Origin: Sulfurimonas sp.
Lineage (GTDB): Bacteria; Campylobacterota; Campylobacteria; Campylobacterales; Sulfurimonadaceae
Reading direction: 5' to 3'
Length of the DNA stretch: 64,000 nucleotides
NCBI RefSeq assembly: GCF_028714975.1
Contig: NZ_JAQTLH010000003.1
Span: 124,001 to 188,000 of the forward strand
Part shown: in pieces, positions 1 through 64,000 of the stretch
How positions within the stretch are numbered: the first letter of the stretch is position 1
How the letters are laid out: every line of letters starts with the position of its first letter
Notes under the pieces: generated by a model
The model's input: only the letters and a program-made list of their open reading frames with translations
Told to the model about the DNA's origin: nothing
The model's database searches: none
Made by a program: the position numbers and the translations under genes

Positions 1-609
1 AGGCTTTGAACCGAAAAACCCCCTATATGAGGAAAGGGGTGAGGGATGGGGCGACTTTAATATAAGATGTTTTTTTGCATCAATGAGCGAAGCTTTTGCA
101 CCTGCCGGACTTCCCCATAGTATAAAAACTAAATTCTCTTTTTGCTCACTAAGCAGTCTGATAACAGAATCCGTAAATATCTCCCAACCCCTGCTTTTAT
201 GTGAATTTGCCTCACTCGCTCTTACCGTTAAAACGGTATTTAGCAAAAACACCCCCTCTTTTGCCCAGCTTATCAAATTTCCGCTCTTTGGCATAGTACA
301 ACCAATATCATCACGAAGCTCTTTAAAAATATTTTGAAGCGACGGCGGAAATGGCACTCCGTCATTTACCGAAAATGCAAGTCCGTGTGCTTGATTTGCC
401 CCATGATACGGGTCTTGTCCTAAAATCACAACCTTTACATTCCCAAAAGGAGTATTGTTAAATGCAGCAAAAATATTTGAACCATGAGGATATATGTTAT
501 GTTTTTGTTTCTCCTCAACCAAAAACTCTTTTAACTCGTTAAAATACGGTTTTTGGAACTCATCAAAAAGAACTTCTCTCCAACTGCTCTCTATCTTAGG
601 GTCTATCAT
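1..609 (-). CDS. ung: Uracil-DNA glycosylase (C-terminus beyond window)
   Basis: Removes uracil from DNA as the first step of base-excision repair. The reading frame is open from an ATG at 609 to the first base of the window, giving 203 codons, so only the last residues are missing. Visible family motifs are the catalytic water-activating segment GQDPYHG, the LLNTVLTVR stretch, and the DNA-intercalating HPSPLSSYRGFFGSKP segment at the end. It lies 29 bases downstream of mfd on the same strand and probably ends the same operon, which puts two DNA repair functions side by side. Confidence 0.95.
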   Translation of the reverse strand, partial: MIDPKIESSWREVLFDEFQKPYFNELKEFLVEEKQKHNIYPHGSNIFAAFNNTPFGNVKVVILGQDPYHGANQAHGLAFSVNDGVPFPPSLQNIFKELRDDIGCTMPKSGNLISWAKEGVFLLNTVLTVRASEANSHKSRGWEIFTDSVIRLLSEQKENLVFILWGSPAGAKASLIDAKKHLILKSPHPSPLSSYRGFFGSKP

Positions 610-638
610 TTTTTCTCCATTATAACTTCAATGTTCAT

Positions 639-3605
639 TTACGCCCTCAAATACAAAAGTACTGCTTTTATGATGTCGTCGTCATCTTTTGAGTCAGATT
701 TTATGGTTGTTTTTTTATCGTCACTCTGCGTGATTGTTATGTTTTGCCCGTAGTTTGAGATGATTTTTATCTTCTTTTGCAGACATAAAAGCTTGATAAC
801 CATCAGTTCAAAGAACTGCTTGCTCGGGGTGTCAAGCTCGCCGAAACGGTCTATTACCTCTTCTTGTATCTCATATATCTCTACCACTTTTTCACAGGCA
901 GATAAACGCCTGTAGATGTCGAGACGAAGTCTGTCCTCTTTTACTACCTCATCGGATATATAAGCGGAAATGGTGAGTTTTATGTCTACTTTGAACTTTT
1001 CTACTTGGACATGATTGCTTAGAAGTTTGATGGCATCTTCTAACATCCTCAAATAAAGTGAATAACCGATATTTTTTATATGTCCGCTTTGGGCATCTCC
1101 GACTAAGTTTCCGCCGCCTCTTATCTCTAAGTCATGGTACGCTAAAGCAGAACCGCTTCCAAGGTATGAGTTTGATTCTAACGCAAGAAGTCTTTTTTTT
1201 GCCTCGTCGGTTAAAACTTCTTTATCATTTACCACAAAGTAGGCAAATCCCTCAACGCTTCCTCTGCCGACTCTTCCGCGGAGTTGGTGTAAATCCGCCA
1301 TTCCAAACCTGTCTGCACCGTCCACGATGATGGTATTTACACGAGGCATATGGATACCTGATTCGATGATGGAGGTTGCAAGCATTAGGTCATATTCGCC
1401 TGCTTCAAACTTTAAAAGCTCTTTTTCAGTATCGGTTGCAGATATTTTTGAGTGAAGCATAACGACTCTTAACTCCGGCAGTATCGCTTTTAATTCGCCG
1501 TACTTTATAGGCATATGGTCTATGGAGTTATGTACATAAAATATCTGTCCGCCACGGCGAATCTCGCGTAAAATCACCTCTTTTATGAGTTTTTCTTCAT
1601 ACTCTTTTACAAAAGTTCTAACCGGTTCTCTCTCGCTTGGCGGAGTAAGCAGCTGCGACATAGTTTTAATGGAGCTTAGAGCTTGATTGAGTGAACGGGG
1701 AATCGGGGTAGCACTCATGGAAAGAAGATGAACATTGTGATAAAGCTCTTTTATCTTCTCTTTTTGTTTTACCCCGAACTTATGCTCCTCATCTATGATG
1801 ACGACTCCTAGATTTTTAAAGTCCAAATCAAAAAGTGCATGAGTTCCCACAACAGCATCTAAAATCCCATCTCTAAGTGCTTTTATGATGTTTGTTTTAT
1901 CTTTTGCGCTTACAAATCTATCCAGCTTTGCAACTCTTATGCCAAGCGCATCAAACCTTTGCGATAAAGAGCGGTAGTGTTGTGCAGAGAGAAGAGTAGT
2001 CGGGACGATTAGAGCCGACTGAAAGCCTGATTTGTATGCTGCATAAATAGTATTCATCGCAACTTCAGTTTTACCAAATCCCACATCACCGCTTAGAAGC
2101 CTATCCATGATGTGACCTGAACTCATTTGAGCGATTATCTCATCTATGGCGGTTATCTGATCATCCGTATAAAGAAAGCCCGACAACTTTTGAAACGCTT
2201 TTAGTTCGTTCTCATCTACGCTGATTTTCGGCGCTTTTATAAGCTCTCTTGCGGCTGCAGTGTTTACAATCTGCCCTGCAATCTCCATAAGGCGTTTTCT
2301 CACACTCTCTTTGAGTTTGCCGAAACTCCCTTTGCCGAGTCTGTCTAACTCAGGAGTTGAGCCGCCTGAAGCTATGTAGCGGTCTATATAGTCGATATTT
2401 TCAACAGGGAGCAGTATCTTATCGTCACCTACATATTTTATAACGATAAAATCTTTCACACCGCCTAAAATCTCTGTCTTTTCAATCCCCTCAAAAATGC
2501 CCACACCGTAATCTTCATGCACGACATAATCACCGACTTTTAAATCATCTAAAAGTATGGAGCTTTTTCGTCTGCGTCTAAATTTATCCGGTTTGTTGAG
2601 AGAAATAACAAGCTCGTCTTTGTCTATGATGTTTAAAACATAGGGAGCATAGATAATTTTGATACCTTTTGTATCGTAAAGTCTAGCTTGTTTTACAACC
2701 GCTTCATTAGATGCGATAACGGTTATCTTTTTCTCTTTATGAACGGTTATCAGTGCCATGGCATCAGTAACCGCCAACTCTTTGCACTCATCGTTCTGCG
2801 GCAAAATATCTAAGTTAAAACATTCACGACTAAGCATCGGGTTATTAAGCGCATAGGCATCAACTAGAAGTGCATCTAAATTTCGTATGAGTTTTGCATT
2901 TTTGCCGACTAAAAAGTTCGATGCTTTTTCACCCAGATACCAAAGCCCAAGAGAAGCTATATCGTATGAGAGAGAGTTAAACTCGCTCTTTTGCACTCTC
3001 TCATTTAAAGAGTTAAAGTTATCTTCATCAAGTGAGAAAAATGCCGGATTTACCTCTACGCTCTCTAGCTCCTCACCCTGTGTTCTTTGTGACTCTAGCT
3101 CAAAATATTTTATCTGCTCTATCTCATCATCAAAAAGTGAGATGCGAAGCGGCATTTTACTTGCAGGTGGATAGATATCTATGATGTCTCCACGAAAGGA
3201 AATCTCACCCTCTACCTCTACCATATCTACAAAGCTGTATCCCCAAAAAAGCACCTGCTCTTTAAATTTTTTTAGCTCTATCTTTGAACCAAATTCTATC
3301 GTTGTACTCTTTAACAGCTCCTCGTTTGGAAGATGAAAAAGGAGTGTTTTTAACGGGGATATAATAAGTGGCTTCTTTTTTGAGGCATAGTAACGCTTAA
3401 GAGATGAAAAAAGTTCATGAAGCTCCTCTTTATAAACTCTTAAATCATCTCCAAACGATGCTCTAAAATCGGGAAAAACAACAACATCTCTGCCATAAAA
3501 TTTGGCAACGCTCTGAAGCTCAACCGACTCTTTATGGTCTTGACAGATAAGAACATCAAGATTTTGACCTTTTTTAAAATAGTCAAATAGTATATTTTGC
3601 GACAT
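639..3605 (-). CDS. mfd: Transcription-repair coupling factor Mfd
   Basis: A DNA translocase that removes RNA polymerase stalled at lesions and recruits UvrA. At 988 residues it is shorter than the E. coli protein (about 1150), which I believe is usual in this group. In order it shows a UvrB-like N-terminal region, a CarD-like RNA-polymerase interaction domain (VGDYVVHEDYGVGIFEGIEK), helicase motif I (GDVGFGKTEVA), motif II DEEH, motif VI (QLRGRVGRG), and a C-terminal TRCF domain with the ISDEVVKEDRLRLDIYRRL segment. It starts at an ATG inside the 3' end of folC (23-base overlap), which suggests translational coupling. Confidence 0.96.
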   Translation of the reverse strand: MSQNILFDYFKKGQNLDVLICQDHKESVELQSVAKFYGRDVVVFPDFRASFGDDLRVYKEELHELFSSLKRYYASKKKPLIISPLKTLLFHLPNEELLKSTTIEFGSKIELKKFKEQVLFWGYSFVDMVEVEGEISFRGDIIDIYPPASKMPLRISLFDDEIEQIKYFELESQRTQGEELESVEVNPAFFSLDEDNFNSLNERVQKSEFNSLSYDIASLGLWYLGEKASNFLVGKNAKLIRNLDALLVDAYALNNPMLSRECFNLDILPQNDECKELAVTDAMALITVHKEKKITVIASNEAVVKQARLYDTKGIKIIYAPYVLNIIDKDELVISLNKPDKFRRRRKSSILLDDLKVGDYVVHEDYGVGIFEGIEKTEILGGVKDFIVIKYVGDDKILLPVENIDYIDRYIASGGSTPELDRLGKGSFGKLKESVRKRLMEIAGQIVNTAAARELIKAPKISVDENELKAFQKLSGFLYTDDQITAIDEIIAQMSSGHIMDRLLSGDVGFGKTEVAMNTIYAAYKSGFQSALIVPTTLLSAQHYRSLSQRFDALGIRVAKLDRFVSAKDKTNIIKALRDGILDAVVGTHALFDLDFKNLGVVIIDEEHKFGVKQKEKIKELYHNVHLLSMSATPIPRSLNQALSSIKTMSQLLTPPSEREPVRTFVKEYEEKLIKEVILREIRRGGQIFYVHNSIDHMPIKYGELKAILPELRVVMLHSKISATDTEKELLKFEAGEYDLMLATSIIESGIHMPRVNTIIVDGADRFGMADLHQLRGRVGRGSVEGFAYFVVNDKEVLTDEAKKRLLALESNSYLGSGSALAYHDLEIRGGGNLVGDAQSGHIKNIGYSLYLRMLEDAIKLLSNHVQVEKFKVDIKLTISAYISDEVVKEDRLRLDIYRRLSACEKVVEIYEIQEEVIDRFGELDTPSKQFFELMVIKLLCLQKKIKIISNYGQNITITQSDDKKTTIKSDSKDDDDIIKAVLLYLRA

Positions 3606-4740
3606 CTATATGCTCCTTCAAAAACTTCTCTGCAACGCTAAAAGAGCCAAAAACCAGATAGTTTTGCTCATTCTTTATCTCTTTAAAAATCGTATGTTTT
3701 ATGCTCAAATCATCAAGCGCTTTTTGGATTTTTTCTATATCTTCAACTCTTTGATTAACAACTTCTATAATTTCTACGCTTACAATAACGGGCTTTAAAA
3801 TCAAGAGTATCTCATGATAGTTTTTATCTCTGTAACTGTTGTATATTAGCGTAAATTTTTGCCCCATTAACGCCTCTGCTATGCTTGAAGCGGCAAGTGC
3901 GTTATGTCCCACATCAACTATAACATTTTTGGAAACTCGGCTCAGTCGCCCAAAAAGCGTTGCATTTTTAAAGTCACTTACTTTGTAACTTACGCCTAAA
4001 AATTTCAAAGCCGAAATGCTAAGAGAAAGATTTTGCGCAAGATATGGAGCTAAAAACAGCTCTTTGCTTATCGCTAAAATATTTTTTTTGTCATCTTCTT
4101 CTAAAAGATTATCAACTCTATAAATATTTTTATCGACTAAACTTTTAGCTACTTCGTAAACCTCGCTAAATCGTTGATTTGCCATTATCGCACTGTTTTG
4201 GATAGCATTTAATTTTGTTGTTGCGATTTGCGATATGTCACTGCCTAAAAATGCCTCATGGTCATAGGCAATAGGTGTTACAAGAGTTAGTATTTTTGGG
4301 AAAACAGCCGTTGCATCATGCTCACCGCCAAGCCCTGCTTCCATAATAACAAACTCACACTCTTTAAAAATTATCATAGCAAGAAGTGTCGTGTACTCGA
4401 AATAACTAAGCTTCTTTGCATCATCTTTACTTAAAAGCTTTTGCAACTCCTCGTGAGCATTTTGCAACTCTTTATTGCTTGCATTTTCCCCGTTAATCCA
4501 TATTCTCTCGTTAAACTCTAAAATATGCGGTGAAGTGTAATGTCCGACGCTGCAAGCATTTGCAAAAAGTGCGGTTGCCAAAAAGCGCCCCGTAGTACCT
4601 TTACCGTTTGTACCGATTATGTGGATGATTTTTGGAATTTTTAAAGAGTGTTTTATCTTCTCATATACTCGCGGCATTCGCGAGTAATCTATTTCATCGT
4701 AGTAGAGCGGTTTAGCGTTTAAATAATCTTGGAGGCTCAC
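3583..4740 (-). CDS. folC: Folylpolyglutamate/dihydrofolate synthase
   Basis: An ATP-dependent ligase of the Mur-ligase fold that adds glutamate to dihydropteroate and to folates. The P-loop IIGTNGKGTTGRFLA is near residue 40, the FIMEAGLGGEHDAT segment is in the middle, and VDVGHNALA lies in the C-terminal domain. The length of 385 residues is normal. The start is GTG at 4740, which overlaps the stop of the upstream diguanylate cyclase gene as GTGA. The gene overlaps mfd by 23 bases at its 3' end. Whether it is monofunctional or bifunctional cannot be told from sequence alone. Confidence 0.93.
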   Translation of the reverse strand: MSLQDYLNAKPLYYDEIDYSRMPRVYEKIKHSLKIPKIIHIIGTNGKGTTGRFLATALFANACSVGHYTSPHILEFNERIWINGENASNKELQNAHEELQKLLSKDDAKKLSYFEYTTLLAMIIFKECEFVIMEAGLGGEHDATAVFPKILTLVTPIAYDHEAFLGSDISQIATTKLNAIQNSAIMANQRFSEVYEVAKSLVDKNIYRVDNLLEEDDKKNILAISKELFLAPYLAQNLSLSISALKFLGVSYKVSDFKNATLFGRLSRVSKNVIVDVGHNALAASSIAEALMGQKFTLIYNSYRDKNYHEILLILKPVIVSVEIIEVVNQRVEDIEKIQKALDDLSIKHTIFKEIKNEQNYLVFGSFSVAEKFLKEHIDVAKYTI

Positions 4741-6278
4741 TTACTTACTACTCTATCTCTACCGTCTTTTTTAGCTTTATATAAAAACTCATCGGAGGTT
4801 TTTAGTAAATTTTGAAGTGAAAAATTTGATTTTCTATCGCTAACTCCGCAACTAACCGTAACTTCTATACGACTATCTTTGTACATAAAGCGAGCATTTT
4901 TAACTTTTTTTCTAACTTTCTCGGCAAATATTACCCCGCCGCCCACATCAGTTTCACCAAGAATCGCTATAAACTCTTCACCGCCGAATCTTCCTATTGT
5001 ATCAACGCTTCTTGCTTCATTTTTCAATATGTTTGCAAAGGCAAGAAGTACGGCATCACCCGCATCATGCCCATAAGTATCATTAACTGCCTTAAAATAA
5101 TCAAGATCAAAAAATACAACGACAAAATTGCGTCCATATCTCTGAAATTCTGCCTCTTTATTCTTTATAAATTCATCTATTGCCCGTTTGTTATACAACT
5201 TTGTTAAAAAATCTTCTTTAGACTCTTCTTTGGCGCGCTCAAGCTCTTGCTCTAAATATTCTATTTTTTTACTTAATGCACCGACTTCGCTATTATGTTT
5301 TTTCAAATCTCTAGTTAGTGCTTGAGTATTCTCCTCCAGTGCTACTGCTATGGTATATAATTTTTTATGTGCAATGCTAAAATTTATATCCGTACTTTCA
5401 TTGTAGCTCTCAAGCTCTTTTTTTATCTTTTGTATCTCTACCGTTGAGCTATCCGAACTCTCTATCATCTCTATCAATCTAAGAGACAATTTATCTAAAA
5501 CACCGTCAATTGACTCTATCATATCTTTAACACTCTGTTTATCAAGTGCTATTCTTAAAGAGATTGCCGATTTTATCTCAGACTCAATCGTCGCGCTCTC
5601 AAGAAGTGCAGGATTGTCTTTAATTTTTTGACTAATTTGCGCTATTTTATCGTTTACGCTTGAAGCGATAGAGGGAACAAACGATGAAACCAAAAGAGAT
5701 GCGATGATAGAAAAATCCGCGGAGCCTGATGCTTTTTCATAACCGTCTAGCCTTAAATTTTGAATACTTTTTTTAAGATCCTTGCTATCTATATCACCGA
5801 AAGTTTTTAACTTTTGCAAAAATGTATCATCATATGTATTTGTAAAATTAATCCACAACTGTCTATATTGATCTATTTCGGCAACAGTAGCCTCTCGGCT
5901 TAAAAGCTCCGTGCTTCTTTTTGACAACTCCGCTGCTTCTTTATTATGAAGCATTTCAACAACTTGAAGCACTCTTTTTGTAAATTGAATTTGCGATTCT
6001 AAGAGGTTTGAGCAGTGTGACGGATTAGTTCTATTTAGTTTTGAAACTAAAAAGCGTGCTAACTCAGGCATACTTTTAATATGATATTTTTTTAACTCAT
6101 TTTGAAACTCTTTGTTAAGAGTTGCGGTAAATTTTTCTAAATGCGTACAATCTTCCGTCGTAAAGCCCGCTTTAGAAGCCTCTTTACAAAAGGCTTCGGC
6201 ATAAAAATCAGGCGTTAAAAGCTTGCCTTCTAACTCTAATCTTTTAACGGCATTTTTAATGATAGCTTGAATATTCAT
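4737..6278 (-). CDS. GGDEF-domain diguanylate cyclase
   Basis: Makes cyclic di-GMP from two GTP. I place the start at the ATG at 6278 because AGGAG lies just upstream. The longer frame to 6389 would run deep into lptE and has no such site. This gives 513 residues. The first ~340 are mostly helical with no membrane segment, ending in a coiled coil of about 35 residues before the GGDEF domain. The active-site loop is GGEEF at about 432-436. An inhibitory-site RxxD (RSVD, R423) lies five residues before it, so product inhibition is expected. The protein is probably cytoplasmic. Its position inside a housekeeping operon implies constant expression. Confidence 0.92.
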   Translation of the reverse strand: MNIQAIIKNAVKRLELEGKLLTPDFYAEAFCKEASKAGFTTEDCTHLEKFTATLNKEFQNELKKYHIKSMPELARFLVSKLNRTNPSHCSNLLESQIQFTKRVLQVVEMLHNKEAAELSKRSTELLSREATVAEIDQYRQLWINFTNTYDDTFLQKLKTFGDIDSKDLKKSIQNLRLDGYEKASGSADFSIIASLLVSSFVPSIASSVNDKIAQISQKIKDNPALLESATIESEIKSAISLRIALDKQSVKDMIESIDGVLDKLSLRLIEMIESSDSSTVEIQKIKKELESYNESTDINFSIAHKKLYTIAVALEENTQALTRDLKKHNSEVGALSKKIEYLEQELERAKEESKEDFLTKLYNKRAIDEFIKNKEAEFQRYGRNFVVVFFDLDYFKAVNDTYGHDAGDAVLLAFANILKNEARSVDTIGRFGGEEFIAILGETDVGGGVIFAEKVRKKVKNARFMYKDSRIEVTVSCGVSDRKSNFSLQNLLKTSDEFLYKAKKDGRDRVVSK

Positions 6279-6303
6279 AGCCTCTCCTACTAATAAAATC
6301 TCA

Positions 6304-6828
6304 TTATTTTTTAGCTCTTGCTCCCTCTGCAGAAACTTGTGCGACAAATGAATTAAGAGCTTTTTGTGCAGCAAATCCAATAGCTTCATATCTCTCTTGA
6401 TCGGTCACGATTGCATTGGGTGCTACTGAGAAATCATAAAATCCTCTTGTATTATAGCTTTTTGACTCATCTTTAGTCTGTTTGGTAATATTCAAAATAA
6501 CGCTCATTCTATAACCCGTTACAAAACCGTTTTTATCATAAACAATCGGCGAATAAGCCGGTGAAACAATTTTTATAACAAGATGGCTGTCTGAAACTGA
6601 TTTATCTACCAATGATGCTTGAAAAACTTGTATAACAGCCCTATCAACCGCATCTTTTATAAAAACCGTATTTTCAGGATCTTGTAAAGAGATAATTACA
6701 TTTGTACTTATCTTCTCCCCCATGGCATCTCGAGAAAATTTAGCACTCGGCTTGTATCCGCATCCGTTTATTGCACCTAGAATTAAAAAAAATAAAAGAA
6801 GCCTTTTGATATTTGAAACAGTTTTCAA
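6304..6828 (-). CDS. lptE: LPS-assembly lipoprotein LptE-like
   Basis: Probable outer-membrane lipoprotein that plugs LptD during delivery of lipopolysaccharide. The 174-residue protein begins with a lipoprotein signal ending in a lipobox (AINGC, cysteine near residue 23), then GYKPSAKF, the usual GY start of mature LptE proteins. The remainder has the alternating strand and helix pattern of the family but little sequence identity that I can recognise. The start is TTG at 6828 with AAGGA five bases upstream. Support for the name comes mainly from position directly after leuS, a widely conserved arrangement. Confidence 0.8.
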   Translation of the reverse strand: MKTVSNIKRLLLFFLILGAINGCGYKPSAKFSRDAMGEKISTNVIISLQDPENTVFIKDAVDRAVIQVFQASLVDKSVSDSHLVIKIVSPAYSPIVYDKNGFVTGYRMSVILNITKQTKDESKSYNTRGFYDFSVAPNAIVTDQERYEAIGFAAQKALNSFVAQVSAEGARAKK

Positions 6829-6829
6829 A

Positions 6830-9280
6830 TTAATCCTTGATTACCAAATTTACTAATTTTTTAGGAACTACTATCTCTTTAACTATGGTTTTTCCCTCTA
6901 GCCATTTTGCAGCACTCTCTTTTGCAATTTTCATGATATTTTCTTGCGACTCATCAGATGCAACTTCTATCTCTGTTCTTGCCTTTCCATTTATGGAAAC
7001 TCCCAAGATTATAACATTTTCAACAAAGACCTCTTCTAAAACTCTCTGCGAAGTCAAATTTTTAAGCGAAAAATATTCACTGCTTATCTCAGAACACACA
7101 TGCGGAATTACGGGTTCCATAATGGAAGTAAGTATCCAGTAGCCCTCGCTCCAAACATCACTATTGCTCTGAGCATTAAGAGCATTCATAGCTTCCATAA
7201 CACCGGCTATCATTGTGTTAAAAGTATATTTTTCGCCGTAAACATCATTTGCACGAACAAGTGCTTCATAAACCTTTTTTCTCGCGAACTTTTCATCTTT
7301 GCTTAATGAGCCGTGATCTATTTGAGGAATACTATCTGTTTTTACGATATTTGAGCTTCTCTCATAAAATCTTTTTATAAACCTGTACGCTCCCTCGACG
7401 GCACTGTCATTCCACTCCAGCTCTTGCGTAGGAGGTGCTGCAAAGAGGATAAAAAGTCTAGCTGTATCCGCACCGTACTTCTCGATGATAGCATCAGGGT
7501 CAACCGTATTGCCTTTGGATTTGCTCATTTTTGCACCGTCTTTTAGCACCATCCCTTGAGTTAAAAGTTTGTTAAACGGTTCATCAAAACTGATATAGCC
7601 CAAATCGCGAAACACTTTTGTAAAAAATCTTGCGTACAAAAGATGTAAAATCGCATGTTCTATTCCGCCGATGTAATGATCTACCGACATCCAATACTCT
7701 ATCTGCTCTTTTGAAAATGCCTCGTCTTGCCAATTTTTAGGCGATGCACAAAAGCGTAAAAAGTACCAGCTAGACTCGACAAATGTATCCATAGTATCTG
7801 TTTCGCGAACAGCGTCTTTGCCGCAGGAAGGACATTTGCAATGTTTCCAAGTCGGATGTTTATCAAGCGGATTTCCCTCACCCGTAATTACGATATCTTC
7901 AGGAAGTGCAATCGGGAGGTTTTCTTTCTTCTCCATAACCAAACCGCAACTATCACAATGAACAAACGGAATAGGCGCACCCCAATATCTCTGACGGGAT
8001 ACTCCCCAATCTTTTAGTCTGAAATTTGTCTTTTTTGTGCCGATGTTTTGAGCTTCAAAATAGTCTATGATTTTGCCCTGAGCATCTTTAGAGTTTAGTC
8101 CGTTAAACGACTCCGAGTTAAACAGCTCTCCGACTTCGGTAAATGCTTTATCATCGCTCAAGTCACCGTTAAAAGGTTTTATAACTGCATTTATCGGTAA
8201 GTTATATTTTTTTGCAAAATCAAAATCTCTATCATCATGAGCCGGAACCGCCATAACTGCACCGCTTCCATAATCCATCAAAACAAAGTTGGCAACCCAA
8301 ATAGGAACCGATTTTTTAGTCAGCGGATGAGTAACATTTAGATTTAAAGAGACACCGCTCTTCTCTTTTTGTCTATCTATGGAAGATGTATTTTTCATCT
8401 CTTGGATTTTTATGATTGTATCATCATCTAAGAGTAAATTTTCAATCATGTAATTTACTATCTCATGTTCAGGTGCAAGAGCTGCGTAACTTACGCCATA
8501 AATGGTATCGGGACGAGTCGTAAATACTTCAAAACCGTCAAATTTATTGTTTAATCTCTCTCGCGAAGCTATATCAAAAGAAAATTTAAACTCCAAACCG
8601 TATGATTTGCCTATCCAGTTCTCCTGCATAGTTAAAACTTGTTTAGGCCAACCGCCCTCAAGTTTTGCCAAATCAGACAACAGTTCATCCCCATACTGTG
8701 TGATTTTAAAGTAGTACTGATTCATATCTTTTTTAACTACATTTGTGTCACATCTCCAGCAGCTTCCCTCTAAAACCTGTTCGTTTGCTAAAACGGTTTG
8801 ACAACTTGGGCACCAGTTTAAAAACCCTTTTTTACGATAAAGAAGCCCTTTTTCATACATATCGATGATAAAGCCCTGCTCAAACTTCGTGTAAAGTTCA
8901 TCGCTTGTTGCCAGTTCTCTCTCTTTTGAAAATGAGAAACCTAAAGATTTAAACTCGCCTTTCATGTAATCTATATTGCTATATGTCCATGTTTTAGGAT
9001 GTGAGCCGTTTTTAATAGCCGCATTTTCAGCAGGCATACCAAAACTGTCAAAACCGATAGGATGAAGAACATTAAAACCTTGCTGACGGTAGTATCTCGC
9101 AAATGCATCGCTTATAGTATAGTTTCTAACATGCCCCATATGAAGTCGTCCGCTTGGAAACGGGAACATACTTAAAATATATTTTTTTGCTTTTGTAAAA
9201 TCTTCGTTAGGTTCAAAACTGCCATTTTGAGCCCAGTACTCTTGCCACTTTTTCTCTAACTTTTTTGAACTATACTCCAA
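6830..9280 (-). CDS. leuS: Leucyl-tRNA synthetase
   Basis: A class I aminoacyl-tRNA synthetase that charges tRNA-Leu. At 816 residues it has the expected length. It shows the HIGH-type motif as HMGH ([16 protein letters not shown]), a zinc-ribbon insert with paired cysteines (CPSC...CWRC and CDSC...CPSC), the CP1 editing domain with the [10 protein letters not shown] segment, and the KMSKS motif intact ([16 protein letters not shown]). Translation begins at TTG 9280 behind AGGAG. It sits between secF (55-base gap) and lptE (one-base gap), so it is probably co-transcribed with the Sec genes. Confidence 0.98.
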
Positions 9281-9335
9281 AATATCTCCTAATACTCAAT
9301 CACGATTTTTTAACTCTTGTTCTGTAAATAAAATC

Positions 9336-10307
9336 TTACATAACTCCGGATTCAAACTGAGATCTCATTCTCTCTTTTTCTGCTTGAATTTTTACCTTAT
9401 CAGCCATTTTTTGACGATATGCCGCTACACTAAACCCAGTCCATACGACAAGCTGAGCAGCAACAAAGATTGAACTGTATGTTCCTATGACGACACCTAC
9501 TAACATCGGGAAACTAAATCCGAGCATTATGTCGCCGCCAAATAAAAAGAGAGTAAGAACAACAAAAAATACCGTCAAAGAGGTAAGAGTCGTACGAGAT
9601 TGCGTTCTAGAAACCGCTTCATTAATGATATGAACAAAATCTGCCTCTTTAGACTCTTCTATATGTTCGCGGACACGGTCATAAACGATAATAGTGTCAT
9701 GGATAGAGTAGCCCAAAATCATAAGCAGTGCCGCGACACTCTCTATATTAAAGTCAACTCCGAAATATGAAACAAATCCAAAAGTAATAACAATATCGTG
9801 AACAATAGCAATAATAGCAGCCAACGCAAAACGCCACTCATATCTAAATGTCACGGTTGCCATAATTGCCAATAGTGTTAATAAAAATGCGCTAAGACCT
9901 TTAACACGCAGTTCGTCTCCTACTTTTGGACCGACCATATCGACACGGCGAATCTCAAACTCACCCGTGCCTTTTAAAATCTCTTTAGTGGTATCGCCTA
10001 TATCATGACTTAAACCGACTGTAGATGAGGGAGTTTTAATAACTACCTCTTGCGATGAACCAAACTCGCTTACGCTTGCATGTTCAAAAAGTTCGCTCTT
10101 TTTAAGACTTTCGCGAATCTTATCAATCGGAGCATCACCCGTATATTTTACCTGAACAACCGTTCCTCCGGTAAAATCGATACCAAACGAAAACCCTTTT
10201 ATTGCAATAAGAGCAATTGAGATAAAAAATAGAACAAACGACGCAATAAAAAAGATTTTTCCTTTTCCTAAAAAATTATAAATCTTATCTTCTTTAAAAA
10301 GTTCCAT
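9336..10307 (-). CDS. secF: Protein translocase subunit SecF
   Basis: Inner-membrane partner of SecD that uses the proton gradient to help pull exported proteins through SecYEG. The 323-residue protein has TM1 near residues 15-38, the FGIDFTGGTVVQV segment typical of SecF directly after it, a periplasmic domain, and five C-terminal membrane segments with the SIHDTIIVYDRVRE motif. It begins three bases after the stop of secD, so the two are certainly co-expressed. Confidence 0.97.
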   Translation of the reverse strand: MELFKEDKIYNFLGKGKIFFIASFVLFFISIALIAIKGFSFGIDFTGGTVVQVKYTGDAPIDKIRESLKKSELFEHASVSEFGSSQEVVIKTPSSTVGLSHDIGDTTKEILKGTGEFEIRRVDMVGPKVGDELRVKGLSAFLLTLLAIMATVTFRYEWRFALAAIIAIVHDIVITFGFVSYFGVDFNIESVAALLMILGYSIHDTIIVYDRVREHIEESKEADFVHIINEAVSRTQSRTTLTSLTVFFVVLTLFLFGGDIMLGFSFPMLVGVVIGTYSSIFVAAQLVVWTGFSVAAYRQKMADKVKIQAEKERMRSQFESGVM

Positions 10308-10310
10308 AAG

Positions 10311-11888
10311 TTATGCTCCCTTTCTTTTTGACATACCAAACCACAGCGTGTAATTTTTATCTTTCTCTATGCGACTCATGAAAAACTGATAAATACCGTA
10401 AGTGCTGACAATTGCCGTTAATATGGATGCCAATATACCTAAACTAAGAGTAACCGCGAATCCTTTAATGGCACCCGTTCCGTATACATAAAGAATTGTA
10501 CAAGCTAAAATTTGCGTTATATTTGAATCCAAAATCGCACGCATAGCTTTTTTGTATCCCTCCGAAATCGCTCTGCTTGTAGGGATTCCTGCACGAAGCC
10601 CTTCTCTAATACGCTCGTTAATAATAATATTTGCATCTACGGCGAGTCCTATATGCAACACAATCCCTGCCATACCGGGCAGAGTCAGCGTTGCGCCAAG
10701 AAGTGAAATAACACCCAAGATAATAAAAAGATTAACAACAACCGCTATATTGGCGATAACACCAGCAAGTCCATAATAAAACATCATAAAAACGATAACT
10801 AGCGCAAAACCGCTTACCAATGCAAGAAGTGACGCACGAATACTGTCAGCACCCAAACTAGGACCGACGGAGCGTTTTTCCATTACATAAATAGGTACTA
10901 AAAGCGAACCTGAGCGAAGAGCAATCGCCAAATCTTTAGCCTCTACCACAGTGTAATGACCGGAAATTTGACCGCTTCCGCCACCGATACGCTCATTGAT
11001 AACAGGAGCAGAGTAAACTTTCCCGTCCAACACGACCGCCAAACGCTTTCCTACGCTTCTACCGGTAAAATCACCGAATATTCCGGCACCTTCGGCATTT
11101 AGCGTGAAGCTAATCAACGGACGATTATTTTGGTCAAAGCCGACATGAGCATCCGTTAACATAGAACCGTCTAAGATAGGAATTTCACGAACCAGATGTT
11201 TTATCTGTGGGTTGTTAGCATCTTCTAAAATTACATCTCCGTAAGACGAAGCATCGGATTCACTCATAGAGTTAACCCGCGCTGCCCTATCCTCATCTAC
11301 CGCCATAAGTTCTAACTTTGCGGCACGAGAGATAAGCTCTCTAGCTCTTTGTTCTTCATCGGCAGTTTTAATCCCTGCCAACTCGACTAAAATCTGATTT
11401 TCACCTTGACGGGCAACCACCGGTTCAGCTAAACCAAACTGATCAAGCCTATTTCTAATCGTCTCGATTGCTTGAGATATCGCCTGTTCTTGAGATCTTA
11501 AAATCTCCTCTTTAGTTAAAGAGATAGAGATTTTTGCACCGTCGACGGCGACAACACTCCCCTTTATTTCAGAAATGAAATTTTTTACATTTTTTACTTC
11601 ATCTTTGTCTAAAAATGTAATGGAGACGCTATCTTCATTAAAACTAAAAGAGTCGATTATAATATCTTTTTTTTCGCTAAAATTTTTAACGCTTGCAGCA
11701 ATTGATTTTATACGAGCTTTTATCGCTTCGTCTGTTTTTACACCAAGAAGCATGTGGAGTCCGCCCTGCAAATCAAGCCCAAGCGTCACTTTTTTACCAC
11801 TTTCTAATTGCAAAAGCGAAGGAGCTGAAAAAAACAGACCAAACGCTATTAAAAATGCAAAAATTACTAAACGAAAATTAAGCTTCAT
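10311..11888 (-). CDS. secD: Protein translocase subunit SecD
   Basis: Works with SecF in late steps of Sec export. I chose the ATG at 11888 (MKLNFRLVIF), not the TTG at 11906, because the family usually begins with a few basic residues before TM1. This gives 525 residues. Visible are LGLDLQGGLHMLLGV after TM1, the periplasmic P1 domain with IRNRLDQFGLAEP, and the C-terminal membrane block with GLAVDANIIINERIREGLRAG. Its start lies within the last codons of yajC (11-base overlap), a sign of translational coupling. Confidence 0.97.
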   Translation of the reverse strand: MKLNFRLVIFAFLIAFGLFFSAPSLLQLESGKKVTLGLDLQGGLHMLLGVKTDEAIKARIKSIAASVKNFSEKKDIIIDSFSFNEDSVSITFLDKDEVKNVKNFISEIKGSVVAVDGAKISISLTKEEILRSQEQAISQAIETIRNRLDQFGLAEPVVARQGENQILVELAGIKTADEEQRARELISRAAKLELMAVDEDRAARVNSMSESDASSYGDVILEDANNPQIKHLVREIPILDGSMLTDAHVGFDQNNRPLISFTLNAEGAGIFGDFTGRSVGKRLAVVLDGKVYSAPVINERIGGGSGQISGHYTVVEAKDLAIALRSGSLLVPIYVMEKRSVGPSLGADSIRASLLALVSGFALVIVFMMFYYGLAGVIANIAVVVNLFIILGVISLLGATLTLPGMAGIVLHIGLAVDANIIINERIREGLRAGIPTSRAISEGYKKAMRAILDSNITQILACTILYVYGTGAIKGFAVTLSLGILASILTAIVSTYGIYQFFMSRIEKDKNYTLWFGMSKRKGA

Positions 11889-12144
11889 CTTCAAGCTTTC
11901 TAGCAACTGCTTCTTTTGTTATTTTTACAATGATGTCATCATTGATTTTAACACTCAAAAACTTCTCTTCAACCTTATAAATGACAGATATAATTCCACC
12001 TACTGTAACGATTTTATCGCCTTTTTTAAGAGCCTCTATCATCTCTTGATGATTTTTTGCCGCTTTTTGTTGTGGACGGATAATTACGAAATACATAATT
12101 GCGATCAAAATAACGAACGGTAATAGCTGACTTATTATTTCCAT
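11878..12144 (-). CDS. yajC: Sec accessory membrane protein YajC
   Basis: A small single-span membrane protein that associates with SecDF. It has 88 residues, with one membrane helix near residues 5-22 followed by the family signature IRPQQKAAKNHQEMIEALKK and GDKIVTVGGI. It is the first gene of the minus-strand operon that continues through secD, secF and leuS. The 103-base gap upstream separates it from the divergent lnt gene. Confidence 0.96.
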   Translation of the reverse strand: MEIISQLLPFVILIAIMYFVIIRPQQKAAKNHQEMIEALKKGDKIVTVGGIISVIYKVEEKFLSVKINDDIIVKITKEAVARKLEDEA

Positions 12145-12209
12145 GAGTCTAGGTTTCCTTTGAATAAATTGCGGCGATTATACAAAAAGTATATTAATAA
12201 AAGACTGAA

Positions 12210-12221
12210 GAGTGCTATAAT
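12210..12221 (+). promoter_or_regulatory. Promoter -10 element for lnt
   Basis: A TATAAT at 12216-12221 is preceded by TG with one base between (TGCTATAAT), an extended -10. It lies 26 bases before the lnt start, with no strong -35 visible. Other genes in this window show the same pattern. Confidence 0.7.
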
Positions 12222-12247
12222 TCGCACCAAAAAACAGAGTAAAAAAT

Positions 12248-13486
12248 ATGATTGAAAAACTACAAAAGCTTAGAGAGAGATACAATCCTATCTTTTTTGA
12301 CTTAATATGCGGAGTTATAACTTCGCTGTTATTTAGTGCATTTCTCTACTTAGAGCATTTTGGCATAACTATAAAATTTTTAAATACTATTTTCGGTCTT
12401 TTAGCTTTGGCGATGCTCTTATACATACCAAAAAGAGCTGTTTTAATAGCCGGCTTTTTTATCGGTCTATTATGGTTTTACTGGATTGGATATAGCTTTA
12501 AATATAACGGTGTAGGCTATATGGAGCCTGTTATCACCGTGCTTTTTGCGGTTGTATATATGCTCTTTTTCGGCGTTACGGCATTTACGAACAGCGTAGC
12601 GATTAGAGCTGTTTTGCTCTTTGGCTTAAGTTTTGTCGAACCTTTTGATTTTAACTGGATGCAGATCGAACTTCTCTTTGTCGATAGCTACTTAGGAGTA
12701 TTTAAATACCAGCTTGCTCTTATACTTTTAGCTCTAACTTTACCGAACTATATAAAAAATCCGTATAAATTTGCTTCACTTTTACTTATATTGCTCTCTA
12801 TAAATTTCAATCCTCCCGCACAAAAAGAGGCTCCTCTAAAAATAAAATTGATAGCTACCGATGTAAAACAGGATAAGAAATGGGAGAAGGAGAGCCTGCG
12901 TCCGACACTAGAACTTATCTACAAAGAGATAAGAGATGCAAAAGAGCAAGGGTACGACCTAGTCGTTTTTCCGGAGTCAGTTTTTCCTTTTTATATGAAT
13001 AAAGCCAATCTTGTCATGGAACAGTTAAAAGAGCTCTCTTACGAAATAGCGATTGTTGCGGGCACGCTTCTGAGTGAAGAGGGCAAACACTACAATGTAA
13101 CATATATGTTTGAGGGCGGAAATTTTGAAATAGCAAAAAAAATGGTGCTTGTCCCTTTTGGAGAGTATATTCCGCTGCCAGACTTTGCAAAAAAATATAT
13201 AAACGAGTTCTTTTTTGCCGGAGCATCCGACTTTAAAACAGCCGACAAACCGACCGATTTTATCATCAAAGGCGTAAAATTCAGAAATGCCATCTGTTAT
13301 GAAGCAACTTGTGAAGAGCTTTACGAAGGAGATGTAGATTTTATGATAGCCTCAAGCAATAATGCATGGTTTTATCCCTCTATAGAACCGACTCTGCAAA
13401 AACTTCTTATGCGCTTTTATGCACGCAAAAAGGGTGTTACGATATATCATTCTGCAAATTGGAAGGGTACGGCAATCGTAAGGTAA
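12248..13486 (+). CDS. lnt: Apolipoprotein N-acyltransferase
   Basis: Adds the third acyl chain to the N-terminal cysteine of lipoproteins in the inner membrane. The 412-residue protein has about six N-terminal membrane segments (residues 15-185), then a periplasmic nitrilase-fold domain from about residue 195. The catalytic triad can be placed: Glu in VVFPESVFPF, Lys in the KMVLVPFGEY region and Cys in NAICYEATCEEL. It is shorter than E. coli Lnt (512), the loss being in the N-terminal membrane part and the extreme C-terminus. It diverges from yajC and probably starts its own transcript. Confidence 0.92.
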   Translation: MIEKLQKLRERYNPIFFDLICGVITSLLFSAFLYLEHFGITIKFLNTIFGLLALAMLLYIPKRAVLIAGFFIGLLWFYWIGYSFKYNGVGYMEPVITVLFAVVYMLFFGVTAFTNSVAIRAVLLFGLSFVEPFDFNWMQIELLFVDSYLGVFKYQLALILLALTLPNYIKNPYKFASLLLILLSINFNPPAQKEAPLKIKLIATDVKQDKKWEKESLRPTLELIYKEIRDAKEQGYDLVVFPESVFPFYMNKANLVMEQLKELSYEIAIVAGTLLSEEGKHYNVTYMFEGGNFEIAKKMVLVPFGEYIPLPDFAKKYINEFFFAGASDFKTADKPTDFIIKGVKFRNAICYEATCEELYEGDVDFMIASSNNAWFYPSIEPTLQKLLMRFYARKKGVTIYHSANWKGTAIVR

Positions 13487-13494
13487 CCTTTATT

Positions 13495-13503
13495 TGATAT
13501 AAT
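13495..13503 (+). promoter_or_regulatory. Promoter -10 element for ppk
   Basis: TGATATAAT at 13495-13503 is a full extended -10 element, 42 bases before the ppk start codon. It lies just after the lnt stop, so ppk can be transcribed independently of lnt. Confidence 0.7.
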
Positions 13504-13545
13504 TCCCAACCATATTACTAAAAATTATTTTTATAAGGTTTTATA

Positions 13546-15651
13546 ATGCTAAATCTAAAAAATCCGGATCTTTTCAACAACCGCGAACTCTCGTGGCTTC
13601 AATTTAACACCAGAGTTTTAAAGCAGGCTCAGGATGAATCTTTACCGCTGCTTGAGAGGCTTAAATTTTTAGCAATTTACGGTACAAACTTAGACGAATT
13701 TTATATGATTAGGGTTGCAGGACTTAAAAAACTCTTTACCGTAGGAATAATAGAATCAAGTGCCGATAAGCTCACACCGCTTGAACAATTAAGAGGGATT
13801 AGAGAGTACCTTCATCAAGAGCAGCAAGTTGTTGAATACTGCCTAAATTCTATACTAAAAAAGCTTGAAACTCAAGGTATAAGTATTAAATATTACAATG
13901 AGGTTACTCAACATCAAAAACACTATTTAAGCAAATATTTCAATGAACAGATATACCCTGTCGTTATTCCCATCGCCATTGATGCAACGCATCCGTTTCC
14001 GCATCTAAACAACCTTAGTTTCGGACTTATCGTAAAACTAAGAGACAACGACAATCCCGCTCTTGAGAGAAGCGGTATTGTTCGTATTCCAAGAGTTTTA
14101 GAGAGATTTGTAGAGTTGGATCTAAACACTTATGTTCCTATTGAGAGTATTGTTGCAAAACATGTAGAAGAGCTTTTTCCAGGATATACTCTTATCAAAC
14201 AAGCCTCTTTTAGAGTAACAAGAAATGCCGATATCGAGATAGAAGAGGAAGAAGCAGACGACTTTATGGAAATTTTAGAAGAGGGTCTAAAACTTCGTAA
14301 AAAAGGCGCTATGGTTCGACTTGAAGTTGAGAGCGACGGAGATGAGGAGCTTATAAACTTTTTTAACCGTCATATAAATGTTTATCGAGACGATATTTTT
14401 AGATTTCATACATTTATAAATCTATCTAGCCTCTGGCAGATTGTTACAAACAAAAAATTTGCACATCTGCTTGTTGAGCCGTATCAGCCGAGAAATCTTC
14501 CTCCGCTTGATAATATAGAAAATATATTCTCAACGCTTGAGAAACAAGATATAGTGCTTATGCATCCGTATGAGAGTTTTGATCCGGTTGTTCAGCTCAT
14601 CCAAGCGGCGGCAAAAGATCCCGATGTTGTCTCTATAAAAATGACGCTTTACCGTTCAGGAACGGATTCTCCTATCGTTAAAGCTCTTATGGGGGCAAGC
14701 GAATCGGGAAAACAGGTAACCGTTATGGTTGAGCTAAAAGCTAGATTCGACGAAGAGAACAACCTTATCTGGGCAAAAGCGCTTGAGAAAGCAGGAGCGC
14801 ATGTTATTTACGGTATCAAAGGCTTCAAAGTTCATGCAAAAGCAACGCTTGTAACGAGAAAAAAAGGCGGCAAACTCAAACAGTACGCGCATATCGGAAC
14901 AGGTAACTATAACCCATCAACTGCAAAAATCTATACGGATATGAGCTATTTGACATCTAAAGATGATATTACAAATGATTTGACAAGATTTTTCCACTTC
15001 CTAACGGGCTTTAGCAAAAAAGGCAAACTTAACGAGCTGTATATGTCACCGTCGCAAATTAAACCGAAAATCCTATCGCTTATTCAAAATGAGGCAAGAA
15101 AGGGAGTCAACGGTCGCATTATTGCAAAACTAAACTCTTTAGTCGACGACGATGTTATTCGCGCACTATATAAAGCAAGTCAAGCAGGTGTTAAAATAGA
15201 CCTGATTGTCAGAGGCGTATGCTGTTTAAAACCTGGGATTGAAGGAGTGAGCGAAAATATCAGAGTAATATCAATTTTAGGAAAGTATTTAGAGCATGCA
15301 AGAGCATTTTACTTCAAAAATGATGAAACGGGTATCTATATATCTAGTGCAGACTGGATGCCGAGAAACCTGACAAGACGCATAGAGCTTTTAACTGCCA
15401 TTAAAGACCCCAAAGCAAAAGCAAAAATTTTACAAATCTTAAAACTTCAATGTGTAGACAATTCTCTGGCGCATGAGCTTCAAAGTGACGGAAGTTACAT
15501 AAAAGTAAAAAGTGATGATACAAAACAGATAAACAATCATAAACATCTCGAAGAGTATGTCAATAAAATAGTCAAAGCTACAAAAAAAGAGAGTGTTAGC
15601 GTGGTTGAACAACTGCAAACAAATTTATTTATAGAAGGAGAGGGACAATGA
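13546..15651 (+). CDS. ppk: Polyphosphate kinase 1
   Basis: Makes long-chain polyphosphate from ATP, reversibly. The 701-residue protein is full length. It opens with the PPK N-domain (NRELSWLQFNTRVLKQA), has the middle domain with HPFPHLNNLSFGL, and shows the catalytic phospholipase-D-like histidine segment KGFKVHAKATLVTRKKGG, whose histidine accepts the phosphate, followed by HIGTGNYN. A second PLD-like region (ADWMPRNLTRRIELL) is near the C-terminus. An AAGG site precedes the ATG. The stop overlaps the next start as ATGA. Confidence 0.97.
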   Translation: MLNLKNPDLFNNRELSWLQFNTRVLKQAQDESLPLLERLKFLAIYGTNLDEFYMIRVAGLKKLFTVGIIESSADKLTPLEQLRGIREYLHQEQQVVEYCLNSILKKLETQGISIKYYNEVTQHQKHYLSKYFNEQIYPVVIPIAIDATHPFPHLNNLSFGLIVKLRDNDNPALERSGIVRIPRVLERFVELDLNTYVPIESIVAKHVEELFPGYTLIKQASFRVTRNADIEIEEEEADDFMEILEEGLKLRKKGAMVRLEVESDGDEELINFFNRHINVYRDDIFRFHTFINLSSLWQIVTNKKFAHLLVEPYQPRNLPPLDNIENIFSTLEKQDIVLMHPYESFDPVVQLIQAAAKDPDVVSIKMTLYRSGTDSPIVKALMGASESGKQVTVMVELKARFDEENNLIWAKALEKAGAHVIYGIKGFKVHAKATLVTRKKGGKLKQYAHIGTGNYNPSTAKIYTDMSYLTSKDDITNDLTRFFHFLTGFSKKGKLNELYMSPSQIKPKILSLIQNEARKGVNGRIIAKLNSLVDDDVIRALYKASQAGVKIDLIVRGVCCLKPGIEGVSENIRVISILGKYLEHARAFYFKNDETGIYISSADWMPRNLTRRIELLTAIKDPKAKAKILQILKLQCVDNSLAHELQSDGSYIKVKSDDTKQINNHKHLEEYVNKIVKATKKESVSVVEQLQTNLFIEGEGQ

Positions 15652-16175
15652 CATATAATTTTAAAGAGTTTAGCCCAAAAATCGGTAAAAACACATGGAT
15701 TGCGCCATCCGCCGATGTCATAGGTGATGTAACATGCGGAGAAGATTGCTCTATCTGGTTCGGAACTGTTGTAAGAGGCGATGTTCATTACATCACAATC
15801 GGCAATAGAGTAAGCATACAAGATTTGAGCATGGTTCATGTAACGCATCATAAAAAAGCAGACAGAAGCGACGGACACCCGACAATTATCGGCAATGATG
15901 TAACCATCGGTCACCGCGTTATGCTTCATGGATGTACGATTGAAGATGCATGTCTTATTGGGATGAGTGCGACCATACTTGACGGTGCTCTAATCGGGAA
16001 AGAGTCTATTGTCGGTGCAGGTGCGCTTGTTACAAAAAACAAAGTTTTTCCGCCTCGCTCACTTATCATGGGAAGCCCTGCAAAAGTTATCAGAGAACTT
16101 AGCGATGAAGAGGTAGCCGAGCTATACGCTTCGGCATCAAGATATGTAGAGTTCAAATCTCACTATCAAGAGTAG
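15648..16175 (+). CDS. Gamma-carbonic anhydrase-like hexapeptide protein
   Basis: A left-handed beta-helix protein of the YrdA/PaaY gamma-carbonic-anhydrase family, 175 residues. Hexapeptide repeats cover most of it (for example DVTIGHRVMLHGCTI). The three zinc-ligand histidines of the family are present: one in MVHVTHHKK and two in TIGHRVMLHGC. A metal-bound trimer is therefore likely. Actual carbonic anhydrase activity is uncertain because many family members lack it. It overlaps ppk by four bases, so translation is coupled to it. Confidence 0.88.
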   Translation: MTYNFKEFSPKIGKNTWIAPSADVIGDVTCGEDCSIWFGTVVRGDVHYITIGNRVSIQDLSMVHVTHHKKADRSDGHPTIIGNDVTIGHRVMLHGCTIEDACLIGMSATILDGALIGKESIVGAGALVTKNKVFPPRSLIMGSPAKVIRELSDEEVAELYASASRYVEFKSHYQE

Positions 16176-16184
16176 AAAAGATGT

Positions 16185-16796
16185 ATGCCTGAATATTTTA
16201 TATTTGCCGACATTATAGGCATCACGGCTTTTAGCATAAGCGGTTTTTTAATCGCCACAAAAAACAGACTTGATATTCTTGGCATACTTATAGCATCTAC
16301 CCTTACCGCCCTTGGCGGCGGCATAATCAGAGATGCTATTCTTAGCTCTGCACCGTTTGCATTTACATCACTCTACCCTGCTTTAACTCTTATTGTTACA
16401 ATATTTTTAGTCTATATTTTAAAAATTTATAAAAAAGACTCTATCGAGAGAGGCTGGATATTTGTAGTAAGCGACACCATAGGACTTGTCGCATTTAGCA
16501 TAACCGGTGCGCTTATGGCTATCAATGCAGAATATAACTTTTTTGGCATTATCATACTTAGCTTTATAACCGCAGTAGGCGGAGGCGTTACAAGAGACAT
16601 CATGATAAATCAAGTCCCATCAGTCCTCATAAGTGATTTTTACGGCTCAATAGCGGTCATCGTAGCTCTTCTTTTAGGAACATTTCACTTTTTTGGCGCT
16701 ATAAATGAGTTTTCTATCTTAGCAACCGCACTCTTTGGCACGGCTCTAAGACTTGTGGCATACAAAAAAGAGTGGCATTTGCCGCGGCTTAGATAA
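16185..16796 (+). CDS. TRIC-family cation channel (YicG/UPF0126 type)
   Basis: An inner-membrane protein of 203 residues with seven predicted membrane helices. It carries two copies of the TRIC domain, each with the signature GGGxxRD: GGGIIRDAIL near residue 44 and GGGVTRDIMI near residue 130. Bacterial homologues form trimeric potassium-permeable channels; the physiological role in bacteria is poorly known. It follows the hexapeptide gene by nine bases. The reading frame begins at the second of two ATGs at 16185, the first being in another frame. Confidence 0.88.
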   Translation: MPEYFIFADIIGITAFSISGFLIATKNRLDILGILIASTLTALGGGIIRDAILSSAPFAFTSLYPALTLIVTIFLVYILKIYKKDSIERGWIFVVSDTIGLVAFSITGALMAINAEYNFFGIIILSFITAVGGGVTRDIMINQVPSVLISDFYGSIAVIVALLLGTFHFFGAINEFSILATALFGTALRLVAYKKEWHLPRLR

Positions 16797-16876
16797 ATTT
16801 TTTTATTGTTTGAAGCATTATCAAGCCTTGTCGTAAATATTTATAGTCGTTTACAACTTAGGCGATTATTTTAATT

Positions 16877-18055
16877 TTAAGTTCTATAATCCGCATTTAT
16901 CTTTACATACTCGTGACCCAAGTCGCATCCGTATGCTTTAAAACTGCCCTCGCCTATGCCTAAATCGCACGAGATTGTAAATTTTTGGTGTTGCATAATA
17001 ACAGCACATTTTTTCTCCATCTCTGCGTCAAAATAGATAGTGCCGCTATCGTAAACGCAAAGATTGTCAAATGAGATTTTTAACTTCTCTTCATACGCTT
17101 CTACTCCGCTGGCACCTATTGTTGAGGCGATTCTTCCCCAGTTTGGATCTTCGCCAAAAAGTGCAGTTTTTACTAAAAGTGAATCAGACAACGCTTTTGC
17201 GGCAATTTCAGCTTCTCTATCATCTTTTGCACCAGTTACTTTGTAAGTTACTAACTTTGTAGCGCCCTCGCCGTCTCTTACCATCTCAAGTGCCAAAAAG
17301 TGCATCACTTTAAAAAGTGCTTCTTTAAATGCCTCTTTATCATAAGCGCCGCTTCTGCCGTTTGCCAAAACAAAAACGGTATCGTTTGTAGAGGTGTCAC
17401 CGTCAACACTAATAGCGTTAAAAGTAGTCTTTACAACCTCATCAAGCGTCTCTTGCATCTCGCTTTTACTTACTTTTGCATCGGTTGTTATAAAGCAGAG
17501 CATCGTTGCCATTGCAGGGTTTATCATTCCTGCACCTTTTGCAATCGCTCCGATGTTAAAACTGCTTCCATCTTCAAGCATAACCTTAAAAGCTATCTCT
17601 TTAGGGAATGTATCAGTCGTCATTATAGCTTTTGATGCACTTGCCGAATCTCTTTTTGTTAAATCAAAAAGCTTCATTCCATCTATAATTTTAGCTTTTG
17701 GAAGTCTTACACCGATAACTCCGGTTGAACTCATAATGGGATTTTTTACTCTTGCATCACAAGTGGATAAAACTTCTTTTATATCGTCAATCCCAGCTTG
17801 ACCCGTCATGGCGTTTGCGTTTTTAGAGTTTATGACTATAAAATTTGTCTTGACATCACCCATCGCTCTAAAATGTCTAATCGGTGCCGCACACATCTTG
17901 TTTGTCGTAAAAACCGAAACAACTTCACACTCATCTTCGCTATAGATAAATGCCATATCTAATGCACCCTCTTTTTTTAGCCCTGCATGTATGCCTGAAG
18001 CAAAAAAACCACTACTTAAACAAACACCGCCTTGCGAATAAACTATATTATACAA
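16877..18055 (-). CDS. argJ: Bifunctional ornithine acetyltransferase/N-acetylglutamate synthase
   Basis: Transfers acetyl from N-acetylornithine to glutamate, recycling the acetyl group in arginine biosynthesis. Members of this family are made as one chain and cleave themselves before the threonine of the MATML motif. That site is present here as GMINPAMATMLCFITTDA. The 392-residue length is normal and the C-terminus ends in VKINADYRT, the family's usual YVKINADYRT. The start is TTG at 18055 behind AAGGAG. Convergent with the TRIC gene. Whether it can also use acetyl-CoA cannot be seen from sequence. Confidence 0.95.
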   Translation of the reverse strand: MYNIVYSQGGVCLSSGFFASGIHAGLKKEGALDMAFIYSEDECEVVSVFTTNKMCAAPIRHFRAMGDVKTNFIVINSKNANAMTGQAGIDDIKEVLSTCDARVKNPIMSSTGVIGVRLPKAKIIDGMKLFDLTKRDSASASKAIMTTDTFPKEIAFKVMLEDGSSFNIGAIAKGAGMINPAMATMLCFITTDAKVSKSEMQETLDEVVKTTFNAISVDGDTSTNDTVFVLANGRSGAYDKEAFKEALFKVMHFLALEMVRDGEGATKLVTYKVTGAKDDREAEIAAKALSDSLLVKTALFGEDPNWGRIASTIGASGVEAYEEKLKISFDNLCVYDSGTIYFDAEMEKKCAVIMQHQKFTISCDLGIGEGSFKAYGCDLGHEYVKINADYRT

Positions 18056-18166
18056 ACTTCAGCTCCTTAAATTTATCTCTGTAACTATAGACATTTGAAT
18101 TAAAACAAGAAAGTTCTAAACGGTAAAAATCGGGAAAATGACTCATGATTGATTGCTGTGAGGGGT

Positions 18167-18217
18167 TTGGGAGATAACTCCCAATATATAAAGTTTCGAA
18201 TCCTCTCTAAGAGATTC
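18167..18217. repeat. Two short hairpins between rpmB and argJ
   Basis: Within the 182-base gap there is a perfect 7-bp stem (TTGGGAG/CTCCCAA, loop ATAA, 18167-18184) and a bulged stem (GAATC.TCT/AGA.GATTC, 18198-18217). They could form the 3' end of the rpmB message, but neither is followed on the minus strand by a clear run of T. Function is uncertain. Confidence 0.35.
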
Positions 18218-18237
18218 AATTTTATAACCTTATTTTC

Positions 18238-18426
18238 TTAAGAGTTTTTCTTAAGTGTTCTTAGCTCTTTTGCAGAGATTTTAACTTTTTGAGTAGTACC
18301 GTCATCTAAAGTGATACGTACTGTTCTAAGATTTAATAAAAAACGACGCTTTGTTCTGTTTTTAGCGTGAGAAACATTGTTTCCGCTCATTGGGCCTTTG
18401 CCGCTTATAGCACATTTTCTTGCCAT
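18238..18426 (-). CDS. rpmB: 50S ribosomal protein L28
   Basis: A small protein of the large ribosomal subunit, 62 residues, with the family opening [20 protein letters not shown] followed by KRRFLLNLR. No L33 gene is next to it, unlike in E. coli. It appears to be a single-gene transcript, with its own extended -10 upstream and hairpins downstream. Confidence 0.97.
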
Positions 18427-18460
18427 ACTAGCTTCCTTATATTAGGTTTTAAAGTTGCGA

Positions 18461-18469
18461 ATTATATCA
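18461..18469 (-). promoter_or_regulatory. Promoter -10 element for rpmB
   Basis: On the minus strand TGATATAAT occupies 18469-18461, a full extended -10, 35 bases before the rpmB start. A plus-strand TATAAT at 18501-18506 could serve the divergent HDOD gene. Confidence 0.65.
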
Positions 18470-18577
18470 AGCTCAAACAAAACTTCTGCTTAAGGGTAAA
18501 TATAATTATTCTTATTTTCACTTTTATATTTCTTTTATAGTTATATAGATAGAATAAGCAAAATTTAAGTACATGTA

Positions 18578-19381
18578 GTGAATATGATAACAAAAAATGA
18601 AATAGATAGCTTCATAGAAAAGATACCCCCTGCTCCAAACGCTTTAAAAGAGACTATGAGACTCCTCAGCGCAGGAGAACTAATCAGAGCTGCCAAAATC
18701 GCAGAGGGTGATTTAGCTCTTAAATCTTATCTTAAACATATTGTAAATAAGCCAATCTATGGATTTAAAAATGAGGTAAGCGATATTTCTCAAATCTTCG
18801 GTATTCTTGGAGTATCTTTATCGCAGCAAAGCGTACATAATTATATGGTTACACTTTTAAGTCCTAAGAAATGGACTCTTTTTAAACTAAACTCCAAACT
18901 ATTTTATGAACTTCAAGCAAATTTATCAAAAAAATGGGAAATCATACTAAACAATCTCGGTATCGATGATAAAAACATTTATGCTTCTATCAGCCTGTTG
19001 CCTGCAAGCATACTAGTTACGGAAGCTCTTTTTGCCCAAAAAAAAGATGATATAAATTTGTTAAGAACTACAAAAGCACTTGATTACAATACGGTTCTTT
19101 TTCGTCTTTGCGGAGTCACTCTTTTTGATATTTGCGAAATGATTGCAAAGAAATGGGAGATGGACGACTCAATTTCTCAAATTGTTCAAGCCGCTTCGGG
19201 AGTAAAACACTCAAGTGACGAAAATATAAATAATCTTGGAAAGTGGATGCATCTTCTGCTTTTTTACGAGCTTTCCAAGCCGCAATTCATCGAAGCGGGA
19301 CTCAATGATTTCGTTGATTTTCAAGTTGAATATGTCGGTGATATATACGACGATTTTGCTTTGCTTATGGGGATTCAATGA
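18578..19381 (+). CDS. HDOD-like signalling protein
   Basis: A soluble protein of 267 residues whose helical pattern resembles an HDOD domain. Residues 15-110 (IPPAPNALKETMRLLSAGEL...KSYLKHIVNKPIYGF..ISQIFGILGVS) follow the HDOD layout, in which regulators use an inactive HD fold. Metal-binding HD residues are absent. The start is GTG at 18578 or ATG at 18584; neither has a good ribosome site. It overlaps the following CheX-like gene as ATGA, so the two are made together. A role in chemotaxis or motility signalling is inferred only from that partner. Confidence 0.65.
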   Translation: MNMITKNEIDSFIEKIPPAPNALKETMRLLSAGELIRAAKIAEGDLALKSYLKHIVNKPIYGFKNEVSDISQIFGILGVSLSQQSVHNYMVTLLSPKKWTLFKLNSKLFYELQANLSKKWEIILNNLGIDDKNIYASISLLPASILVTEALFAQKKDDINLLRTTKALDYNTVLFRLCGVTLFDICEMIAKKWEMDDSISQIVQAASGVKHSSDENINNLGKWMHLLLFYELSKPQFIEAGLNDFVDFQVEYVGDIYDDFALLMGIQ

Positions 19382-20772
19382 GACCGGTAGTAAAAAACGG
19401 TATCGCCACTTTTTCGCCGCAAGGTTTTTTAGACGGTAATAACACCAACTCCTTTTTAGGCATTGAAGATGTTGAGGCTACAATACACTTAAATGTAGAT
19501 ATGATTTTAGTTTCACTTAAAAAAGTTGTCTTTTTCAATAAAAACGGCTTAGATACTTTTATAAAACTCTTTATTCAGATTCGTAAAAAAAATCATGCAA
19601 CTGTCGGATTTTGTGATTATGACAATAAAAAATATGCGGCTATAAGAAAGTTTTATCAAGACGATATAAATTTTTCACTTTTTAAAACTCTCGAAATTGC
19701 TTATCTCTTCTCCTCAAGTTTTAAAAATCAAAGTAAAAATGTTCTCATTTATAGCAGCGACAGATCTCAGCGTTCCGCTATTGCCATTGAGCTGCATGAC
19801 AACGGACATAATCCTATCGTCGTACAGTCCCAAGAGGAGTATGATGAAAAAAAAGAGAAGAAAGAGACTTTTGACTATGCAATTGATTCAACTTTTTTGG
19901 GACAAATGGGGCAAAAAATCGCAACAAGGGTAACAGGCAACGCTATCATATACACTATATCTATGTTTTTAGATATTGAGATAAGCGATAAATTTAACAT
20001 AGAGTATCACAGCAACTCCCTAAATGTAGGATTTAGACTTTTTATTTTTGATGCATATAAAGTTATCAGTATGAATGTACATGCACTTAACTTTTTTTCT
20101 AAGTTGGCAAGTTCTGCTGCCGAGTATAACGCTACCATATGCTTTGTAGGGATGAAATTTGACAAAACTCCCGAATCATTCAGAAATACGCTAGAAGATT
20201 CAGGAATACTTTTCTATGCGCAAATGGATGATATCTTAGGGAACAAAGAACTTTTAAAAGAGCTTGGTGCAAGCAGTGCAGCAAATGTAAAAAACAGAAG
20301 AGTTATAAATAAAGAGACGGTCTTAGAGTTGCCGAAATTTATCAATGCCGCAGCCGTTACGATAGAGATGATGACAAATTCAAAAGCAGTAAAAGAGTCT
20401 GCAAGCGTTCAAAATCTAGTTATTGAAAACAGAGACGCAAAAGTGGCAAGTTCCATCGGGTACTACGGCGATATGGACGGTATGGTTATTTTAATCTTCC
20501 CGATAGGCATTGCTAAAAAAGCTTGTGAGCTTCTCATCGGTGAAAATACGGATGATATGGAACTGATTTTAGATTCATTAGCAGAACTTGTAAATATTGT
20601 AGGCGGAAAGATAAAAACTCTTCTTTTAGATGAAGGCATAAATGTAAATATAACGCTTCCAAGAACATACCACGATGTAAAAAGCTTGCTTGAAGTCATT
20701 GAAAACAGAAAAGGCGTTCAAGTAGATTTATCATTTAACGGCGATAAATTTCTTTTTTTCTTAACAAGATAA
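19378..20772 (+). CDS. Multi-domain protein with C-terminal CheX-like phosphatase domain
   Basis: A 464-residue soluble protein. Residues ~1-110 look like a STAS domain (FSPQGFLDGNNTNSFLGIED). Residues ~118-185 resemble a degenerate receiver (NVLIYSSDRSQRSAIAIEL, no clear phospho-acceptor set). A second STAS-like stretch follows (~195-305). The last ~145 residues are CheX-like, with the catalytic ExxN motif as E403-L-V-N406 in SLAELVNIVGGKIKTLL. CheX proteins dephosphorylate CheY-P or a similar receiver. The intact ExxN predicts activity. The domain combination is not one I recognise from a named protein. Coupled to the upstream HDOD gene. Confidence 0.75.
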   Translation: MRPVVKNGIATFSPQGFLDGNNTNSFLGIEDVEATIHLNVDMILVSLKKVVFFNKNGLDTFIKLFIQIRKKNHATVGFCDYDNKKYAAIRKFYQDDINFSLFKTLEIAYLFSSSFKNQSKNVLIYSSDRSQRSAIAIELHDNGHNPIVVQSQEEYDEKKEKKETFDYAIDSTFLGQMGQKIATRVTGNAIIYTISMFLDIEISDKFNIEYHSNSLNVGFRLFIFDAYKVISMNVHALNFFSKLASSAAEYNATICFVGMKFDKTPESFRNTLEDSGILFYAQMDDILGNKELLKELGASSAANVKNRRVINKETVLELPKFINAAAVTIEMMTNSKAVKESASVQNLVIENRDAKVASSIGYYGDMDGMVILIFPIGIAKKACELLIGENTDDMELILDSLAELVNIVGGKIKTLLLDEGINVNITLPRTYHDVKSLLEVIENRKGVQVDLSFNGDKFLFFLTR

Positions 20773-20827
20773 AAGATACAAAATTGTACAATTTCAAAAA
20801 ATTTACGCCCTAATAAAGGAAAATCGA

Positions 20828-21469
20828 TTGTTAGTAGCTCCTAGTGTTCTATCTGCCGATTTCGGTAATCTACAAAGAGATGTAGAGGCGATATGCAGTG
20901 CCGGCTGTGATTTGGTTCATGTAGATGTAATGGACGGTCATTTTGTACCGAATCTAACAATCGGACCCGTGGTAGTCTCCGCAATTGCCGCGTGTGCAAC
21001 CAAGCCTCTCGATGTCCATCTAATGGTTGAAAATAACACTTTTTTTGTTGATCTCTTCGCTCCGCTAAAACCTGAGTATATCTCTTTTCACATCGAAGAG
21101 GAGAAGCATCCTCATAGACTAATTCAAAAAATCCGTTCTCTTGGCATTAAACCGGCAATCGTACTTAATCCTCATACGCCGCCCGAGGCAATAGAGTATC
21201 TGCTTCAAGATTTGGATATGGTTCTGCTGATGAGCGTAAATCCGGGATTTGGCGGACAAAGCTTTATAGAGAGCGTCATACCAAAAGCAAAGAAGCTCGA
21301 TGAGATGAGAAAAAGATTAAACCCTAATTGCCTTATAGAAGTTGACGGCGGGGTGAGTGATAAAAACATTCATCTGCTAAAAGATGTCGGTGTAGATATC
21401 GTAGTTGCGGGCAGTTATGTATTTAACCATAAAGATAAAAAAGAGGCTATCGCTTCTTTAAAAATTTAA
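20828..21469 (+). CDS. rpe: Ribulose-phosphate 3-epimerase
   Basis: Interconverts ribulose 5-phosphate and xylulose 5-phosphate in the pentose phosphate and Calvin pathways. The 213-residue TIM barrel shows APSVLSADFGNL, HVDVMDGHFVPNLTIGP with metal-binding histidine and catalytic aspartate, VHLMVE, MSVNPGFGGQSFI, and EVDGGVS with the second catalytic aspartate. The start is TTG at 20828 with AAAGGAAAA upstream. Two bases separate it from trpF. Confidence 0.97.
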   Translation: MLVAPSVLSADFGNLQRDVEAICSAGCDLVHVDVMDGHFVPNLTIGPVVVSAIAACATKPLDVHLMVENNTFFVDLFAPLKPEYISFHIEEEKHPHRLIQKIRSLGIKPAIVLNPHTPPEAIEYLLQDLDMVLLMSVNPGFGGQSFIESVIPKAKKLDEMRKRLNPNCLIEVDGGVSDKNIHLLKDVGVDIVVAGSYVFNHKDKKEAIASLKI

Positions 21470-21471
21470 CT

Positions 21472-22059
21472 ATGCGCGTAAAGATTTGCGGAATAACATC
21501 CTATGAAGATGCAATGATAGCGATAGAAGCCGGTGCAGATGCATTGGGCTTTGTCTTTTATGAAGCCTCCCCCCGCTATATAACTCCAAAAGACGCAAGA
21601 GCTATCATAAAAAAACTTCCGCCATTTGTTGAAAAAGTTGCCCTCTTCGTTAACAGCGACGCCCAAGTAATCAACTCATACTGCCAAGAAGCGGGTGCTA
21701 CACTTGCTCAAATCCACTTTGAAGCTCCTCATAAGCTCTATGAACAGTTGTTCGTTCCTTACATAAAGGTAATCCGCGCAAAAGAAGCTAAAGATATTGT
21801 GCAATATAGCGATGAGTATAGACTTGTAGATGCCTACTGCGAATCTTACGGCGGAAGCGGTAAAAGACTAAATTTAGAGTGGTTTGATGGGGTTGACTGC
21901 TCTAAAATCATCTTAGCAGGCGGACTTGATGCACAAAATGTAGCATCTCTTAAGCAATATGGCTTTTACGGTGTTGATGTCAGCAGCGGTGTTGAACTCT
22001 CACATGGAAAAAAAGATGCTTCTAAAGTTAAAGAGTTTATAAAAAATGCAAAGCAATAA
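21472..22059 (+). CDS. trpF: Phosphoribosylanthranilate isomerase
   Basis: Third-stage enzyme of tryptophan synthesis. The 195-residue TIM barrel has the signature KICGITSYEDAM with the catalytic cysteine, ALGFVFYEASPRYI, QIHFEA, and SSGVELSHGKKD at the C-terminus. It stands apart from other trp genes, between rpe and an exonuclease, so the pathway genes are scattered in this genome. Confidence 0.96.
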   Translation: MRVKICGITSYEDAMIAIEAGADALGFVFYEASPRYITPKDARAIIKKLPPFVEKVALFVNSDAQVINSYCQEAGATLAQIHFEAPHKLYEQLFVPYIKVIRAKEAKDIVQYSDEYRLVDAYCESYGGSGKRLNLEWFDGVDCSKIILAGGLDAQNVASLKQYGFYGVDVSSGVELSHGKKDASKVKEFIKNAKQ

Positions 22060-22069
22060 GTTCTAATTG

Positions 22070-22867
22070 ATGATAAATAATGATATTTGCCTAGATGCAA
22101 AAAGTATCCATAAGCTATCTTCCGGCGGACTCTCTTCAAAAACACTAAAAGAGCAGATTGATGACGATTTGGAGTTTTTGCTTCAACTTTGGCACTCTCA
22201 AGGTTTACAGATAACAAAACAGCAGGGAAATTTTTACTTTGCAACAAGATTTATCCCCGTAGAAGATGCTGAGTTTTGTATAGTAGACATTGAAACAAAC
22301 GGCTCAAAAATAGAAAAACATCAGATAATTGAAATAGCAGCCGTAAAAGTAAAAAACGGCAAAATAGTCGATAGTTACGAATCACTTGTTAATTGTATCG
22401 AAATAAACCCGCATATTACCGAGATAACGGGTATAACGGCAGAAGATACCAAAGATGCCCCGAATCTAAAGAGAGTAATGTATGATTTTAAAACTTTTTT
22501 GGGAGATGCTGTTTTTATTGCGCATGATGTAAAATTTGACTATAAATTTATATCACAAAGTATGCAAAAAGTCGGTTTGGCACCGCTTTTAAACAGAAGC
22601 TTATGCTCTTTATCGTTAGCGGAGAGAACGATTGAATCATATAGATACGCTCTCTCTTATTTAAACGAAATATTTAGCCTAAATCCCAGCGCAACTCATC
22701 ACAGAGCGATGAGCGATGTGCTTACGACTTATGAACTTTTTAAATTATCACTGGCTAGTTTAGATGAAACTGTAGAAACGGTAGAAGACCTCATAAAGTT
22801 TACAAAAGAGGCAAAAAGATTGAAAAGACCGAAATTTGACCCTCTGATTAAAGAGAGTCAAGAGTAA
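22070..22867 (+). CDS. DnaQ-like 3'-5' exonuclease
   Basis: A DEDDh-type exonuclease of 265 residues from the ATG at 22070. Catalytic motifs are visible: Exo I FCIVDIETNG (Asp, Glu), Exo II FIAHDVKFDYKFI (Asp), and Exo III HHRAMSDV (His, Asp). It lacks the polymerase-binding tail of E. coli DnaQ. It instead has an N-terminal extension of about 65 residues before Exo I. It could be a proofreading subunit or a stand-alone repair or RNA-trimming enzyme. It follows trpF by ten bases. Confidence 0.85.
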   Translation: MINNDICLDAKSIHKLSSGGLSSKTLKEQIDDDLEFLLQLWHSQGLQITKQQGNFYFATRFIPVEDAEFCIVDIETNGSKIEKHQIIEIAAVKVKNGKIVDSYESLVNCIEINPHITEITGITAEDTKDAPNLKRVMYDFKTFLGDAVFIAHDVKFDYKFISQSMQKVGLAPLLNRSLCSLSLAERTIESYRYALSYLNEIFSLNPSATHHRAMSDVLTTYELFKLSLASLDETVETVEDLIKFTKEAKRLKRPKFDPLIKESQE

Positions 22868-22868
22868 T

Positions 22869-23804
22869 CTACTCGCTATAAGCTCCGACGCCTACAAGTT
22901 TTTTATATCTTGCATCCATTCTCTCTTCATCGGACATTTGACGAAGTTTTGAGAGCTCTGTTAAGAAATATTCGGCAATTGCTGCAGCAGCACCTTCTTT
23001 ATCTCTATGCGCGCCTATTAGCGGTTCTGCGATTATATCGTCTATTAGATTTAACTCTTTTAAGTCACCGCTTGTAATTTTCATAGCATTTGTTGCCGCT
23101 TCTGCTTTTGCAGGGTCGTTCCATAAAATTGCAGAACACCCTTCAGGTGAGATAACGCTAAAAACAGAGTATCTCATCATAGCAAATTTATCGGCAACAC
23201 CGATAGCAAGCGCACCGCCGCTTCCGCCCTCGCCGATAACCACAGAGATAGTTTGCGTGTTTAGCTGCGATAATTCCAAAAGATTTCTGGCAATTGCTTC
23301 ACTTTGGTTTCTCTCTTCTGCTCCGATACCCGGATATGCACCCGGAGTGTCTACAAGCATAAGAATAGGGATATTAAATTTTTCAGCAAGTTTCGCCGCA
23401 CGAAGAGCTTTTCTGTAACCCTCAGGATGAGGCATACCGAAATTTCTTTTTATCTTGTTTTTAGTTCCGCGACCTTTTTGCTCGCCGATAACCATAACTT
23501 TCTCTTCGCCGATATAGCCCATATAGCATAAAATAGCCGCGTCGTCACGGAAGTGTCTGTCTCCGTGAATCTCATACTTATCTCTCACGATCAAGTTAAT
23601 ATAATCAAGTGCGTACGGTCTATCTATATGGCGCGCCAATTGGAGTTGTTGAAAAGGAGACAGATTGTTAAATATTTTTGAAACTTCTCTATCTAAATTT
23701 TCTTGCAAAATTTTAACCGTACCCTCGTCATGACGAACTCGTGCAGATATAATGTCTTCTTGTATAAACTTTATCTTGCTCTCAAAATCTAAATATGTTG
23801 CCAA
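22869..23804 (-). CDS. accA: Acetyl-CoA carboxylase carboxyltransferase subunit alpha
   Basis: Moves the carboxyl group from biotin to acetyl-CoA to make malonyl-CoA, together with AccD. The 311-residue protein contains [40 protein letters not shown], and the oxyanion-hole segment [17 protein letters not shown]. The start is TTG at 23804 with AAGGA upstream. It sits 15 bases after fabF, so malonyl-CoA synthesis and chain elongation share a transcript. Confidence 0.97.
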
Positions 23805-23819
23805 ACTAAATCCTTATAC

Positions 23820-25037
23820 TTAGATTTTTTTAAAAATTAAAACACCGTTTGTTCCGCCAAAACCAAAAGAGTTACTCATTACCGTAGTTAACTCTGATTT
23901 TCTAGCACAATTTGGAACTATATCAAGATCACAATTTTCATCAGGTGTTTCGTGGTTAATCGTAGGAGGTATTATTCCATCACGCATTGCCATTAAGCAC
24001 ACAACCGCTTCTATACCGCCCGCAGCACCTAAGCAGTGACCGATTTGTCCTTTTATAGAACTCATCGGAGGACAATTTTCTTTGCCGCCAAGTAGCTCTT
24101 TTACCGCAGCAGTCTCGTTTTTATCATTTATAGGAGTACTTGTTCCGTGTGCATTTACATAATCAAGTTTAGGTTCACCTGCCATTTTATATGCGGCTTT
24201 CATTGCACGAGCCGGACCGTCAAGACTTGGTGTAGTTATATGGTTAGCATCACCGCTTTCACCGAAGCCGATGATTTCACCGTAAATATTTGCCCCTCTT
24301 GCAACTGCGTCTTCATACACCTCTAAAATTAAAGCGGCAGCGCCCTCTCCCATAACAAATCCATCACGATCTGCATCAAACGGACGAGAAGCTTTCTTTG
24401 GATCTTCATTTCTAGTGGAGAGTGCTTTCATTGCAGCAAACCCGCCCACACCCGCACCTGTTATAGCACATTCTGCCGAGACTACCAACATTTTGTCTGC
24501 ACCGCCGCACATAATCGTCTTAACAGCTTCGCTTATAGCATGAGTTCCGGCAGCACATGCCGTTACACTTGAGAGATTCGGACCTTTTGTCCCATGCTCA
24601 ATCGAGACAAAACCGCCAAGCATATTTACAAGCGCTGAAGGAATAAAAAACGGGCTTATTCTTTTTGGACCTTTTGTCTCGATTATAATAGAATTTTTCT
24701 CAATCGCAGGAAGTCCGCCGATACCAGAACCCGCACTTATACCGAATCTATCCATATCGATATCTTCTTTAAAATTAGCGTCAGCCATTGCTTCTTGAGC
24801 AGCTTTTAAGCCAAGGTGGATAAATCTATCTGCTTTTTTAACCTCTTTTGCTTCCATAACCGTAGACGGATCAAAATTTTTAACTTCACCTGCAATCTGT
24901 ACAGCGTAATTCTCCGGATCAAAAAGAGTTATTTTATCAATCCCGCACTCTCCATCACAAATAGCTTTAAAAGAACTCTCTTTATCATTTCCAACCGCAT
25001 TTATCATGCCTAAACCGGTAACTACAACTCTTCTCAT
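23820..25037 (-). CDS. fabF: Beta-ketoacyl-ACP synthase II
   Basis: Elongates fatty acids by condensing malonyl-ACP with acyl-ACP. The 405-residue thiolase-fold protein has the nucleophile cysteine in SVTACAAGTHAI and both catalytic histidines, in VNAHGTSTPIND and GQIGHCLGAAGGIEA. The C-terminal SNSFGFGGTNG loop is present. Lies downstream of acpP, from which it is separated by a strong hairpin, and upstream of accA. Confidence 0.97.
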   Translation of the reverse strand: MRRVVVTGLGMINAVGNDKESSFKAICDGECGIDKITLFDPENYAVQIAGEVKNFDPSTVMEAKEVKKADRFIHLGLKAAQEAMADANFKEDIDMDRFGISAGSGIGGLPAIEKNSIIIETKGPKRISPFFIPSALVNMLGGFVSIEHGTKGPNLSSVTACAAGTHAISEAVKTIMCGGADKMLVVSAECAITGAGVGGFAAMKALSTRNEDPKKASRPFDADRDGFVMGEGAAALILEVYEDAVARGANIYGEIIGFGESGDANHITTPSLDGPARAMKAAYKMAGEPKLDYVNAHGTSTPINDKNETAAVKELLGGKENCPPMSSIKGQIGHCLGAAGGIEAVVCLMAMRDGIIPPTINHETPDENCDLDIVPNCARKSELTTVMSNSFGFGGTNGVLIFKKI

Positions 25038-25092
25038 TAAAATCTCCGTAAAAATATAAAATACTTTTTAAAAGCCAGAAAAACCTGACTAC

Positions 25093-25126
25093 TAAAAAAT
25101 ATTTGCTACTGAGGAGCCCTCAGTAG
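25093..25126 (-). terminator. Rho-independent terminator after acpP
   Basis: A perfect 9-bp stem (CTACTGAGG/CCTCAGTAG, loop AGC, 25106-25126) is followed on the minus strand by TATTTTTTAG. It lies 13 bases past the acpP stop and before fabF. It should end most acpP transcripts and let only a fraction read into fabF and accA, giving the excess of carrier protein that cells need. Confidence 0.85.
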
Positions 25127-25139
25127 AATTATTTGGTAA

Positions 25140-25367
25140 TTATTTGTTTTCGATGTAATTAACTACATCTTTAACAGTTCTAATTTTTTCAGCTTCATCA
25201 TCAGGAATTTCGATATCAAATTTCTCTTCAAGCGCCATTACTAACTCAACTACATCAAGGCTATCAGCACCTAAATCCTCAACAAACTTCGCGTCTTCTT
25301 TCACTTCATCGGCATTTACGCCTAATTGTTCAACCACTACTTCTTTAATATCGTCTAAAAGTGCCAT
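25140..25367 (-). CDS. acpP: Acyl carrier protein
   Basis: Carries growing acyl chains on a phosphopantetheine arm. The 75-residue acidic protein has the attachment serine in [17 protein letters not shown]. It is the first gene of an acpP-fabF-accA series, with a terminator directly after it. The 193-base region upstream holds no gene that I can see. Confidence 0.98.
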
Positions 25368-25560
25368 TCTAGCTCCTATGTTTTATGTGTAAAATCCTGT
25401 AATTGTAACATATTTAACTTAAATAAACTACCAACAAAAAATAAAACAAGAGACCGTTTATCGGGCTTAAATCGCTTTGTTTAGGCATAATCATACATTT
25501 TTTTAGAGAAAAACTTTAAAAAAACAACCCTCTACCATATTTGTGTTACAACGCTACACA

Positions 25561-26262
25561 TCATAACAGAGCTTTTTTTGAAATAGCGACTTTAAAGTTA
25601 TACTCATAGTTTGCAAAAAGGTCATCGAACGGTAGATTTTCGTGATTTGTAACGATATTTTCAAGCACTCCACAAAGCTTTTCATCTTTTGTTTGAAGTA
25701 AAAGCTTGTTTTTTAAATGAAAATCAACAAGAGATTTTATATTTGGACTACTCTCTTTTAACTTCTCTATGGAGTCATACGCAAAAAGATGCATCATAAA
25801 ATTTTCTCTAAGCCGCTCATCTTGAAGTCTGCTCTCCTCTTCCATCGGCAAAAGAGGAAATTTCTCTTTGAAGATAGTGACAAAAACACCGTCGCTTTGT
25901 GTATCGACATTTCCGTTTTCTAAGTAGGTTTTTGCGCTGCCCATGCCGCAGCTTGGAGATTTTGACTTAAAAATAATACCGCTTAGATTTACTTCTGCTA
26001 TTTTATGCATCTCTTCATACACTTTATCTAAAAGCTGCCGTGTTAAATCAGAATCATTTTCGTTTGAGAACACAAAAACAGCATCATCTCTGCTAGCAAG
26101 TCTAATGGAGGAACGCGGTGTTCCAAACGCAATAGCTTCGGGACAAAAAGGAACAAATGAGGCATAGCGGCTCAACTCATCGGTAATAAATTTATCTTGT
26201 TTATGTCCGCCGTCATATCTGACATTTTGACCTAAAAGACAAGCCGAGACTGCTATGTTCAT
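25561..26262 (-). CDS. DUF523 protein with shortened DUF1722 region
   Basis: A 233-residue protein of unknown function. Residues 1-~140 are DUF523, with conserved SACLLGQNVRYDGGHK, PFCPEAIAFGTPR, and the cysteine motif KSKSPSCGMG. Residues ~145-233 match the start of a DUF1722 (YbgA-like) domain (RLRENFMMHLFAYDSIEKLK, LVDFHLKNKLLLQTKD). The chain stops where full-length relatives, as I recall them, run about 80 residues further. Neither other frame is open past the stop, so a simple frameshift is not the cause. It follows fabG by six bases and may be non-essential or decaying. Confidence 0.75.
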   Translation of the reverse strand: MNIAVSACLLGQNVRYDGGHKQDKFITDELSRYASFVPFCPEAIAFGTPRSSIRLASRDDAVFVFSNENDSDLTRQLLDKVYEEMHKIAEVNLSGIIFKSKSPSCGMGSAKTYLENGNVDTQSDGVFVTIFKEKFPLLPMEEESRLQDERLRENFMMHLFAYDSIEKLKESSPNIKSLVDFHLKNKLLLQTKDEKLCGVLENIVTNHENLPFDDLFANYEYNFKVAISKKALL

Positions 26263-26268
26263 TTTATG

Positions 26269-27015
26269 TTATGCCATATTCATTCCGCCGTTAACTTTTA
26301 GCGTCTCACCAGTTATGTAGCTTGAATGATCTGATAGTAAAAATGCCGTTGCTTCTGCTACTTCGGCAGGATTTCCAAAACGACCCATAGGGATTTTAGA
26401 AGTAAAACTATTTTTTACCTCATCGCTTAAAACATCCGTCATCTCAGTTGCTATAAAGCCCGGAGTAATAGTGTTGTAACGGATACCGCTAGAAGCTGAT
26501 TCAAGTGCAAAACTCTTCGTCATAGCAATTACGCCGCCCTTACTTGCAGAATAGTTAGTTTGTCCCGCATTCCCCGTCTCACCTACAATTGAGGCAATAT
26601 TTACGACTGAGCCAAACTTTTTCTTTCTCATCACTTTCATAGCTTCACGACATCCTACAAAACATGAGAGAAGATTTGCATTGATTACCGACATAAAATC
26701 TTCACTCTTCATTCTTAGAGCTAGTTTGTCATTCGTAATTCCTGCGTTATTTACAAGGTAACTTAACTCTCCATCGCAATCAACAATAGTCTTAATTGCA
26801 TCTACAAACGCATCTTCATTACTTACATCAAAACCGATTACCGCTGCACTTCCGCCTAAAGCCTCAATAGCATCTTTTATAGCATCCGCTTCTGCCGCAC
26901 CGCTTCTGTAGTTAATCCAAACTTTTAAACCGTATGACGCCAAAACTTTTGCAATCTCCGCACCGATACCGCGACTAGAACCCGTTACTAAAACATTTTT
27001 TCCGCTAAATTTCAT
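26269..27015 (-). CDS. fabG: 3-oxoacyl-ACP reductase
   Basis: NADPH-dependent short-chain dehydrogenase that reduces beta-ketoacyl-ACP in fatty-acid elongation. The 248-residue protein has the nucleotide site VTGSSRGIGAEIAKVLA, NNAGIT, the catalytic serine in VNIASIVGETGNAGQ, and YSASKGG. The family's C-terminal ITGETLKVNGGMNM is complete. Only 29 bases separate it from gpmI upstream. Confidence 0.95.
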   Translation of the reverse strand: MKFSGKNVLVTGSSRGIGAEIAKVLASYGLKVWINYRSGAAEADAIKDAIEALGGSAAVIGFDVSNEDAFVDAIKTIVDCDGELSYLVNNAGITNDKLALRMKSEDFMSVINANLLSCFVGCREAMKVMRKKKFGSVVNIASIVGETGNAGQTNYSASKGGVIAMTKSFALESASSGIRYNTITPGFIATEMTDVLSDEVKNSFTSKIPMGRFGNPAEVAEATAFLLSDHSSYITGETLKVNGGMNMA

Positions 27016-27044
27016 TATTATTTCTCCTTGATTTTATTTTAACT

Positions 27045-28520
27045 TTAAACTAAACTATGATCCATCTCTGAAGGAATTTCAAGTCCCATAAGCTTTAAAA
27101 CGGTCGGTGCTATATTGTTTAGTCCGCCGTTTTCAACCTTGCTTACACCCTCTGCTTCAACAAAACACCACACTTTTCCCACAGTATGATTTGTTAAAAC
27201 ATTTCCCTCATCATCTCTCATCTCTTCACAGTTTCCATGATCGGAGGTGATAACAAGAGCATAATCTTTCTCTTTGGCTTTTTGCATAATTTTGCCAAGC
27301 TCGTTATCTACCGCATTTACCGCAATTTTTGCCGCTTCAAAATTACCTGTATGTCCTACCATATCGCCGTTTGCAAAATTTACGACTATAAAATCATACT
27401 CATCATCCATAGCCTTTAAAACGACCTCTCCTACTTCTGCCGCACTCATCTGCGGTTTTTCATCGTAAGTTTTTACATTTGGAGAAGGTATTAAAATTCT
27501 TGTCTCATTCTCATAAGGCTCATCAATCCCGCCGTTAAAGAAAAATGTCACATGGGCGTATTTTTCGGTCTCAGCCGTATGAAGCTGTCTAAGACCTGCT
27601 TTTGATATAACTTCAGAGAGAGTGTTTTTAGGCGAATCTTTCTTAAAGAGCACAGGATAAGTAAAACTCTTGTCATACTCGGTGATAGTCGCAAGATTTA
27701 CTTCAACATGCGACTTTGAAAATCCGCTGAAATTTTTATCCCCGATAGCAGTTACAATCTCTCGCATACGGTCACTTCTATAGTTAATCGTCAAAACGCT
27801 ATCTCCCTCTTTCATACCCGCATATCCGTTAAATGCGACGGGTTCTATAAACTCATCCGTCTCATTCTTTGCATACGATGCGTCAATATAGCCCAAAGGC
27901 TGCATATCTGTTTTCGGAGTTGCATTTACAATCGCCTCATACCCTTTTTGAACTCTGTCCCAACGGTTGTCTCTATCCATCGTATAAAATCGTCCGGCAA
28001 TAGTAGCTATTTTGATATTGTGATTTAAATTAATTTGAACTTGCTCTAAAAATCTCTTTGCAGAAGTGGGAGAGACATCTCTGCCGTCGGTAATAAGATG
28101 TAAAAACACCTCTTTGCACTCTTTTGACGCCAAATCTGCTATACCCATAAAATGGTCTATATGAGAGTGAACTCCGCCATCGCTCATAAGTCCGATAAGA
28201 TGCAATCTGTTTGATTTATCTAAAAGGTTTTTAAACTCTTCGTTCTCTTTAAATCTGTTCTCACTCAGTGCTAAAGATATTTTTACCAAATCCTGATACA
28301 AAATTCTCCCGCTTCCTATGCTCATGTGTCCGACTTCAGAGTTGCCCATTTGACCCTCTGGAAGTCCGACGCTTAAACCGAAAGTGTCTATCAAAGAGTG
28401 CGGAGTTTTGCTAAAAAGTTCATCATAGGTCGGTTTGGTCGCGCTGTAAAAAGCGTTAAACTGAGTTTTTGAACTATAGCCGATACCGTCTGTTATGACT
28501 AAGATAGCTTTTTTTGTCAA
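27045..28520 (-). CDS. gpmI: 2,3-bisphosphoglycerate-independent phosphoglycerate mutase
   Basis: Interconverts 3- and 2-phosphoglycerate using two manganese ions. The 491-residue alkaline-phosphatase-superfamily protein shows the phosphoserine nucleophile in MGNSEVGHMSIGSGR, HSHIDHFMGI, TDGRDVSPTSA, and the metal-binding VITSDHGNCEEM and LTNHTVGKVW. The start is TTG at 28520. It heads a gpmI-fabG-DUF523 series transcribed from the region shared with mraY. Confidence 0.96.
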   Translation of the reverse strand: MTKKAILVITDGIGYSSKTQFNAFYSATKPTYDELFSKTPHSLIDTFGLSVGLPEGQMGNSEVGHMSIGSGRILYQDLVKISLALSENRFKENEEFKNLLDKSNRLHLIGLMSDGGVHSHIDHFMGIADLASKECKEVFLHLITDGRDVSPTSAKRFLEQVQINLNHNIKIATIAGRFYTMDRDNRWDRVQKGYEAIVNATPKTDMQPLGYIDASYAKNETDEFIEPVAFNGYAGMKEGDSVLTINYRSDRMREIVTAIGDKNFSGFSKSHVEVNLATITEYDKSFTYPVLFKKDSPKNTLSEVISKAGLRQLHTAETEKYAHVTFFFNGGIDEPYENETRILIPSPNVKTYDEKPQMSAAEVGEVVLKAMDDEYDFIVVNFANGDMVGHTGNFEAAKIAVNAVDNELGKIMQKAKEKDYALVITSDHGNCEEMRDDEGNVLTNHTVGKVWCFVEAEGVSKVENGGLNNIAPTVLKLMGLEIPSEMDHSLV

Positions 28521-28551
28521 TATTTATCCTTGATAATAAAAGATTTATGCA

Positions 28552-28564
28552 ATTATACTATAAT
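28552..28564. promoter_or_regulatory. Divergent promoter pair, gpmI and mraY
   Basis: A minus-strand TATAAT (28557-28552) and a plus-strand TATAAT (28559-28564) stand almost back to back in the 139-base gap between gpmI and mraY. Because the -10 boxes nearly touch, the two polymerases probably compete. Confidence 0.55.
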
Positions 28565-28659
28565 GTCGTTTTTATTTTGTTACGCAATCCCCTAAAGCTT
28601 TTTGCATAAATGCGAAAGATTTACCCTGTAACAACAGTTATTTATAAGGACTATCAATT

Positions 28660-29721
28660 TTGCTGTACTGGCTCTCAGAACTACTTAATATAAATCTTCT
28701 CGGTTACATCACGGTAAGGGCAGGAATCTCGTTTTTTCTAGCACTCTCTTTTACGCTGTACTTAATGCCGCGATTCATAAAATGGGCGCAATCAACTTCT
28801 AGCGTTCAGCCTATCAACGAGTGGGCGCCACAGCGACATCAGGGCAAAGCAAAAACTCCGACAATGGGCGGAATTGTCTTTATTTTTTCAACTATTTTAG
28901 CCTCTTTGATTAGTATAAAATTCTCCAATATTTATGCCGTCGGTGCAGTTGCAACGCTTCTGCTCTTTGCTTTGATAGGCTTTCAAGACGACATTGCAAA
29001 AATCAAGAAAAATCAAAATCTTGCAGGACTAAAAGCGAGAACTAAACTGTTCTTGCAAACTGCTTTTGCTTTGACAATCTCAATCTTTTTATATAACCTT
29101 ACCGACTTCAACACAAGTCTTTATGTTCCGTTTTTAAAAAATCCCGTTTTTAATATGGGTATTTTTGCTATCTTTTTTTGGACAATAGTCATAATAGCAA
29201 CATCAAATGCGGTAAACTTGACCGACGGGCTTGACGGACTTGCAACCGTTCCGTCCATTACGGCTCTTGCTTCTTTTAGCATTATCATCTACATCACGGG
29301 AAATGTTACCTTAAGCTCTTATCTACTTATGCCTCATATAAATATTGGGGAAGTTGCAATCGTCTCAAGCGCGCTAATCGGAGCTTTGACGGGATTTTTA
29401 TGGCATAACTGTCACCCTGCCGAAGTTTTTATGGGAGACAGCGGTTCACTTACAATCGGTGCATTTTTAGGCTATCTCGCAATCATCTCAAAAAGTGAAA
29501 TCCTTCTTCTCTTAATCGGTTCAATATTTGTTATAGAGACGCTCTCGGTAATACTTCAAGTCGGAAGTTACAAACTTAGAAAAAAAAGAGTCTTTTTAAT
29601 GGCTCCTATCCATCACCATTTTGAGATGAAAAATTGGGCGGAGAACAAGATTATCGTTAGATTTTGGATTATTGCTACTCTATCAAATGTTATTGCTCTA
29701 ATCACGCTAAAGATTCGTTAA
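28660..29721 (+). CDS. mraY: Phospho-N-acetylmuramoyl-pentapeptide transferase
   Basis: Attaches the peptidoglycan precursor to undecaprenyl phosphate to form lipid I at the inner membrane. The 353-residue polytopic protein has the substrate and magnesium motifs [41 protein letters not shown] and [13 protein letters not shown]. The start is TTG at 28660 behind AAGGA. Its stop overlaps the murD start by one base (TAATG). The 95-base leader after the -10 holds no obvious structure. Confidence 0.97.
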
Positions 29722-30920
29722 TGCAAAGAGTCTCTCTTTTTGGATATGGCAAGACCACAAAAGCACTTACAAAGCTCTATCCTGATGCAATATTTTATGA
29801 CGACAAGTGCAACGAAGCGTTTAGAGACGATAACGGCTTTGAAGTTAGACCTTCATCTGATTTTGATCCCGACTATTCAGATTTAGAAGTTCCCTCTCCG
29901 GGAATTCCCCCGTTTAATCCTCTGATTTTAAGAGCAAAAAACCTTATAAGTGAATATGACTGCTTTGCTAAAAACTCCCCGCTTAGCGTGTGGATTAGCG
30001 GAACAAACGGAAAAACTACTACAACACAGATGATGCAACACCTCTTAAAAGCCAGAGGCTCGCAAGAGGGCGGAAATATAGGAACACCGCTTGGCGAGCT
30101 AAACCAAAATGCCGATATATGGATACTTGAAACTAGCTCTTTTACAATTCACTACACAAACCAAGCAGTGCCTAATTTATATGTTTTACTGCCGATAACA
30201 CCTGACCATCTAAGTTGGCACGGCGATATGGACGAGTACATAAAAGCAAAATTGAAGCCTGTTTTGAAAATGCGTGAGGGAGAAGTAGCAATCATCCCCG
30301 AAGCATACAAAGATGTAAAAACTTCCGCACATCTCATAACATACAAAGATGAGAGCGATTTGGCTTCGCGATTTGGCATAGATACGAGCAGAGTGAACTT
30401 CAAAGGCGCTTTTTTGATGGACGCGCTTTTGGCAATGGCGGTTGAGAGGATACTTTTCGATAAAATTGATTATGAAAAAATCAACTCATTTGTTATCGAC
30501 CCTCACAGACAAGAGGAGCTTAGAGACAGCAAAGGTCGCCTATGGGTAAATGATACAAAGGCGACAAACTTAGATGCGACTATCGTAGCACTTAAACGCT
30601 ATCAAGATTCGAGTGTGCATCTTATTTTAGGCGGGGATGACAAAGGAGTCGACTTGAACGAACTCTTTGTCTACCTGCAAAAATGTGATGTTAAAATCTA
30701 CAACATCGGCTCAAACAAAGAAAAACTCTCAAATCTGGCACGCGAGTACAACATTGAGTTTGAACTTTGTAAAAACCTTGCAGACGCGATAGTAAGAATA
30801 GATAAAAATCTAAAAAATTACGAGGTTGCCCTACTCTCTCCCGCTGCAGCGAGTCTTGATGAATTTAAATCATATGCCGACAGAGGCGACCAGTTTAAAA
30901 ACGCCGTAAAAGTGTTGTAG
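29721..30920 (+). CDS. murD: UDP-N-acetylmuramoylalanine-D-glutamate ligase
   Basis: Adds D-glutamate to UDP-MurNAc-L-alanine. I place the start at ATG 29721 ([14 protein letters not shown]), not at the in-frame ATG 57 bases earlier, because it overlaps the mraY stop and begins with the N-terminal nucleotide-fold strand. The resulting protein is 399 residues. It shows the P-loop WISGTNGKTTTTQMM, ETSSFTIHY, ITPDHLSWHGD, PHRQEELRDSKGRLWVNDTK and the C-terminal LSPAAASLDEF. Somewhat shorter than E. coli MurD (438). Confidence 0.95.
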   Translation: MQRVSLFGYGKTTKALTKLYPDAIFYDDKCNEAFRDDNGFEVRPSSDFDPDYSDLEVPSPGIPPFNPLILRAKNLISEYDCFAKNSPLSVWISGTNGKTTTTQMMQHLLKARGSQEGGNIGTPLGELNQNADIWILETSSFTIHYTNQAVPNLYVLLPITPDHLSWHGDMDEYIKAKLKPVLKMREGEVAIIPEAYKDVKTSAHLITYKDESDLASRFGIDTSRVNFKGAFLMDALLAMAVERILFDKIDYEKINSFVIDPHRQEELRDSKGRLWVNDTKATNLDATIVALKRYQDSSVHLILGGDDKGVDLNELFVYLQKCDVKIYNIGSNKEKLSNLAREYNIEFELCKNLADAIVRIDKNLKNYEVALLSPAAASLDEFKSYADRGDQFKNAVKVL

Positions 30921-31477
30921 TGACGAAAATAGCCATTTTAGCGTCTTACAACGGAAGCGGTTTCAATGCGCTTTACGAAGCATCTCAAAAAAGAGAGCTA
31001 AATATTGAAATAGTCTTAGTTATATCAAACAACTCAGATGCGGTGGCATTACAAAATGCGTCCAAATACGGGATTGATAATTTAGCAATCAACTCAAAAA
31101 CAGATGAAAATCCGGATGCAAAAATAGAACAGCTCTTACATGAGTACGGGTGTAAATATGTTTTTTTATCCGGCTATATGAAAAAAGTCGGCGAGAACAT
31201 AACAAAAAATTTTAAAGTTATAAACTCTCATCCCGCACTTCTTCCAAACTACGGCGGAGCGGGAATGTACGGTCGCTTTGTGCATGAAGCCGTTATGAAA
31301 AACCAAGAAAAAGTAAGCGGCGTTACCGTTCACGAAGTTAATGAAAATTACGATGAAGGCAAAATCATCTTACAAAAAAAACTCATCTTGAGCGAAGATG
31401 AAAGCGTAGATTCGCTAGAAGCTAAAATCAAAAAACTTGAACAGAGCGCAATCGTAGAAGCATTTAAAAACATTTAA
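30920..31477 (+). CDS. purN: Phosphoribosylglycinamide formyltransferase
   Basis: Transfers formyl from 10-formyl-tetrahydrofolate to GAR in purine synthesis. The 185-residue protein shows ILASYNGSGFNALYEA, the catalytic region FLSGYMKKVG and NSHPALLPNYGGAGMYG (catalytic Asn-His), and GVTVHEVNENYDEGKII with the catalytic aspartate. The start is GTG at 30920, overlapping the last base of the murD stop. Its attachment to two cell-wall genes is one of convenience. Confidence 0.95.
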   Translation: MTKIAILASYNGSGFNALYEASQKRELNIEIVLVISNNSDAVALQNASKYGIDNLAINSKTDENPDAKIEQLLHEYGCKYVFLSGYMKKVGENITKNFKVINSHPALLPNYGGAGMYGRFVHEAVMKNQEKVSGVTVHEVNENYDEGKIILQKKLILSEDESVDSLEAKIKKLEQSAIVEAFKNI

Positions 31478-31515
31478 AAAATAGACTTATAAGCTAACTT
31501 TCAGTCCCCAAAAGA

Positions 31516-31521
31516 TATAAT
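31516..31521 (+). promoter_or_regulatory. Promoter -10 element for tandem tRNA-Phe
   Basis: TATAAT at 31516-31521 stands 17 bases before the first tRNA-Phe. It is the only strong promoter in the 60-base gap after purN, and probably drives both tRNA copies. Confidence 0.55.
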
Positions 31522-31537
31522 TGCGCTCTTAAAAGAT

Positions 31538-31613
31538 GGCCAATTAGCTCAGTCGGTAGAGCAAGTGACTGAAAATCACTGTGTCCTTGGTTCGATTCCG
31601 AGATTGGCCACCA
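31538..31613 (+). tRNA. tRNA-Phe(GAA), copy 1
   Basis: A complete 76-base cloverleaf with encoded CCA. The acceptor stem GGCCAAT pairs with ATTGGCC. The anticodon loop CTGAAAA carries GAA for phenylalanine. The T-loop is GGTTCGATTCC. Confidence 0.97.
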
Positions 31614-31642
31614 CTCTTTTAAACCACAACTTTTTTTATAAT

Positions 31643-31718
31643 GGCCAATTAGCTCAGTCGGTAGAGCAAGTGACTGAAAATCACTGTGTCCTTGGTTCGA
31701 TTCCGAGATTGGCCACCA
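31643..31718 (+). tRNA. tRNA-Phe(GAA), copy 2
   Basis: Identical over all 76 bases to the copy 29 bases upstream, including the encoded CCA. The spacer between them shows no -10 box, so it is probably cut from the same precursor. Perfect identity suggests a recent duplication or ongoing gene conversion. Confidence 0.97.
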
Positions 31719-31738
31719 CCAACCCATTCAACAATTAA

Positions 31739-32881
31739 TTAGAACCTTAATATAACCGTTGTCAAACCGTTTTCTACGGAACTTATCTTAATCTCTATCT
31801 TATATCTTTGGCAAACTCTCTTAACAATATCCAATCCAATTCCAAATCCGCCTTCGTATTCGTTGGCTCTGTAAAATCTGTCAAAAATCTTATCCTGCTG
31901 CTCTTTTTTTATCCCCGTACCGCTATTGCTGATGGTAAACTCGTTTGCACTTAGCGTTAGCTCTATCTTACCGCCGTGCTTGTTGTATTTAACGGCATTG
32001 GATAACAGGTTGCTAATGAGCCTCTCTGCGCTTAGCTGATCAATCATTAAAAAAGCATCTGAGAGGTTTTTATCTATGGTTAGTGATTTTTTGGATGCCA
32101 AATCCTCATAAAGAGCAAGTTCATTTTCTACAATTTCTCTTATATTAATCTGCTTTACGATTTGATTTTCGTTTTCAAGCAGCAGATAGGTTAAATCCGA
32201 GTATATTTTTTGAACGCGCTTTGAGCTAATCTCAACTCTTTTTAAAATATTTTCATTAATATTCTCTTTTTTAAGCCTCTCAATGCTCATCAAAATTGCG
32301 GTAATAGGGGTGTTTAGTTCATGCGTCGTATCTTTGATAAATTTGTCTAGTTTGATTCTCTCGTTTTGTATCGGTTTTAAAAACATCTTTGCTAAAAAGT
32401 AGCCCACAATTACGATAAGAACAACCGAAAACAGGGCGATAAGAAGTATGCTTTGAATCAATTTAAAAATTTGCTCGTTTGCTTTTTTATTTTTAACGAC
32501 CAAATATTTTACATCGTGATGAAGCTGCGGACTAAGATCTACGAAGTAGTCAAATTTATCATCCTCGTAAAAGCCCTGCTTAAACTCTATCGCCTCTGAC
32601 GCCAAACCGTAGATAACGGCTCTGTTTTCATCATAGAGCGTTATATCGTATCCGTCTGTTTTCTCAATGTTTAGCGGCTGCGAATTCATATAGGATGAGA
32701 CGATTTTTGAAGAGAGTCCGAGTGCCAAATTCTTCATCTTCTCTTTTTTCACCAAGATAATATTTGAAGACTCATAACCGTAAAAGCTAACGGCAATAAA
32801 GAGAATTAAAAAGATTGATGAACTAAGATAAAGTCCTAAAAAGCCGTAGAGCGACTTTTTTTCACTAGATGTTAACTCTAT
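31739..32881 (-). CDS. Sensor histidine kinase, probable AUA start
   Basis: Membrane sensor kinase paired with the adjacent response regulator. Starting from an AUA codon at 32881-32879, behind AAAGGAG with a six-base spacer, gives 380 residues. The first membrane helix is SLYGFLGLYLSSSIFLILFI, then a periplasmic domain of ~100 residues, a second helix (LLIALFSVVLIVIVGYFLA), the H-box TTHELNTPITAILMS, and N, G1 and G2 boxes (LISNLLSNAVKYN, ISNSGTGI, GGFGIGLDIVKR). The TTG at 32755 (338 aa) would delete the first helix and so is unlikely. It lies downstream of the cus-like genes, so metal sensing is inferred. Confidence 0.9.
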   Translation of the reverse strand: MELTSSEKKSLYGFLGLYLSSSIFLILFIAVSFYGYESSNIILVKKEKMKNLALGLSSKIVSSYMNSQPLNIEKTDGYDITLYDENRAVIYGLASEAIEFKQGFYEDDKFDYFVDLSPQLHHDVKYLVVKNKKANEQIFKLIQSILLIALFSVVLIVIVGYFLAKMFLKPIQNERIKLDKFIKDTTHELNTPITAILMSIERLKKENINENILKRVEISSKRVQKIYSDLTYLLLENENQIVKQINIREIVENELALYEDLASKKSLTIDKNLSDAFLMIDQLSAERLISNLLSNAVKYNKHGGKIELTLSANEFTISNSGTGIKKEQQDKIFDRFYRANEYEGGFGIGLDIVKRVCQRYKIEIKISSVENGLTTVILRF

Positions 32882-33521
32882 AGCCGACTCCTTTAATCGT
32901 AGTTATAAAATCTTTGCCAAGGTGCGCTCTTATATTTTTTATATAGGTTCTAAGCGTAGCATCGCTCGGTACCTCGCCGTCTATCCAGATATTGGCTGCT
33001 AGTTCTGCATGTGAGATAATTTTATCTTTTTGCGATAAAAAATACTCAATTATTTCAAAATCTTTTTTGGATAATTTTATTTTTTCGCCCTCTTTAACAA
33101 GCGTATGAGTCAATTTATCAAGATAACTCGTAGCATCTATAACAATATGTGTAGAGTTTAGATTGTGCGTTTTTATAAGATAGTTTATTCTTGCGTCGAG
33201 TTCTATGAGGTCAAAGGGTTTTTTTAGATAATCATCGCATCCCAAATCAAACCCTTTTTTTAAATCAACGGCAGAATCAAGCGAAGTGATAAAGATAGTC
33301 GGAATGTTGATATACTGCTCTTTTAATAGTTTTAAGAGCTCAAAGCCGTTTAAAAGCGGTACATTTACATCAAAAAGCATAAAATCATACCGCTTCTTAA
33401 TTATCTTCTCATAAGCCTCTTCACCGTCGTAAGCACACGAAACAGAGTAGCCTTTTTCGCTTAAATGCTCACTTAGTATCTCTGATAAAATAACATCATC
33501 TTCTAATAATAAAATATTCAT
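32865..33521 (-). CDS. OmpR-family response regulator
   Basis: A 218-residue DNA-binding response regulator. The receiver domain (1-~115) has acidic residues LLLEDD, the phospho-acceptor aspartate in MLFDVNVPLLNG, the switch threonine in FITSLD, and lysine in DDYLKKPF. The C-terminal winged helix includes KLSKKDFEIIEYFLSQ and DATLRTYIKNIRAHLG. It overlaps the kinase start by 17 bases. By position it probably regulates the copper/silver-type efflux genes upstream, from which it is separated by a toxin-antitoxin pair. Confidence 0.93.
   Translation of the reverse strand: MNILLLEDDVILSEILSEHLSEKGYSVSCAYDGEEAYEKIIKKRYDFMLFDVNVPLLNGFELLKLLKEQYINIPTIFITSLDSAVDLKKGFDLGCDDYLKKPFDLIELDARINYLIKTHNLNSTHIVIDATSYLDKLTHTLVKEGEKIKLSKKDFEIIEYFLSQKDKIISHAELAANIWIDGEVPSDATLRTYIKNIRAHLGKDFITTIKGVGYRVNI
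32879..32894 (-). promoter_or_regulatory. Strong ribosome site in front of an AUA codon
   Basis: On the minus strand AAAGGAG (32894-32888) is followed by six bases and ATA (32881-32879). The site lies inside the 3' end of the response regulator gene. From an in-frame stop at the 5' side up to the TTG at 32755 there is no ATG, GTG or TTG in the kinase frame, yet a full membrane helix is encoded there. Confidence 0.6.
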
Positions 33522-33565
33522 TTGAGTATTCTACTAGAAATCATCTTAGAAAATCTGTGAGTAAA

Positions 33566-33778
33566 TTAACTCGTCCACTTCAACTGCGGTTCAACATGAC
33601 GCATCGCACAATCTGTGAGATACGAATTTATAAGTGTTTGATACGGTAAGCCCATTTTTACCGCTAGTTCCTTAAAATACTCAACCGTTTCCACTTCGAT
33701 ATTGAGTGAAATCTGCTTTTTGGCTCTTTTGGCATACGGATTCTGAATAGATTGTGAAAAGTCGTATTCTTTTTTCAT
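33566..33778 (-). CDS. brnA: BrnA-like antitoxin
   Basis: A 70-residue ribbon-helix-helix-type antitoxin expected to bind BrnT and repress its own promoter. The N-terminus KKEYDFSQSIQNPYAKRAKK and the following QISLNIEVETVEYFKELAVKMGLPYQTLINSYL match the BrnA/CopG layout. I chose the ATG at 33778 because it overlaps the toxin stop as ATGA. The longer frame to 33868 would lie inside brnT. The toxin-first order is usual for this family. Confidence 0.88.
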   Translation of the reverse strand: MKKEYDFSQSIQNPYAKRAKKQISLNIEVETVEYFKELAVKMGLPYQTLINSYLTDCAMRHVEPQLKWTS

Positions 33779-34068
33779 GGTAAAAACTCCTTGTATTGGC
33801 GTTCTTCGTTTTTCGTTGATGCTCTGGCGGAAATAATCCGAATAATTCCATCCGCATCTCGGTAACAATGAACAACTGTTAAAATTTTCAGGGTGTAACT
33901 CATTCCCAGTAAGATAAACCGCTCTTCTTCATCTGAGTGTTCAGGGTCTTGAAGCAAGCGACCGTAATCATCATCAAAGACGGTTCGAGCCTCTTCAAAT
34001 GAGACGCCATGCTTTTTGATGTTTGATAACGCTTTTGCTGGATCCCATTCAAATGTTAACGATTTCAT
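33775..34068 (-). CDS. brnT: BrnT-like ribonuclease toxin
   Basis: A 97-residue type II toxin with a RelE-like fold; BrnT proteins cut RNA and halt growth. The signature FEWDPAKALSNIKKHGVSFEEARTVFDDD is clear, followed by EERFILLGMSYTLKILTVVHCYRDADGIIRIISAR, which holds the family's basic and aromatic catalytic positions. It is complete and paired with an intact antitoxin, so the module is probably active. It interrupts the series from cusA to the response regulator. Confidence 0.9.
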   Translation of the reverse strand: MKSLTFEWDPAKALSNIKKHGVSFEEARTVFDDDYGRLLQDPEHSDEEERFILLGMSYTLKILTVVHCYRDADGIIRIISARASTKNEERQYKEFLP

Positions 34069-34074
34069 AATGCT

Positions 34075-34093
34075 ATTATAATGATTAAATCAT
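34075..34093 (-). promoter_or_regulatory. brnTA promoter with 13-bp palindrome
   Basis: On the minus strand TATAAT (34080-34075) ends six bases before the brnT ATG, so transcription may begin at or next to the start codon. A perfect palindrome ATGATTAAATCAT (34081-34093) adjoins the -10 and is a good candidate for the BrnA or BrnTA operator. Confidence 0.55.
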
Positions 34094-34125
34094 GCTAAGT
34101 CAAGATTATGGCTTAGACTGCTCTT

Positions 34126-37100
34126 TTAGTTTTTCCTTAAAGAGTATAAAATAGGGATGATAAGCAGTGTTAAAATAGCCGAAGTGACGATGCCGCCTAT
34201 CATAGGTGCCGCAATTCGCTGCATAACTTCACTTCCCACACCGCCGATGTACATAATTGGCAAAAGAGAGCCGAGAATGGCAAAAACCGTCATTAGTTTT
34301 GGTCTTAATCGCCCTGCCGAGCCGTGTATAATCGCCTCTTGATGAGAGAGAGTTTTATCTTTTATCGCCTCTTCAAGATAGATGACCATAACAATCGCCG
34401 TCTCTGCGGCAATACCGAGCAGAGCCAAAAAGCCTACAACAACGGCGATTGAGAGATTAAAACCTAGATAGTCGACATAAAGCAGTCCTCCGAGAACGGC
34501 AAAAGGCAGAGTCAAAAAGACTATAAGCGAATTTGTTGCATCTTTAAGCGCAAAATAGATAAGCACAAAGATACTGATAACGACTATGGGAACGATAAAA
34601 CTAAGTCTTGCTTTGGCAGATTCGAGATATTCGCTCTGCCCCGCAAACTCATAGTAATACCCTTTTGGAAGTTTGATATCTTGCAAAAGAGCCGTAGCCG
34701 TCTTTTTATACTCATCCGCGCTGGCACCGCTTTTTGGCGTGATATAAACAAATGAAACTTTCATACCCTTTTCACTCGTTATAACACTCGCTCCCTCTGT
34801 GTATTTTACATCTGCAAACATACTAAGAGGCAAAAATCCAAAAGATGTTTTTACTTTTAACTCTTTGATTTTATCTATATCTTCTCTTTGGCTTGAATTT
34901 ATCCTCATAGATATAGGATGGCGTTTAAGTCCGTCAATAAAAGTGCCCACGCTAAGCCCCCCTACTCCAAAGGAGATAGTATCAAGTATATCTTCTTTTG
35001 AAAGACCGTATCTTGAGAGTTTATCCTGCATAATGTTTACTTCTAAGAAATATCCGCTGTTTGATTTATCGGCAGATACGCTTAGTGTAAGCGGCATAGT
35101 TTTTAGTTTTTGCTCCATCTTAGAAGAAATCTCTTCTAAAATTTTGTTATCATCCCCGTAGAGTTTTATGCCAAGAGGGGTACGGATACCTGTTAGAAGC
35201 ATATCTATCCTTCCTCGTATCGGATAAGTCCAAGAGTTGATTAGCCCTTTGATTTCAAGCGCTTTATGCATATCCCGCATCAATTTCTCATAAGTCATTC
35301 CCTCTCTCCAAAGAGATTCGTCTTTAAAAGTTATGATGGTCTCTATCATCGCAAGCGGAGCTGGGTCTGTCGCACTGTTGGCACGACCGGCTTTTCCAAA
35401 AACGGTATCGACTTCAGGAAAACTTTTGATGATTTTGTTTGTCTCGGCGGTAATCTCTTTAGCCAAATCAATGCTGACGCCATATGGAGTAACGGGCATA
35501 TACATAAAATCCTGTTCATTCAACTGCGGCATAAACTCCCATTTTTGCGCATTGTAAAGCGGATAGATATAAGCTATCCCGACAACGGAGAGAACAATTA
35601 TCAAGTACTTTAATTTTAAAAAGAGTTTCAGCACGGGAGTATATAAAAATGTAAAAAATCGGTTGATGTAGTTATGTTCCTCTTTTTTAATCTCACCCTT
35701 AATGAATAGCACCATTAAAACCGGTACCAGCGTAATGGATAGCAGCGCACCGATAAGCATTGCAAATGTTTTGGTGTAGGCAAGAGGCGAAAAGAGTTTT
35801 GCTTCTTGCCCCTCTAACGCAAAAATTGGCAAAAACGAGATAACTATCAGCATAAGAGCAAAGAAGATAGGACGACCGACCTGCTTTGAAGACTCTATGA
35901 TAATTTCAACCCTGCTCTTTGAGCCGTCACTTTTACTGAGATGTTTATGAGCATTTTCAACCATTACAATAGAAGCGTCTACCATCGCGCCTATGGCTAT
36001 GGCGATACCTCCTAAACTCATAATATTTGAACCTATATGAAAGAGCGTCATAAGCCAAAAGCTAAGCAAAACCGTCAAAGGGAGTATGATGACTACAACC
36101 AAAGCGCTTCTAAAATGAAACAAGAAAAGAGCCGTAATGATGATGACGATGATAGACTCTTCCATCAATGTATGTTTTAGCGTATTTATAGCCCTATCTA
36201 TTAGTTTACTTCTGTCATAAACGGTAACTATCTCTACATCTTCATTTTTAAGCGACTCAATTTTGGCTTTGATTTTTTGAATCACCTCATAAGTATTCTC
36301 TTTATATCGCACCAAAACAATGCCGCCGATGGCTTCACCCTCTCCGTTAAATTCGGCAACTCCGCGTCTTGGCGTCGGCACTATAGCAACTTCACCTATA
36401 TCACTCAGTTTTATAGGCGTTACACCGCTTACTTTGAGTGTTATATTTTCGATGTCTTCTATGCTTGAGGCATATCCACGCGCCTGAATGATATTTTCAT
36501 AGCCGTTTTGTAAAAGTACGCCGCCGCCGATATCTTGGTTATTCTTCTTAAGCGCATCGGTTATTTCGTTTATGCCGATGTTGTACTTTACCATCTTATC
36601 TTGATCTACAAGAAGCTGATAATTTTTTACAAACCCGCCCACTGCCGCTACTTCACTGACACCGTCAACGCCTAGCAGTCCGTATTTTAAGTAGTAATCC
36701 TGATAATCCCTTAACTCTTGAGGGTTAAGCTTTTTTGATTTTAAAACATATTGATAAGCCCAACCCACACCAGTTGCATCGGGTCCCATACTTACTTTTG
36801 CATTTGATGGCAAAGTAGGCAAGATGGTAGAGAGCTGTTCTAAAATCCTGCTTCTGGCATCATAAATATCCGTATCGTCTTTAAAGATGATGTATATCAT
36901 CCCCGTTTCAAAACTGCTCATCGCTCTAACAGTTTTGATATTTGAGAGCGACATTAAAGAGCTGATAAGCGGATAAGAGACCTGCTCTTCGATAATTTTT
37001 GGAGATTGCCCCGGATAGGATACTTCAAGTATCACTTGCGCAGGAGAGAGATCCGGCAGAGCGTCAAGCGAAATATTTTTAAGGCTCGATAGCCCTAAAA

Positions 37101-37173
37101 TCGTTAAAATCACCGAGACAATAAGGACTAAAAATATATTTTTTGCGCTAAAGCCTATGATTCTCTCAATCAT
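34126..37173 (-). CDS. CusA-like heavy-metal RND efflux pump
   Basis: Inner-membrane proton-driven pump, 1015 residues from the ATG at 37173, twelve membrane helices in two halves. Family motifs include LDALPDLSPAQVILEVSYPGQSP, the proton-relay helix with GAMVDASIVMVENAHKHL, and RGRIDMLLTGIRTPLGIKLYG, whose methionine corresponds to the Cu(I)/Ag(I) site of CusA. Monovalent copper or silver is thus the likely substrate. It begins four bases after the CusB-like gene. A GTG at 37191 overlapping that gene is a possible alternative start. No outer-membrane channel gene is in this operon. Confidence 0.92.
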   Translation of the reverse strand: MIERIIGFSAKNIFLVLIVSVILTILGLSSLKNISLDALPDLSPAQVILEVSYPGQSPKIIEEQVSYPLISSLMSLSNIKTVRAMSSFETGMIYIIFKDDTDIYDARSRILEQLSTILPTLPSNAKVSMGPDATGVGWAYQYVLKSKKLNPQELRDYQDYYLKYGLLGVDGVSEVAAVGGFVKNYQLLVDQDKMVKYNIGINEITDALKKNNQDIGGGVLLQNGYENIIQARGYASSIEDIENITLKVSGVTPIKLSDIGEVAIVPTPRRGVAEFNGEGEAIGGIVLVRYKENTYEVIQKIKAKIESLKNEDVEIVTVYDRSKLIDRAINTLKHTLMEESIIVIIITALFLFHFRSALVVVIILPLTVLLSFWLMTLFHIGSNIMSLGGIAIAIGAMVDASIVMVENAHKHLSKSDGSKSRVEIIIESSKQVGRPIFFALMLIVISFLPIFALEGQEAKLFSPLAYTKTFAMLIGALLSITLVPVLMVLFIKGEIKKEEHNYINRFFTFLYTPVLKLFLKLKYLIIVLSVVGIAYIYPLYNAQKWEFMPQLNEQDFMYMPVTPYGVSIDLAKEITAETNKIIKSFPEVDTVFGKAGRANSATDPAPLAMIETIITFKDESLWREGMTYEKLMRDMHKALEIKGLINSWTYPIRGRIDMLLTGIRTPLGIKLYGDDNKILEEISSKMEQKLKTMPLTLSVSADKSNSGYFLEVNIMQDKLSRYGLSKEDILDTISFGVGGLSVGTFIDGLKRHPISMRINSSQREDIDKIKELKVKTSFGFLPLSMFADVKYTEGASVITSEKGMKVSFVYITPKSGASADEYKKTATALLQDIKLPKGYYYEFAGQSEYLESAKARLSFIVPIVVISIFVLIYFALKDATNSLIVFLTLPFAVLGGLLYVDYLGFNLSIAVVVGFLALLGIAAETAIVMVIYLEEAIKDKTLSHQEAIIHGSAGRLRPKLMTVFAILGSLLPIMYIGGVGSEVMQRIAAPMIGGIVTSAILTLLIIPILYSLRKN

Positions 37174-37177
37174 TTTA

Positions 37178-38140
37178 TTACCACTTTTCACTCATATATG
37201 AGCCGTTTGTAACCGCATCGCTATCAAGCAGGAAAAGTGCGTTTTGCGCTACTTCGCTACTCTCGTCTATGCCGCTAGAAATCTGATAATACCCGCCACC
37301 GTACTTTGCGTCAACCTCTTGGGGCTCATATTCGCTTTTAGATATTTTCTTAAAGACATAAAATTTATCGCCTTTTTTTATAACTGCATCTTTTGGAAGT
37401 GTGAGCGAAGAGTTTTCATTTTTACTAAAACTTACTTTTGCAAACATATCAGGGAAAATTTTACCGTGCGGATTTTCAACATCAACTCTAACATCAAAAG
37501 TCAAATCCTCTTTGTTGATTTTTGGATATATCTTGCTGACTTTTGCGGCAATCGGCGTGCTTAAGCCCTCTATCTCCACGCTCACGCTCATCCCTTGTTT
37601 AATAAACTCAAGATCTTTTTGATACACTTTCGCCATAACCCACATTGAAGAATTATCTGCGATTTTTAAAAGAGCTGCACCCGACTCCGCATAAGAGCCT
37701 ATAAAGATATTTTTTTCGATGATTTGACCGCTAAACTTGCTGTAAATCGGAATTGTAAAATCATTAGAAGTAAGTACTTTTTCGTCTATCTCACAATCTT
37801 TTAGTTTTTCTAAAATTATCGCTTTCCTTTCTTCATAATTTTTAGCAAGCTCAAACTCTTTTTTTAAAGCATGCATATGTTTTGGAGATATATCAAAAAG
37901 TTTATCTCCCCGCTTAACGCTCTTATAGAGTTCGTTAGCATCAAATTTTTCGATGTAGCCGTCAAATCTTATATTTACTTCATAGATTTTACGCTCATTA
38001 TAGGCAGTCGTCGCATAGTATGTTTTAGATATTTTTTGCGCTTGCATCTTTGGTTTGATGCTTTGGATGTTAAAAGCCTGCTCAAAAGTTTTTGAGTTTG
38101 CCAGCGTAAGGGTTAATAAAATTAAAATTACTATTTTCAT
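37178..38140 (-). CDS. CusB-like periplasmic adaptor
   Basis: Periplasmic membrane-fusion protein linking the RND pump to an outer-membrane channel. The 320-residue protein has a cleavable signal peptide (MKIVILILLTLTLANS). Two half-lipoyl regions follow (IYEVNIRFDGYIEKF and FTIPIYSKFSGQIIEKNIFI), with a short hairpin between them of about 35 residues. The beta-barrel region is SVEIEGLSTPIAAKVSKIYP. It is shorter than E. coli CusB (407), mainly because the N-terminal metal-binding stretch is reduced. Operon position: after the Met-rich protein, before the pump. Confidence 0.88.
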   Translation of the reverse strand: MKIVILILLTLTLANSKTFEQAFNIQSIKPKMQAQKISKTYYATTAYNERKIYEVNIRFDGYIEKFDANELYKSVKRGDKLFDISPKHMHALKKEFELAKNYEERKAIILEKLKDCEIDEKVLTSNDFTIPIYSKFSGQIIEKNIFIGSYAESGAALLKIADNSSMWVMAKVYQKDLEFIKQGMSVSVEIEGLSTPIAAKVSKIYPKINKEDLTFDVRVDVENPHGKIFPDMFAKVSFSKNENSSLTLPKDAVIKKGDKFYVFKKISKSEYEPQEVDAKYGGGYYQISSGIDESSEVAQNALFLLDSDAVTNGSYMSEKW

Positions 38141-38162
38141 GCGTAAAATCCATCTTCAGCCC

Positions 38163-38573
38163 TTAATGGCCGTGCGCGGATGAAGCCTGTCCAAGATTAA
38201 CACTTCCCTTGTATTTATAATCTTTGTTTTGCTCATCTTTGATAAAAATCTGATACTGCCATGTTCCGCCCATTGCAAAATTTGCATTACACTCAAAATA
38301 TTTATCTACTTTTTTACAAATATCTTTTGACTCCATATAAGGCATTCCCGGCATTTCAGGCATAAAAAACTTTACTCGAACATCTTTAGCCGCAACAACC
38401 GCTCCGCCGTGCTCACCTCTGTTTAACTCTACTTTGATTTTATTCTGCCCCTCGCTCAAAACTTTATCGCTTGAAAGCATTATATGTAAATCACCGCTCG
38501 TACCCATATCCATAAAACCGCCCGCAAAAGAGAGGCTTGAAAGCAAAACCGCCGAGAGAAGAATTTTTTTCAT
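38163..38573 (-). CDS. Met-rich YtkA/FixH-like periplasmic protein
   Basis: A small exported protein of 136 residues with a signal peptide ending near SLSFAGG. The mature part is an immunoglobulin-like YtkA/FixH domain. It has a methionine cluster VKFFMPEMPGMPYM typical of Cu(I)-binding segments, two cysteines (DICKKVDKYFEC), and a His-containing tail SSAHGH. As first gene of the cus-like operon it occupies the place of a copper chaperone such as CusF, so a metal hand-over role is inferred; that fold is different. Confidence 0.7.
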   Translation of the reverse strand: MKKILLSAVLLSSLSFAGGFMDMGTSGDLHIMLSSDKVLSEGQNKIKVELNRGEHGGAVVAAKDVRVKFFMPEMPGMPYMESKDICKKVDKYFECNANFAMGGTWQYQIFIKDEQNKDYKYKGSVNLGQASSAHGH

Positions 38574-38683
38574 TTTTGATACTCCACTTTTATATTTTTT
38601 AGCAGTATAATGCTTTTGATGTGTAGCGAGTGTGTAGTCAAATTTTTCCCACTTTATCTTTTACTTTTCATTTACAAAAATTA

Positions 38684-38692
38684 TGTTACAAT
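38684..38692 (+). promoter_or_regulatory. Promoter -10 element for ssrA
   Basis: TGTTACAAT (38684-38692) is an extended -10 that ends nine bases before the first base of tmRNA, the proper spacing for a start at 38700-38702. Confidence 0.65.
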
Positions 38693-38701
38693 TCTACTCA
38701 T

Positions 38702-39079
38702 GGGGCTGACCTGGTTTCGACGGGATCAAGTAGCTTCTAATTGCATGTCGGACTGAGCACTTCCGTTACGCGGCTCAACTTGCTTAAACGCAAACAATAC
38801 AAATTATCGCCCAGCTTTAGCAGTAGCTTAAGTTTTACCCCCTCGCAAGAGGTCGGGCTGCTTCACCTATGGACTCTAGATAAGTAGGATTCGAAGTATA
38901 ACCCCCTATGTAGATATACTTTATGTTTGTCTCGAACATAAAATGAACCCAAGAGGCTCGTCTTGCGTAACTTTGCAAATTGTGTGAAGCAAGATTAAAC
39001 TCAAACAATTTCTCTAAACATGTAGACGTTAGGAGTAGCGTGGTTTCGGACTGGAGTTCGATCCTCCACAGCTCCACCA
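38702..39079 (+). ncRNA. ssrA: Transfer-messenger RNA
   Basis: Rescues stalled ribosomes and tags unfinished proteins. The 378-base gene opens GGGGCTGACCTGGTTTCGACGG and ends GTTCGATCCTCCACAGCTCC followed by encoded ACCA. The ends form a tRNA-Ala-like acceptor stem. The tag reading frame starts with the resume codon GCA at 38790 and ends at TAA 38829-38831, encoding ANNTNYRPALAVA. It is a standard one-piece form. The 3' end is a common landing site for mobile DNA, and a gene remnant lies directly after it. Confidence 0.96.
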
Positions 39080-39127
39080 TCATACCCTCTAAAGTAATTC
39101 AACAACACCTAAAAGACCATAACTTAA

Positions 39128-39427
39128 AGCGTTGATTTTGAACTTTTTGCTATTGCACTTAAAAATCTGCTTGATAACGCGCTAAAATACGCTAACGGCA
39201 AACCAATAATTATCGTTTCTACGCATTTCATAAAGATTTGCAGCCATGGAGAGCCTATTTTAGAAGAAAAGAGAGATTTTTCCAAATCGTTTAACCACTC
39301 TTATGAAAACTCTGCATCGGGACTCGGACTCGGACTTTATCTCACCAACTCGATAGTTTAAAAGCACGGATTTCATTTTGTACATAGTTACAAAGATGAT
39401 ATCAACTCTTTTAAGATAAAATTTTAA
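39128..39427 (+). pseudogene. Histidine kinase C-terminal remnant
   Basis: An open stretch that translates to part of an HATPase domain: VDFELFAIALKNLLDNALKY (N-box), then KICSHGEPILEEKRDFSKSF and SASGLGLGLYLTNSIV (G2 box). It then meets an in-frame TAA followed by KHGFHFVHSYKDDINSFKIKF to a final stop. A further piece in another frame (IQQHLKDHNLK, about 39096-39129) precedes it. The H-box, sensor and membrane parts are absent. It resembles ArsS-type kinases of this phylum. The fragment lies between ssrA and the tolC-macAB genes, so it may be what is left of their regulator. Confidence 0.85.
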
Positions 39428-39438
39428 AAAGGATGCAA

Positions 39439-40638
39439 ATGAAGAGATATGCTATATTTTACCTAAACATTTTTTTAATAACTACATATGCCGCAGAGAC
39501 GGAGCTTTTTTCACCGCAGAAGCAAAATCTCTTACGCGAAGAACAAAACCGATACGAGTCCGAATATGAAAAACTAAAATACAACTGGATAGCGCCCATT
39601 AATCTAAACGCTTCTTACGGTTATGACAAAAGCACTATCGGCGAACATGCGAATAATAAAAAAATCTCTGCTTCCGTATCTCAAGATGTTTTTCGCTCAG
39701 GAGGCATCACTTACCAGATAGCCTATGCCGATGCAAAAAAAGCATCTAGCAAAATTGCGCTGGATATGGAGATTGCATCCATAAACGAAAAACTATTTAG
39801 TGCCATATTAAATTACAAAAAAGCACTCTGCCAAAAAGAGCAAAGTGAGCTAAATCTTAAAAACAGAGAGATTGAGATATTCATCAAACGGCAACTTTAC
39901 GATGTCGGCAAAGCTGACATTACAGAGCTAAACAATGCGCTTATGGAGCAAAGCAGCGAGCTTAAAAATATAGCTACATATAACTACACCTTAGCACAGC
40001 AGCGATATGAAATCTCAAAAATAAGCGATATAAATCCCGATACTTTTTTGCTTAGAGAATTTGCTTTAACTAAAGAGAGTGACTATCTTCAAAATAACCT
40101 AGAGCTAAATTATGCCCGCTCCCAAAGTATGGGTAACGAGTATCTCTACGGTATAGCAAAGAGCAGCTATCTGCCCTCAGTCGCCCTAAATGCTAACATC
40201 GGGTATCAGGATTATGATGCCAAAAAACTCTCAAACGGTTACGAAGGTGGTTTTTACGGTGCCGGAGTCTCCGTAAATGTGCCGCTGGCATATAATTCAT
40301 CCGCAACTATAGAAGAAGCAAAATCTGCACACTTAAAACAGTTGGCAGATGTGGTCGATAAAGAGCGAAGCACCAAAGCTTCTTATGCGCAGTCTTTGGA
40401 GCTGATACAAAATTACCGCAACCAGATAGAGATTACCTTAAAAAATCTAGCCCTTTACGATGAGCTAATAGCAACTATAAAAGCCGGAGTCGATGCAGGA
40501 GTGAAAACAGGATATGATTTGCAAACTTTAAAAAATTCAAAAGCAATAGAAGAACAGACTATAAAAATCAATGAAATAAATATACAACTTGAGTTGGCAA
40601 AGCTTCATTTTGCCCTCAAAAACAGCAAGGATATTTAA
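39439..40638 (+). CDS. TolC-family outer-membrane channel (with MacAB)
   Basis: Outer-membrane exit duct for the adjacent MacAB-type exporter. The 399-residue protein from the ATG at 39439 has a signal peptide (KRYAIFYLNIFLITTYAAE) and two repeats rich in helical heptads. The sequence GFYGAGVSVNVPLAYNSSATIEEAKSAHL is typical of the second repeat. The ATG at 39439 is better placed behind AAAAAGGA than the one at 39433. It overlaps macA by one base (TAATG). Confidence 0.88.
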   Translation: MKRYAIFYLNIFLITTYAAETELFSPQKQNLLREEQNRYESEYEKLKYNWIAPINLNASYGYDKSTIGEHANNKKISASVSQDVFRSGGITYQIAYADAKKASSKIALDMEIASINEKLFSAILNYKKALCQKEQSELNLKNREIEIFIKRQLYDVGKADITELNNALMEQSSELKNIATYNYTLAQQRYEISKISDINPDTFLLREFALTKESDYLQNNLELNYARSQSMGNEYLYGIAKSSYLPSVALNANIGYQDYDAKKLSNGYEGGFYGAGVSVNVPLAYNSSATIEEAKSAHLKQLADVVDKERSTKASYAQSLELIQNYRNQIEITLKNLALYDELIATIKAGVDAGVKTGYDLQTLKNSKAIEEQTIKINEINIQLELAKLHFALKNSKDI

Positions 40639-41858
40639 TGAACAGCCCATCAAACAACTCGATAGAAAATACGCTAGGACTCACCAAAAATCCAAAAAAA
40701 TCTTATAAGAAATATTTATGGACTGGTTTTGTCTTGCTCCTTGCCGCATCAGGCGGCGGATGGTATGCTTATATAGAAAAAGCAGACGAAAACCTAAACT
40801 ATCAAACGGCACCGGCAGAGAGAAAAACCATTACGACTACGGTATCTGCAACCGGAAATATGGAACCGACAAATACCGTTGATGTCGGTATAGAGGTCTC
40901 GGGTACCATAAGTGAGGTTTTAGTCGATTACAATGAGCGAGTTAATACAGGGCAGCTTATGGCACGGCTAGACACCGTAAAACTCTCCTCTAAAGTAACT
41001 AGTTATCAAGCCGCCCTCTCAAAGTTTGAGGCAAATATTGCCGAAGCGATGTCTTCAAAAAACAAAGCGCAAAATGAGTGGGAAAGAGTTGAAAAAATGG
41101 TTAAGGCAACCAACGGAAACTATCCATCAAGACAGGATGCGGATTCTGCTTTTGCGGCGTTAGAGTCGACTAAAGCTTCCGTACAAGCGGCAAAAGCCGC
41201 GCGTGACCAAGCAAATGCCGAACTAAAAGCGATAAGAGACGATCTTCGAAAAGCAGTTGTTCTCTCTCCTATAAACGGAATTGTTTTAGAAAGAAAAGTT
41301 GAACCGGGACAAACCGTCGTTGCCGCTATGCAAACACCTATTTTATTTAAATTGGCACAAGATTTGACTAAAATGAAAGTAATAGTCAGCGTGGATGAAG
41401 CTGATATCGGAGAGGTAAAAGAGGGACAAAAGGTTAAATTTAGCGTCGATGCTTACCCTCAAAAGCTCTTTGACGGAACGCTTACGCAGTTGCGTTTAAA
41501 CTCGCAAATAGTAAACGGAGTTGTTACATACAATGCCGTTGTAAGTGTAGAGAACCCTGAACTTTTACTCCGCCCCGGAATGACGGCTTCGGCACAAATA
41601 ATAACCGGTGTTTTAAACAATGCGCTTACGGTACCAAATGCTGCACTCCGCTTTAATCCGACTTTTAAAAAAGATGAAATTCCAAAAAATGCCAAAAATC
41701 ATTCCGGCAATTCAACGCCTCATGTGTGGATTGTTCGCAAAAACAAACCGTTTAAAGTAGAAGTTGAAACAGGAAAAAGCGACGGCAGTTCGACTATTAT
41801 TACAAAGGGAGAAATCGAACAAACCGATTTGGTTTTAATAGGAACAAAAGAGCCGTGA
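40638..41858 (+). CDS. macA: MacA-like periplasmic adaptor
   Basis: Membrane-fusion protein of a MacAB-TolC-type ABC exporter. The 406-residue chain has an N-terminal cytoplasmic stretch, one membrane helix (LWTGFVLLLAASGGGWYAYI), lipoyl halves (VDVGIEVSGTISEVLVDYNE and AVVLSPINGIVLERKVEPGQ), a coiled-coil hairpin of about 90 residues, and a C-terminal barrel (LLRPGMTASAQIITGVLNNALTVP). E. coli MacABC exports macrolides, enterotoxin and haem-type substrates; the substrate here is unknown. Confidence 0.87.
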   Translation: MNSPSNNSIENTLGLTKNPKKSYKKYLWTGFVLLLAASGGGWYAYIEKADENLNYQTAPAERKTITTTVSATGNMEPTNTVDVGIEVSGTISEVLVDYNERVNTGQLMARLDTVKLSSKVTSYQAALSKFEANIAEAMSSKNKAQNEWERVEKMVKATNGNYPSRQDADSAFAALESTKASVQAAKAARDQANAELKAIRDDLRKAVVLSPINGIVLERKVEPGQTVVAAMQTPILFKLAQDLTKMKVIVSVDEADIGEVKEGQKVKFSVDAYPQKLFDGTLTQLRLNSQIVNGVVTYNAVVSVENPELLLRPGMTASAQIITGVLNNALTVPNAALRFNPTFKKDEIPKNAKNHSGNSTPHVWIVRKNKPFKVEVETGKSDGSSTIITKGEIEQTDLVLIGTKEP

Positions 41859-42562
41859 TGGAACAAAAATATGTAATCGAACTTCATAAAGCTACAAAAT
41901 TTTACGGTGAGGGCGAGGCTAAGACATTTGCCTTGCAAGGAGTAGATCTGCAAGTCGCACACGGAGAGTTTTTAGCAGTTATGGGACCCAGCGGATCAGG
42001 AAAATCAACTACTATGAATATAATCGGCTGTCTTGACACCCCAAGCAGCGGCAACTATCTATTCGAGGGAGTTGATGTCGGCGCTCTTTCAAGAGATCAG
42101 CGCGCACTGCTTAGGAGAAACTACATCGGGTTCATATTTCAAGGATTTAACTTGCTTGGAAAAACGACTGCCGTTGAAAATGTCGAACTGCCTCTTCTCT
42201 ACCGCGGATTTAACGCAGAGCAAAGATATGAGATGGCAATGGAAGCACTAAGAAGCGTGGGACTTGAGAGCGTCGCAAACCACACACCCGCCGAACTCTC
42301 AGGCGGTCAGCAGCAACGAGTTGCTATCGCCCGCGCAATTGCCACAAAACCGATTGTTTTACTTGCTGATGAGCCGACGGGAAACTTGGATACTGCAAAA
42401 AGTATTGAAATAATGGAACTGCTGCAATCCTTTAATCGTGAAAAAGGGATTACGATTATTATGGTAACCCATGAGATGGAGATGGCAAAATACGCCTCAA
42501 GAACAGTCCATTTTCGAGACGGCGGGATTGATGAGGGATATGAGAAAAAGGTGCCGTTATGA
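41858..42562 (+). CDS. MacB-type ABC transporter ATPase
   Basis: The 234-residue ATPase of a split MacB. Walker A is GPSGSGKST, the signature is LSGGQQQRVAIARAI, Walker B is VLLADEPTGNLD, and the switch histidine is in MVTHEME. I start it at ATG 41858, overlapping the macA stop, not the GTG at 41855. In E. coli MacB the ATPase and permease are one chain; here they are separate but overlap by four bases, as in LolCDE-type systems. Confidence 0.93.
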   Translation: MEQKYVIELHKATKFYGEGEAKTFALQGVDLQVAHGEFLAVMGPSGSGKSTTMNIIGCLDTPSSGNYLFEGVDVGALSRDQRALLRRNYIGFIFQGFNLLGKTTAVENVELPLLYRGFNAEQRYEMAMEALRSVGLESVANHTPAELSGGQQQRVAIARAIATKPIVLLADEPTGNLDTAKSIEIMELLQSFNREKGITIIMVTHEMEMAKYASRTVHFRDGGIDEGYEKKVPL

Positions 42563-43770
42563 TTTGGAATGCCTTTTTACTTGCACTTCGCGAGATTCGC
42601 AGAAGTGTCATGCGCTCGGTACTAACAACTTTAGGGATAGTCATAGGCATTGCTTCAGTTATTGCTATGGTAATGCTCGGAGATGCGACAACTGCTTATG
42701 TCTCACAAAGCATCTCTAAACTTGGGACAAATATACTGATTATTTTGCCGGGTCAGCAGCGACAAGGACCGCCAAGCACAGACTCAACGGCAAGAAGATT
42801 TACGCACAGCGATGTTGATGCTCTAAAAAGAGAGGTTGATAATATTCGCGGAGTTGCACCTGTAGGCTCAAACACTATGCAAGCGGTCTACGGCAATAAA
42901 AATCACTCAGCAACGGTCGAGGGAACAAATAACGACTATTTTGTAGTTAAAGATTGGGTGTTTGCATCGGGAAGAAACTTTTTAGGAGCCGAACTTCAAG
43001 GAGGAAAAGCAGTTTGCGTAATAGGCGAGACGGTAAGAAAGGAGCTGTTTGACAGCGGAGATCCCATAGGAGCGTCAATAAGACTTAAAAACTTCTCTTG
43101 TGAAGTAATTGGACTGCTTAAGCCTAAAGGGGCGACGATGTTTGGGATGGATCAGGACAATATCATCGTTGTTCCCATTAGAATGTTCCAACGCAGAGTC
43201 AGCGGAAATCAGGAAATATCAAGGATTATGATTTCGGCAAACTCGGCTGCAACCATAGAGAGCGTAAAAGCTTCCATAACTTCCCTTTTGCAGGAGAGAC
43301 GCAGGATTCAAACCGGAGAAGAGAATGATTTTAATATTCGCGATATGCGCGAAATGGTTCAAACGCTCTCTTCTACCACACAGATGCTCACCATCTTGCT
43401 TGGAGCGGTCGCCGCCATTAGTCTTTTAGTCGGCGGAATCGGCATTATGAACATTATGCTCGTCTCAGTTACCGAAAGAACTCGCGAAATAGGCATACGG
43501 CTTGCCATTGGAGCGCTTGAAAGAGAAGTTTTGCTTCAGTTTTTGGTTGAAGCCGTAGTTCTCTCCTCTCTTGGCGGAATTATCGGCATAGTCTTTGGAA
43601 TAAGTACGGGAATCGCAATTACGCTCTTTTTTGATTTACCGCTTATTTTTAACACTTTTATAGTTATTGTGGCTTTTTTGTTCTCAACTTTAGTCGGAGT
43701 CGTATTTGGATTTTTTCCGGCAAGAAAAGCGGCACGGCTAAACCCTATCGATGCGCTAAGGCATGAGTAG
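42559..43770 (+). CDS. MacB-type ABC transporter permease
   Basis: Permease of 403 residues with the MacB/FtsX topology: one N-terminal helix (VLTTLGIVIGIASVIAMVMLG), a large periplasmic domain of about 230 residues, then three C-terminal helices. The coupling segment VTERTREIGIRLAIGA and C-terminal FPARKAARLNPIDALRHE are typical. It completes a tolC-macA-ATPase-permease unit with all genes overlapping. Confidence 0.93.
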   Translation: MIWNAFLLALREIRRSVMRSVLTTLGIVIGIASVIAMVMLGDATTAYVSQSISKLGTNILIILPGQQRQGPPSTDSTARRFTHSDVDALKREVDNIRGVAPVGSNTMQAVYGNKNHSATVEGTNNDYFVVKDWVFASGRNFLGAELQGGKAVCVIGETVRKELFDSGDPIGASIRLKNFSCEVIGLLKPKGATMFGMDQDNIIVVPIRMFQRRVSGNQEISRIMISANSAATIESVKASITSLLQERRRIQTGEENDFNIRDMREMVQTLSSTTQMLTILLGAVAAISLLVGGIGIMNIMLVSVTERTREIGIRLAIGALEREVLLQFLVEAVVLSSLGGIIGIVFGISTGIAITLFFDLPLIFNTFIVIVAFLFSTLVGVVFGFFPARKAARLNPIDALRHE

Positions 43771-43772
43771 GA

Positions 43773-45083
43773 TTATTTAGCACCGACTTTTAACAATACA
43801 ACATTAATTGTTTTAAGAAAAATAACAAAATCCATCCACAACGACCAATTTTGTATATACCAAACATCCAAGTCGACTCTTTTTTTAAAAGTCAGCTCAT
43901 TTCGCCCGCTAACTTGCCATAAACCAGTCAGTCCCGGTTTTACTTTGAGTATTATTTCTTCGTTGTTTTTACCTATGTCTCCCATTTCAATTAACATATA
44001 GGGTCTAGGTCCGATAAGATTCATATCGCCCTTTAGTATATTATAAAACTGCGGCAGCTCGTCAAGCGATGTTTTTCTTAAAAATCTACCGACTTTTGTA
44101 ATCCGCGGGTCATTTTTATATTTATGAAACTTCTCATAGTACTCCACCTCATCAGGGTTTTGCAAAAGATATTTGTCCAAAATATTTTGGCTATTTTCAT
44201 ACATTGTGCGATACTTATAACACTCAAATACTTCAGAGTTTTTGCCGAGTCTTTGCTGCTTAAAAAAAGTGTCTCCGCTTGAATCCATTTTGATAAAGTA
44301 GCGAATAAAAAGATGCAAAATCAGAGCAAAAGGGAAAAGCATAATGATGATTGTTTTTTCAAAAAAATACTTTATAAATATATTTTTATAGTTTAAGAGC
44401 CTATTTTCTATATGCAGAGCCGAAAATCTTATATTTGAAAAATCGACTATCGTAGTATGCGAAAAATCTAAATTATCCAAATATGGAATGAGATATATAT
44501 CTTTAGTGTTGTGCGAAAACTCTCTTATACTCTCTTGAAGCCTGTTTATCTCAAAACCTCTCGAAGAAACTATAACAATATCGTAGTTCTCATCATTAAC
44601 CTTATATCCAAAATACCAATTTTTCGTTATTTCACTGCATATGATATCGTAGTTCTCTTCATCAGCCATAACTCTGACTTTGATTTTAAAAAAATCAAAC
44701 GAAAAAAGAAATTTTTTAAATAATCTTTTAAAAAAAAGAGTGGCAAATATGGCTATAACAAAAAAATTTAGTAAAAAAGGCACTGAATATACATCAGATA
44801 TTTTAGCAAGAGATATAACCGTAAAAACAACAAAAAAGGAGAAGAAAAACACTTTGAGTATTTTTTTGGCGTCACCCCAAAAATCATATCTGATTACATA
44901 TATTTTTTGGGTAGCAAAAGAGGATAAAATAAAGATAGGTATCCAAATATAAGAAGCTATATCTACACCTTGGCTCTGCGTGAACCGTGCTGCTTCCAAA
45001 GAGAGATATAGCACTAAGAAGTCCGCACTTATAAGCAAAAACGCAAGCAAATAGAGCGAAGGTTTAAATTTAAAACTGTTCAT
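43773..45083 (-). CDS. Polyprenyl glycosylphosphotransferase (WbaP/WcaJ type)
   Basis: Starts a surface glycan by moving a sugar-1-phosphate onto undecaprenyl phosphate. The 436-residue protein has four N-terminal membrane helices, a Rossmann-like middle domain (~125-240), another helix (IIIMLFPFALILHLFIRYFI), and the conserved catalytic C-terminus: YKYRTMYENSQ, LRKTSLDELPQFYNILKGDM, LIGPRPY, VKPGLTGLWQVSGRNELTFK. The sugar cannot be deduced; galactose or glucose phosphate is common. It is the last gene of a minus-strand series with a glycosyltransferase and GDP-sugar genes. Confidence 0.92.
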   Translation of the reverse strand: MNSFKFKPSLYLLAFLLISADFLVLYLSLEAARFTQSQGVDIASYIWIPIFILSSFATQKIYVIRYDFWGDAKKILKVFFFSFFVVFTVISLAKISDVYSVPFLLNFFVIAIFATLFFKRLFKKFLFSFDFFKIKVRVMADEENYDIICSEITKNWYFGYKVNDENYDIVIVSSRGFEINRLQESIREFSHNTKDIYLIPYLDNLDFSHTTIVDFSNIRFSALHIENRLLNYKNIFIKYFFEKTIIIMLFPFALILHLFIRYFIKMDSSGDTFFKQQRLGKNSEVFECYKYRTMYENSQNILDKYLLQNPDEVEYYEKFHKYKNDPRITKVGRFLRKTSLDELPQFYNILKGDMNLIGPRPYMLIEMGDIGKNNEEIILKVKPGLTGLWQVSGRNELTFKKRVDLDVWYIQNWSLWMDFVIFLKTINVVLLKVGAK

Positions 45084-45091
45084 AAAGCAGA

Positions 45092-46180
45092 TTATACTTC
45101 AATACTATTTATAAACTCTTTTATCTCATCTTTAAATCTTTGCGTAGCATAACGCTCGGTGTTTTTAGATATATCTGCTAGATTAAACTTCAACTCTTCA
45201 AACTTATAAACTGCATTTACGATATCTTCTTTTGTCTGTTTTTCAAAATGCACTCCGTTTACTCCCTCTATGACGGTTTCAGCCGTAGCGCCGCCGTCAA
45301 GTGCTATAACCGGGGTTCCGCATGCCATAGCCTCAATCGGTACTATGCCGAAATCTTCAACGGCAGCATAAACAAACGCTTTTGCTCTTTGCATATAATC
45401 TATCAAAATTTTATCTTCGCAAAAACCCAAAACAGATATATTTTCTTTTGCAATCTTTTTTATAGCCTCATACTCTTCGCCGCTGCCGATAACAAAGAGT
45501 TTTTTATCGCTCATCTCATTAAATGCTTCGACTATGAGTTTTGTTTTTTTATAAGGAACAAGCCTTGAGGCGGTTAGATAAAAACCCTCTTTGTCCGTTT
45601 TAAAAGTAAAATTTTGCGTATCGACCGGCGGATATATAACAACCGAATCTCTGTTATATGTTCTTTTAATTCTCTCTTGCACGAAAATTGAATCGGCTAT
45701 AAAATAATCCACTCTGTCTAATGTTTTTATATCCCATTTTCTTATATATTGCAGTGTTAATTTTAAAATAATTTTTTTTATGCCTTTTATCTCTTTTGTG
45801 TACTCGTCATAGAGGTCCCAAGCATAGCGTATCGGTGTATAACAGTATGAGATATGGAGCTGATTTTTATTTTTTTTAACGCCCTTTGCGACTGCCCATG
45901 ATGAACTAATAATCAAATCATACGAACTGACATCCAAACTCTCTATCGCTTTTGGAAAAAGAGGAAAGTAGCTTCTAAAATGTTTTTTTGCAAAAGGAAG
46001 TTTTTGGATAAACGATGTTTTGGCAAACCTGCCGCCGATAACCGTTTCTCTATCATTATCGCTTAAAAAATCTACAAGAGAGAAAATATCAGCATTTGGG
46101 TAAATATCTACCAAAGCTCTTAAAACTTTTTCTGCTCCGGCATTTGTTACAAGCCAGTCGTGAACTATAGCTACTCTCAA
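45092..46180 (-). CDS. GT4-family glycosyltransferase (mannosyl/rhamnosyl candidate)
   Basis: A 362-residue GT-B retaining glycosyltransferase. The donor-binding motif is EDFGIVPIEAMACGTPVIALDGGA (first Glu of the E-x7-E motif at EDF, second at IEA). The N-terminal HDWLVTNAGAEKVLRAL resembles WbaZ/WbdA-type mannosyltransferases. Position next to gmd and a GDP-4-keto-sugar reductase suggests a GDP-mannose or GDP-6-deoxyhexose donor; this is an inference. The start is TTG at 46180. Confidence 0.82.
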   Translation of the reverse strand: MRVAIVHDWLVTNAGAEKVLRALVDIYPNADIFSLVDFLSDNDRETVIGGRFAKTSFIQKLPFAKKHFRSYFPLFPKAIESLDVSSYDLIISSSWAVAKGVKKNKNQLHISYCYTPIRYAWDLYDEYTKEIKGIKKIILKLTLQYIRKWDIKTLDRVDYFIADSIFVQERIKRTYNRDSVVIYPPVDTQNFTFKTDKEGFYLTASRLVPYKKTKLIVEAFNEMSDKKLFVIGSGEEYEAIKKIAKENISVLGFCEDKILIDYMQRAKAFVYAAVEDFGIVPIEAMACGTPVIALDGGATAETVIEGVNGVHFEKQTKEDIVNAVYKFEELKFNLADISKNTERYATQRFKDEIKEFINSIEV

Positions 46181-46199
46181 TTATAATGTCTTTTCATAT

Positions 46200-49416
<3,217 letters not shown>

Positions 49417-49427
<11 letters not shown>

Positions 49428-50715
49428 TAAACGCCCTGCCTATCATATCGGTAAGAGGTTTTACAAGATAACTAAGCATAGTTCTCTCCGAAATTTTTAT
49501 CATAACTTCCGCAGGCATACCCGATACTAGCTCAAAACCATACTCTGCTATTTGCTTCTCTCCGCTTTTTGTCACTTCGATTTTTGCTTCATAATACGGT
49601 GCGCCGGTTTTTTCATCCCTAAAGCTATCAGCTGAGACATGTACTACTTTACCCTCTATAACTTGAGTATGACGCGTGTTAAAAGCTGAAAATCTTATAT
49701 CTGCCATAAGCCCGACTTTAACTTTGTCGATATCCGTTGTTTGAACTTGAGCTACAACTATAAGCTTTGATTTTTGCGGTATTATTTGCAATATATCTCT
49801 ACCCGGAGGAACAACGCCTCCAATCGTATGCAAGCTTAAACCTACAACCGTCCCGTCAATTGGGGAAACTATATCTGTTCTTCCAAGAGTATCTTCCATA
49901 GAAACTATTTTTGATTGCAGGTCAAAAAGCATGGATTTTGCTTTTACCAAATCGTTTAGAGTCACTTTTGCAAACTCTTTTTCTCTTAATAGCTGCTGAT
50001 TTTTAGTCTCGTTTATAGCTTCATAAAGCTTTGCTATCTCAGAAGCAGTTTGAGAAATATCTCCCTCAATCATATTTTTTTCTCTGCTTAAATCTCTTAT
50101 CTTTAGCTTATCGACCAACTTCTCTTTATAAAGCTTTTCCCACTCTAAAATCTCTTCGCTTATCGAACTCATTCTGCTCTTTTTAGCTTCCATTAAAGAT
50201 TTTAAACCGCTTATCTGATTTTCAAGCTGCACAACTCTGTTTTGAGAGATTATTTTTTCCTCTTCTATACTCTTTTTTGTTTCAAAAAATATACTGTTTT
50301 GCTCTTTTTTGATACTTTCATTCTTAAGTTCGTTAGGATAAATAACACTGTTTTGTTCATCTCTTTGAGCTACGAGTCTCGCATAAAGAGCCGATGCATC
50401 GTCATATTGGGTTTTAAAGATATCAAGCTGGCTTTTTATATTTATATCTTTTAGCTTTAAAAGAATATCGCCTTTTTTTACCTCATCACCGTCTTTTACA
50501 TATATGCTCTCTATTACTCCGCCCTCTAAATGCTGAAGTGTTTTTTTATCCAAATCGGCCGAAATCTTACCGATTGCCACCGAAGATTCGGCAAGCGGAG
50601 CAAAAGCCATCCAACCGCCAAATACTCCAAAGAGTAAAAAAATCACTCCAAGCCCAAACCCGATAACCTTAGAATCATTTGTAGACGGCATTTTTATATC
50701 TCTATTTTCGCTCAT
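49417..50715 (-). CDS. Type I secretion adaptor (HlyD/SapE-like)
   Basis: Membrane-fusion protein of 432 residues. A short cytoplasmic N-terminus leads to one membrane helix (VIGFGLGVIFLLFGVFGGWMAF), then LQHLEGGVIESIYVKDGDEV (lipoyl), a long coiled coil (~110-290), and the conserved HlyD C-terminal block IVSPIDGTVVGLSLHTIGGVVPPGRDILQI, given here in parts. The final segment SGMPAEVMIKISERTMLSYLVKPL is typical of PrtE/SapE adaptors. Confidence 0.93.
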
Positions 50716-50724
50716 AATTTTTCC

Positions 50725-52524
50725 TTAATTTTCAGGCTTGCTGAGTGATATTTTAGGCGCACTTTGCGGCTGTTGCTGACTTGCTTGTGTCTGAGCTTGC
50801 TGCTGCTGTGCCGCTTGAGCTTGTTGTGCATTTTTTGCCAAATGAGCTAAAACATCATTTGAATTTCCATACAATTCTAAAGCTCCCTGATTGATTAGGG
50901 CTATTTTATTTGTCACTTGAAGTATGCTCGGCCTATGCGTAATTATTATCACGGTAGAACCTATCTTTTTTAAGTAATTAATAGCATTTACAAGTCCGAT
51001 TTCCCCTGCATCGTCTAAGTTTGAGTTAGGCTCATCCAAAACAACTAAAACAGGATTGTTATAGAGTGCTCTAGCAAGCCCTACCCTTTGTCTTTGACCG
51101 CCGGAGAGTGCTAAACCGCCTACACCGATTTTACTATCGTAACCCTCGGGAAGTCTGAGTATCATCTCATGAACGCCTGCTCTTTGTGCGGCTTCTACAA
51201 CTTTTTGAGAGTCAATTTCACCGAATCTTGCTATATTTTGACTAATAGTTCCTTCAAAAAGTTCTATATCCTGCGGTAAATAGCCTATGTAATTTCCAAG
51301 TTCTTGTTTGTCCCATTGGTAAATATCCGCTTTGTCAAGTCTGACTTTTCCTGCTGCAAGCGGCCAAAGTCCTAAAATGACTCTGGCAAGAGATGATTTC
51401 CCTGCCGCACTCGGTCCGATTATACCGACTACATCACCCTTTTGAATCATCATAGAGATGCCGCGAAGAGATGGCTGAGATGCACCCGGAGGCGCTACAA
51501 CGGCACCTTCAATTAAAATTTCGCCTTGCGGAGCAGGCAGTTTCATATACTCTTTATCTTTTGGAAACTCTTTTAAAAGTCCGTCAAGTTTTTGATATGA
51601 AGCTCTAGCATTGCTAAACCCTTTCCAACTGCCGATCATTAAATCAAGCGGAGCCAATGCCCTACCCATAATGATAGAACCTGCAATCATCATACCCGGA
51701 GACAACTCCGCTTTAATGGCAAGATATCCGCCGAGTCCAAGGATAAGGGATTGAAAAAGCATACGCAAACTCTTAGATGCGTTTGACCAGATTCCGGCGC
51801 TGTTGCTTGCATCATTTTGAGCATTTAAAAAACCGAAATATCGCTCTTCCCATATCTTTCTAATATTCTCTTTCATACCCATAGCATGAACGATTTCAGC
51901 ATTTCTTAGATTTGCTTCTACAAACGCCGATGAAGATCTGCTAAGGTTATTCGCTTCACTGAGTTTCTGTTTTGTAGTATATTCGTTTGCTATAGTAATA
52001 CCGACTAAAATAATCGCGGCGAATATGGCAAAGTAACCAAAAAGAGGGTGAAACATAAAAAGAACTGCTATATATATAACCATCCACGGTGCATCAAAAA
52101 AAGCAAAAAGACCGTTTCCTGTCATAAACTGTCTGACTTGCGTAAGATCGCTTAAGGGAATCGAAGATGCCTTTCCGGGATATTTTTGTGCTAGTTCAAA
52201 TACGGAATCAAATACTCTTTGGCTTAGTAAACTATCCATCTTATTTCCAACTTTTACAAGCACTCTTGATCTTACAACTTCTAAAAGCGCCATTACTAAA
52301 AATAAGAATACCACTATACCCGTAAGCATTATTAGCGTATCCTGACTTCTGCTTGCCATAACTCTATCGTAAAGCTGTAACATGTACAATGACGGAACAA
52401 GCATAAGTATATTTATAACTAAACTAAAAAAGCCAACCATTATAAATGATTTTTTAGATTTTAATATAGCTTCTTTTAATTCAGAAAAATCCCCTTTTTG
52501 TCCATTAGGCGGTTTCTTTGCCAT
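50725..52524 (-). CDS. Type I secretion ABC transporter (PrtD/SapD-like)
   Basis: Inner-membrane ABC exporter, 599 residues, without an N-terminal C39 peptidase-like domain, so it belongs with PrtD/RsaD/SapD exporters. A six-helix membrane domain (~30-310) is followed by the ATPase: Walker A GPSAAGKSS, signature LSGGQRQRVGLARAL, Walker B VLVVLDEPNSNLD, and THR switch. The last ~40 residues form a Gln/Ala-rich tail (AQQAQAAQQQQAQTQASQQQ), an unusual addition. No RTX substrate gene is next to it. Confidence 0.94.
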   Translation of the reverse strand: MAKKPPNGQKGDFSELKEAILKSKKSFIMVGFFSLVINILMLVPSLYMLQLYDRVMASRSQDTLIMLTGIVVFLFLVMALLEVVRSRVLVKVGNKMDSLLSQRVFDSVFELAQKYPGKASSIPLSDLTQVRQFMTGNGLFAFFDAPWMVIYIAVLFMFHPLFGYFAIFAAIILVGITIANEYTTKQKLSEANNLSRSSSAFVEANLRNAEIVHAMGMKENIRKIWEERYFGFLNAQNDASNSAGIWSNASKSLRMLFQSLILGLGGYLAIKAELSPGMMIAGSIIMGRALAPLDLMIGSWKGFSNARASYQKLDGLLKEFPKDKEYMKLPAPQGEILIEGAVVAPPGASQPSLRGISMMIQKGDVVGIIGPSAAGKSSLARVILGLWPLAAGKVRLDKADIYQWDKQELGNYIGYLPQDIELFEGTISQNIARFGEIDSQKVVEAAQRAGVHEMILRLPEGYDSKIGVGGLALSGGQRQRVGLARALYNNPVLVVLDEPNSNLDDAGEIGLVNAINYLKKIGSTVIIITHRPSILQVTNKIALINQGALELYGNSNDVLAHLAKNAQQAQAAQQQQAQTQASQQQPQSAPKISLSKPEN

Positions 52525-52555
52525 TTGATTCCTTTTATATATAAATTCTATCTAT

Positions 52556-52582
52556 GTCATTGCGAGCGAAGCGCAACAATCT
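52556..52582. repeat. REP-like palindromic element
   Basis: The segment GTCATTGCGAGCGAAGCG (start of the element) has the TTGCG/CGCAA stem with GAGCGAAG in the loop, plus flanking GTCATTG and CAATCT. This is the widespread bacterial REP type associated with REP-associated tyrosine transposases. It begins 31 bases after the start of the ABC gene's upstream gap and ends four bases from the stop codon of the RAYT-SapC gene. I saw no second copy in the window. Confidence 0.7.
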
Positions 52583-52585
52583 AAA

Positions 52586-53965
52586 TTAACTCTGTCTTTT
52601 TTGCGCTATTTCAAAAAGAGTCCCGATATTGTTTAATGATTTTAGATGTGCATCTATCATAGTCATAATCCCTTTTCTAACCCAGTCTGCTAAGATATCA
52701 TCGCTTAGTGCGTTAAGTTTTTCTCTATCTACGACTTTAAACCCGTTTACCAAAACTTTTTTCTCATCACCCTCACCTACTGAAATCTCTCTATCTTCAA
52801 GGATTCCGCTTTGTGAAATAATTTTAACTACATTTTGAGTAACGCTCATCTGAGTATCGTAAGAAGTTAAAAAAGTAATAGCATGTTCTAATGTTTCAGA
52901 CTTTTCGCCGTCTTTTTTAAAAAGCTGTTTGCCTTTTGATTTTGAAAAGAGTGAAGAGTCTTCATCTATAAGAATCACTTTTTGTTGTGGATTTTCTTTC
53001 GTACTTGCCAAAGAAAACGGATACTTTCTTAAGTATGACGGAACATAAGAAGTTATCCATTTTCCGTCCGCAGTTATTGCCAAACTATCCGAACCCAAAG
53101 AGACAACTGCTATTAAAGATGCACTTTCATCTGCCGTAAAAACTATAGGAAATAGTTCACCTACTTGTGAAACTTCACTAGCTAATACAGGTATATGAGT
53201 TACAGACTTTGCAAAATTTAAATCTGTCAATGGATTTATCTTTAATTCTTTGTGTTTTTCTTTATCTAAGATTGCTAAATTTTTGTACATTTTTTTTCCT
53301 TTTTCAATATGATCTTTTTTGGGACGACCTCTCTCTTTTAGAGATAGACTCATTCCTACTATTATCTCAAGATTTCTTATAAACTCTAAACTGCCGGTTA
53401 TGCTCTGTTTTTCTAAACATGTCGCTATAAACTCACTTTTATCTGTTTTAGAGTTAAAGAGTGCCGAGTATTTTTGTACTCTTTGCTCATCCGTAAATCC
53501 CAACTTTTTATACAAACCATGATAAGAGACGAGATCATCTTTTTTGTTATATAGATTTTTATAAATACTGCTAAAGAGGTGTTCTCTTGGAGCGAGCTTC
53601 TCTATATAAATCATAACATCAAAAAGAAATTTATCATTTTCTACAAGCGAAGATTTATATCTGCCTTCCCAAATAGTTCCTGTGCGATTATACTTTTTGT
53701 TAAAATAACCTACATATTTTCTACCCAAGCTTTGCATAAATTTTGACAAAGCATCTTCATTTGACGGAGTAGCCAAAAATTCAAAATAGTGCGGCATTAA
53801 AACATAAGCATGAACAGCCAAATCATTATTTGCACTAGACTCTTTTAAAATAGTCGTAAATGCTCTATAATCCGATTCATCTCTAAAAATAGCAAGCTTA
53901 TCCAAACTCTTTAGTATCACATGCTGTGAAGAATCTTTAACAAAAATTCTAACTTTTCGTGCCAA
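52586..53965 (-). CDS. RAYT transposase-SapC fusion protein
   Basis: A 459-residue protein of two halves. Residues 1-~220 are an REP-associated tyrosine transposase domain: QHVILKSLDKLAIFRDESDY, AYVLMPHYFEFLA, RTGTIWEGRYKSSLV, and a Tyr120 in the position of the catalytic tyrosine (MIYIEKLAP). The metal-binding HxH of the HUH motif (usually MPNHFHLL) is changed to Y60-F-E62. The half ends in ERGRPKK, the usual RAYT C-terminus. Residues 226-459 are a complete SapC domain: THIPVLASEVSQVGELFPIVF in parts, ADGKWITSYVPSYLRKYPF, LIDEDSSLF, GFKVVDREKLNAL. SapC proteins belong to S-layer secretion operons. The start is TTG at 53965 behind AAGGA. Sixty-one bases upstream of the ABC exporter. Confidence 0.88.
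   Translation of the reverse strand: MARKVRIFVKDSSQHVILKSLDKLAIFRDESDYRAFTTILKESSANNDLAVHAYVLMPHYFEFLATPSNEDALSKFMQSLGRKYVGYFNKKYNRTGTIWEGRYKSSLVENDKFLFDVMIYIEKLAPREHLFSSIYKNLYNKKDDLVSYHGLYKKLGFTDEQRVQKYSALFNSKTDKSEFIATCLEKQSITGSLEFIRNLEIIVGMSLSLKERGRPKKDHIEKGKKMYKNLAILDKEKHKELKINPLTDLNFAKSVTHIPVLASEVSQVGELFPIVFTADESASLIAVVSLGSDSLAITADGKWITSYVPSYLRKYPFSLASTKENPQQKVILIDEDSSLFSKSKGKQLFKKDGEKSETLEHAITFLTSYDTQMSVTQNVVKIISQSGILEDREISVGEGDEKKVLVNGFKVVDREKLNALSDDILADWVRKGIMTMIDAHLKSLNNIGTLFEIAQKRQS
53290..53302 (-). promoter_or_regulatory. Internal ribosome site and ATG for SapC domain
   Basis: On the minus strand AAAGGA (53302-53297) is followed by six bases and an in-frame ATG (first base 53290, codon 226). 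This is where the SapC half begins (MYKNLAILDKEKHKEL). A separate 234-residue SapC could therefore be made from the same message. Confidence 0.55.
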
Positions 53966-54076
53966 ATCAGTTCCTTAACTTACTTTCAAACTGAATTGTA
54001 TGCAAATAGAACTTAAGAGTCAATTAAATGACTCCGACACTATTTTTATATTTTTAAATAGGTGCCATAGTCATAA

Positions 54077-54529
54077 TCAAAAATGATAAGATATTCCCCA
54101 TCTAATATAAGGTATAGCCGATTTTATCACTTGAAATATTTGCGACAGCATAAAACCGTCCAAATCAGCCTTTGCCGTTGTACTTTTAGAGCTGAGTGTT
54201 AAAATAGTATGCTTTGAGTTTATATCAAAAGAGAAATTAACCTCTAGCAAAAGATCATCGTTTGTTCTTAAGAGTTCTAAATTTACATTGTCTGTTTTTG
54301 ACATAACTTTATCATTAGTTTCGATTTGAGGAGTTGCTTCAAAATCGACGATGCCGTAATGTCTAGCCATAAACTCTTCGGCAGTAGGAACTAGATTTAA
54401 GATAAAATTTCTCGTTATCATAAAATCGACTCTGTTATAAATATCTTGATAGTTTACGACAAGCCTCAATCTGTCTTCAAGCTCATCATAAATCGGTGTG
54501 AATGTTTTTGCCGTAATATTTTTCTTCAT
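54077..54529 (-). CDS. Hypothetical protein upstream of sap-like operon
   Basis: A 150-residue soluble protein that I do not recognise. It has no signal peptide or membrane helix. The first part has the pattern FTPIYDELEDRLRLVVNYQD followed by RVDFMITRNFILNLVPTAEE; the second half is rich in beta strands (LLLEVNFSFDINSKHTILTL). It is transcribed in the same direction as the RAYT-SapC gene, 111 bases upstream, with a small stem (GAGTCA/TGACTC, 54017-54034) in between. It could belong to the secretion locus. Coding potential is good: it is the only long frame in this stretch. Confidence 0.7.
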   Translation of the reverse strand: MKKNITAKTFTPIYDELEDRLRLVVNYQDIYNRVDFMITRNFILNLVPTAEEFMARHYGIVDFEATPQIETNDKVMSKTDNVNLELLRTNDDLLLEVNFSFDINSKHTILTLSSKSTTAKADLDGFMLSQIFQVIKSAIPYIRWGISYHF

Positions 54530-54595
54530 AGATAGAATTTTACATAAAATCAGTTTTATTAAAGGTTAATTAGATAGAATTGCACTCTATTTTTC

Positions 54596-54672
54596 GCCGA
54601 CATAGCTCAGTTGGCTAGAGCAGCTGATTTGTAATCAGCAGGCCCGGGGTTCAAATCCTCGTGTCGGCACCA
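54596..54672 (+). tRNA. tRNA-Thr(TGT)
   Basis: A complete 77-base tRNA with encoded CCA. Acceptor stem GCCGACA/TGTCGGC, anticodon loop TTTGTAA with TGT for threonine. The -10 box TAGAAT (54575-54580) is upstream. The 3' end doubles as the left border of a genomic island. Confidence 0.97.
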
Positions 54673-54673
54673 C
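54653..54673 (+). repeat. Left attachment repeat (attL) in tRNA-Thr
   Basis: A 21-bp sequence, starting AAATCCTCG and ending CACCAC, made of the T-arm 3' side, acceptor strand and CCA of tRNA-Thr. It recurs exactly at 57960-57980. Confidence 0.85.
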
Positions 54674-54809
54674 AACCTAGTAAACCACCTAAATTACGCT
54701 ACTTCAACCAATTGTTCCAAAACTGCGCCAAAAATGTTCCAATTTTATGATTTGATAATTTGTTTATGCTAAAATAAATTCTGTATCTTTATCTAAAAAG
54801 TATAGAATA

Positions 54810-56384
54810 ATGAACTTTGATATCAGGAATTTTTTGAAACAACCTATCAGCATGTCAAAATATATTATTTTTGTCACATTGATAGATATGATACTGTACC
54901 ATTATCCACTCTATTCATTTGTATTTGCAAACCTAAATATTTCATCTCTTAGTGGCATATTGACTTTTTCTTCAGTATTGGTAGGTCTTTTTGTTGTTAC
55001 GGCATTCATTTTGTATTTATTCGCGATTATTTCGTCTCGCTTCGTTAAATTTTTTATTCCTTTTATAATGGTAGGAAATTCAATTGCACTTTATTTTATT
55101 ATTTCTTATCAGGTAATCTTAGATAAAACGATGATGGGGATTGTTTTCAACACAAATTCAACAGAAGCCATAAGCTATTATAATCCAAAAATGTTTCTTT
55201 ACCTTTTTATTTTAGGGATACTCCCAGCCTATATAATTTCAAAAATCCATATTGAAAAGACTAAACGATTGCATCTTTTTTTCTACGCAACAGGTATATT
55301 AGTTAGTGGTGTTCTAATTATGTATCTTAATGCCGGTACATGGTTATGGATAGATAAATACGCAAAAAGGCTTGGTGGTTTGGCGCTACCTTGGTCTTAT
55401 ACGATTAATGCTATTCGATATGAAGCAGAAGAATTAAAACATTCAAAAGAACAAATACTCCTGCCAAATGCTAAATTTTTAGACGATAAAAAAATGATTG
55501 TAGTGCTTGTAATTGGTGAATCAGCTAGGGCTAATAACTTCTCACTCTATGGCTATGAACGGGATACAAATCCACTACTTAAAACATTAAATGTAACCAC
55601 TTTAAAAAATGCTTTTTCATCGTCAACATATACAACTGCATCCGTTAACAGTATACTCTCTTATGAAGGCGGAACTTCTGATAATTATGAACCTCTACCA
55701 AACTATTTGCAACGTTTAGGAGCAGATGTAATATGGAGAACGAAAAATTGGGGAGAGCCTTCTCTTAAAATTCAAACATATGAAAGGGATGATAAGCTCA
55801 CACCTCACTGCGATGGGGAAGGATGTCAATATGATGAAGTCTTATTAACGGAACTAACCAAATGTATTGAAGCATCAAAGAAAAAGAAAATATTTATAAT
55901 TTTACATACATCAGGTAGTCATGGACCCACATATTATACAAAATATCCCAAACGTTTTGAAGTTTTCAAGCCGGTATGCAAAACTGTGGACTTAAAAGAA
56001 TGTTCGAATCAGGAACTCATCAATGCTTATGATAATACAATTTTATATACAGATTATTTTTTAAGTAAAGTAATCGAAGTTTTGAAACAATCCTCAAATA
56101 CGCCTAGTTTAATGCTGTATGTTTCAGATCATGGAGAATCTTTGGGTGAATATGGGCTGTATTTACATGGAACCCCTTATTCAATTGCTCCAGATGTACA
56201 AAAAAAAATTCCATTTATAATATGGGAGTCAGAAAGTTTTCTTGCAATGAAAAATCTTTCTAAGACTTATACAAAACCAATGGATAGCTATGGCCAAAAT
56301 AATATATTTCATACCATTATAGGAGCTTTTGGGGTTAATAGTCCTGTTTACAATAAAAAGCTTGATATATTACAAAGAGAATAA
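54810..56384 (+). CDS. EptA/MCR-family phosphoethanolamine transferase
   Basis: Inner-membrane enzyme that moves phosphoethanolamine from phosphatidylethanolamine, most often to lipid A, lowering affinity for cationic peptides. The 524-residue protein has five N-terminal membrane helices (residues ~18-180) and a periplasmic alkaline-phosphatase-fold domain. Metal and catalytic residues are in VIGESARANNFSLYGY (E237), SSTYTTASV (T273 aligns with the phospho-accepting threonine), HTSGSHGPTYY, and VSDHGESLGEYGLYLHG. Cysteines near T273, usual in MCR proteins, are missing. First gene of the island. Confidence 0.9.
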   Translation: MNFDIRNFLKQPISMSKYIIFVTLIDMILYHYPLYSFVFANLNISSLSGILTFSSVLVGLFVVTAFILYLFAIISSRFVKFFIPFIMVGNSIALYFIISYQVILDKTMMGIVFNTNSTEAISYYNPKMFLYLFILGILPAYIISKIHIEKTKRLHLFFYATGILVSGVLIMYLNAGTWLWIDKYAKRLGGLALPWSYTINAIRYEAEELKHSKEQILLPNAKFLDDKKMIVVLVIGESARANNFSLYGYERDTNPLLKTLNVTTLKNAFSSSTYTTASVNSILSYEGGTSDNYEPLPNYLQRLGADVIWRTKNWGEPSLKIQTYERDDKLTPHCDGEGCQYDEVLLTELTKCIEASKKKKIFIILHTSGSHGPTYYTKYPKRFEVFKPVCKTVDLKECSNQELINAYDNTILYTDYFLSKVIEVLKQSSNTPSLMLYVSDHGESLGEYGLYLHGTPYSIAPDVQKKIPFIIWESESFLAMKNLSKTYTKPMDSYGQNNIFHTIIGAFGVNSPVYNKKLDILQRE

Positions 56385-56426
56385 ATATGTAATTTTTTAT
56401 GTTTTAAAACAATGTCAACATAAAGA

Positions 56427-57041
56427 TTATGCTGAATTTAATCTCCATTTCTTAGGCCAATAGATGCATAATATGCTTACGGTTATTACCCCTACAAGTG
56501 CCCCCACTAATACGTCACTTAGATAATGCTTTGTTAAAAGTACTCGGCTCACACCCACTGCAATAGCTATAATCCAGCCTATTACTGCCCATCTTGGCCA
56601 ATACAGTGAAATGTACATTGCCAATGCGAACGCCGTTGTTGTGTGGCCTGATGGAAATGAATTCATATCAGAATTGCGATGAAAAAAATCAAATCCATAA
56701 AGAACTTTTTCAAATAACATGCACGGACGAACCCGTCCCGCAATAACTTTAATAATACCAGTAATAATGCCGGAGATGGCTACAACCGCAAAAAGAAAAA
56801 GAGCATGATGCGATTTGTATAGATTTTTTTTAATATAATGAAAATAAAAGAACAGTAATGCTGATCCAATCAAATAAGGGGTAGAAATTCCAAGTTGTGT
56901 AACAGCAACAAAAAAGTCATTACAGCCTCCTACGCAATAATGAACGGACCATTCCGCTATAGTACGATCAAGAACAAAGTATGCGCAGATGGCAATAAAA
57001 AATGTGATTATGATGTACTGTTTCAATGGAGAACCCTTCAT
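56427..57041 (-). CDS. PAP2-family membrane phosphatase
   Basis: A 204-residue integral membrane phosphatase with six helices. All three PAP2 motifs are intact: KVIAGRVRP (K98, R105, P106), FPSGH (P130-H133), and SRVLLTKHYLSD (S165, R166, H172, D176). Such enzymes act on lipid phosphates in the outer leaflet of the inner membrane, for example lipid A phosphates, undecaprenyl pyrophosphate or phosphatidylglycerol phosphate. It is convergent with the eptA-like gene. Pairing with EptA recalls the LpxE-EptA pair of Helicobacter pylori; the substrate here is inferred. Confidence 0.87.
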   Translation of the reverse strand: MKGSPLKQYIIITFFIAICAYFVLDRTIAEWSVHYCVGGCNDFFVAVTQLGISTPYLIGSALLFFYFHYIKKNLYKSHHALFLFAVVAISGIITGIIKVIAGRVRPCMLFEKVLYGFDFFHRNSDMNSFPSGHTTTAFALAMYISLYWPRWAVIGWIIAIAVGVSRVLLTKHYLSDVLVGALVGVITVSILCIYWPKKWRLNSA

Positions 57042-57388
57042 TTAACGCCCCCCCCTCTTTGTTACGTCACACATGAATTTTAGTTTAATGACTATGATAT
57101 AAGATAGATTATCCATCATTATATATCTTTTTTTATAAAGCGAGCGCTTTTTTGACTCGATTGAATAAATATTTTTTCGTTTTTTATCACTTAAGAATAT
57201 ATAAAAACGACCATCACGAATACCGCCTTATCTTCGAAATACTTATTGTAATTAACCTGAACCTGTATTTATTGCTGCAATTTTTTCAATTCCGAACGAT
57301 TTGGCTATGGTTCTTAATATTGTGAATATTAAGAAAAAGTGTTAAAATAATCCTTCAATTATTAAAAATGAGATGGAGTGAGGCTAAG
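57042..57388. other. Intergenic region inside the island
   Basis: This 347-base gap separates the divergent PAP2 genes. It has no open frame that looks coding. It contains a C8 run (57046 region) just before the start of the minus-strand gene, very AT-rich stretches, and a perfect 25-base inverted repeat (listed separately) followed by a possible -10 (TAAAAT, about 57343-57348). Confidence 0.6.
57311..57335. promoter_or_regulatory. Perfect 11-bp inverted repeat, candidate operator
   Basis: TTCTTAATATT and its exact complement AATATTAAGAA flank GTG. It sits 53 bases before the second PAP2 start and just upstream of a possible -10, in the -35 region. There is no T-run on either side, so a terminator is unlikely. 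Confidence 0.55.
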
Positions 57389-57913
57389 ATGGTAAAAAAA
57401 GTATTTGCATTAATATTTTCTCTATTCGTCTTAAATGGGCATTTGTTTTCTGATAATATTGAAAAAACTGGGAATACAATACAACTGTTAATACCATCAA
57501 TTGCATACGGAACAACTTTTTATCTTGATGATGAGAGTGGTCGTAATGAGTTTTATAAATCATTTGTAACAAATATGGCTGTAACATACGGATTAAAATA
57601 TACCATCAATGAGCGAAGACCTAATGGTAATGACCATTCTTTTCCATCAGCTCATACTTCGTTATCATTTCAAAGTGCAACATTCATTCATAAAAGATAT
57701 GGGCTTGAATATGCTATTCCAGCTTATTTAGCTTCAACTTTTGTTGCTTACAGTAGAGTAGAAGCACATGAACATTACACAAAAGATGTTATAGCAGGAG
57801 CTTGTATTGGTATAGCAAGTAGTTATTATTTTACTACTGAATATAAAGGCTATAATATCTCGCCAATGATAAGTAATTCGTTGTATGGAATTAGTGTAGT
57901 AAAAAGTTTTTAA
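57389..57913 (+). CDS. PAP2-family phosphatase with signal peptide
   Basis: A 174-residue PAP2 protein from the ATG at 57389, chosen because GAGG precedes it and because the following KKVFALIFSLFVLNGHLFS is a signal sequence or first helix. The catalytic motifs are complete: KYTINERRP (K70, R77, P78), FPSAH (H89), and SRVEAHEHYTKD (S122, R123, H129, D133). It is different in sequence and layout from the other PAP2 protein of the island, so the two are not a recent duplication. Possible lipid A phosphatase; not proven. Confidence 0.85.
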   Translation: MVKKVFALIFSLFVLNGHLFSDNIEKTGNTIQLLIPSIAYGTTFYLDDESGRNEFYKSFVTNMAVTYGLKYTINERRPNGNDHSFPSAHTSLSFQSATFIHKRYGLEYAIPAYLASTFVAYSRVEAHEHYTKDVIAGACIGIASSYYFTTEYKGYNISPMISNSLYGISVVKSF

Positions 57914-57959
57914 GTGCCTATTTATAGGTGTTTTGTGGTTTTTCATTTATCTATTTAGA

Positions 57960-57980
57960 AAATCCTCGTGTCGGCACCAC
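57960..57980 (+). repeat. Right attachment repeat (attR)
   Basis: An exact copy of the last 21 bases around the tRNA-Thr 3' end (54653-54673), without the rest of the tRNA. It marks the right edge of the island. Native sequence leading to the WecA-like gene follows. Confidence 0.85.
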
Positions 57981-58027
57981 TTCTTAGTTTCAGACCATCC
58001 ATTTCAACAACCGTAACAAAAATTAAG

Positions 58028-58033
58028 TATAAT
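58028..58033 (+). promoter_or_regulatory. Promoter -10 next to WecA-like start
   Basis: TATAAT ends seven bases before the ATG at 58041, with no ribosome-binding sequence between. Transcription would start at or beside the A of the ATG, suggesting a leaderless message. Confidence 0.5.
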
Positions 58034-58040
58034 TGTACCG

Positions 58041-59054
58041 ATGATTGAAATAAAATACATTTTACCGTTTATATTATCATTTTTATTTATATATCTTCTT
58101 ATAAGATATGCTTCAAAAATCGGGATATTGGATATACCAAACGATAGAAGCATACACGCAAGCACCGTACCTAGAAGCGGCGGCATCGGCTTCATCTCTG
58201 CACTTTTCATATCTTTTGCACTGCTTGAGACGGCTCTGTTTTTACAATATATCTATATGTTCTTGGCAATTGCAATAGTTTTTATCGCAGGTTTTTACGA
58301 TGACTATAAAAATCTCTCACCTAGAATTAAATTTTTCGCCATAGGCTCATCTACACTTTTTTTGTACTTTAATAATATTTACATAGACTCTTTGGGAATT
58401 TATTTTGGATTTGATGCCGTGCTGTTTTATCTCTCTATCCCGTTTACTATCTTTGTCGTTAGCGGCTTTACAAATGCCCTAAATCTCATAGACGGACTTG
58501 ATGGACTAGCCGGAGGAATCTCTATAGTAATCCTTACAACCTTTGCTTATGTCGGCTTTGTTTTTAACGATGAGTTGATATTTTTGCTATCTATATTTAC
58601 AATAGCCGTTTTGGCTGCTTTTACAATGTTTAATTGGTCGCCGGCAAAAATATTTATGGGTGACAGCGGGAGTTTAAGCATAGGTTTTATCATATCTACA
58701 ATAGCGATTTTAAGCATAAAACATATACATCCCGTAATAATTTTATACTTTGCAGCCATTCCCATCATAGACACCGTAGTTGTAATGCTTAGACGAATAA
58801 ATATGAAACGCTCGCCGTTTTTGGCGGATAAAACACATATACATCACATACTTTATAGATTTTTCGGCGATGCGAAACAGACTGCAATATTTTTGATACT
58901 AGCTCAACTTATATTCTGTTTTTTGGGGTATGTAGTAGCTAGACACATTGAGCATTACCCAAACGGTCTATTCCCGATAGCTATGATTTTTACTTTTTTT
59001 ATCTTAATTGCAATGGCGTATATGATTTTTACGACTATTTTAAAAAAGGGATGA
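58041..59054 (+). CDS. WecA-like undecaprenyl-phosphate sugar-1-phosphate transferase
   Basis: A polytopic enzyme of 337 residues with about eleven helices, of the family that starts O-antigen or similar glycans by transferring a HexNAc-1-phosphate. Motifs are PNDRSIHASTVPRSGGIGF, FYDDYKNLSPRIK (DD pair), [27 protein letters not shown], and the C-terminal THIHHILYRFF, which corresponds to the WecA HIHH segment. It faces the minus-strand glycosyltransferase cluster, ending three bases from it. Confidence 0.92.
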   Translation: MIEIKYILPFILSFLFIYLLIRYASKIGILDIPNDRSIHASTVPRSGGIGFISALFISFALLETALFLQYIYMFLAIAIVFIAGFYDDYKNLSPRIKFFAIGSSTLFLYFNNIYIDSLGIYFGFDAVLFYLSIPFTIFVVSGFTNALNLIDGLDGLAGGISIVILTTFAYVGFVFNDELIFLLSIFTIAVLAAFTMFNWSPAKIFMGDSGSLSIGFIISTIAILSIKHIHPVIILYFAAIPIIDTVVVMLRRINMKRSPFLADKTHIHHILYRFFGDAKQTAIFLILAQLIFCFLGYVVARHIEHYPNGLFPIAMIFTFFILIAMAYMIFTTILKKG

Positions 59055-59056
59055 TT

Positions 59057-59803
59057 TTATTTTCTTACAAATCCCATCAATTTACTTGGATATTTTGAGA
59101 GTATCTTAAAAATATTCGTATCAATCTTGTTTTGTCTGCAAACTCTTAACTGCTCGATGTTGTTTATCCAGATACTGCTAAAAGATGTGCTGACTCCGCC
59201 AAGCCTCATCTTTACAAGCACCTCTTTCATATAGCTGTAGCTTATCTTATTCGTATATAAAAACCTTGCCAATATATCAAAATCCGCTCCGATTTTTAAG
59301 TCCGTTCTAAACACGCCGTACTTCTCATAAACCCATCTTTTTACAAAAAAAGTGGGATGAGCAGGCATCCAGCCGTAAGCAAATTTTTGCGGCGTAAAGT
59401 AACTGCTATCATAGTGTCTCACGATTTTGTCTAAATTTTCAGATTTTACATATACCAGATCCGCAAACACGCTATCTGTTTGCTTCTCTTCAAACTCTTT
59501 GACAATTCGCTCTATAACACCGTTGTCTATATAAAAATCATCGCTGTTTAGTATCCCCACCACATCGCCGCTAGCAAGAGCAATACCTTTATTCATAGCA
59601 TCATAAAGCCCTTTGTCCGGTTCACTTACAAACTTGTTTATCTTATTGCCGTAGCTTTTCACAACTTCAACCGTACCATCCGTACTTGCACCGTCTATGA
59701 TGATATACTCTATATCTTTATGCGTTTGCCCAAGAACCGACTCTATCGCATCTTTTATGGTTTTTTTGTTATTCCATACTACTGTTATAATTGAGATTTT
59801 CAA
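59057..59803 (-). CDS. GT2-family glycosyltransferase
   Basis: A 248-residue GT-A enzyme. The N-terminal ISIITVVWNNKKTIKDAIES, IIDGASTDGT, EPDKGLYDAMNKGIALASGD and ILNSDDF (metal-binding acidic motif) are typical of WcaA/SpsA-type transferases. No membrane segment. It is the last gene of the glycan cluster and overlaps the preceding gene by four bases. Donor and acceptor are unknown. Confidence 0.88.
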   Translation of the reverse strand: MKISIITVVWNNKKTIKDAIESVLGQTHKDIEYIIIDGASTDGTVEVVKSYGNKINKFVSEPDKGLYDAMNKGIALASGDVVGILNSDDFYIDNGVIERIVKEFEEKQTDSVFADLVYVKSENLDKIVRHYDSSYFTPQKFAYGWMPAHPTFFVKRWVYEKYGVFRTDLKIGADFDILARFLYTNKISYSYMKEVLVKMRLGGVSTSFSSIWINNIEQLRVCRQNKIDTNIFKILSKYPSKLMGFVRK

Positions 59804-60951
59804 GCTTTATATCCTAAAATATTTTTATAGATCTCTATTTGATTAGCTATCACACAATCATTTTCATATAATTTTGCAGTTTTTATAGCATTTTTAGAGA
59901 GTTCTTCATATTTTGCAAAATCATATGATTTTTTAATCACTTCCTCCAAATCATCTACTGCGCACAAAAATCCATTTTCGCCCTCTTTTATAAAATCTCC
60001 TCTTGTTCCGATATCAAACCCTATGACAGGTACTCCAAAACTCATAGCTTCTATGATAGTTAGTCCGAATGTTTCATACAAAAATGAAGATTGAATAAGA
60101 TACTTTGATTTTGAAATATATGAGAGTGTCATATCTCTGCTGCACTTACCTTTAAATATTATATTCTTTTGATTAAACTCTTTTTGCAAATCTTCTTCTA
60201 TCTCACCGCCGCCGATAACAGTAAGAACAAATCTTTCATCTAAACTCTTCCAAACTTTTAAGAGTTCATATATCCCTTTTGATTCTTCAAGTCTGCCGAC
60301 ATAGATATACCCGTTTTTTTCCTTTTGCACATCAAATGCCATACTTAAACTATTGGATTTAAGTATTATTTTTTGCTCATTAATACCGAGTGACTTTACT
60401 TTTGCTTTTTGAAAATTCGTAAGTGCAAAAAAGTAGTCGATATTATCAAATACTTTAGTAAAGCGATAAAACCAAAATGAAACTTGAGCTACCAAACTTT
60501 GAAGCAAAGATTTTCTATAACACCTATTTAGTATCCCTGCAAACGAAAATTTTTTTTGAGTACATAATTCACAAATACCGTAATTATCCCTGTACAAAAT
60601 ACCTGATATGCACCAAAGACGATAATTATGAAGCGTGTGGATGACTTTCGCACCTTCATCTTTTGCAGCTTTAAAAACACTAGGCGTCAAAAGCGGAAAA
60701 AAATTATGAACATGCACCAAATCTATTCTGTTTTCTTTAACTATCGCTCTGACTTTTTTATAGTGCTTCTTTGAAAACCATATCTCAAAAAGAAGTTTAA
60801 ACTTGTTTATATCATCGTTTGAAACTTCATAAGAGTATACATTTTCGCATCCCAGTTTTTTTTGTAAAAACAAAAGTTCATTTTCATAAACTATATCTTC
60901 GCCGCCGATGTTGTTTGATTGGTACTTGTTATGGATTATTAGAATTTTCAT
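59800..60951 (-). CDS. GT4-family glycosyltransferase
   Basis: A 383-residue GT-B retaining transferase with N-terminal HNKYQSNNIGGEDIVYENEL, VHVHNFFPLLTPSVF, IYVGRLEESKGIYELL, and the donor motif ETFGLTIIEAMSFGVPVIGFD. A four-cysteine-like segment (ELCTQKKFSFAGILNRCYRK) occurs in the acceptor half. It overlaps the genes on both sides by four bases. The sugar cannot be deduced. Confidence 0.88.
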   Translation of the reverse strand: MKILIIHNKYQSNNIGGEDIVYENELLFLQKKLGCENVYSYEVSNDDINKFKLLFEIWFSKKHYKKVRAIVKENRIDLVHVHNFFPLLTPSVFKAAKDEGAKVIHTLHNYRLWCISGILYRDNYGICELCTQKKFSFAGILNRCYRKSLLQSLVAQVSFWFYRFTKVFDNIDYFFALTNFQKAKVKSLGINEQKIILKSNSLSMAFDVQKEKNGYIYVGRLEESKGIYELLKVWKSLDERFVLTVIGGGEIEEDLQKEFNQKNIIFKGKCSRDMTLSYISKSKYLIQSSFLYETFGLTIIEAMSFGVPVIGFDIGTRGDFIKEGENGFLCAVDDLEEVIKKSYDFAKYEELSKNAIKTAKLYENDCVIANQIEIYKNILGYKA

Positions 60952-61973
60952 ATATAAGAACTTATCTGATTTCGGTCTTTATCGTCAATAGAAAATTCTT
61001 CGACTCCTGCTAAAAGCTCATCATACCTTTTTGCATCAATATTTATAATAATATCTTTTAAATTTTTACTATCTTTTGGGTCAAATATATATCCGTTTAC
61101 TCCATTTTTTATAAGCTCTACTGAGCCGCAATTTTGACTTACAATTACAGGCAAGCCGAAATAGAGTGCCTCTTCTATCACCAAGCCCCATGGCTCTATC
61201 ACGCTCGGCAATATAAAAATATCGTTATTTAAAAACTCATCTTTTAGCTTTTTATTTTCAATCGGTTCTTTAAAGATTATATTTGATTTAGCCATTTTTG
61301 CAAGAACCTCCTTCTCTTCTCCATCACCTATGATAGTTAAAAAACACTCCTCTAAAGAGTTAAACAGCTCTATAAGAGTTTTTAAATTTTTCACTTTTGA
61401 GAGTCTTCCTATATATAGAAATCTTTTTTGATATCTTTTTTCTTTTCTTGCAAATTCCGTTTTATTGATTATTCCTACGCCTTTGGTTACTTTAATTTCA
61501 CTTTTATAGCCAAGCGCGTTTAATAGTTCAACATGTAAAGCACCTGATGCGAAGACCGTAGATATGCGGGATAAAAAGAGTTTTTTTATAACTCTTTTTA
61601 TCCCGACAGTACTGCTCTCCAGCACTGTTGATTCCAAGGCTAAGCAGTTTTTAGACTTTGGATAAAAAAAGACCAAATACCAAAATTCACCCAGCTCCCA
61701 ACCGCTCACAAGCAACTTTTTATACTCTATATTTTTTATAATATCTTTTATCTTTCTTATATTTGCGAACTGATTTCTATTTTGAAAATCACCCTCGCTT
61801 AACACTTCATATCTAAACTCTGCATTTTCTAGGCTCACAAAATCATCCGCTCTTTTTTCATTCGTGTCGCCGGAGATAAAAATCACGAAAATATTTAATT
61901 TTTTTGAGAGTTCATTATAAAGATTGACTTTATAAAAAACCGGTATATGGGTAACTATAACATAATCATACAT
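60948..61973 (-). CDS. GT4-family glycosyltransferase
   Basis: A 341-residue GT-B protein. The C-terminal half shows FLYIGRLSKVKNLKTLIELF and EPWGLVIEEALYFGLPVIVSQNCG (E-x7-E motif). The N-terminal half starts YDYVIVTHIPVFYKVNLYNEL. It overlaps the acyltransferase gene by eight bases. Part of the same operon; exact specificity unknown. Confidence 0.86.
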   Translation of the reverse strand: MYDYVIVTHIPVFYKVNLYNELSKKLNIFVIFISGDTNEKRADDFVSLENAEFRYEVLSEGDFQNRNQFANIRKIKDIIKNIEYKKLLVSGWELGEFWYLVFFYPKSKNCLALESTVLESSTVGIKRVIKKLFLSRISTVFASGALHVELLNALGYKSEIKVTKGVGIINKTEFARKEKRYQKRFLYIGRLSKVKNLKTLIELFNSLEECFLTIIGDGEEKEVLAKMAKSNIIFKEPIENKKLKDEFLNNDIFILPSVIEPWGLVIEEALYFGLPVIVSQNCGSVELIKNGVNGYIFDPKDSKNLKDIIINIDAKRYDELLAGVEEFSIDDKDRNQISSYI

Positions 61974-62898
61974 AGTTAAATACCCCTCTGCCGATAAATC
62001 TCTGTTTTATAAATATAATAATTTGAAGCAGCAAAAGTGAAATAAACAGTTTTATATACCAATCTCCAAAATTAATTTTTAGGGCCGCAATATGAGCGAT
62101 ATTATTTGTATATGGATGAGTGATAAAAAGCAGCATTGCATTCCCTCCCCATATGCTTAATATTTTAATCTCAAAATTTAGTTTTTTAAATATAAAGAAA
62201 AATATATAACTCATAGACACAGCCCAAAGTAAGTTTACTAAAATATTACCATAGCTCTTTGATGCTACATCTAAACTAGGAACTCCAAATAAAATATATA
62301 ATCCGACTAACATAAAAGGCAGAAAGTATAATAATCTGTTATCTTGATAAAATCTAAAAAACAGACTTCCTGCAAACAAAAATAAAATGGCATTTAAGCC
62401 GTTGTCTACGCCAAACGGCAACTCCGTATAAAAACTAGATATAAATAATGAAAATATAACGGCAGCTTGGATAAATAAGTTTTTGATATATTTATTTATA
62501 ACAAACAAAAAAACTCGTGCAAAAAACAGAGCAGGCAAAAACCATAAAACGAAAGCGTATGTATTTTGCAGAGATGTTATATCCATCCATATAAAGATAC
62601 CTTTTAACTCTTGTATATAATCCAAAGGTTCTCTATGAAGCGCTATACGCTTTATAATTTCAACAACCAAACCCAATAAAGCAAATATAAAATAAGGAAT
62701 CATCAGCTTTTTAAAATCTTTTAAAATAAAATCCTTTATCGGCAAATCAAATTTAATAAAAAAACCGGCTAATATAAAAAAAAGAGGTATATGCCAAGAG
62801 TATATAAAGGCACTAAAAGGTGATGCGATATGTCCTAATATAACGGATAAAATAGCAAAAGCTTTTAAATTTTCTACCCAATTAATTTTTGGCTGCAA
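61966..62898 (-). CDS. Acyltransferase-3 family membrane protein
   Basis: A 310-residue polytopic protein with about ten helices, of the family that O-acetylates surface sugars. The N-terminal WVENLKAFAILSVILGHI includes the conserved histidine (H23), with FILAGFFIK and a following KDFKKLMIPYFIF. It probably decorates the glycan made by its neighbours. It overlaps the FkbM gene by 17 bases. Confidence 0.87.
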   Translation of the reverse strand: MQPKINWVENLKAFAILSVILGHIASPFSAFIYSWHIPLFFILAGFFIKFDLPIKDFILKDFKKLMIPYFIFALLGLVVEIIKRIALHREPLDYIQELKGIFIWMDITSLQNTYAFVLWFLPALFFARVFLFVINKYIKNLFIQAAVIFSLFISSFYTELPFGVDNGLNAILFLFAGSLFFRFYQDNRLLYFLPFMLVGLYILFGVPSLDVASKSYGNILVNLLWAVSMSYIFFFIFKKLNFEIKILSIWGGNAMLLFITHPYTNNIAHIAALKINFGDWYIKLFISLLLLQIIIFIKQRFIGRGVFNYV

Positions 62899-63649
62899 AA
62901 TAGTTGTTCTCGCTTATCTGTTTTATATTTTTATACCCATAACTTTTTAAAAGTTCAAAAACATCATCTTTTGCAAAACATTCAAATACGATGCCTTTTA
63001 CATTGTAAAAAGTTAAAAACTCCTTTGCGCCCTCAAAAACTTCTTTTTCAAAACCCTCGACATCTACCTTTAAAATATAAGTTCTATCTTTAGAGTAGTT
63101 ATAATCAACAACAAATTTATCCAAAGTGCTTACTTCAACTTCTATACCGCTGCCCTCCTCTACGATATGGTTGATAGTTGAACTTCCGCCGTAATCAGAA
63201 AAATGTGTCGAGCCTATTTTGTTTGATAGTGCTAACTGCTTAACATTTGTCTCGGAAATATTGTTTAATAAAAAATTCATTTTACATCTATTTGCAGTGT
63301 AAGGGTGAGGTTCAAAAGCTATAATTTCAGAGCAAATATCCATCAAAGAAATACTATATGACCCTATATTTGCACCTATATCAAAAAACAGGGTATCACT
63401 TCTCTCGTCACTTTTTATTAAATCTCTTAACATAAACATCTCTTTTTTATCCGGAATCTCAGTATATGCATACATTGTTGAAACATTACATTGCGGATAC
63501 ATAAAAATATTTTTACCGTTAAATATTTTTTTGGAAACTACGCTATTGGTTACTCTTTTAAATAGTTGAAATATAAAGCCGAATACCAAATATTTTAAAA
63601 TATCAAATCCATCATTGTTTTTAAAAATATACTTTACTATTCCCAACAT
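62882..63649 (-). CDS. FkbM-family methyltransferase
   Basis: An S-adenosylmethionine-dependent methyltransferase of 255 residues. Motif I is LFFDIGANIGSYSISL, followed by IIAFEPHPYTANRCKMNF, STLDKFVVDYN and ILKVDVEGFEKEVFEGA, all typical of FkbM. Members methylate hydroxyl groups of sugars. I use the ATG at 63649; a TTG at 63655 overlapping the previous stop is possible. The target is presumably the cluster's glycan. Confidence 0.87.
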   Translation of the reverse strand: MLGIVKYIFKNNDGFDILKYLVFGFIFQLFKRVTNSVVSKKIFNGKNIFMYPQCNVSTMYAYTEIPDKKEMFMLRDLIKSDERSDTLFFDIGANIGSYSISLMDICSEIIAFEPHPYTANRCKMNFLLNNISETNVKQLALSNKIGSTHFSDYGGSSTINHIVEEGSGIEVEVSTLDKFVVDYNYSKDRTYILKVDVEGFEKEVFEGAKEFLTFYNVKGIVFECFAKDDVFELLKSYGYKNIKQISENNYFAAKN

Positions 63650-63651
63650 TT

Positions 63652-64000
63652 TCAATCCATTTTTATTATTTTTTTTACATAATACTTTAATAATGTCCAG
63701 TAGTTTATAAGTTCAAGCACCAAGCTGTTTGCAACTCTGTTTTTTCTTTTAATTTTGTCATACTCTTTAAAAATTTCCAGTATTCTGCCGTTTCCGATTC
63801 CATCTGCTCTCCATCTAGCTGCTATAACATCTTTTATAACCACTTTTGGAAACTCGTGATAACTTCTTAACAAATGTTCATAATCCATACAAAAAGTGTT
63901 TTCTACATCAAACAATCCATATTTCTCAAAATAGCTTCTATGCGTAAAAAGACCTTGATGAGGCATAGACATCCTAAATAAAAGTGATTTTTTATCAAAA
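63652..64000 (-). CDS. GT2-type glycosyltransferase, C-terminal part
   Basis: Open from the right edge of the window to a stop at 63652. The visible end (SMPHQGLFTHRSYFEKYGLFD, then YEHLLRSYHEF and ARWRADGIGN) matches the C-terminal half of GT2 transferases related to the gene at 59057, in which a PHQG/PHPT segment precedes the acceptor loop. The N-terminal nucleotide-binding half lies outside. The ATG at 63972 is internal, not the start. Confidence 0.75.
   Translation of the reverse strand, partial: FDKKSLLFRMSMPHQGLFTHRSYFEKYGLFDVENTFCMDYEHLLRSYHEFPKVVIKDVIAARWRADGIGNGRILEIFKEYDKIKRKNRVANSLVLELINYWTLLKYYVKKIIKMD

Follow-up and report, generated by a model that had tools for sequence, protein, structure and literature searches.

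RAYTs (REP-associated tyrosine transposases) are kept by their hosts as single-copy genes without a clear cellular job, and to our knowledge SapC has no assigned function. What, then, does a RAYT do when it shares one reading frame with SapC in the first gene of a type I secretion operon? The question is raised by a gene in a 64,000-nucleotide stretch of a Sulfurimonas sp. genome (the window), in which the genes, the palindrome and the promoter element described below all lie on the minus strand. The gene (52586..53965) encodes a 459-residue protein, as indicated by the ORF call, Pfam and 26 full-length homologues. It begins with TTG at 53963-53965; TTG is the start codon in 25 of the 26 fusion genes and GTG in the other, whereas, of 16 free RAYT genes of Campylobacterota that were checked, 14 begin with ATG.

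The RAYT half of the protein, residues 1-225 (53291..53965), is made up of a Y1_Tnp core at residues 11-122 (Pfam, E 5e-7, above cut-off) and a RAYT C-terminal tail with an RGRPKK end. Because residues 1-217/223 are covered by alignments to free proteobacterial RAYTs, this half is a whole RAYT, with the tail to RGRPKK included. Its fold matches 4er8 (a RAYT with a REP hairpin) and 2xm3 (Foldseek, E about 1e-6) as well as IS200/IS605 transposases, and the fusion protein scores 33.4 bits against the NCBIfam REP_Tyr_transpos equivalog, below the cut-off of 80. The SapC half, residues 226-459 (52586..53290), matches the full-length SapC profile at residues 233-450 (Pfam PF07277, profile 1-220 of 220, E 3e-60). 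In the predicted structure of the fusion the RAYT core is usable and the SapC half has a pLDDT <50 over most of its length. Pfam and the free-RAYT alignments thus bear out the sequence-only reading, which had proposed an in-frame RAYT and a complete SapC in one open reading frame. Its description of the active site also holds, with the HxH replaced by Y60-F-E62 and Tyr120 and the RTGTIWEGRYKSS block remaining. In the alignments the HUH metal-binding motif of the window protein is degenerate (Y60-F61-E62, 53780..53788), and the catalytic tyrosine position is occupied by Tyr120 (53606..53608), a residue that varies across the fusion family (His in G070, Phe in G486). Near the end of the RAYT tail, an AT-hook-like GRPK (residues 213-216, 53318..53329) is invariant in 13 of 13 aligned fusions. 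The fusion is the sole Y1_Tnp protein in the genome that contains the window.

Downstream of the fusion lie adjacent genes for a PrtD-type ABC transporter (50725..52524; TIGR01842, above cut-off), an HlyD-type adaptor (49417..50715; TIGR01843, above cut-off) and a TolC-type outer membrane protein (48117..49427; PF02321, with TIGR01844 below its cut-off). The fusion therefore heads a type I secretion operon, as had been suggested. These genes are succeeded by four sugar-nucleotide, glycosyltransferase and sugar-transferase genes (43773..48108), the usual followers of the operon. On the other side, a 150-aa protein without a known family (54077..54529) adjoins the fusion in most Sulfurimonas-type loci; it has no Pfam family, and its predicted structure has no match in the PDB at E 0.001. 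The order 150-aa protein, RAYT-SapC, ABC, HlyD, TolC recurs in most contigs with enough room, and in G094 a member of the 150-aa family adjoins an unfused SapC. An Arcobacter plasmid (CP146529.1, L189) carries an unfused SapC between a 25.7-kb gene and ABC and HlyD genes, with no RAYT and no palindrome of the kind described below, indicating that the RAYT is not essential for every SapC.

The full-length fusion is present in 26 genomes or contigs, mostly from Sulfurimonas and Campylobacterales, and gene order and fusion are kept across these homologues. No RAYT-SapC fusion was found among plasmid records, none of which covers 80% of the query. Purifying selection acts on both halves, with dN/dS of about 0.05-0.3: in the pairs compared, the ratio is 0.05-0.20 for the RAYT core, 0.08-0.29 for the RAYT tail and 0.04-0.23 for SapC, with dS near saturation in the more distant pairs. 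A RAYT half that is a neutral, slowly decaying passenger is scarcely credible. The loss of the HUH motif, an in-frame TAG within the RAYT half in G004 and a second, broken copy of the fusion gene in G041 would fit such a passenger; the low dN/dS contradicts it, as do the dozens of RAYT columns that are invariant among 13 aligned sequences and the retention of this half across several families. The 26 homologues beside type I secretion genes and the low dN/dS exclude two outcomes that the sequence-only reading had named against itself, namely a fusion found in no other genome and a RAYT half in neutral decay. The fusion is neither an artefact nor a decaying relic, and the idea of a captured RAYT that lost its HUH site and kept its fold is upheld by the purifying selection and the conserved operon.

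The HUH motif is absent from 23 of the 26 fusions and intact only in two outlying members, G316 (MPNHVHILCTP, plus IESNPVRTG) and G100 (MPDHIHLLCTP); G131 has its second His only. In the RAYT tree all fused proteins fall on one side of a branch (support 89/73), where G100, G131 and G316 group together, with weak support (88/47), as sister to the HUH-less clade (97/90). In the SapC tree the fused SapC sequences all belong to one clade (98/96), inside which an unfused operon SapC from G100 is nested; this SapC is best read as having lost its RAYT half. Both trees are compatible with a single fusion event, with moderate basal support; the loss of HUH is best placed after fusion, in the Sulfurimonas-type clade that includes the window.

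If the RAYT half no longer cuts DNA, does it still recognize a DNA element? The sequence-only reading had pointed to the REP at 52556-52582. This repeat exists (CATTGCGAGCGAAGCG / CATTGCGAGCGNAGCG) and has 37 copies in the genome of the window, but it does not qualify as the target: matches occur in only 6 of 89 genomes searched, with none in most fusion-bearing genomes, and no copy of it is found in the gap before the ABC gene at any other fusion locus examined. We therefore rejected the local REP as a conserved partner; it is a lineage-specific repeat that is not conserved at the fusion site. The link between the RAYT half and a DNA element is nevertheless supported, with a palindrome in the promoter region in place of the REP.

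Repeats were also seen in clusters elsewhere. In the genome of the window, the REP CATTGCGAGCG[A/C]AGCG is clustered at contig C1:319514-335870 (L183). Of its 16 copies there, 15 share one orientation, and they lie among surface-polysaccharide, DUF4214-like and toxin-antitoxin-like genes. Near genes resembling type I secretion substrates, at C1:340808-343397 (L184) and at C10:9161-12707 of G039 (L185), are arrays of roughly 500-bp units, each with a GGGTGTCAGGCACC repeat in one orientation and most with one small ORF of 75-106 aa. An unfused, HUH-intact RAYT gene stands at the end of the array in G039, and in G061 and G073 the GGGTGTCAGGCACC repeat is located at about -67 to -90 of unfused HUH-intact RAYT genes. 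The genome of the window has kept the array and has no free RAYT.

The promoter-region element is an imperfect palindrome, ATGACTATGGCACC-19 nt-AGTGTCGGAGTCAT (54028..54074; arms at 54061-54073 and 54028-54041, AT-rich spacer). In the alignment of upstream regions it lies just upstream of the predicted operon promoter, for which TACAAT at 53995..54000 is the putative -10 element. We searched the genomes of 149 relatives with the pattern ACTMTGRCAC-N16-26-GTGTCRKAGT, using the reversed pattern as a control. The palindrome occurs in 12 of the 149 genomes, at one place in each and always before a RAYT-SapC gene, and the control gave 0 matches. The match in G041 is at the second, broken fusion copy, and two matches in G064 stem from a single palindrome that the pattern fits on either strand. 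At loci annotated from the RAYT start, the left arm is at -105 to -108. The right arm, GTGTCRGAGT, is found at -74 to -77 from the start codon in nearly all fusions (the exceptions being G371 at -70, G131 at -79 and JAMOOP at -84) and is not recognisable in G486 or before Campylobacter-type genes. In G316 the palindrome is perfect. In G100 it remains at the promoter of the operon with the unfused SapC, and a RAYT(HIH)-SapC gene diverges beside it, an arrangement suggestive of a regulator and its target. At surface-protein genes the palindrome turned up only in one shared, divergent intergenic region of G064. TGGCAC was also considered as a sigma-54 promoter and rejected, since it lacks the -12 GC and is replaced by TGACAC in several loci.

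The position of the right arm suggests where it came from. The terminal repeats of TIR-flanked RAYTs are reported to have GGGGWSAS in common and to keep an about constant distance to their transposase gene (PMC3733652). Among the free RAYT genes that we found, the four closest, from Iodobacter, Pseudoalteromonas and two Skermanella (34-39% identity), have GGGGTCAGAGT or GGGTCAGAGT at -72 to -79 as a terminal inverted repeat; the Iodobacter form is GGGGTCAGAGC, and the Iodobacter and Pseudoalteromonas genes have inverted repeat copies downstream too. The 9-mer GGGTCAGAG arose by chance in <=10 of 20,000 shuffles of the upstream 110 nt. Since GTGTCRGAGT of the fusions occupies the same place, it is most simply read as an inherited RAYT terminal repeat. 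The fusion genes showed no second terminal repeat on their downstream side. Elsewhere, free RAYTs of Paraburkholderia (L187) and Caballeronia (L194) have lost HUH (DAVQ/EAVQ), lack the GGGTCAGAG repeat and are possibly another domestication, and Klebsiella aerogenes LR134122.1, from 537667 onward (L196), encodes a further fusion, in which an HUH-less RAYT domain is linked to a histidyl-tRNA-synthetase-like domain (PF13393), annotated hisS_3.

The fusion, the selection on both of its halves, the loss of HUH, the single-copy palindrome and its match to free-RAYT repeats lead us to propose that RAYT-SapC autoregulates the secretion operon, a nuclease-dead transposase having been recruited as the DNA-binding domain and the terminal repeat of that transposase as the operator. 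We give this reading a probability of about 0.55. In an ancestor of several Campylobacterota, a free, TIR-flanked RAYT, a single-strand HUH transposase, would have become fused in frame with SapC, the first gene of the operon, bringing with it the upstream terminal inverted repeat that today stands just before the operon promoter. The Sulfurimonas-type clade would then have lost HUH, with the fold and the surface around FMQSLGRKYVGYFNKKYNRTGTIWEGRYKSS remaining under selection. Today the RAYT half most likely serves as a DNA-binding domain and would hold the palindrome, perhaps aided by the AT-hook-like GRPK on the AT-rich spacer; RAYT-SapC would thereby control its own operon, and through SapC transcription could respond to the state of the exporter. 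The parts that we infer are the binding, the sign of regulation and the coupling to export.

The geometry of the palindrome admits two readings. The spacer is 17-21 nt long and mostly 19 nt, a near-constant length that would set the arms about three helical turns apart. Pairing between the arms includes conserved wobbles and one frequent mismatch; as most pairs are invariant or wobble, covariation is weak and gives no proof of a hairpin. The element may thus act as a hairpin or as a double strand, and both readings stand. RAYTs of known activity bind irregular folded single-stranded hairpins (PMC8266576), which counts against our proposal because the candidate site lies in promoter DNA. The same preference favors a different role, in which RNA or single-stranded hairpins of the operon transcripts are the ligand of the RAYT half and its action is post-transcriptional, aided by the unusual TTG start that sets the fusions apart from free RAYTs. 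As the palindrome comes after the stop codon of the 150-aa gene in most loci, read-through RNA could carry it. The palindrome, however, precedes the predicted -10 box, the gene upstream is transcribed divergently in G064, G038 and G073, where read-through is impossible, and no conserved leader hairpin or other fold was seen near the start codon in the upstream-region alignment. Such a transcript-binding role is therefore quite unlikely.

Can the proposed autoregulator be traced further, to the SapC of S-layer operons? Six genomes of another family (f11), which we call Campylobacter-type for their sapCDEF order and surrounding surface-protein genes, encode SapC proteins of 364-380 aa from the aligned start, with an N-terminal part of 143-160 aa. 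This part has nothing above the Pfam cut-off and was detected by profile comparison only, with hhalign scores of 78.8 against fused RAYT halves (E 3e-12) and 58.8 against free RAYTs (E 1e-8). Controls scored much lower (column-shuffled profiles <=20.4, reversed 23.5, an unrelated SapC profile 12.6), and the N-terminal domain is thus very probably a strongly decayed RAYT, one that is still present despite a near-total loss of sequence identity and from which HUH is absent. Upstream of sapC, the half-site [CT]TGGCACTTTT occurs once per locus in 6 of 6 cases, five at 69-85 nt before sapC or the aligned start and one at ~240 nt, compared with 2 occurrences in 1.13 Mb of other loci. A published dRNA-seq study of C. 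fetus describes the promoter region that separates sapC from its neighbouring sap gene as conserved (PMC3887049). We found no mention of a RAYT in the portions consulted of two C. fetus genome papers. The wider proposal, that a secretion-coupled autoregulator arose from a dead HUH transposase and its repeat and that the C. fetus-type SapC is a decayed descendant of the fusion, is one that we advance tentatively, as somewhat short of probable.

The sap locus of C. fetus is invertible, and in two of the Campylobacter-type loci (L143 and L144) surface-protein genes lie in opposite orientations on both sides of sapCDEF, an arrangement that we liken to it. This likeness, together with the intact HUH of G316 and G100, raises the idea that the fusion acts in DNA rearrangement of surface-protein genes, such as inversions of an S-layer locus. 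We regard this as very unlikely, given the loss of HUH in 23 of the 26 fusions and its absence from Campylobacter-type SapC and, outside the one shared intergenic region in G064, the absence of the palindrome from surface-protein genes.

The persistence of the Campylobacter-type domain at almost no sequence identity is also what would be expected of a scaffold. The RAYT half might accordingly serve the secretion apparatus structurally or as a protein-protein module, for example by docking to the ABC transporter, with the palindrome read by another regulator; that the whole palindrome is single-copy and stays with the unfused SapC in G100 agrees with this. A module of this kind would leave unexplained why the arm matches free-RAYT terminal repeats in both sequence and distance, why the palindrome accompanies RAYT-SapC alone and why the basic motif block typical of RAYTs is among the retained segments, and we judge it unlikely. 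Autoregulation of the operon through the palindrome remains the reading that we prefer.

In a literature search, we found no paper linking SapC with a transposase. A published classification of RAYTs dropped long fusion proteins (PMC6006769), and such cases may have been missed for this reason. The locus presents a RAYT locked into a secretion protein together with what appears to be its own terminal repeat, in a graded series from an intact HUH to a strongly decayed domain. It provides a case in which the domestication of a transposase into regulation can be tested, and a concrete hypothesis on SapC, a part of S-layer export operons.

Three known systems invite comparison. The C. fetus sapCDEF operon shares the order SapC-ABC-HlyD-TolC, nearby surface-protein genes and a half-site upstream of sapC, but the RAYT half of Campylobacter-type loci has decayed beyond the Pfam cut-off. 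RAYTs (TnpA-REP), and especially the TIR-flanked 'TIRYT', resemble the fusion in fold, motif block, complete length and a GGGTCAGAGT-like repeat upstream at an equal distance from the start; the fusion differs from them in having lost HUH, in being joined to SapC and in having one single-copy upstream site by an operon promoter. TldR, a nuclease-dead regulator derived from TnpB, is likewise a transposon nuclease that has lost its catalytic site and is kept by selection beside surface-structure genes. Its fold is unrelated, however, and it uses a guide RNA that is absent in RAYT-SapC, for which the regulatory role is a proposed one.

Follow-up and report, generated by a model that had tools for sequence, protein, structure and literature searches.

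A small integrase-less island at a tRNA-Thr gene of Sulfurimonas sp. with probable lipid A-remodelling cargo

Elements that have lost the genes for integration and transfer and have kept attL and attR are classified as CIMEs (cis-mobilizable elements), according to the definition given in section 7 of PMC5704250. In Dehalococcoides, 15 integrase-less islands at ssrA are described, and these were suggested to be CIMEs (PMC3146451). With regard to lipid A, the enzymes described for Helicobacter include LpxE, which removes the 1-phosphate, and EptA, which then adds phosphoethanolamine (PMC3245313).

Here we describe an island in Sulfurimonas sp. (contig NZ_JAQTLH010000003.1). The term window refers to the whole stretch of 64,000 nucleotides that was analysed, and all positions are given in its coordinates. 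The target gene, the ends of the island and its right-hand neighbour are as follows:

54596-54672, + strand: tRNA-Thr(tgt), detected by ARAGORN; the target gene, intact; the same tRNA is found in the empty sites of two relatives (G039 and G040)
54653-54673, + strand: attL core, the tRNA-side copy of an exact 21-bp repeat
54682-54707, + strand: conserved block AAACCaCCTAAAttACG...TTCAA beside the core, also present in islands with an integrase and missing from the empty sites
54710 or 54713 to 54741, + strand: array made up of three phased repeats of 11 bp (TGTTCCAAAA/TGCGCCAAAA/TGTTCCA), putative arm-type integrase binding sites
57960-57980, + strand: attR core, the distal copy of the exact 21-bp repeat
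58041-59054, + strand: WecA-like glycosyltransferase family 4 gene; flank, not cargo, and located directly after the tRNA in the empty sites

According to an initial annotation, the tRNA-Thr 3' end is repeated exactly over 21 bp, spanning the CCA and one base more, and this repeat bounds a segment of 3.3 kb. Both statements hold: the 21-mer AAATCCTCGTGTCGGCACCAC is identical at 54653-54673 and 57960-57980 (spacing of 3,307 bp), covers the CCA of tRNA-Thr and one further base, and bounds an insert of 3,307 bp. We scanned the genome (2.06 Mb, 23 contigs) for the last 20 bases of the 21-mer, allowing up to 3 mismatches, and found two places only, namely the two cores; the pattern read backwards had no match in the 2.06-Mb genome. 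Thus, the 3' end of the tRNA is directly repeated at both ends while the tRNA remains intact, and both attL and attR are retained as predicted att sites, represented by the identical cores and by an arm at attL.

The initial annotation had also called for an empty site in close relatives, and this was found. Relatives were sought through the WecA-like neighbour among 120 genomes of the genus at E <= 1e-60, a threshold that was reached in 17 of them, the window's own genome counted in. The nearest other genomes by identity of the WecA-like protein are G039 (96%) and G040 (84%). In both, the 21-mer is present in one copy only and tRNA-Thr is followed directly by the WecA-like gene, i.e., the site is empty in two of the two nearest relatives. 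The hexamer TTCTTA adjoins the core in the empty sites and in the window stands after the distal copy; therefore, the left end of the island starts at 54674 and the distal copy marks the original chromosome side.

The left end of the island contains the conserved block and the phased array, the score of which was reached by 3 of 2000 dinucleotide shuffles. A profile of the attL arm was built from four other ends (in G032, G025, G002 and contig C18), with the window left out. This profile matches the window at 54677-54740 (E = 8.5e-8), the next match in the window having an E value of 0.26 and the best match in the reversed window one of 2.8. Judged by this homology to integrase-bearing ends (E 8.5e-8), the left end is predicted to carry arm-type sites, which independently supports the tyrosine-integrase origin suggested by the initial annotation. 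The distance from the CCA/core to the array is 51-53 in the four ends used for the profile and 40 in the window. At its right end, the island has no recognisable arm-like repeat. When the left end was searched against E. coli genomes and against plasmids, there was no match and one match at chance level.

The array pattern (up to 3 mismatches) occurs in 4 of 53 genomes, i.e., the window's own, G032, G025 and G002, at five places, and the second place in G025 consists of TGTTTCA-type units only. The array of G032 lies behind an intact tRNA-Leu, and those of G002 and G025 lie behind a tRNA-like 3' end. The arrays of G025 and G002 are separated by 12 bp from the end of an open integrase frame (366 and 365 codons, respectively; approximately 48% identical), and the integrase is followed by a small helix-turn-helix, excisionase-like gene; that of G025, the only one of the two scanned, scores just under the cut-off for PF12728. 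Contig C18 has the same layout at a tRNA-Asn, with an integrase approximately 46% identical to those of G025 and G002. These integrases have PF00589 and PF14659; PF12167 is found in addition in those of G025 and of the tRNA-Asn element and scores just under the cut-off in G002. The family domains are Arm-DNA-bind_2, Phage_int_SAM_3 and Phage_integrase. No attR partners of the G002, G025, G032 and C18 elements were found in the stretches examined.

A second profile (R1), which was made from all five ends including the window, has three strong places in the window's own genome: C18, the window and contig C3 at 72033. The last of these is directly behind a tRNA-Asn and is followed by roughly the last dozen integrase codons, ending in SFLGNI-stop as in C18. 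Weaker R1 matches (E ~0.001 and ~0.004) are found directly behind a tRNA-Asn and a tRNA-Met. The G032 end has retained a C-terminal remnant of the integrase; a gene pair there is presumably IS3-like, to judge from the look of its proteins. Accordingly, the array is followed by an integrase frame in three and by a remnant in two of the five other ends, and by neither in the window. The decayed ends in G032 and at C3:72033 show that erosion happens in this integrase family. It should be noted that C18 repeats the tRNA-Asn locus of C3 with 78% DNA identity over 2,660 bp; the shared locus is one that we take, from the look of the proteins, to be hemE / radical-SAM / tRNA-Asn. Because of this duplication, C18 may stem from another species, and its integrase is not to be counted as resident.

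No integrase was detected in the island, in agreement with the initial annotation. An integrase profile built from the genome's own eight integrases recovers all eight, and its best six-frame match in the island has an E value of 0.15, with no remnant detected. PF00589 has eight matches in the genome, none of them within the window. The island therefore differs from a tRNA island with its own integrase gene, and three cargo genes, with no genes for integration or transfer, are all that it contains. We consider it likely that the island is a derivative of a tyrosine-integrase family that has lost its integrase, i.e., a CIME with lipid A cargo. The empty sites and the arm homology indicate that a mobile island of a tyrosine-integrase family found in this genus inserted site-specifically into tRNA-Thr(tgt), in its final 21 bp, restoring the tRNA and leaving a second core 3.3 kb downstream. 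The integrase gene, which adjoins the arm array in the sister islands, would then have been removed without trace (its absence is observed), and the remainder would be an att-flanked cargo unit. Going beyond the initial annotation, the putative lost integrase can be named by family from its arms (Arm-DNA-bind_2, Phage_int_SAM_3, Phage_integrase).

The three envelope genes that the initial annotation had placed inside the repeat are all complete; they are in mixed orientation and do not form one operon:

54810-56384, + strand: EptA-type phosphoethanolamine--lipid A transferase, 524 aa (PF00884, PF08019, NF007160), related to solved structures
56427-57041, - strand: PAP2a membrane phosphatase, 204 aa (PF01569, 91.2 bits), with the three-part PAP2 motif; nearest solved chain LpxE 6ebu
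57368-57913, + strand: PAP2b phosphatase, 181 aa (PF01569, 46.7 bits); nearest solved chain LpxE 6ebu, E 0.00024

For PAP2b, an alternative start is possible at 57389. The island EptA aligns over its full length with a solved EptA chain, contains the SDHGES and LHGTPY stretches, and passes the EptA model NF007160 with 643.4 bits against a cut-off of 561. It fails the MCR models of NCBIfam (best 260 bits against a cut-off of 1250) and is thus outside every MCR family. Both PAP2 proteins pass PF01569 (cut-off 27.2 bits). LpxE 6ebu is a weak match in both cases, and the LpxE model NF007159 is not passed: PAP2b scores 33.2 bits against 177, and PAP2a is not listed. PAP2a-like and PAP2b-like genes are adjacent in G515, which supports a functional link between the two. 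As predicted from their family membership, the three genes probably remodel lipid A or the outer coat. EptA would add phosphoethanolamine and so make the cell surface less negative, which would counter cationic peptides, and one or both PAP2 enzymes may dephosphorylate lipid A or recycle undecaprenyl pyrophosphate. Promoter-like sites showed no excess (17, compared to 19.5 in shuffles). In two Campylobacteraceae records (L078 and L080), both EptA clades occur in one gene row, with a phosphatase-like gene between them.

The analysis of base composition suggested in the initial annotation gave a divided result. The island is foreign by tetranucleotide make-up, with a distance of 0.324 compared to a mean of 0.174 (sd 0.029), a value reached by none of 109 overlapping tiles. 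Plain G+C does not stand out, however: it is 0.320, against a mean of 0.375 in tiles of the same size, and falls within their range of 0.301-0.428. Among 99 genomes, own included, the best match to the island EptA elsewhere is 41% identical, and the second EptA of the same genome, on contig C15, is 38% identical. The best match in 397 genomes of the class is 53% (G346). When a collection of 84,980 species genomes was scanned for close relatives, ten loci with 48-59% identity were obtained in Sulfurovum, Campylobacteraceae and gammaproteobacterial records, the top one having 59% over 356 of 524 residues. A maximum-likelihood tree of 45 EptA rows (midpoint root used just for display; several long branches flagged) falls into two halves, each with a support of 100/100. 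One half contains the island EptA together with the Sulfurovum, Campylobacteraceae and G346 rows, and the other contains the C15 EptA as sister to the EptA of G039. The best plasmid match to EptA is 45.8% identical (Alteromonas) and none exceeds 60%, which speaks against a plasmid source. PAP2a had 2 weak matches on plasmids, and no EptA was found in viral contigs.

Another explanation is that the island is a minimal element regularly moving in trans, its arms and core being recognised by the integrase of another island. Both 21-bp copies are identical and the array is well preserved, as would be expected of such an element. The offset of the array from the core is 11-13 bp shorter than in the other ends, which is approximately one helical turn, so that the phasing would be roughly kept; furthermore, there is zero integrase remnant, unlike the decayed ends in G032 and at C3:72033 of the same genome (G000). 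Conversely, no second copy without an integrase was found, given the EptA maxima above in the 397 class genomes and in the genome collection, and the array is confined to the 4 of 53 relatives, the window's own genome among them. We also looked for a helper or a parent. The tRNA-Thr 3' end is present in at least 115 of 135 genus genomes, and the 112 locus records among the matches listed represent 90 distinct tRNA-Thr sites, 84 of which have at least 1.4 kb and 63 at least 3 kb of downstream sequence. An integrase was found at none of these 90 sites, and neither was an attL-arm match at E <= 1, which indicates that tRNA-Thr is not a common target here. The predicted parent, with the same arms, a tRNA-Thr core and an integrase, was likewise not found among the 90 sites. 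The core followed by TGTTCC occurs in 2 of the 397 class genomes, namely the window's own and G142, and the latter has no attL-arm match; this pattern had no match in viral contigs, and the strict array pattern also had 0 matches. Thus, the tRNA-Thr sites of the genus, the class genomes and the viral contigs yielded no helper island with a core from tRNA-Thr, though one may exist, and the decay of the sister ends supports the occurrence of erosion. On balance, regular movement in trans appears unlikely. Its broader form, in which the island is a functional trans-mobilised unit of att core, attL arm array and three envelope genes alone, moved among Campylobacterota by borrowed Arm-DNA-bind_2 integrases, likewise appears unlikely; if true, the island would correspond on the chromosome to mcr-pap2 and would spread the remodelling of surface charge without a plasmid or transposon.

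Several viral candidates were considered and rejected. Fifteen IMG/VR stretches match TGTTCCAANNNTGNNCCAANNNTGTTCCA, with an integrase in 3 of the 15 and near the array in one (L180). A looser array pattern matched 17 viral stretches, which is about the number expected by chance according to our estimate and is not evidence. Integrases of Nitratiruptor phages are at most 34.6% identical, and the NrS-1 record shows neither the tRNA core nor the array in its first 120 bases. The record of the viral relative L261 ends 15 bp past the integrase match, so its att site is unreadable.

It is also conceivable that a larger integrase island occupied tRNA-Thr and that its interior was later swapped by ordinary recombination, e.g., natural transformation, which would imply separate histories for the att ends and the cargo. 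The mixed gene orientation is consistent with such a history, as are the differing nearest relatives of the cargo genes (EptA, G346 at 53%; PAP2a, G435 at 55%; PAP2b, G201 and G515 at 49-53%). However, the search of the island revealed neither a scar nor a partial integrase, and there is no positive sign of two steps; we regard this scenario as unlikely. That the repeat is coincidental, with ancestral genes lost in the relatives, is favoured only by the fact that no more than two close relatives are available. This reading has negligible probability, given that both relatives show the exact one-copy pre-insertion junction, the 20-mer occurs nowhere else in the genome and the island end carries attL arms.

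Loss of the integrase from a site-specific island thus being the favoured reading, the locus provides a complete small case: an empty site, an exact att duplication and a homologous attL arm that points to a named integrase family, with the integrase itself missing. Searches based on integrases miss such islands and scars. They can be located beside tRNA genes by the arm signature, i.e., the AAACCCCTAAAATACG block together with the 11-bp phased TGTTCCA/TGTGCCA array, and this signature has already revealed the scar beside tRNA-Asn in the same genome.

In the literature searched, we found no account of such an island in this group. Like the CIMEs described in PMC5704250, the island has no integration or transfer genes and retains attL and attR; in contrast, CIMEs are described there in tandem with ICEs or IMEs, and no neighbouring element was seen here. 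The island fits that definition save for proven descent from an ICE or IME, the homology found being to integrase-bearing ends. As for the cargo, a phosphoethanolamine transferase and PAP2 phosphatases share one mobile unit of the chromosome, the same pairing as in mcr units. The mcr-pap2 colistin-resistance unit described in PMC10285318 likewise has a phosphoethanolamine transferase beside a PAP2 lipid phosphatase in a mobile form; mcr-1-pap2 is moved by a transposon onto plasmids, whereas the island is att-flanked, has two PAP2 genes and an EptA outside the MCR families. Compared to the Helicobacter LpxE-EptA pair, as described in PMC3245313, the island EptA passes the model NF007160, but its PAP2 proteins fail the LpxE model and the genes are not in one operon. 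The Dehalococcoides islands, as described in PMC3146451, are cargo-only segments between 20-bp repeats of the 3' end of an RNA gene, as is the case here; they form multi-island arrays at ssrA and involve a serine recombinase, whereas here one island stands alone at tRNA-Thr and has arms of the tyrosine-integrase type. Among the literature examined, these ssrA islands are the nearest published parallel (PMC3146451).

Within the genome that carries the island, a scar of the island family, comprising the attL arm (the conserved block and 11-bp phased repeat array beside the att core) and the last codons of an integrase, lies immediately after tRNA-Asn on contig C3 (C3:72033-72099, or 7034-7100 of locus record L274). 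The attL arm was also matched weakly at C1:212841-212902 and C2:39125-39174, immediately after tRNA-Asn and tRNA-Met, and these two matches are possibly older scars. It should be noted that the hemE / radical-SAM / tRNA-Asn locus is present twice in this assembly, on C3 (L274) and on C18 (L215). Over 2,660 bp the DNA of the two copies is 78% identical; C18, a short contig, may be a contaminant. In another genome, G032, tRNA-Leu is followed by a decayed member of the family, in which the integrase remnant is adjoined by an IS3-like transposase pair (L258, about 9506-10815).

Two further features of the window were recorded:

52586-53965, minus strand: 459-aa open frame with PF01797 and PF07277 domains
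31538-31718: two tandem tRNA-Phe genes, 29 bp apart

The 459-aa frame is an odd fusion: a Y1 transposase domain of the IS200/REP type (PF01797) at residues 11-122 shares a single reading frame with a SapC domain (PF07277) at residues 233-450.

Neighbourhoods containing relatives of the cargo genes were observed elsewhere. Two Campylobacteraceae records (L078, 829-4499; L080, 6884-10868) each hold one EptA gene of either clade, in a row with a dual-specificity-phosphatase-like gene between them. In genome G515, a PAP2a-like gene adjoins a PAP2b-like gene (L247, 7380-8631), next to a gene of outer-membrane appearance; this is the same pairing as that in the island.
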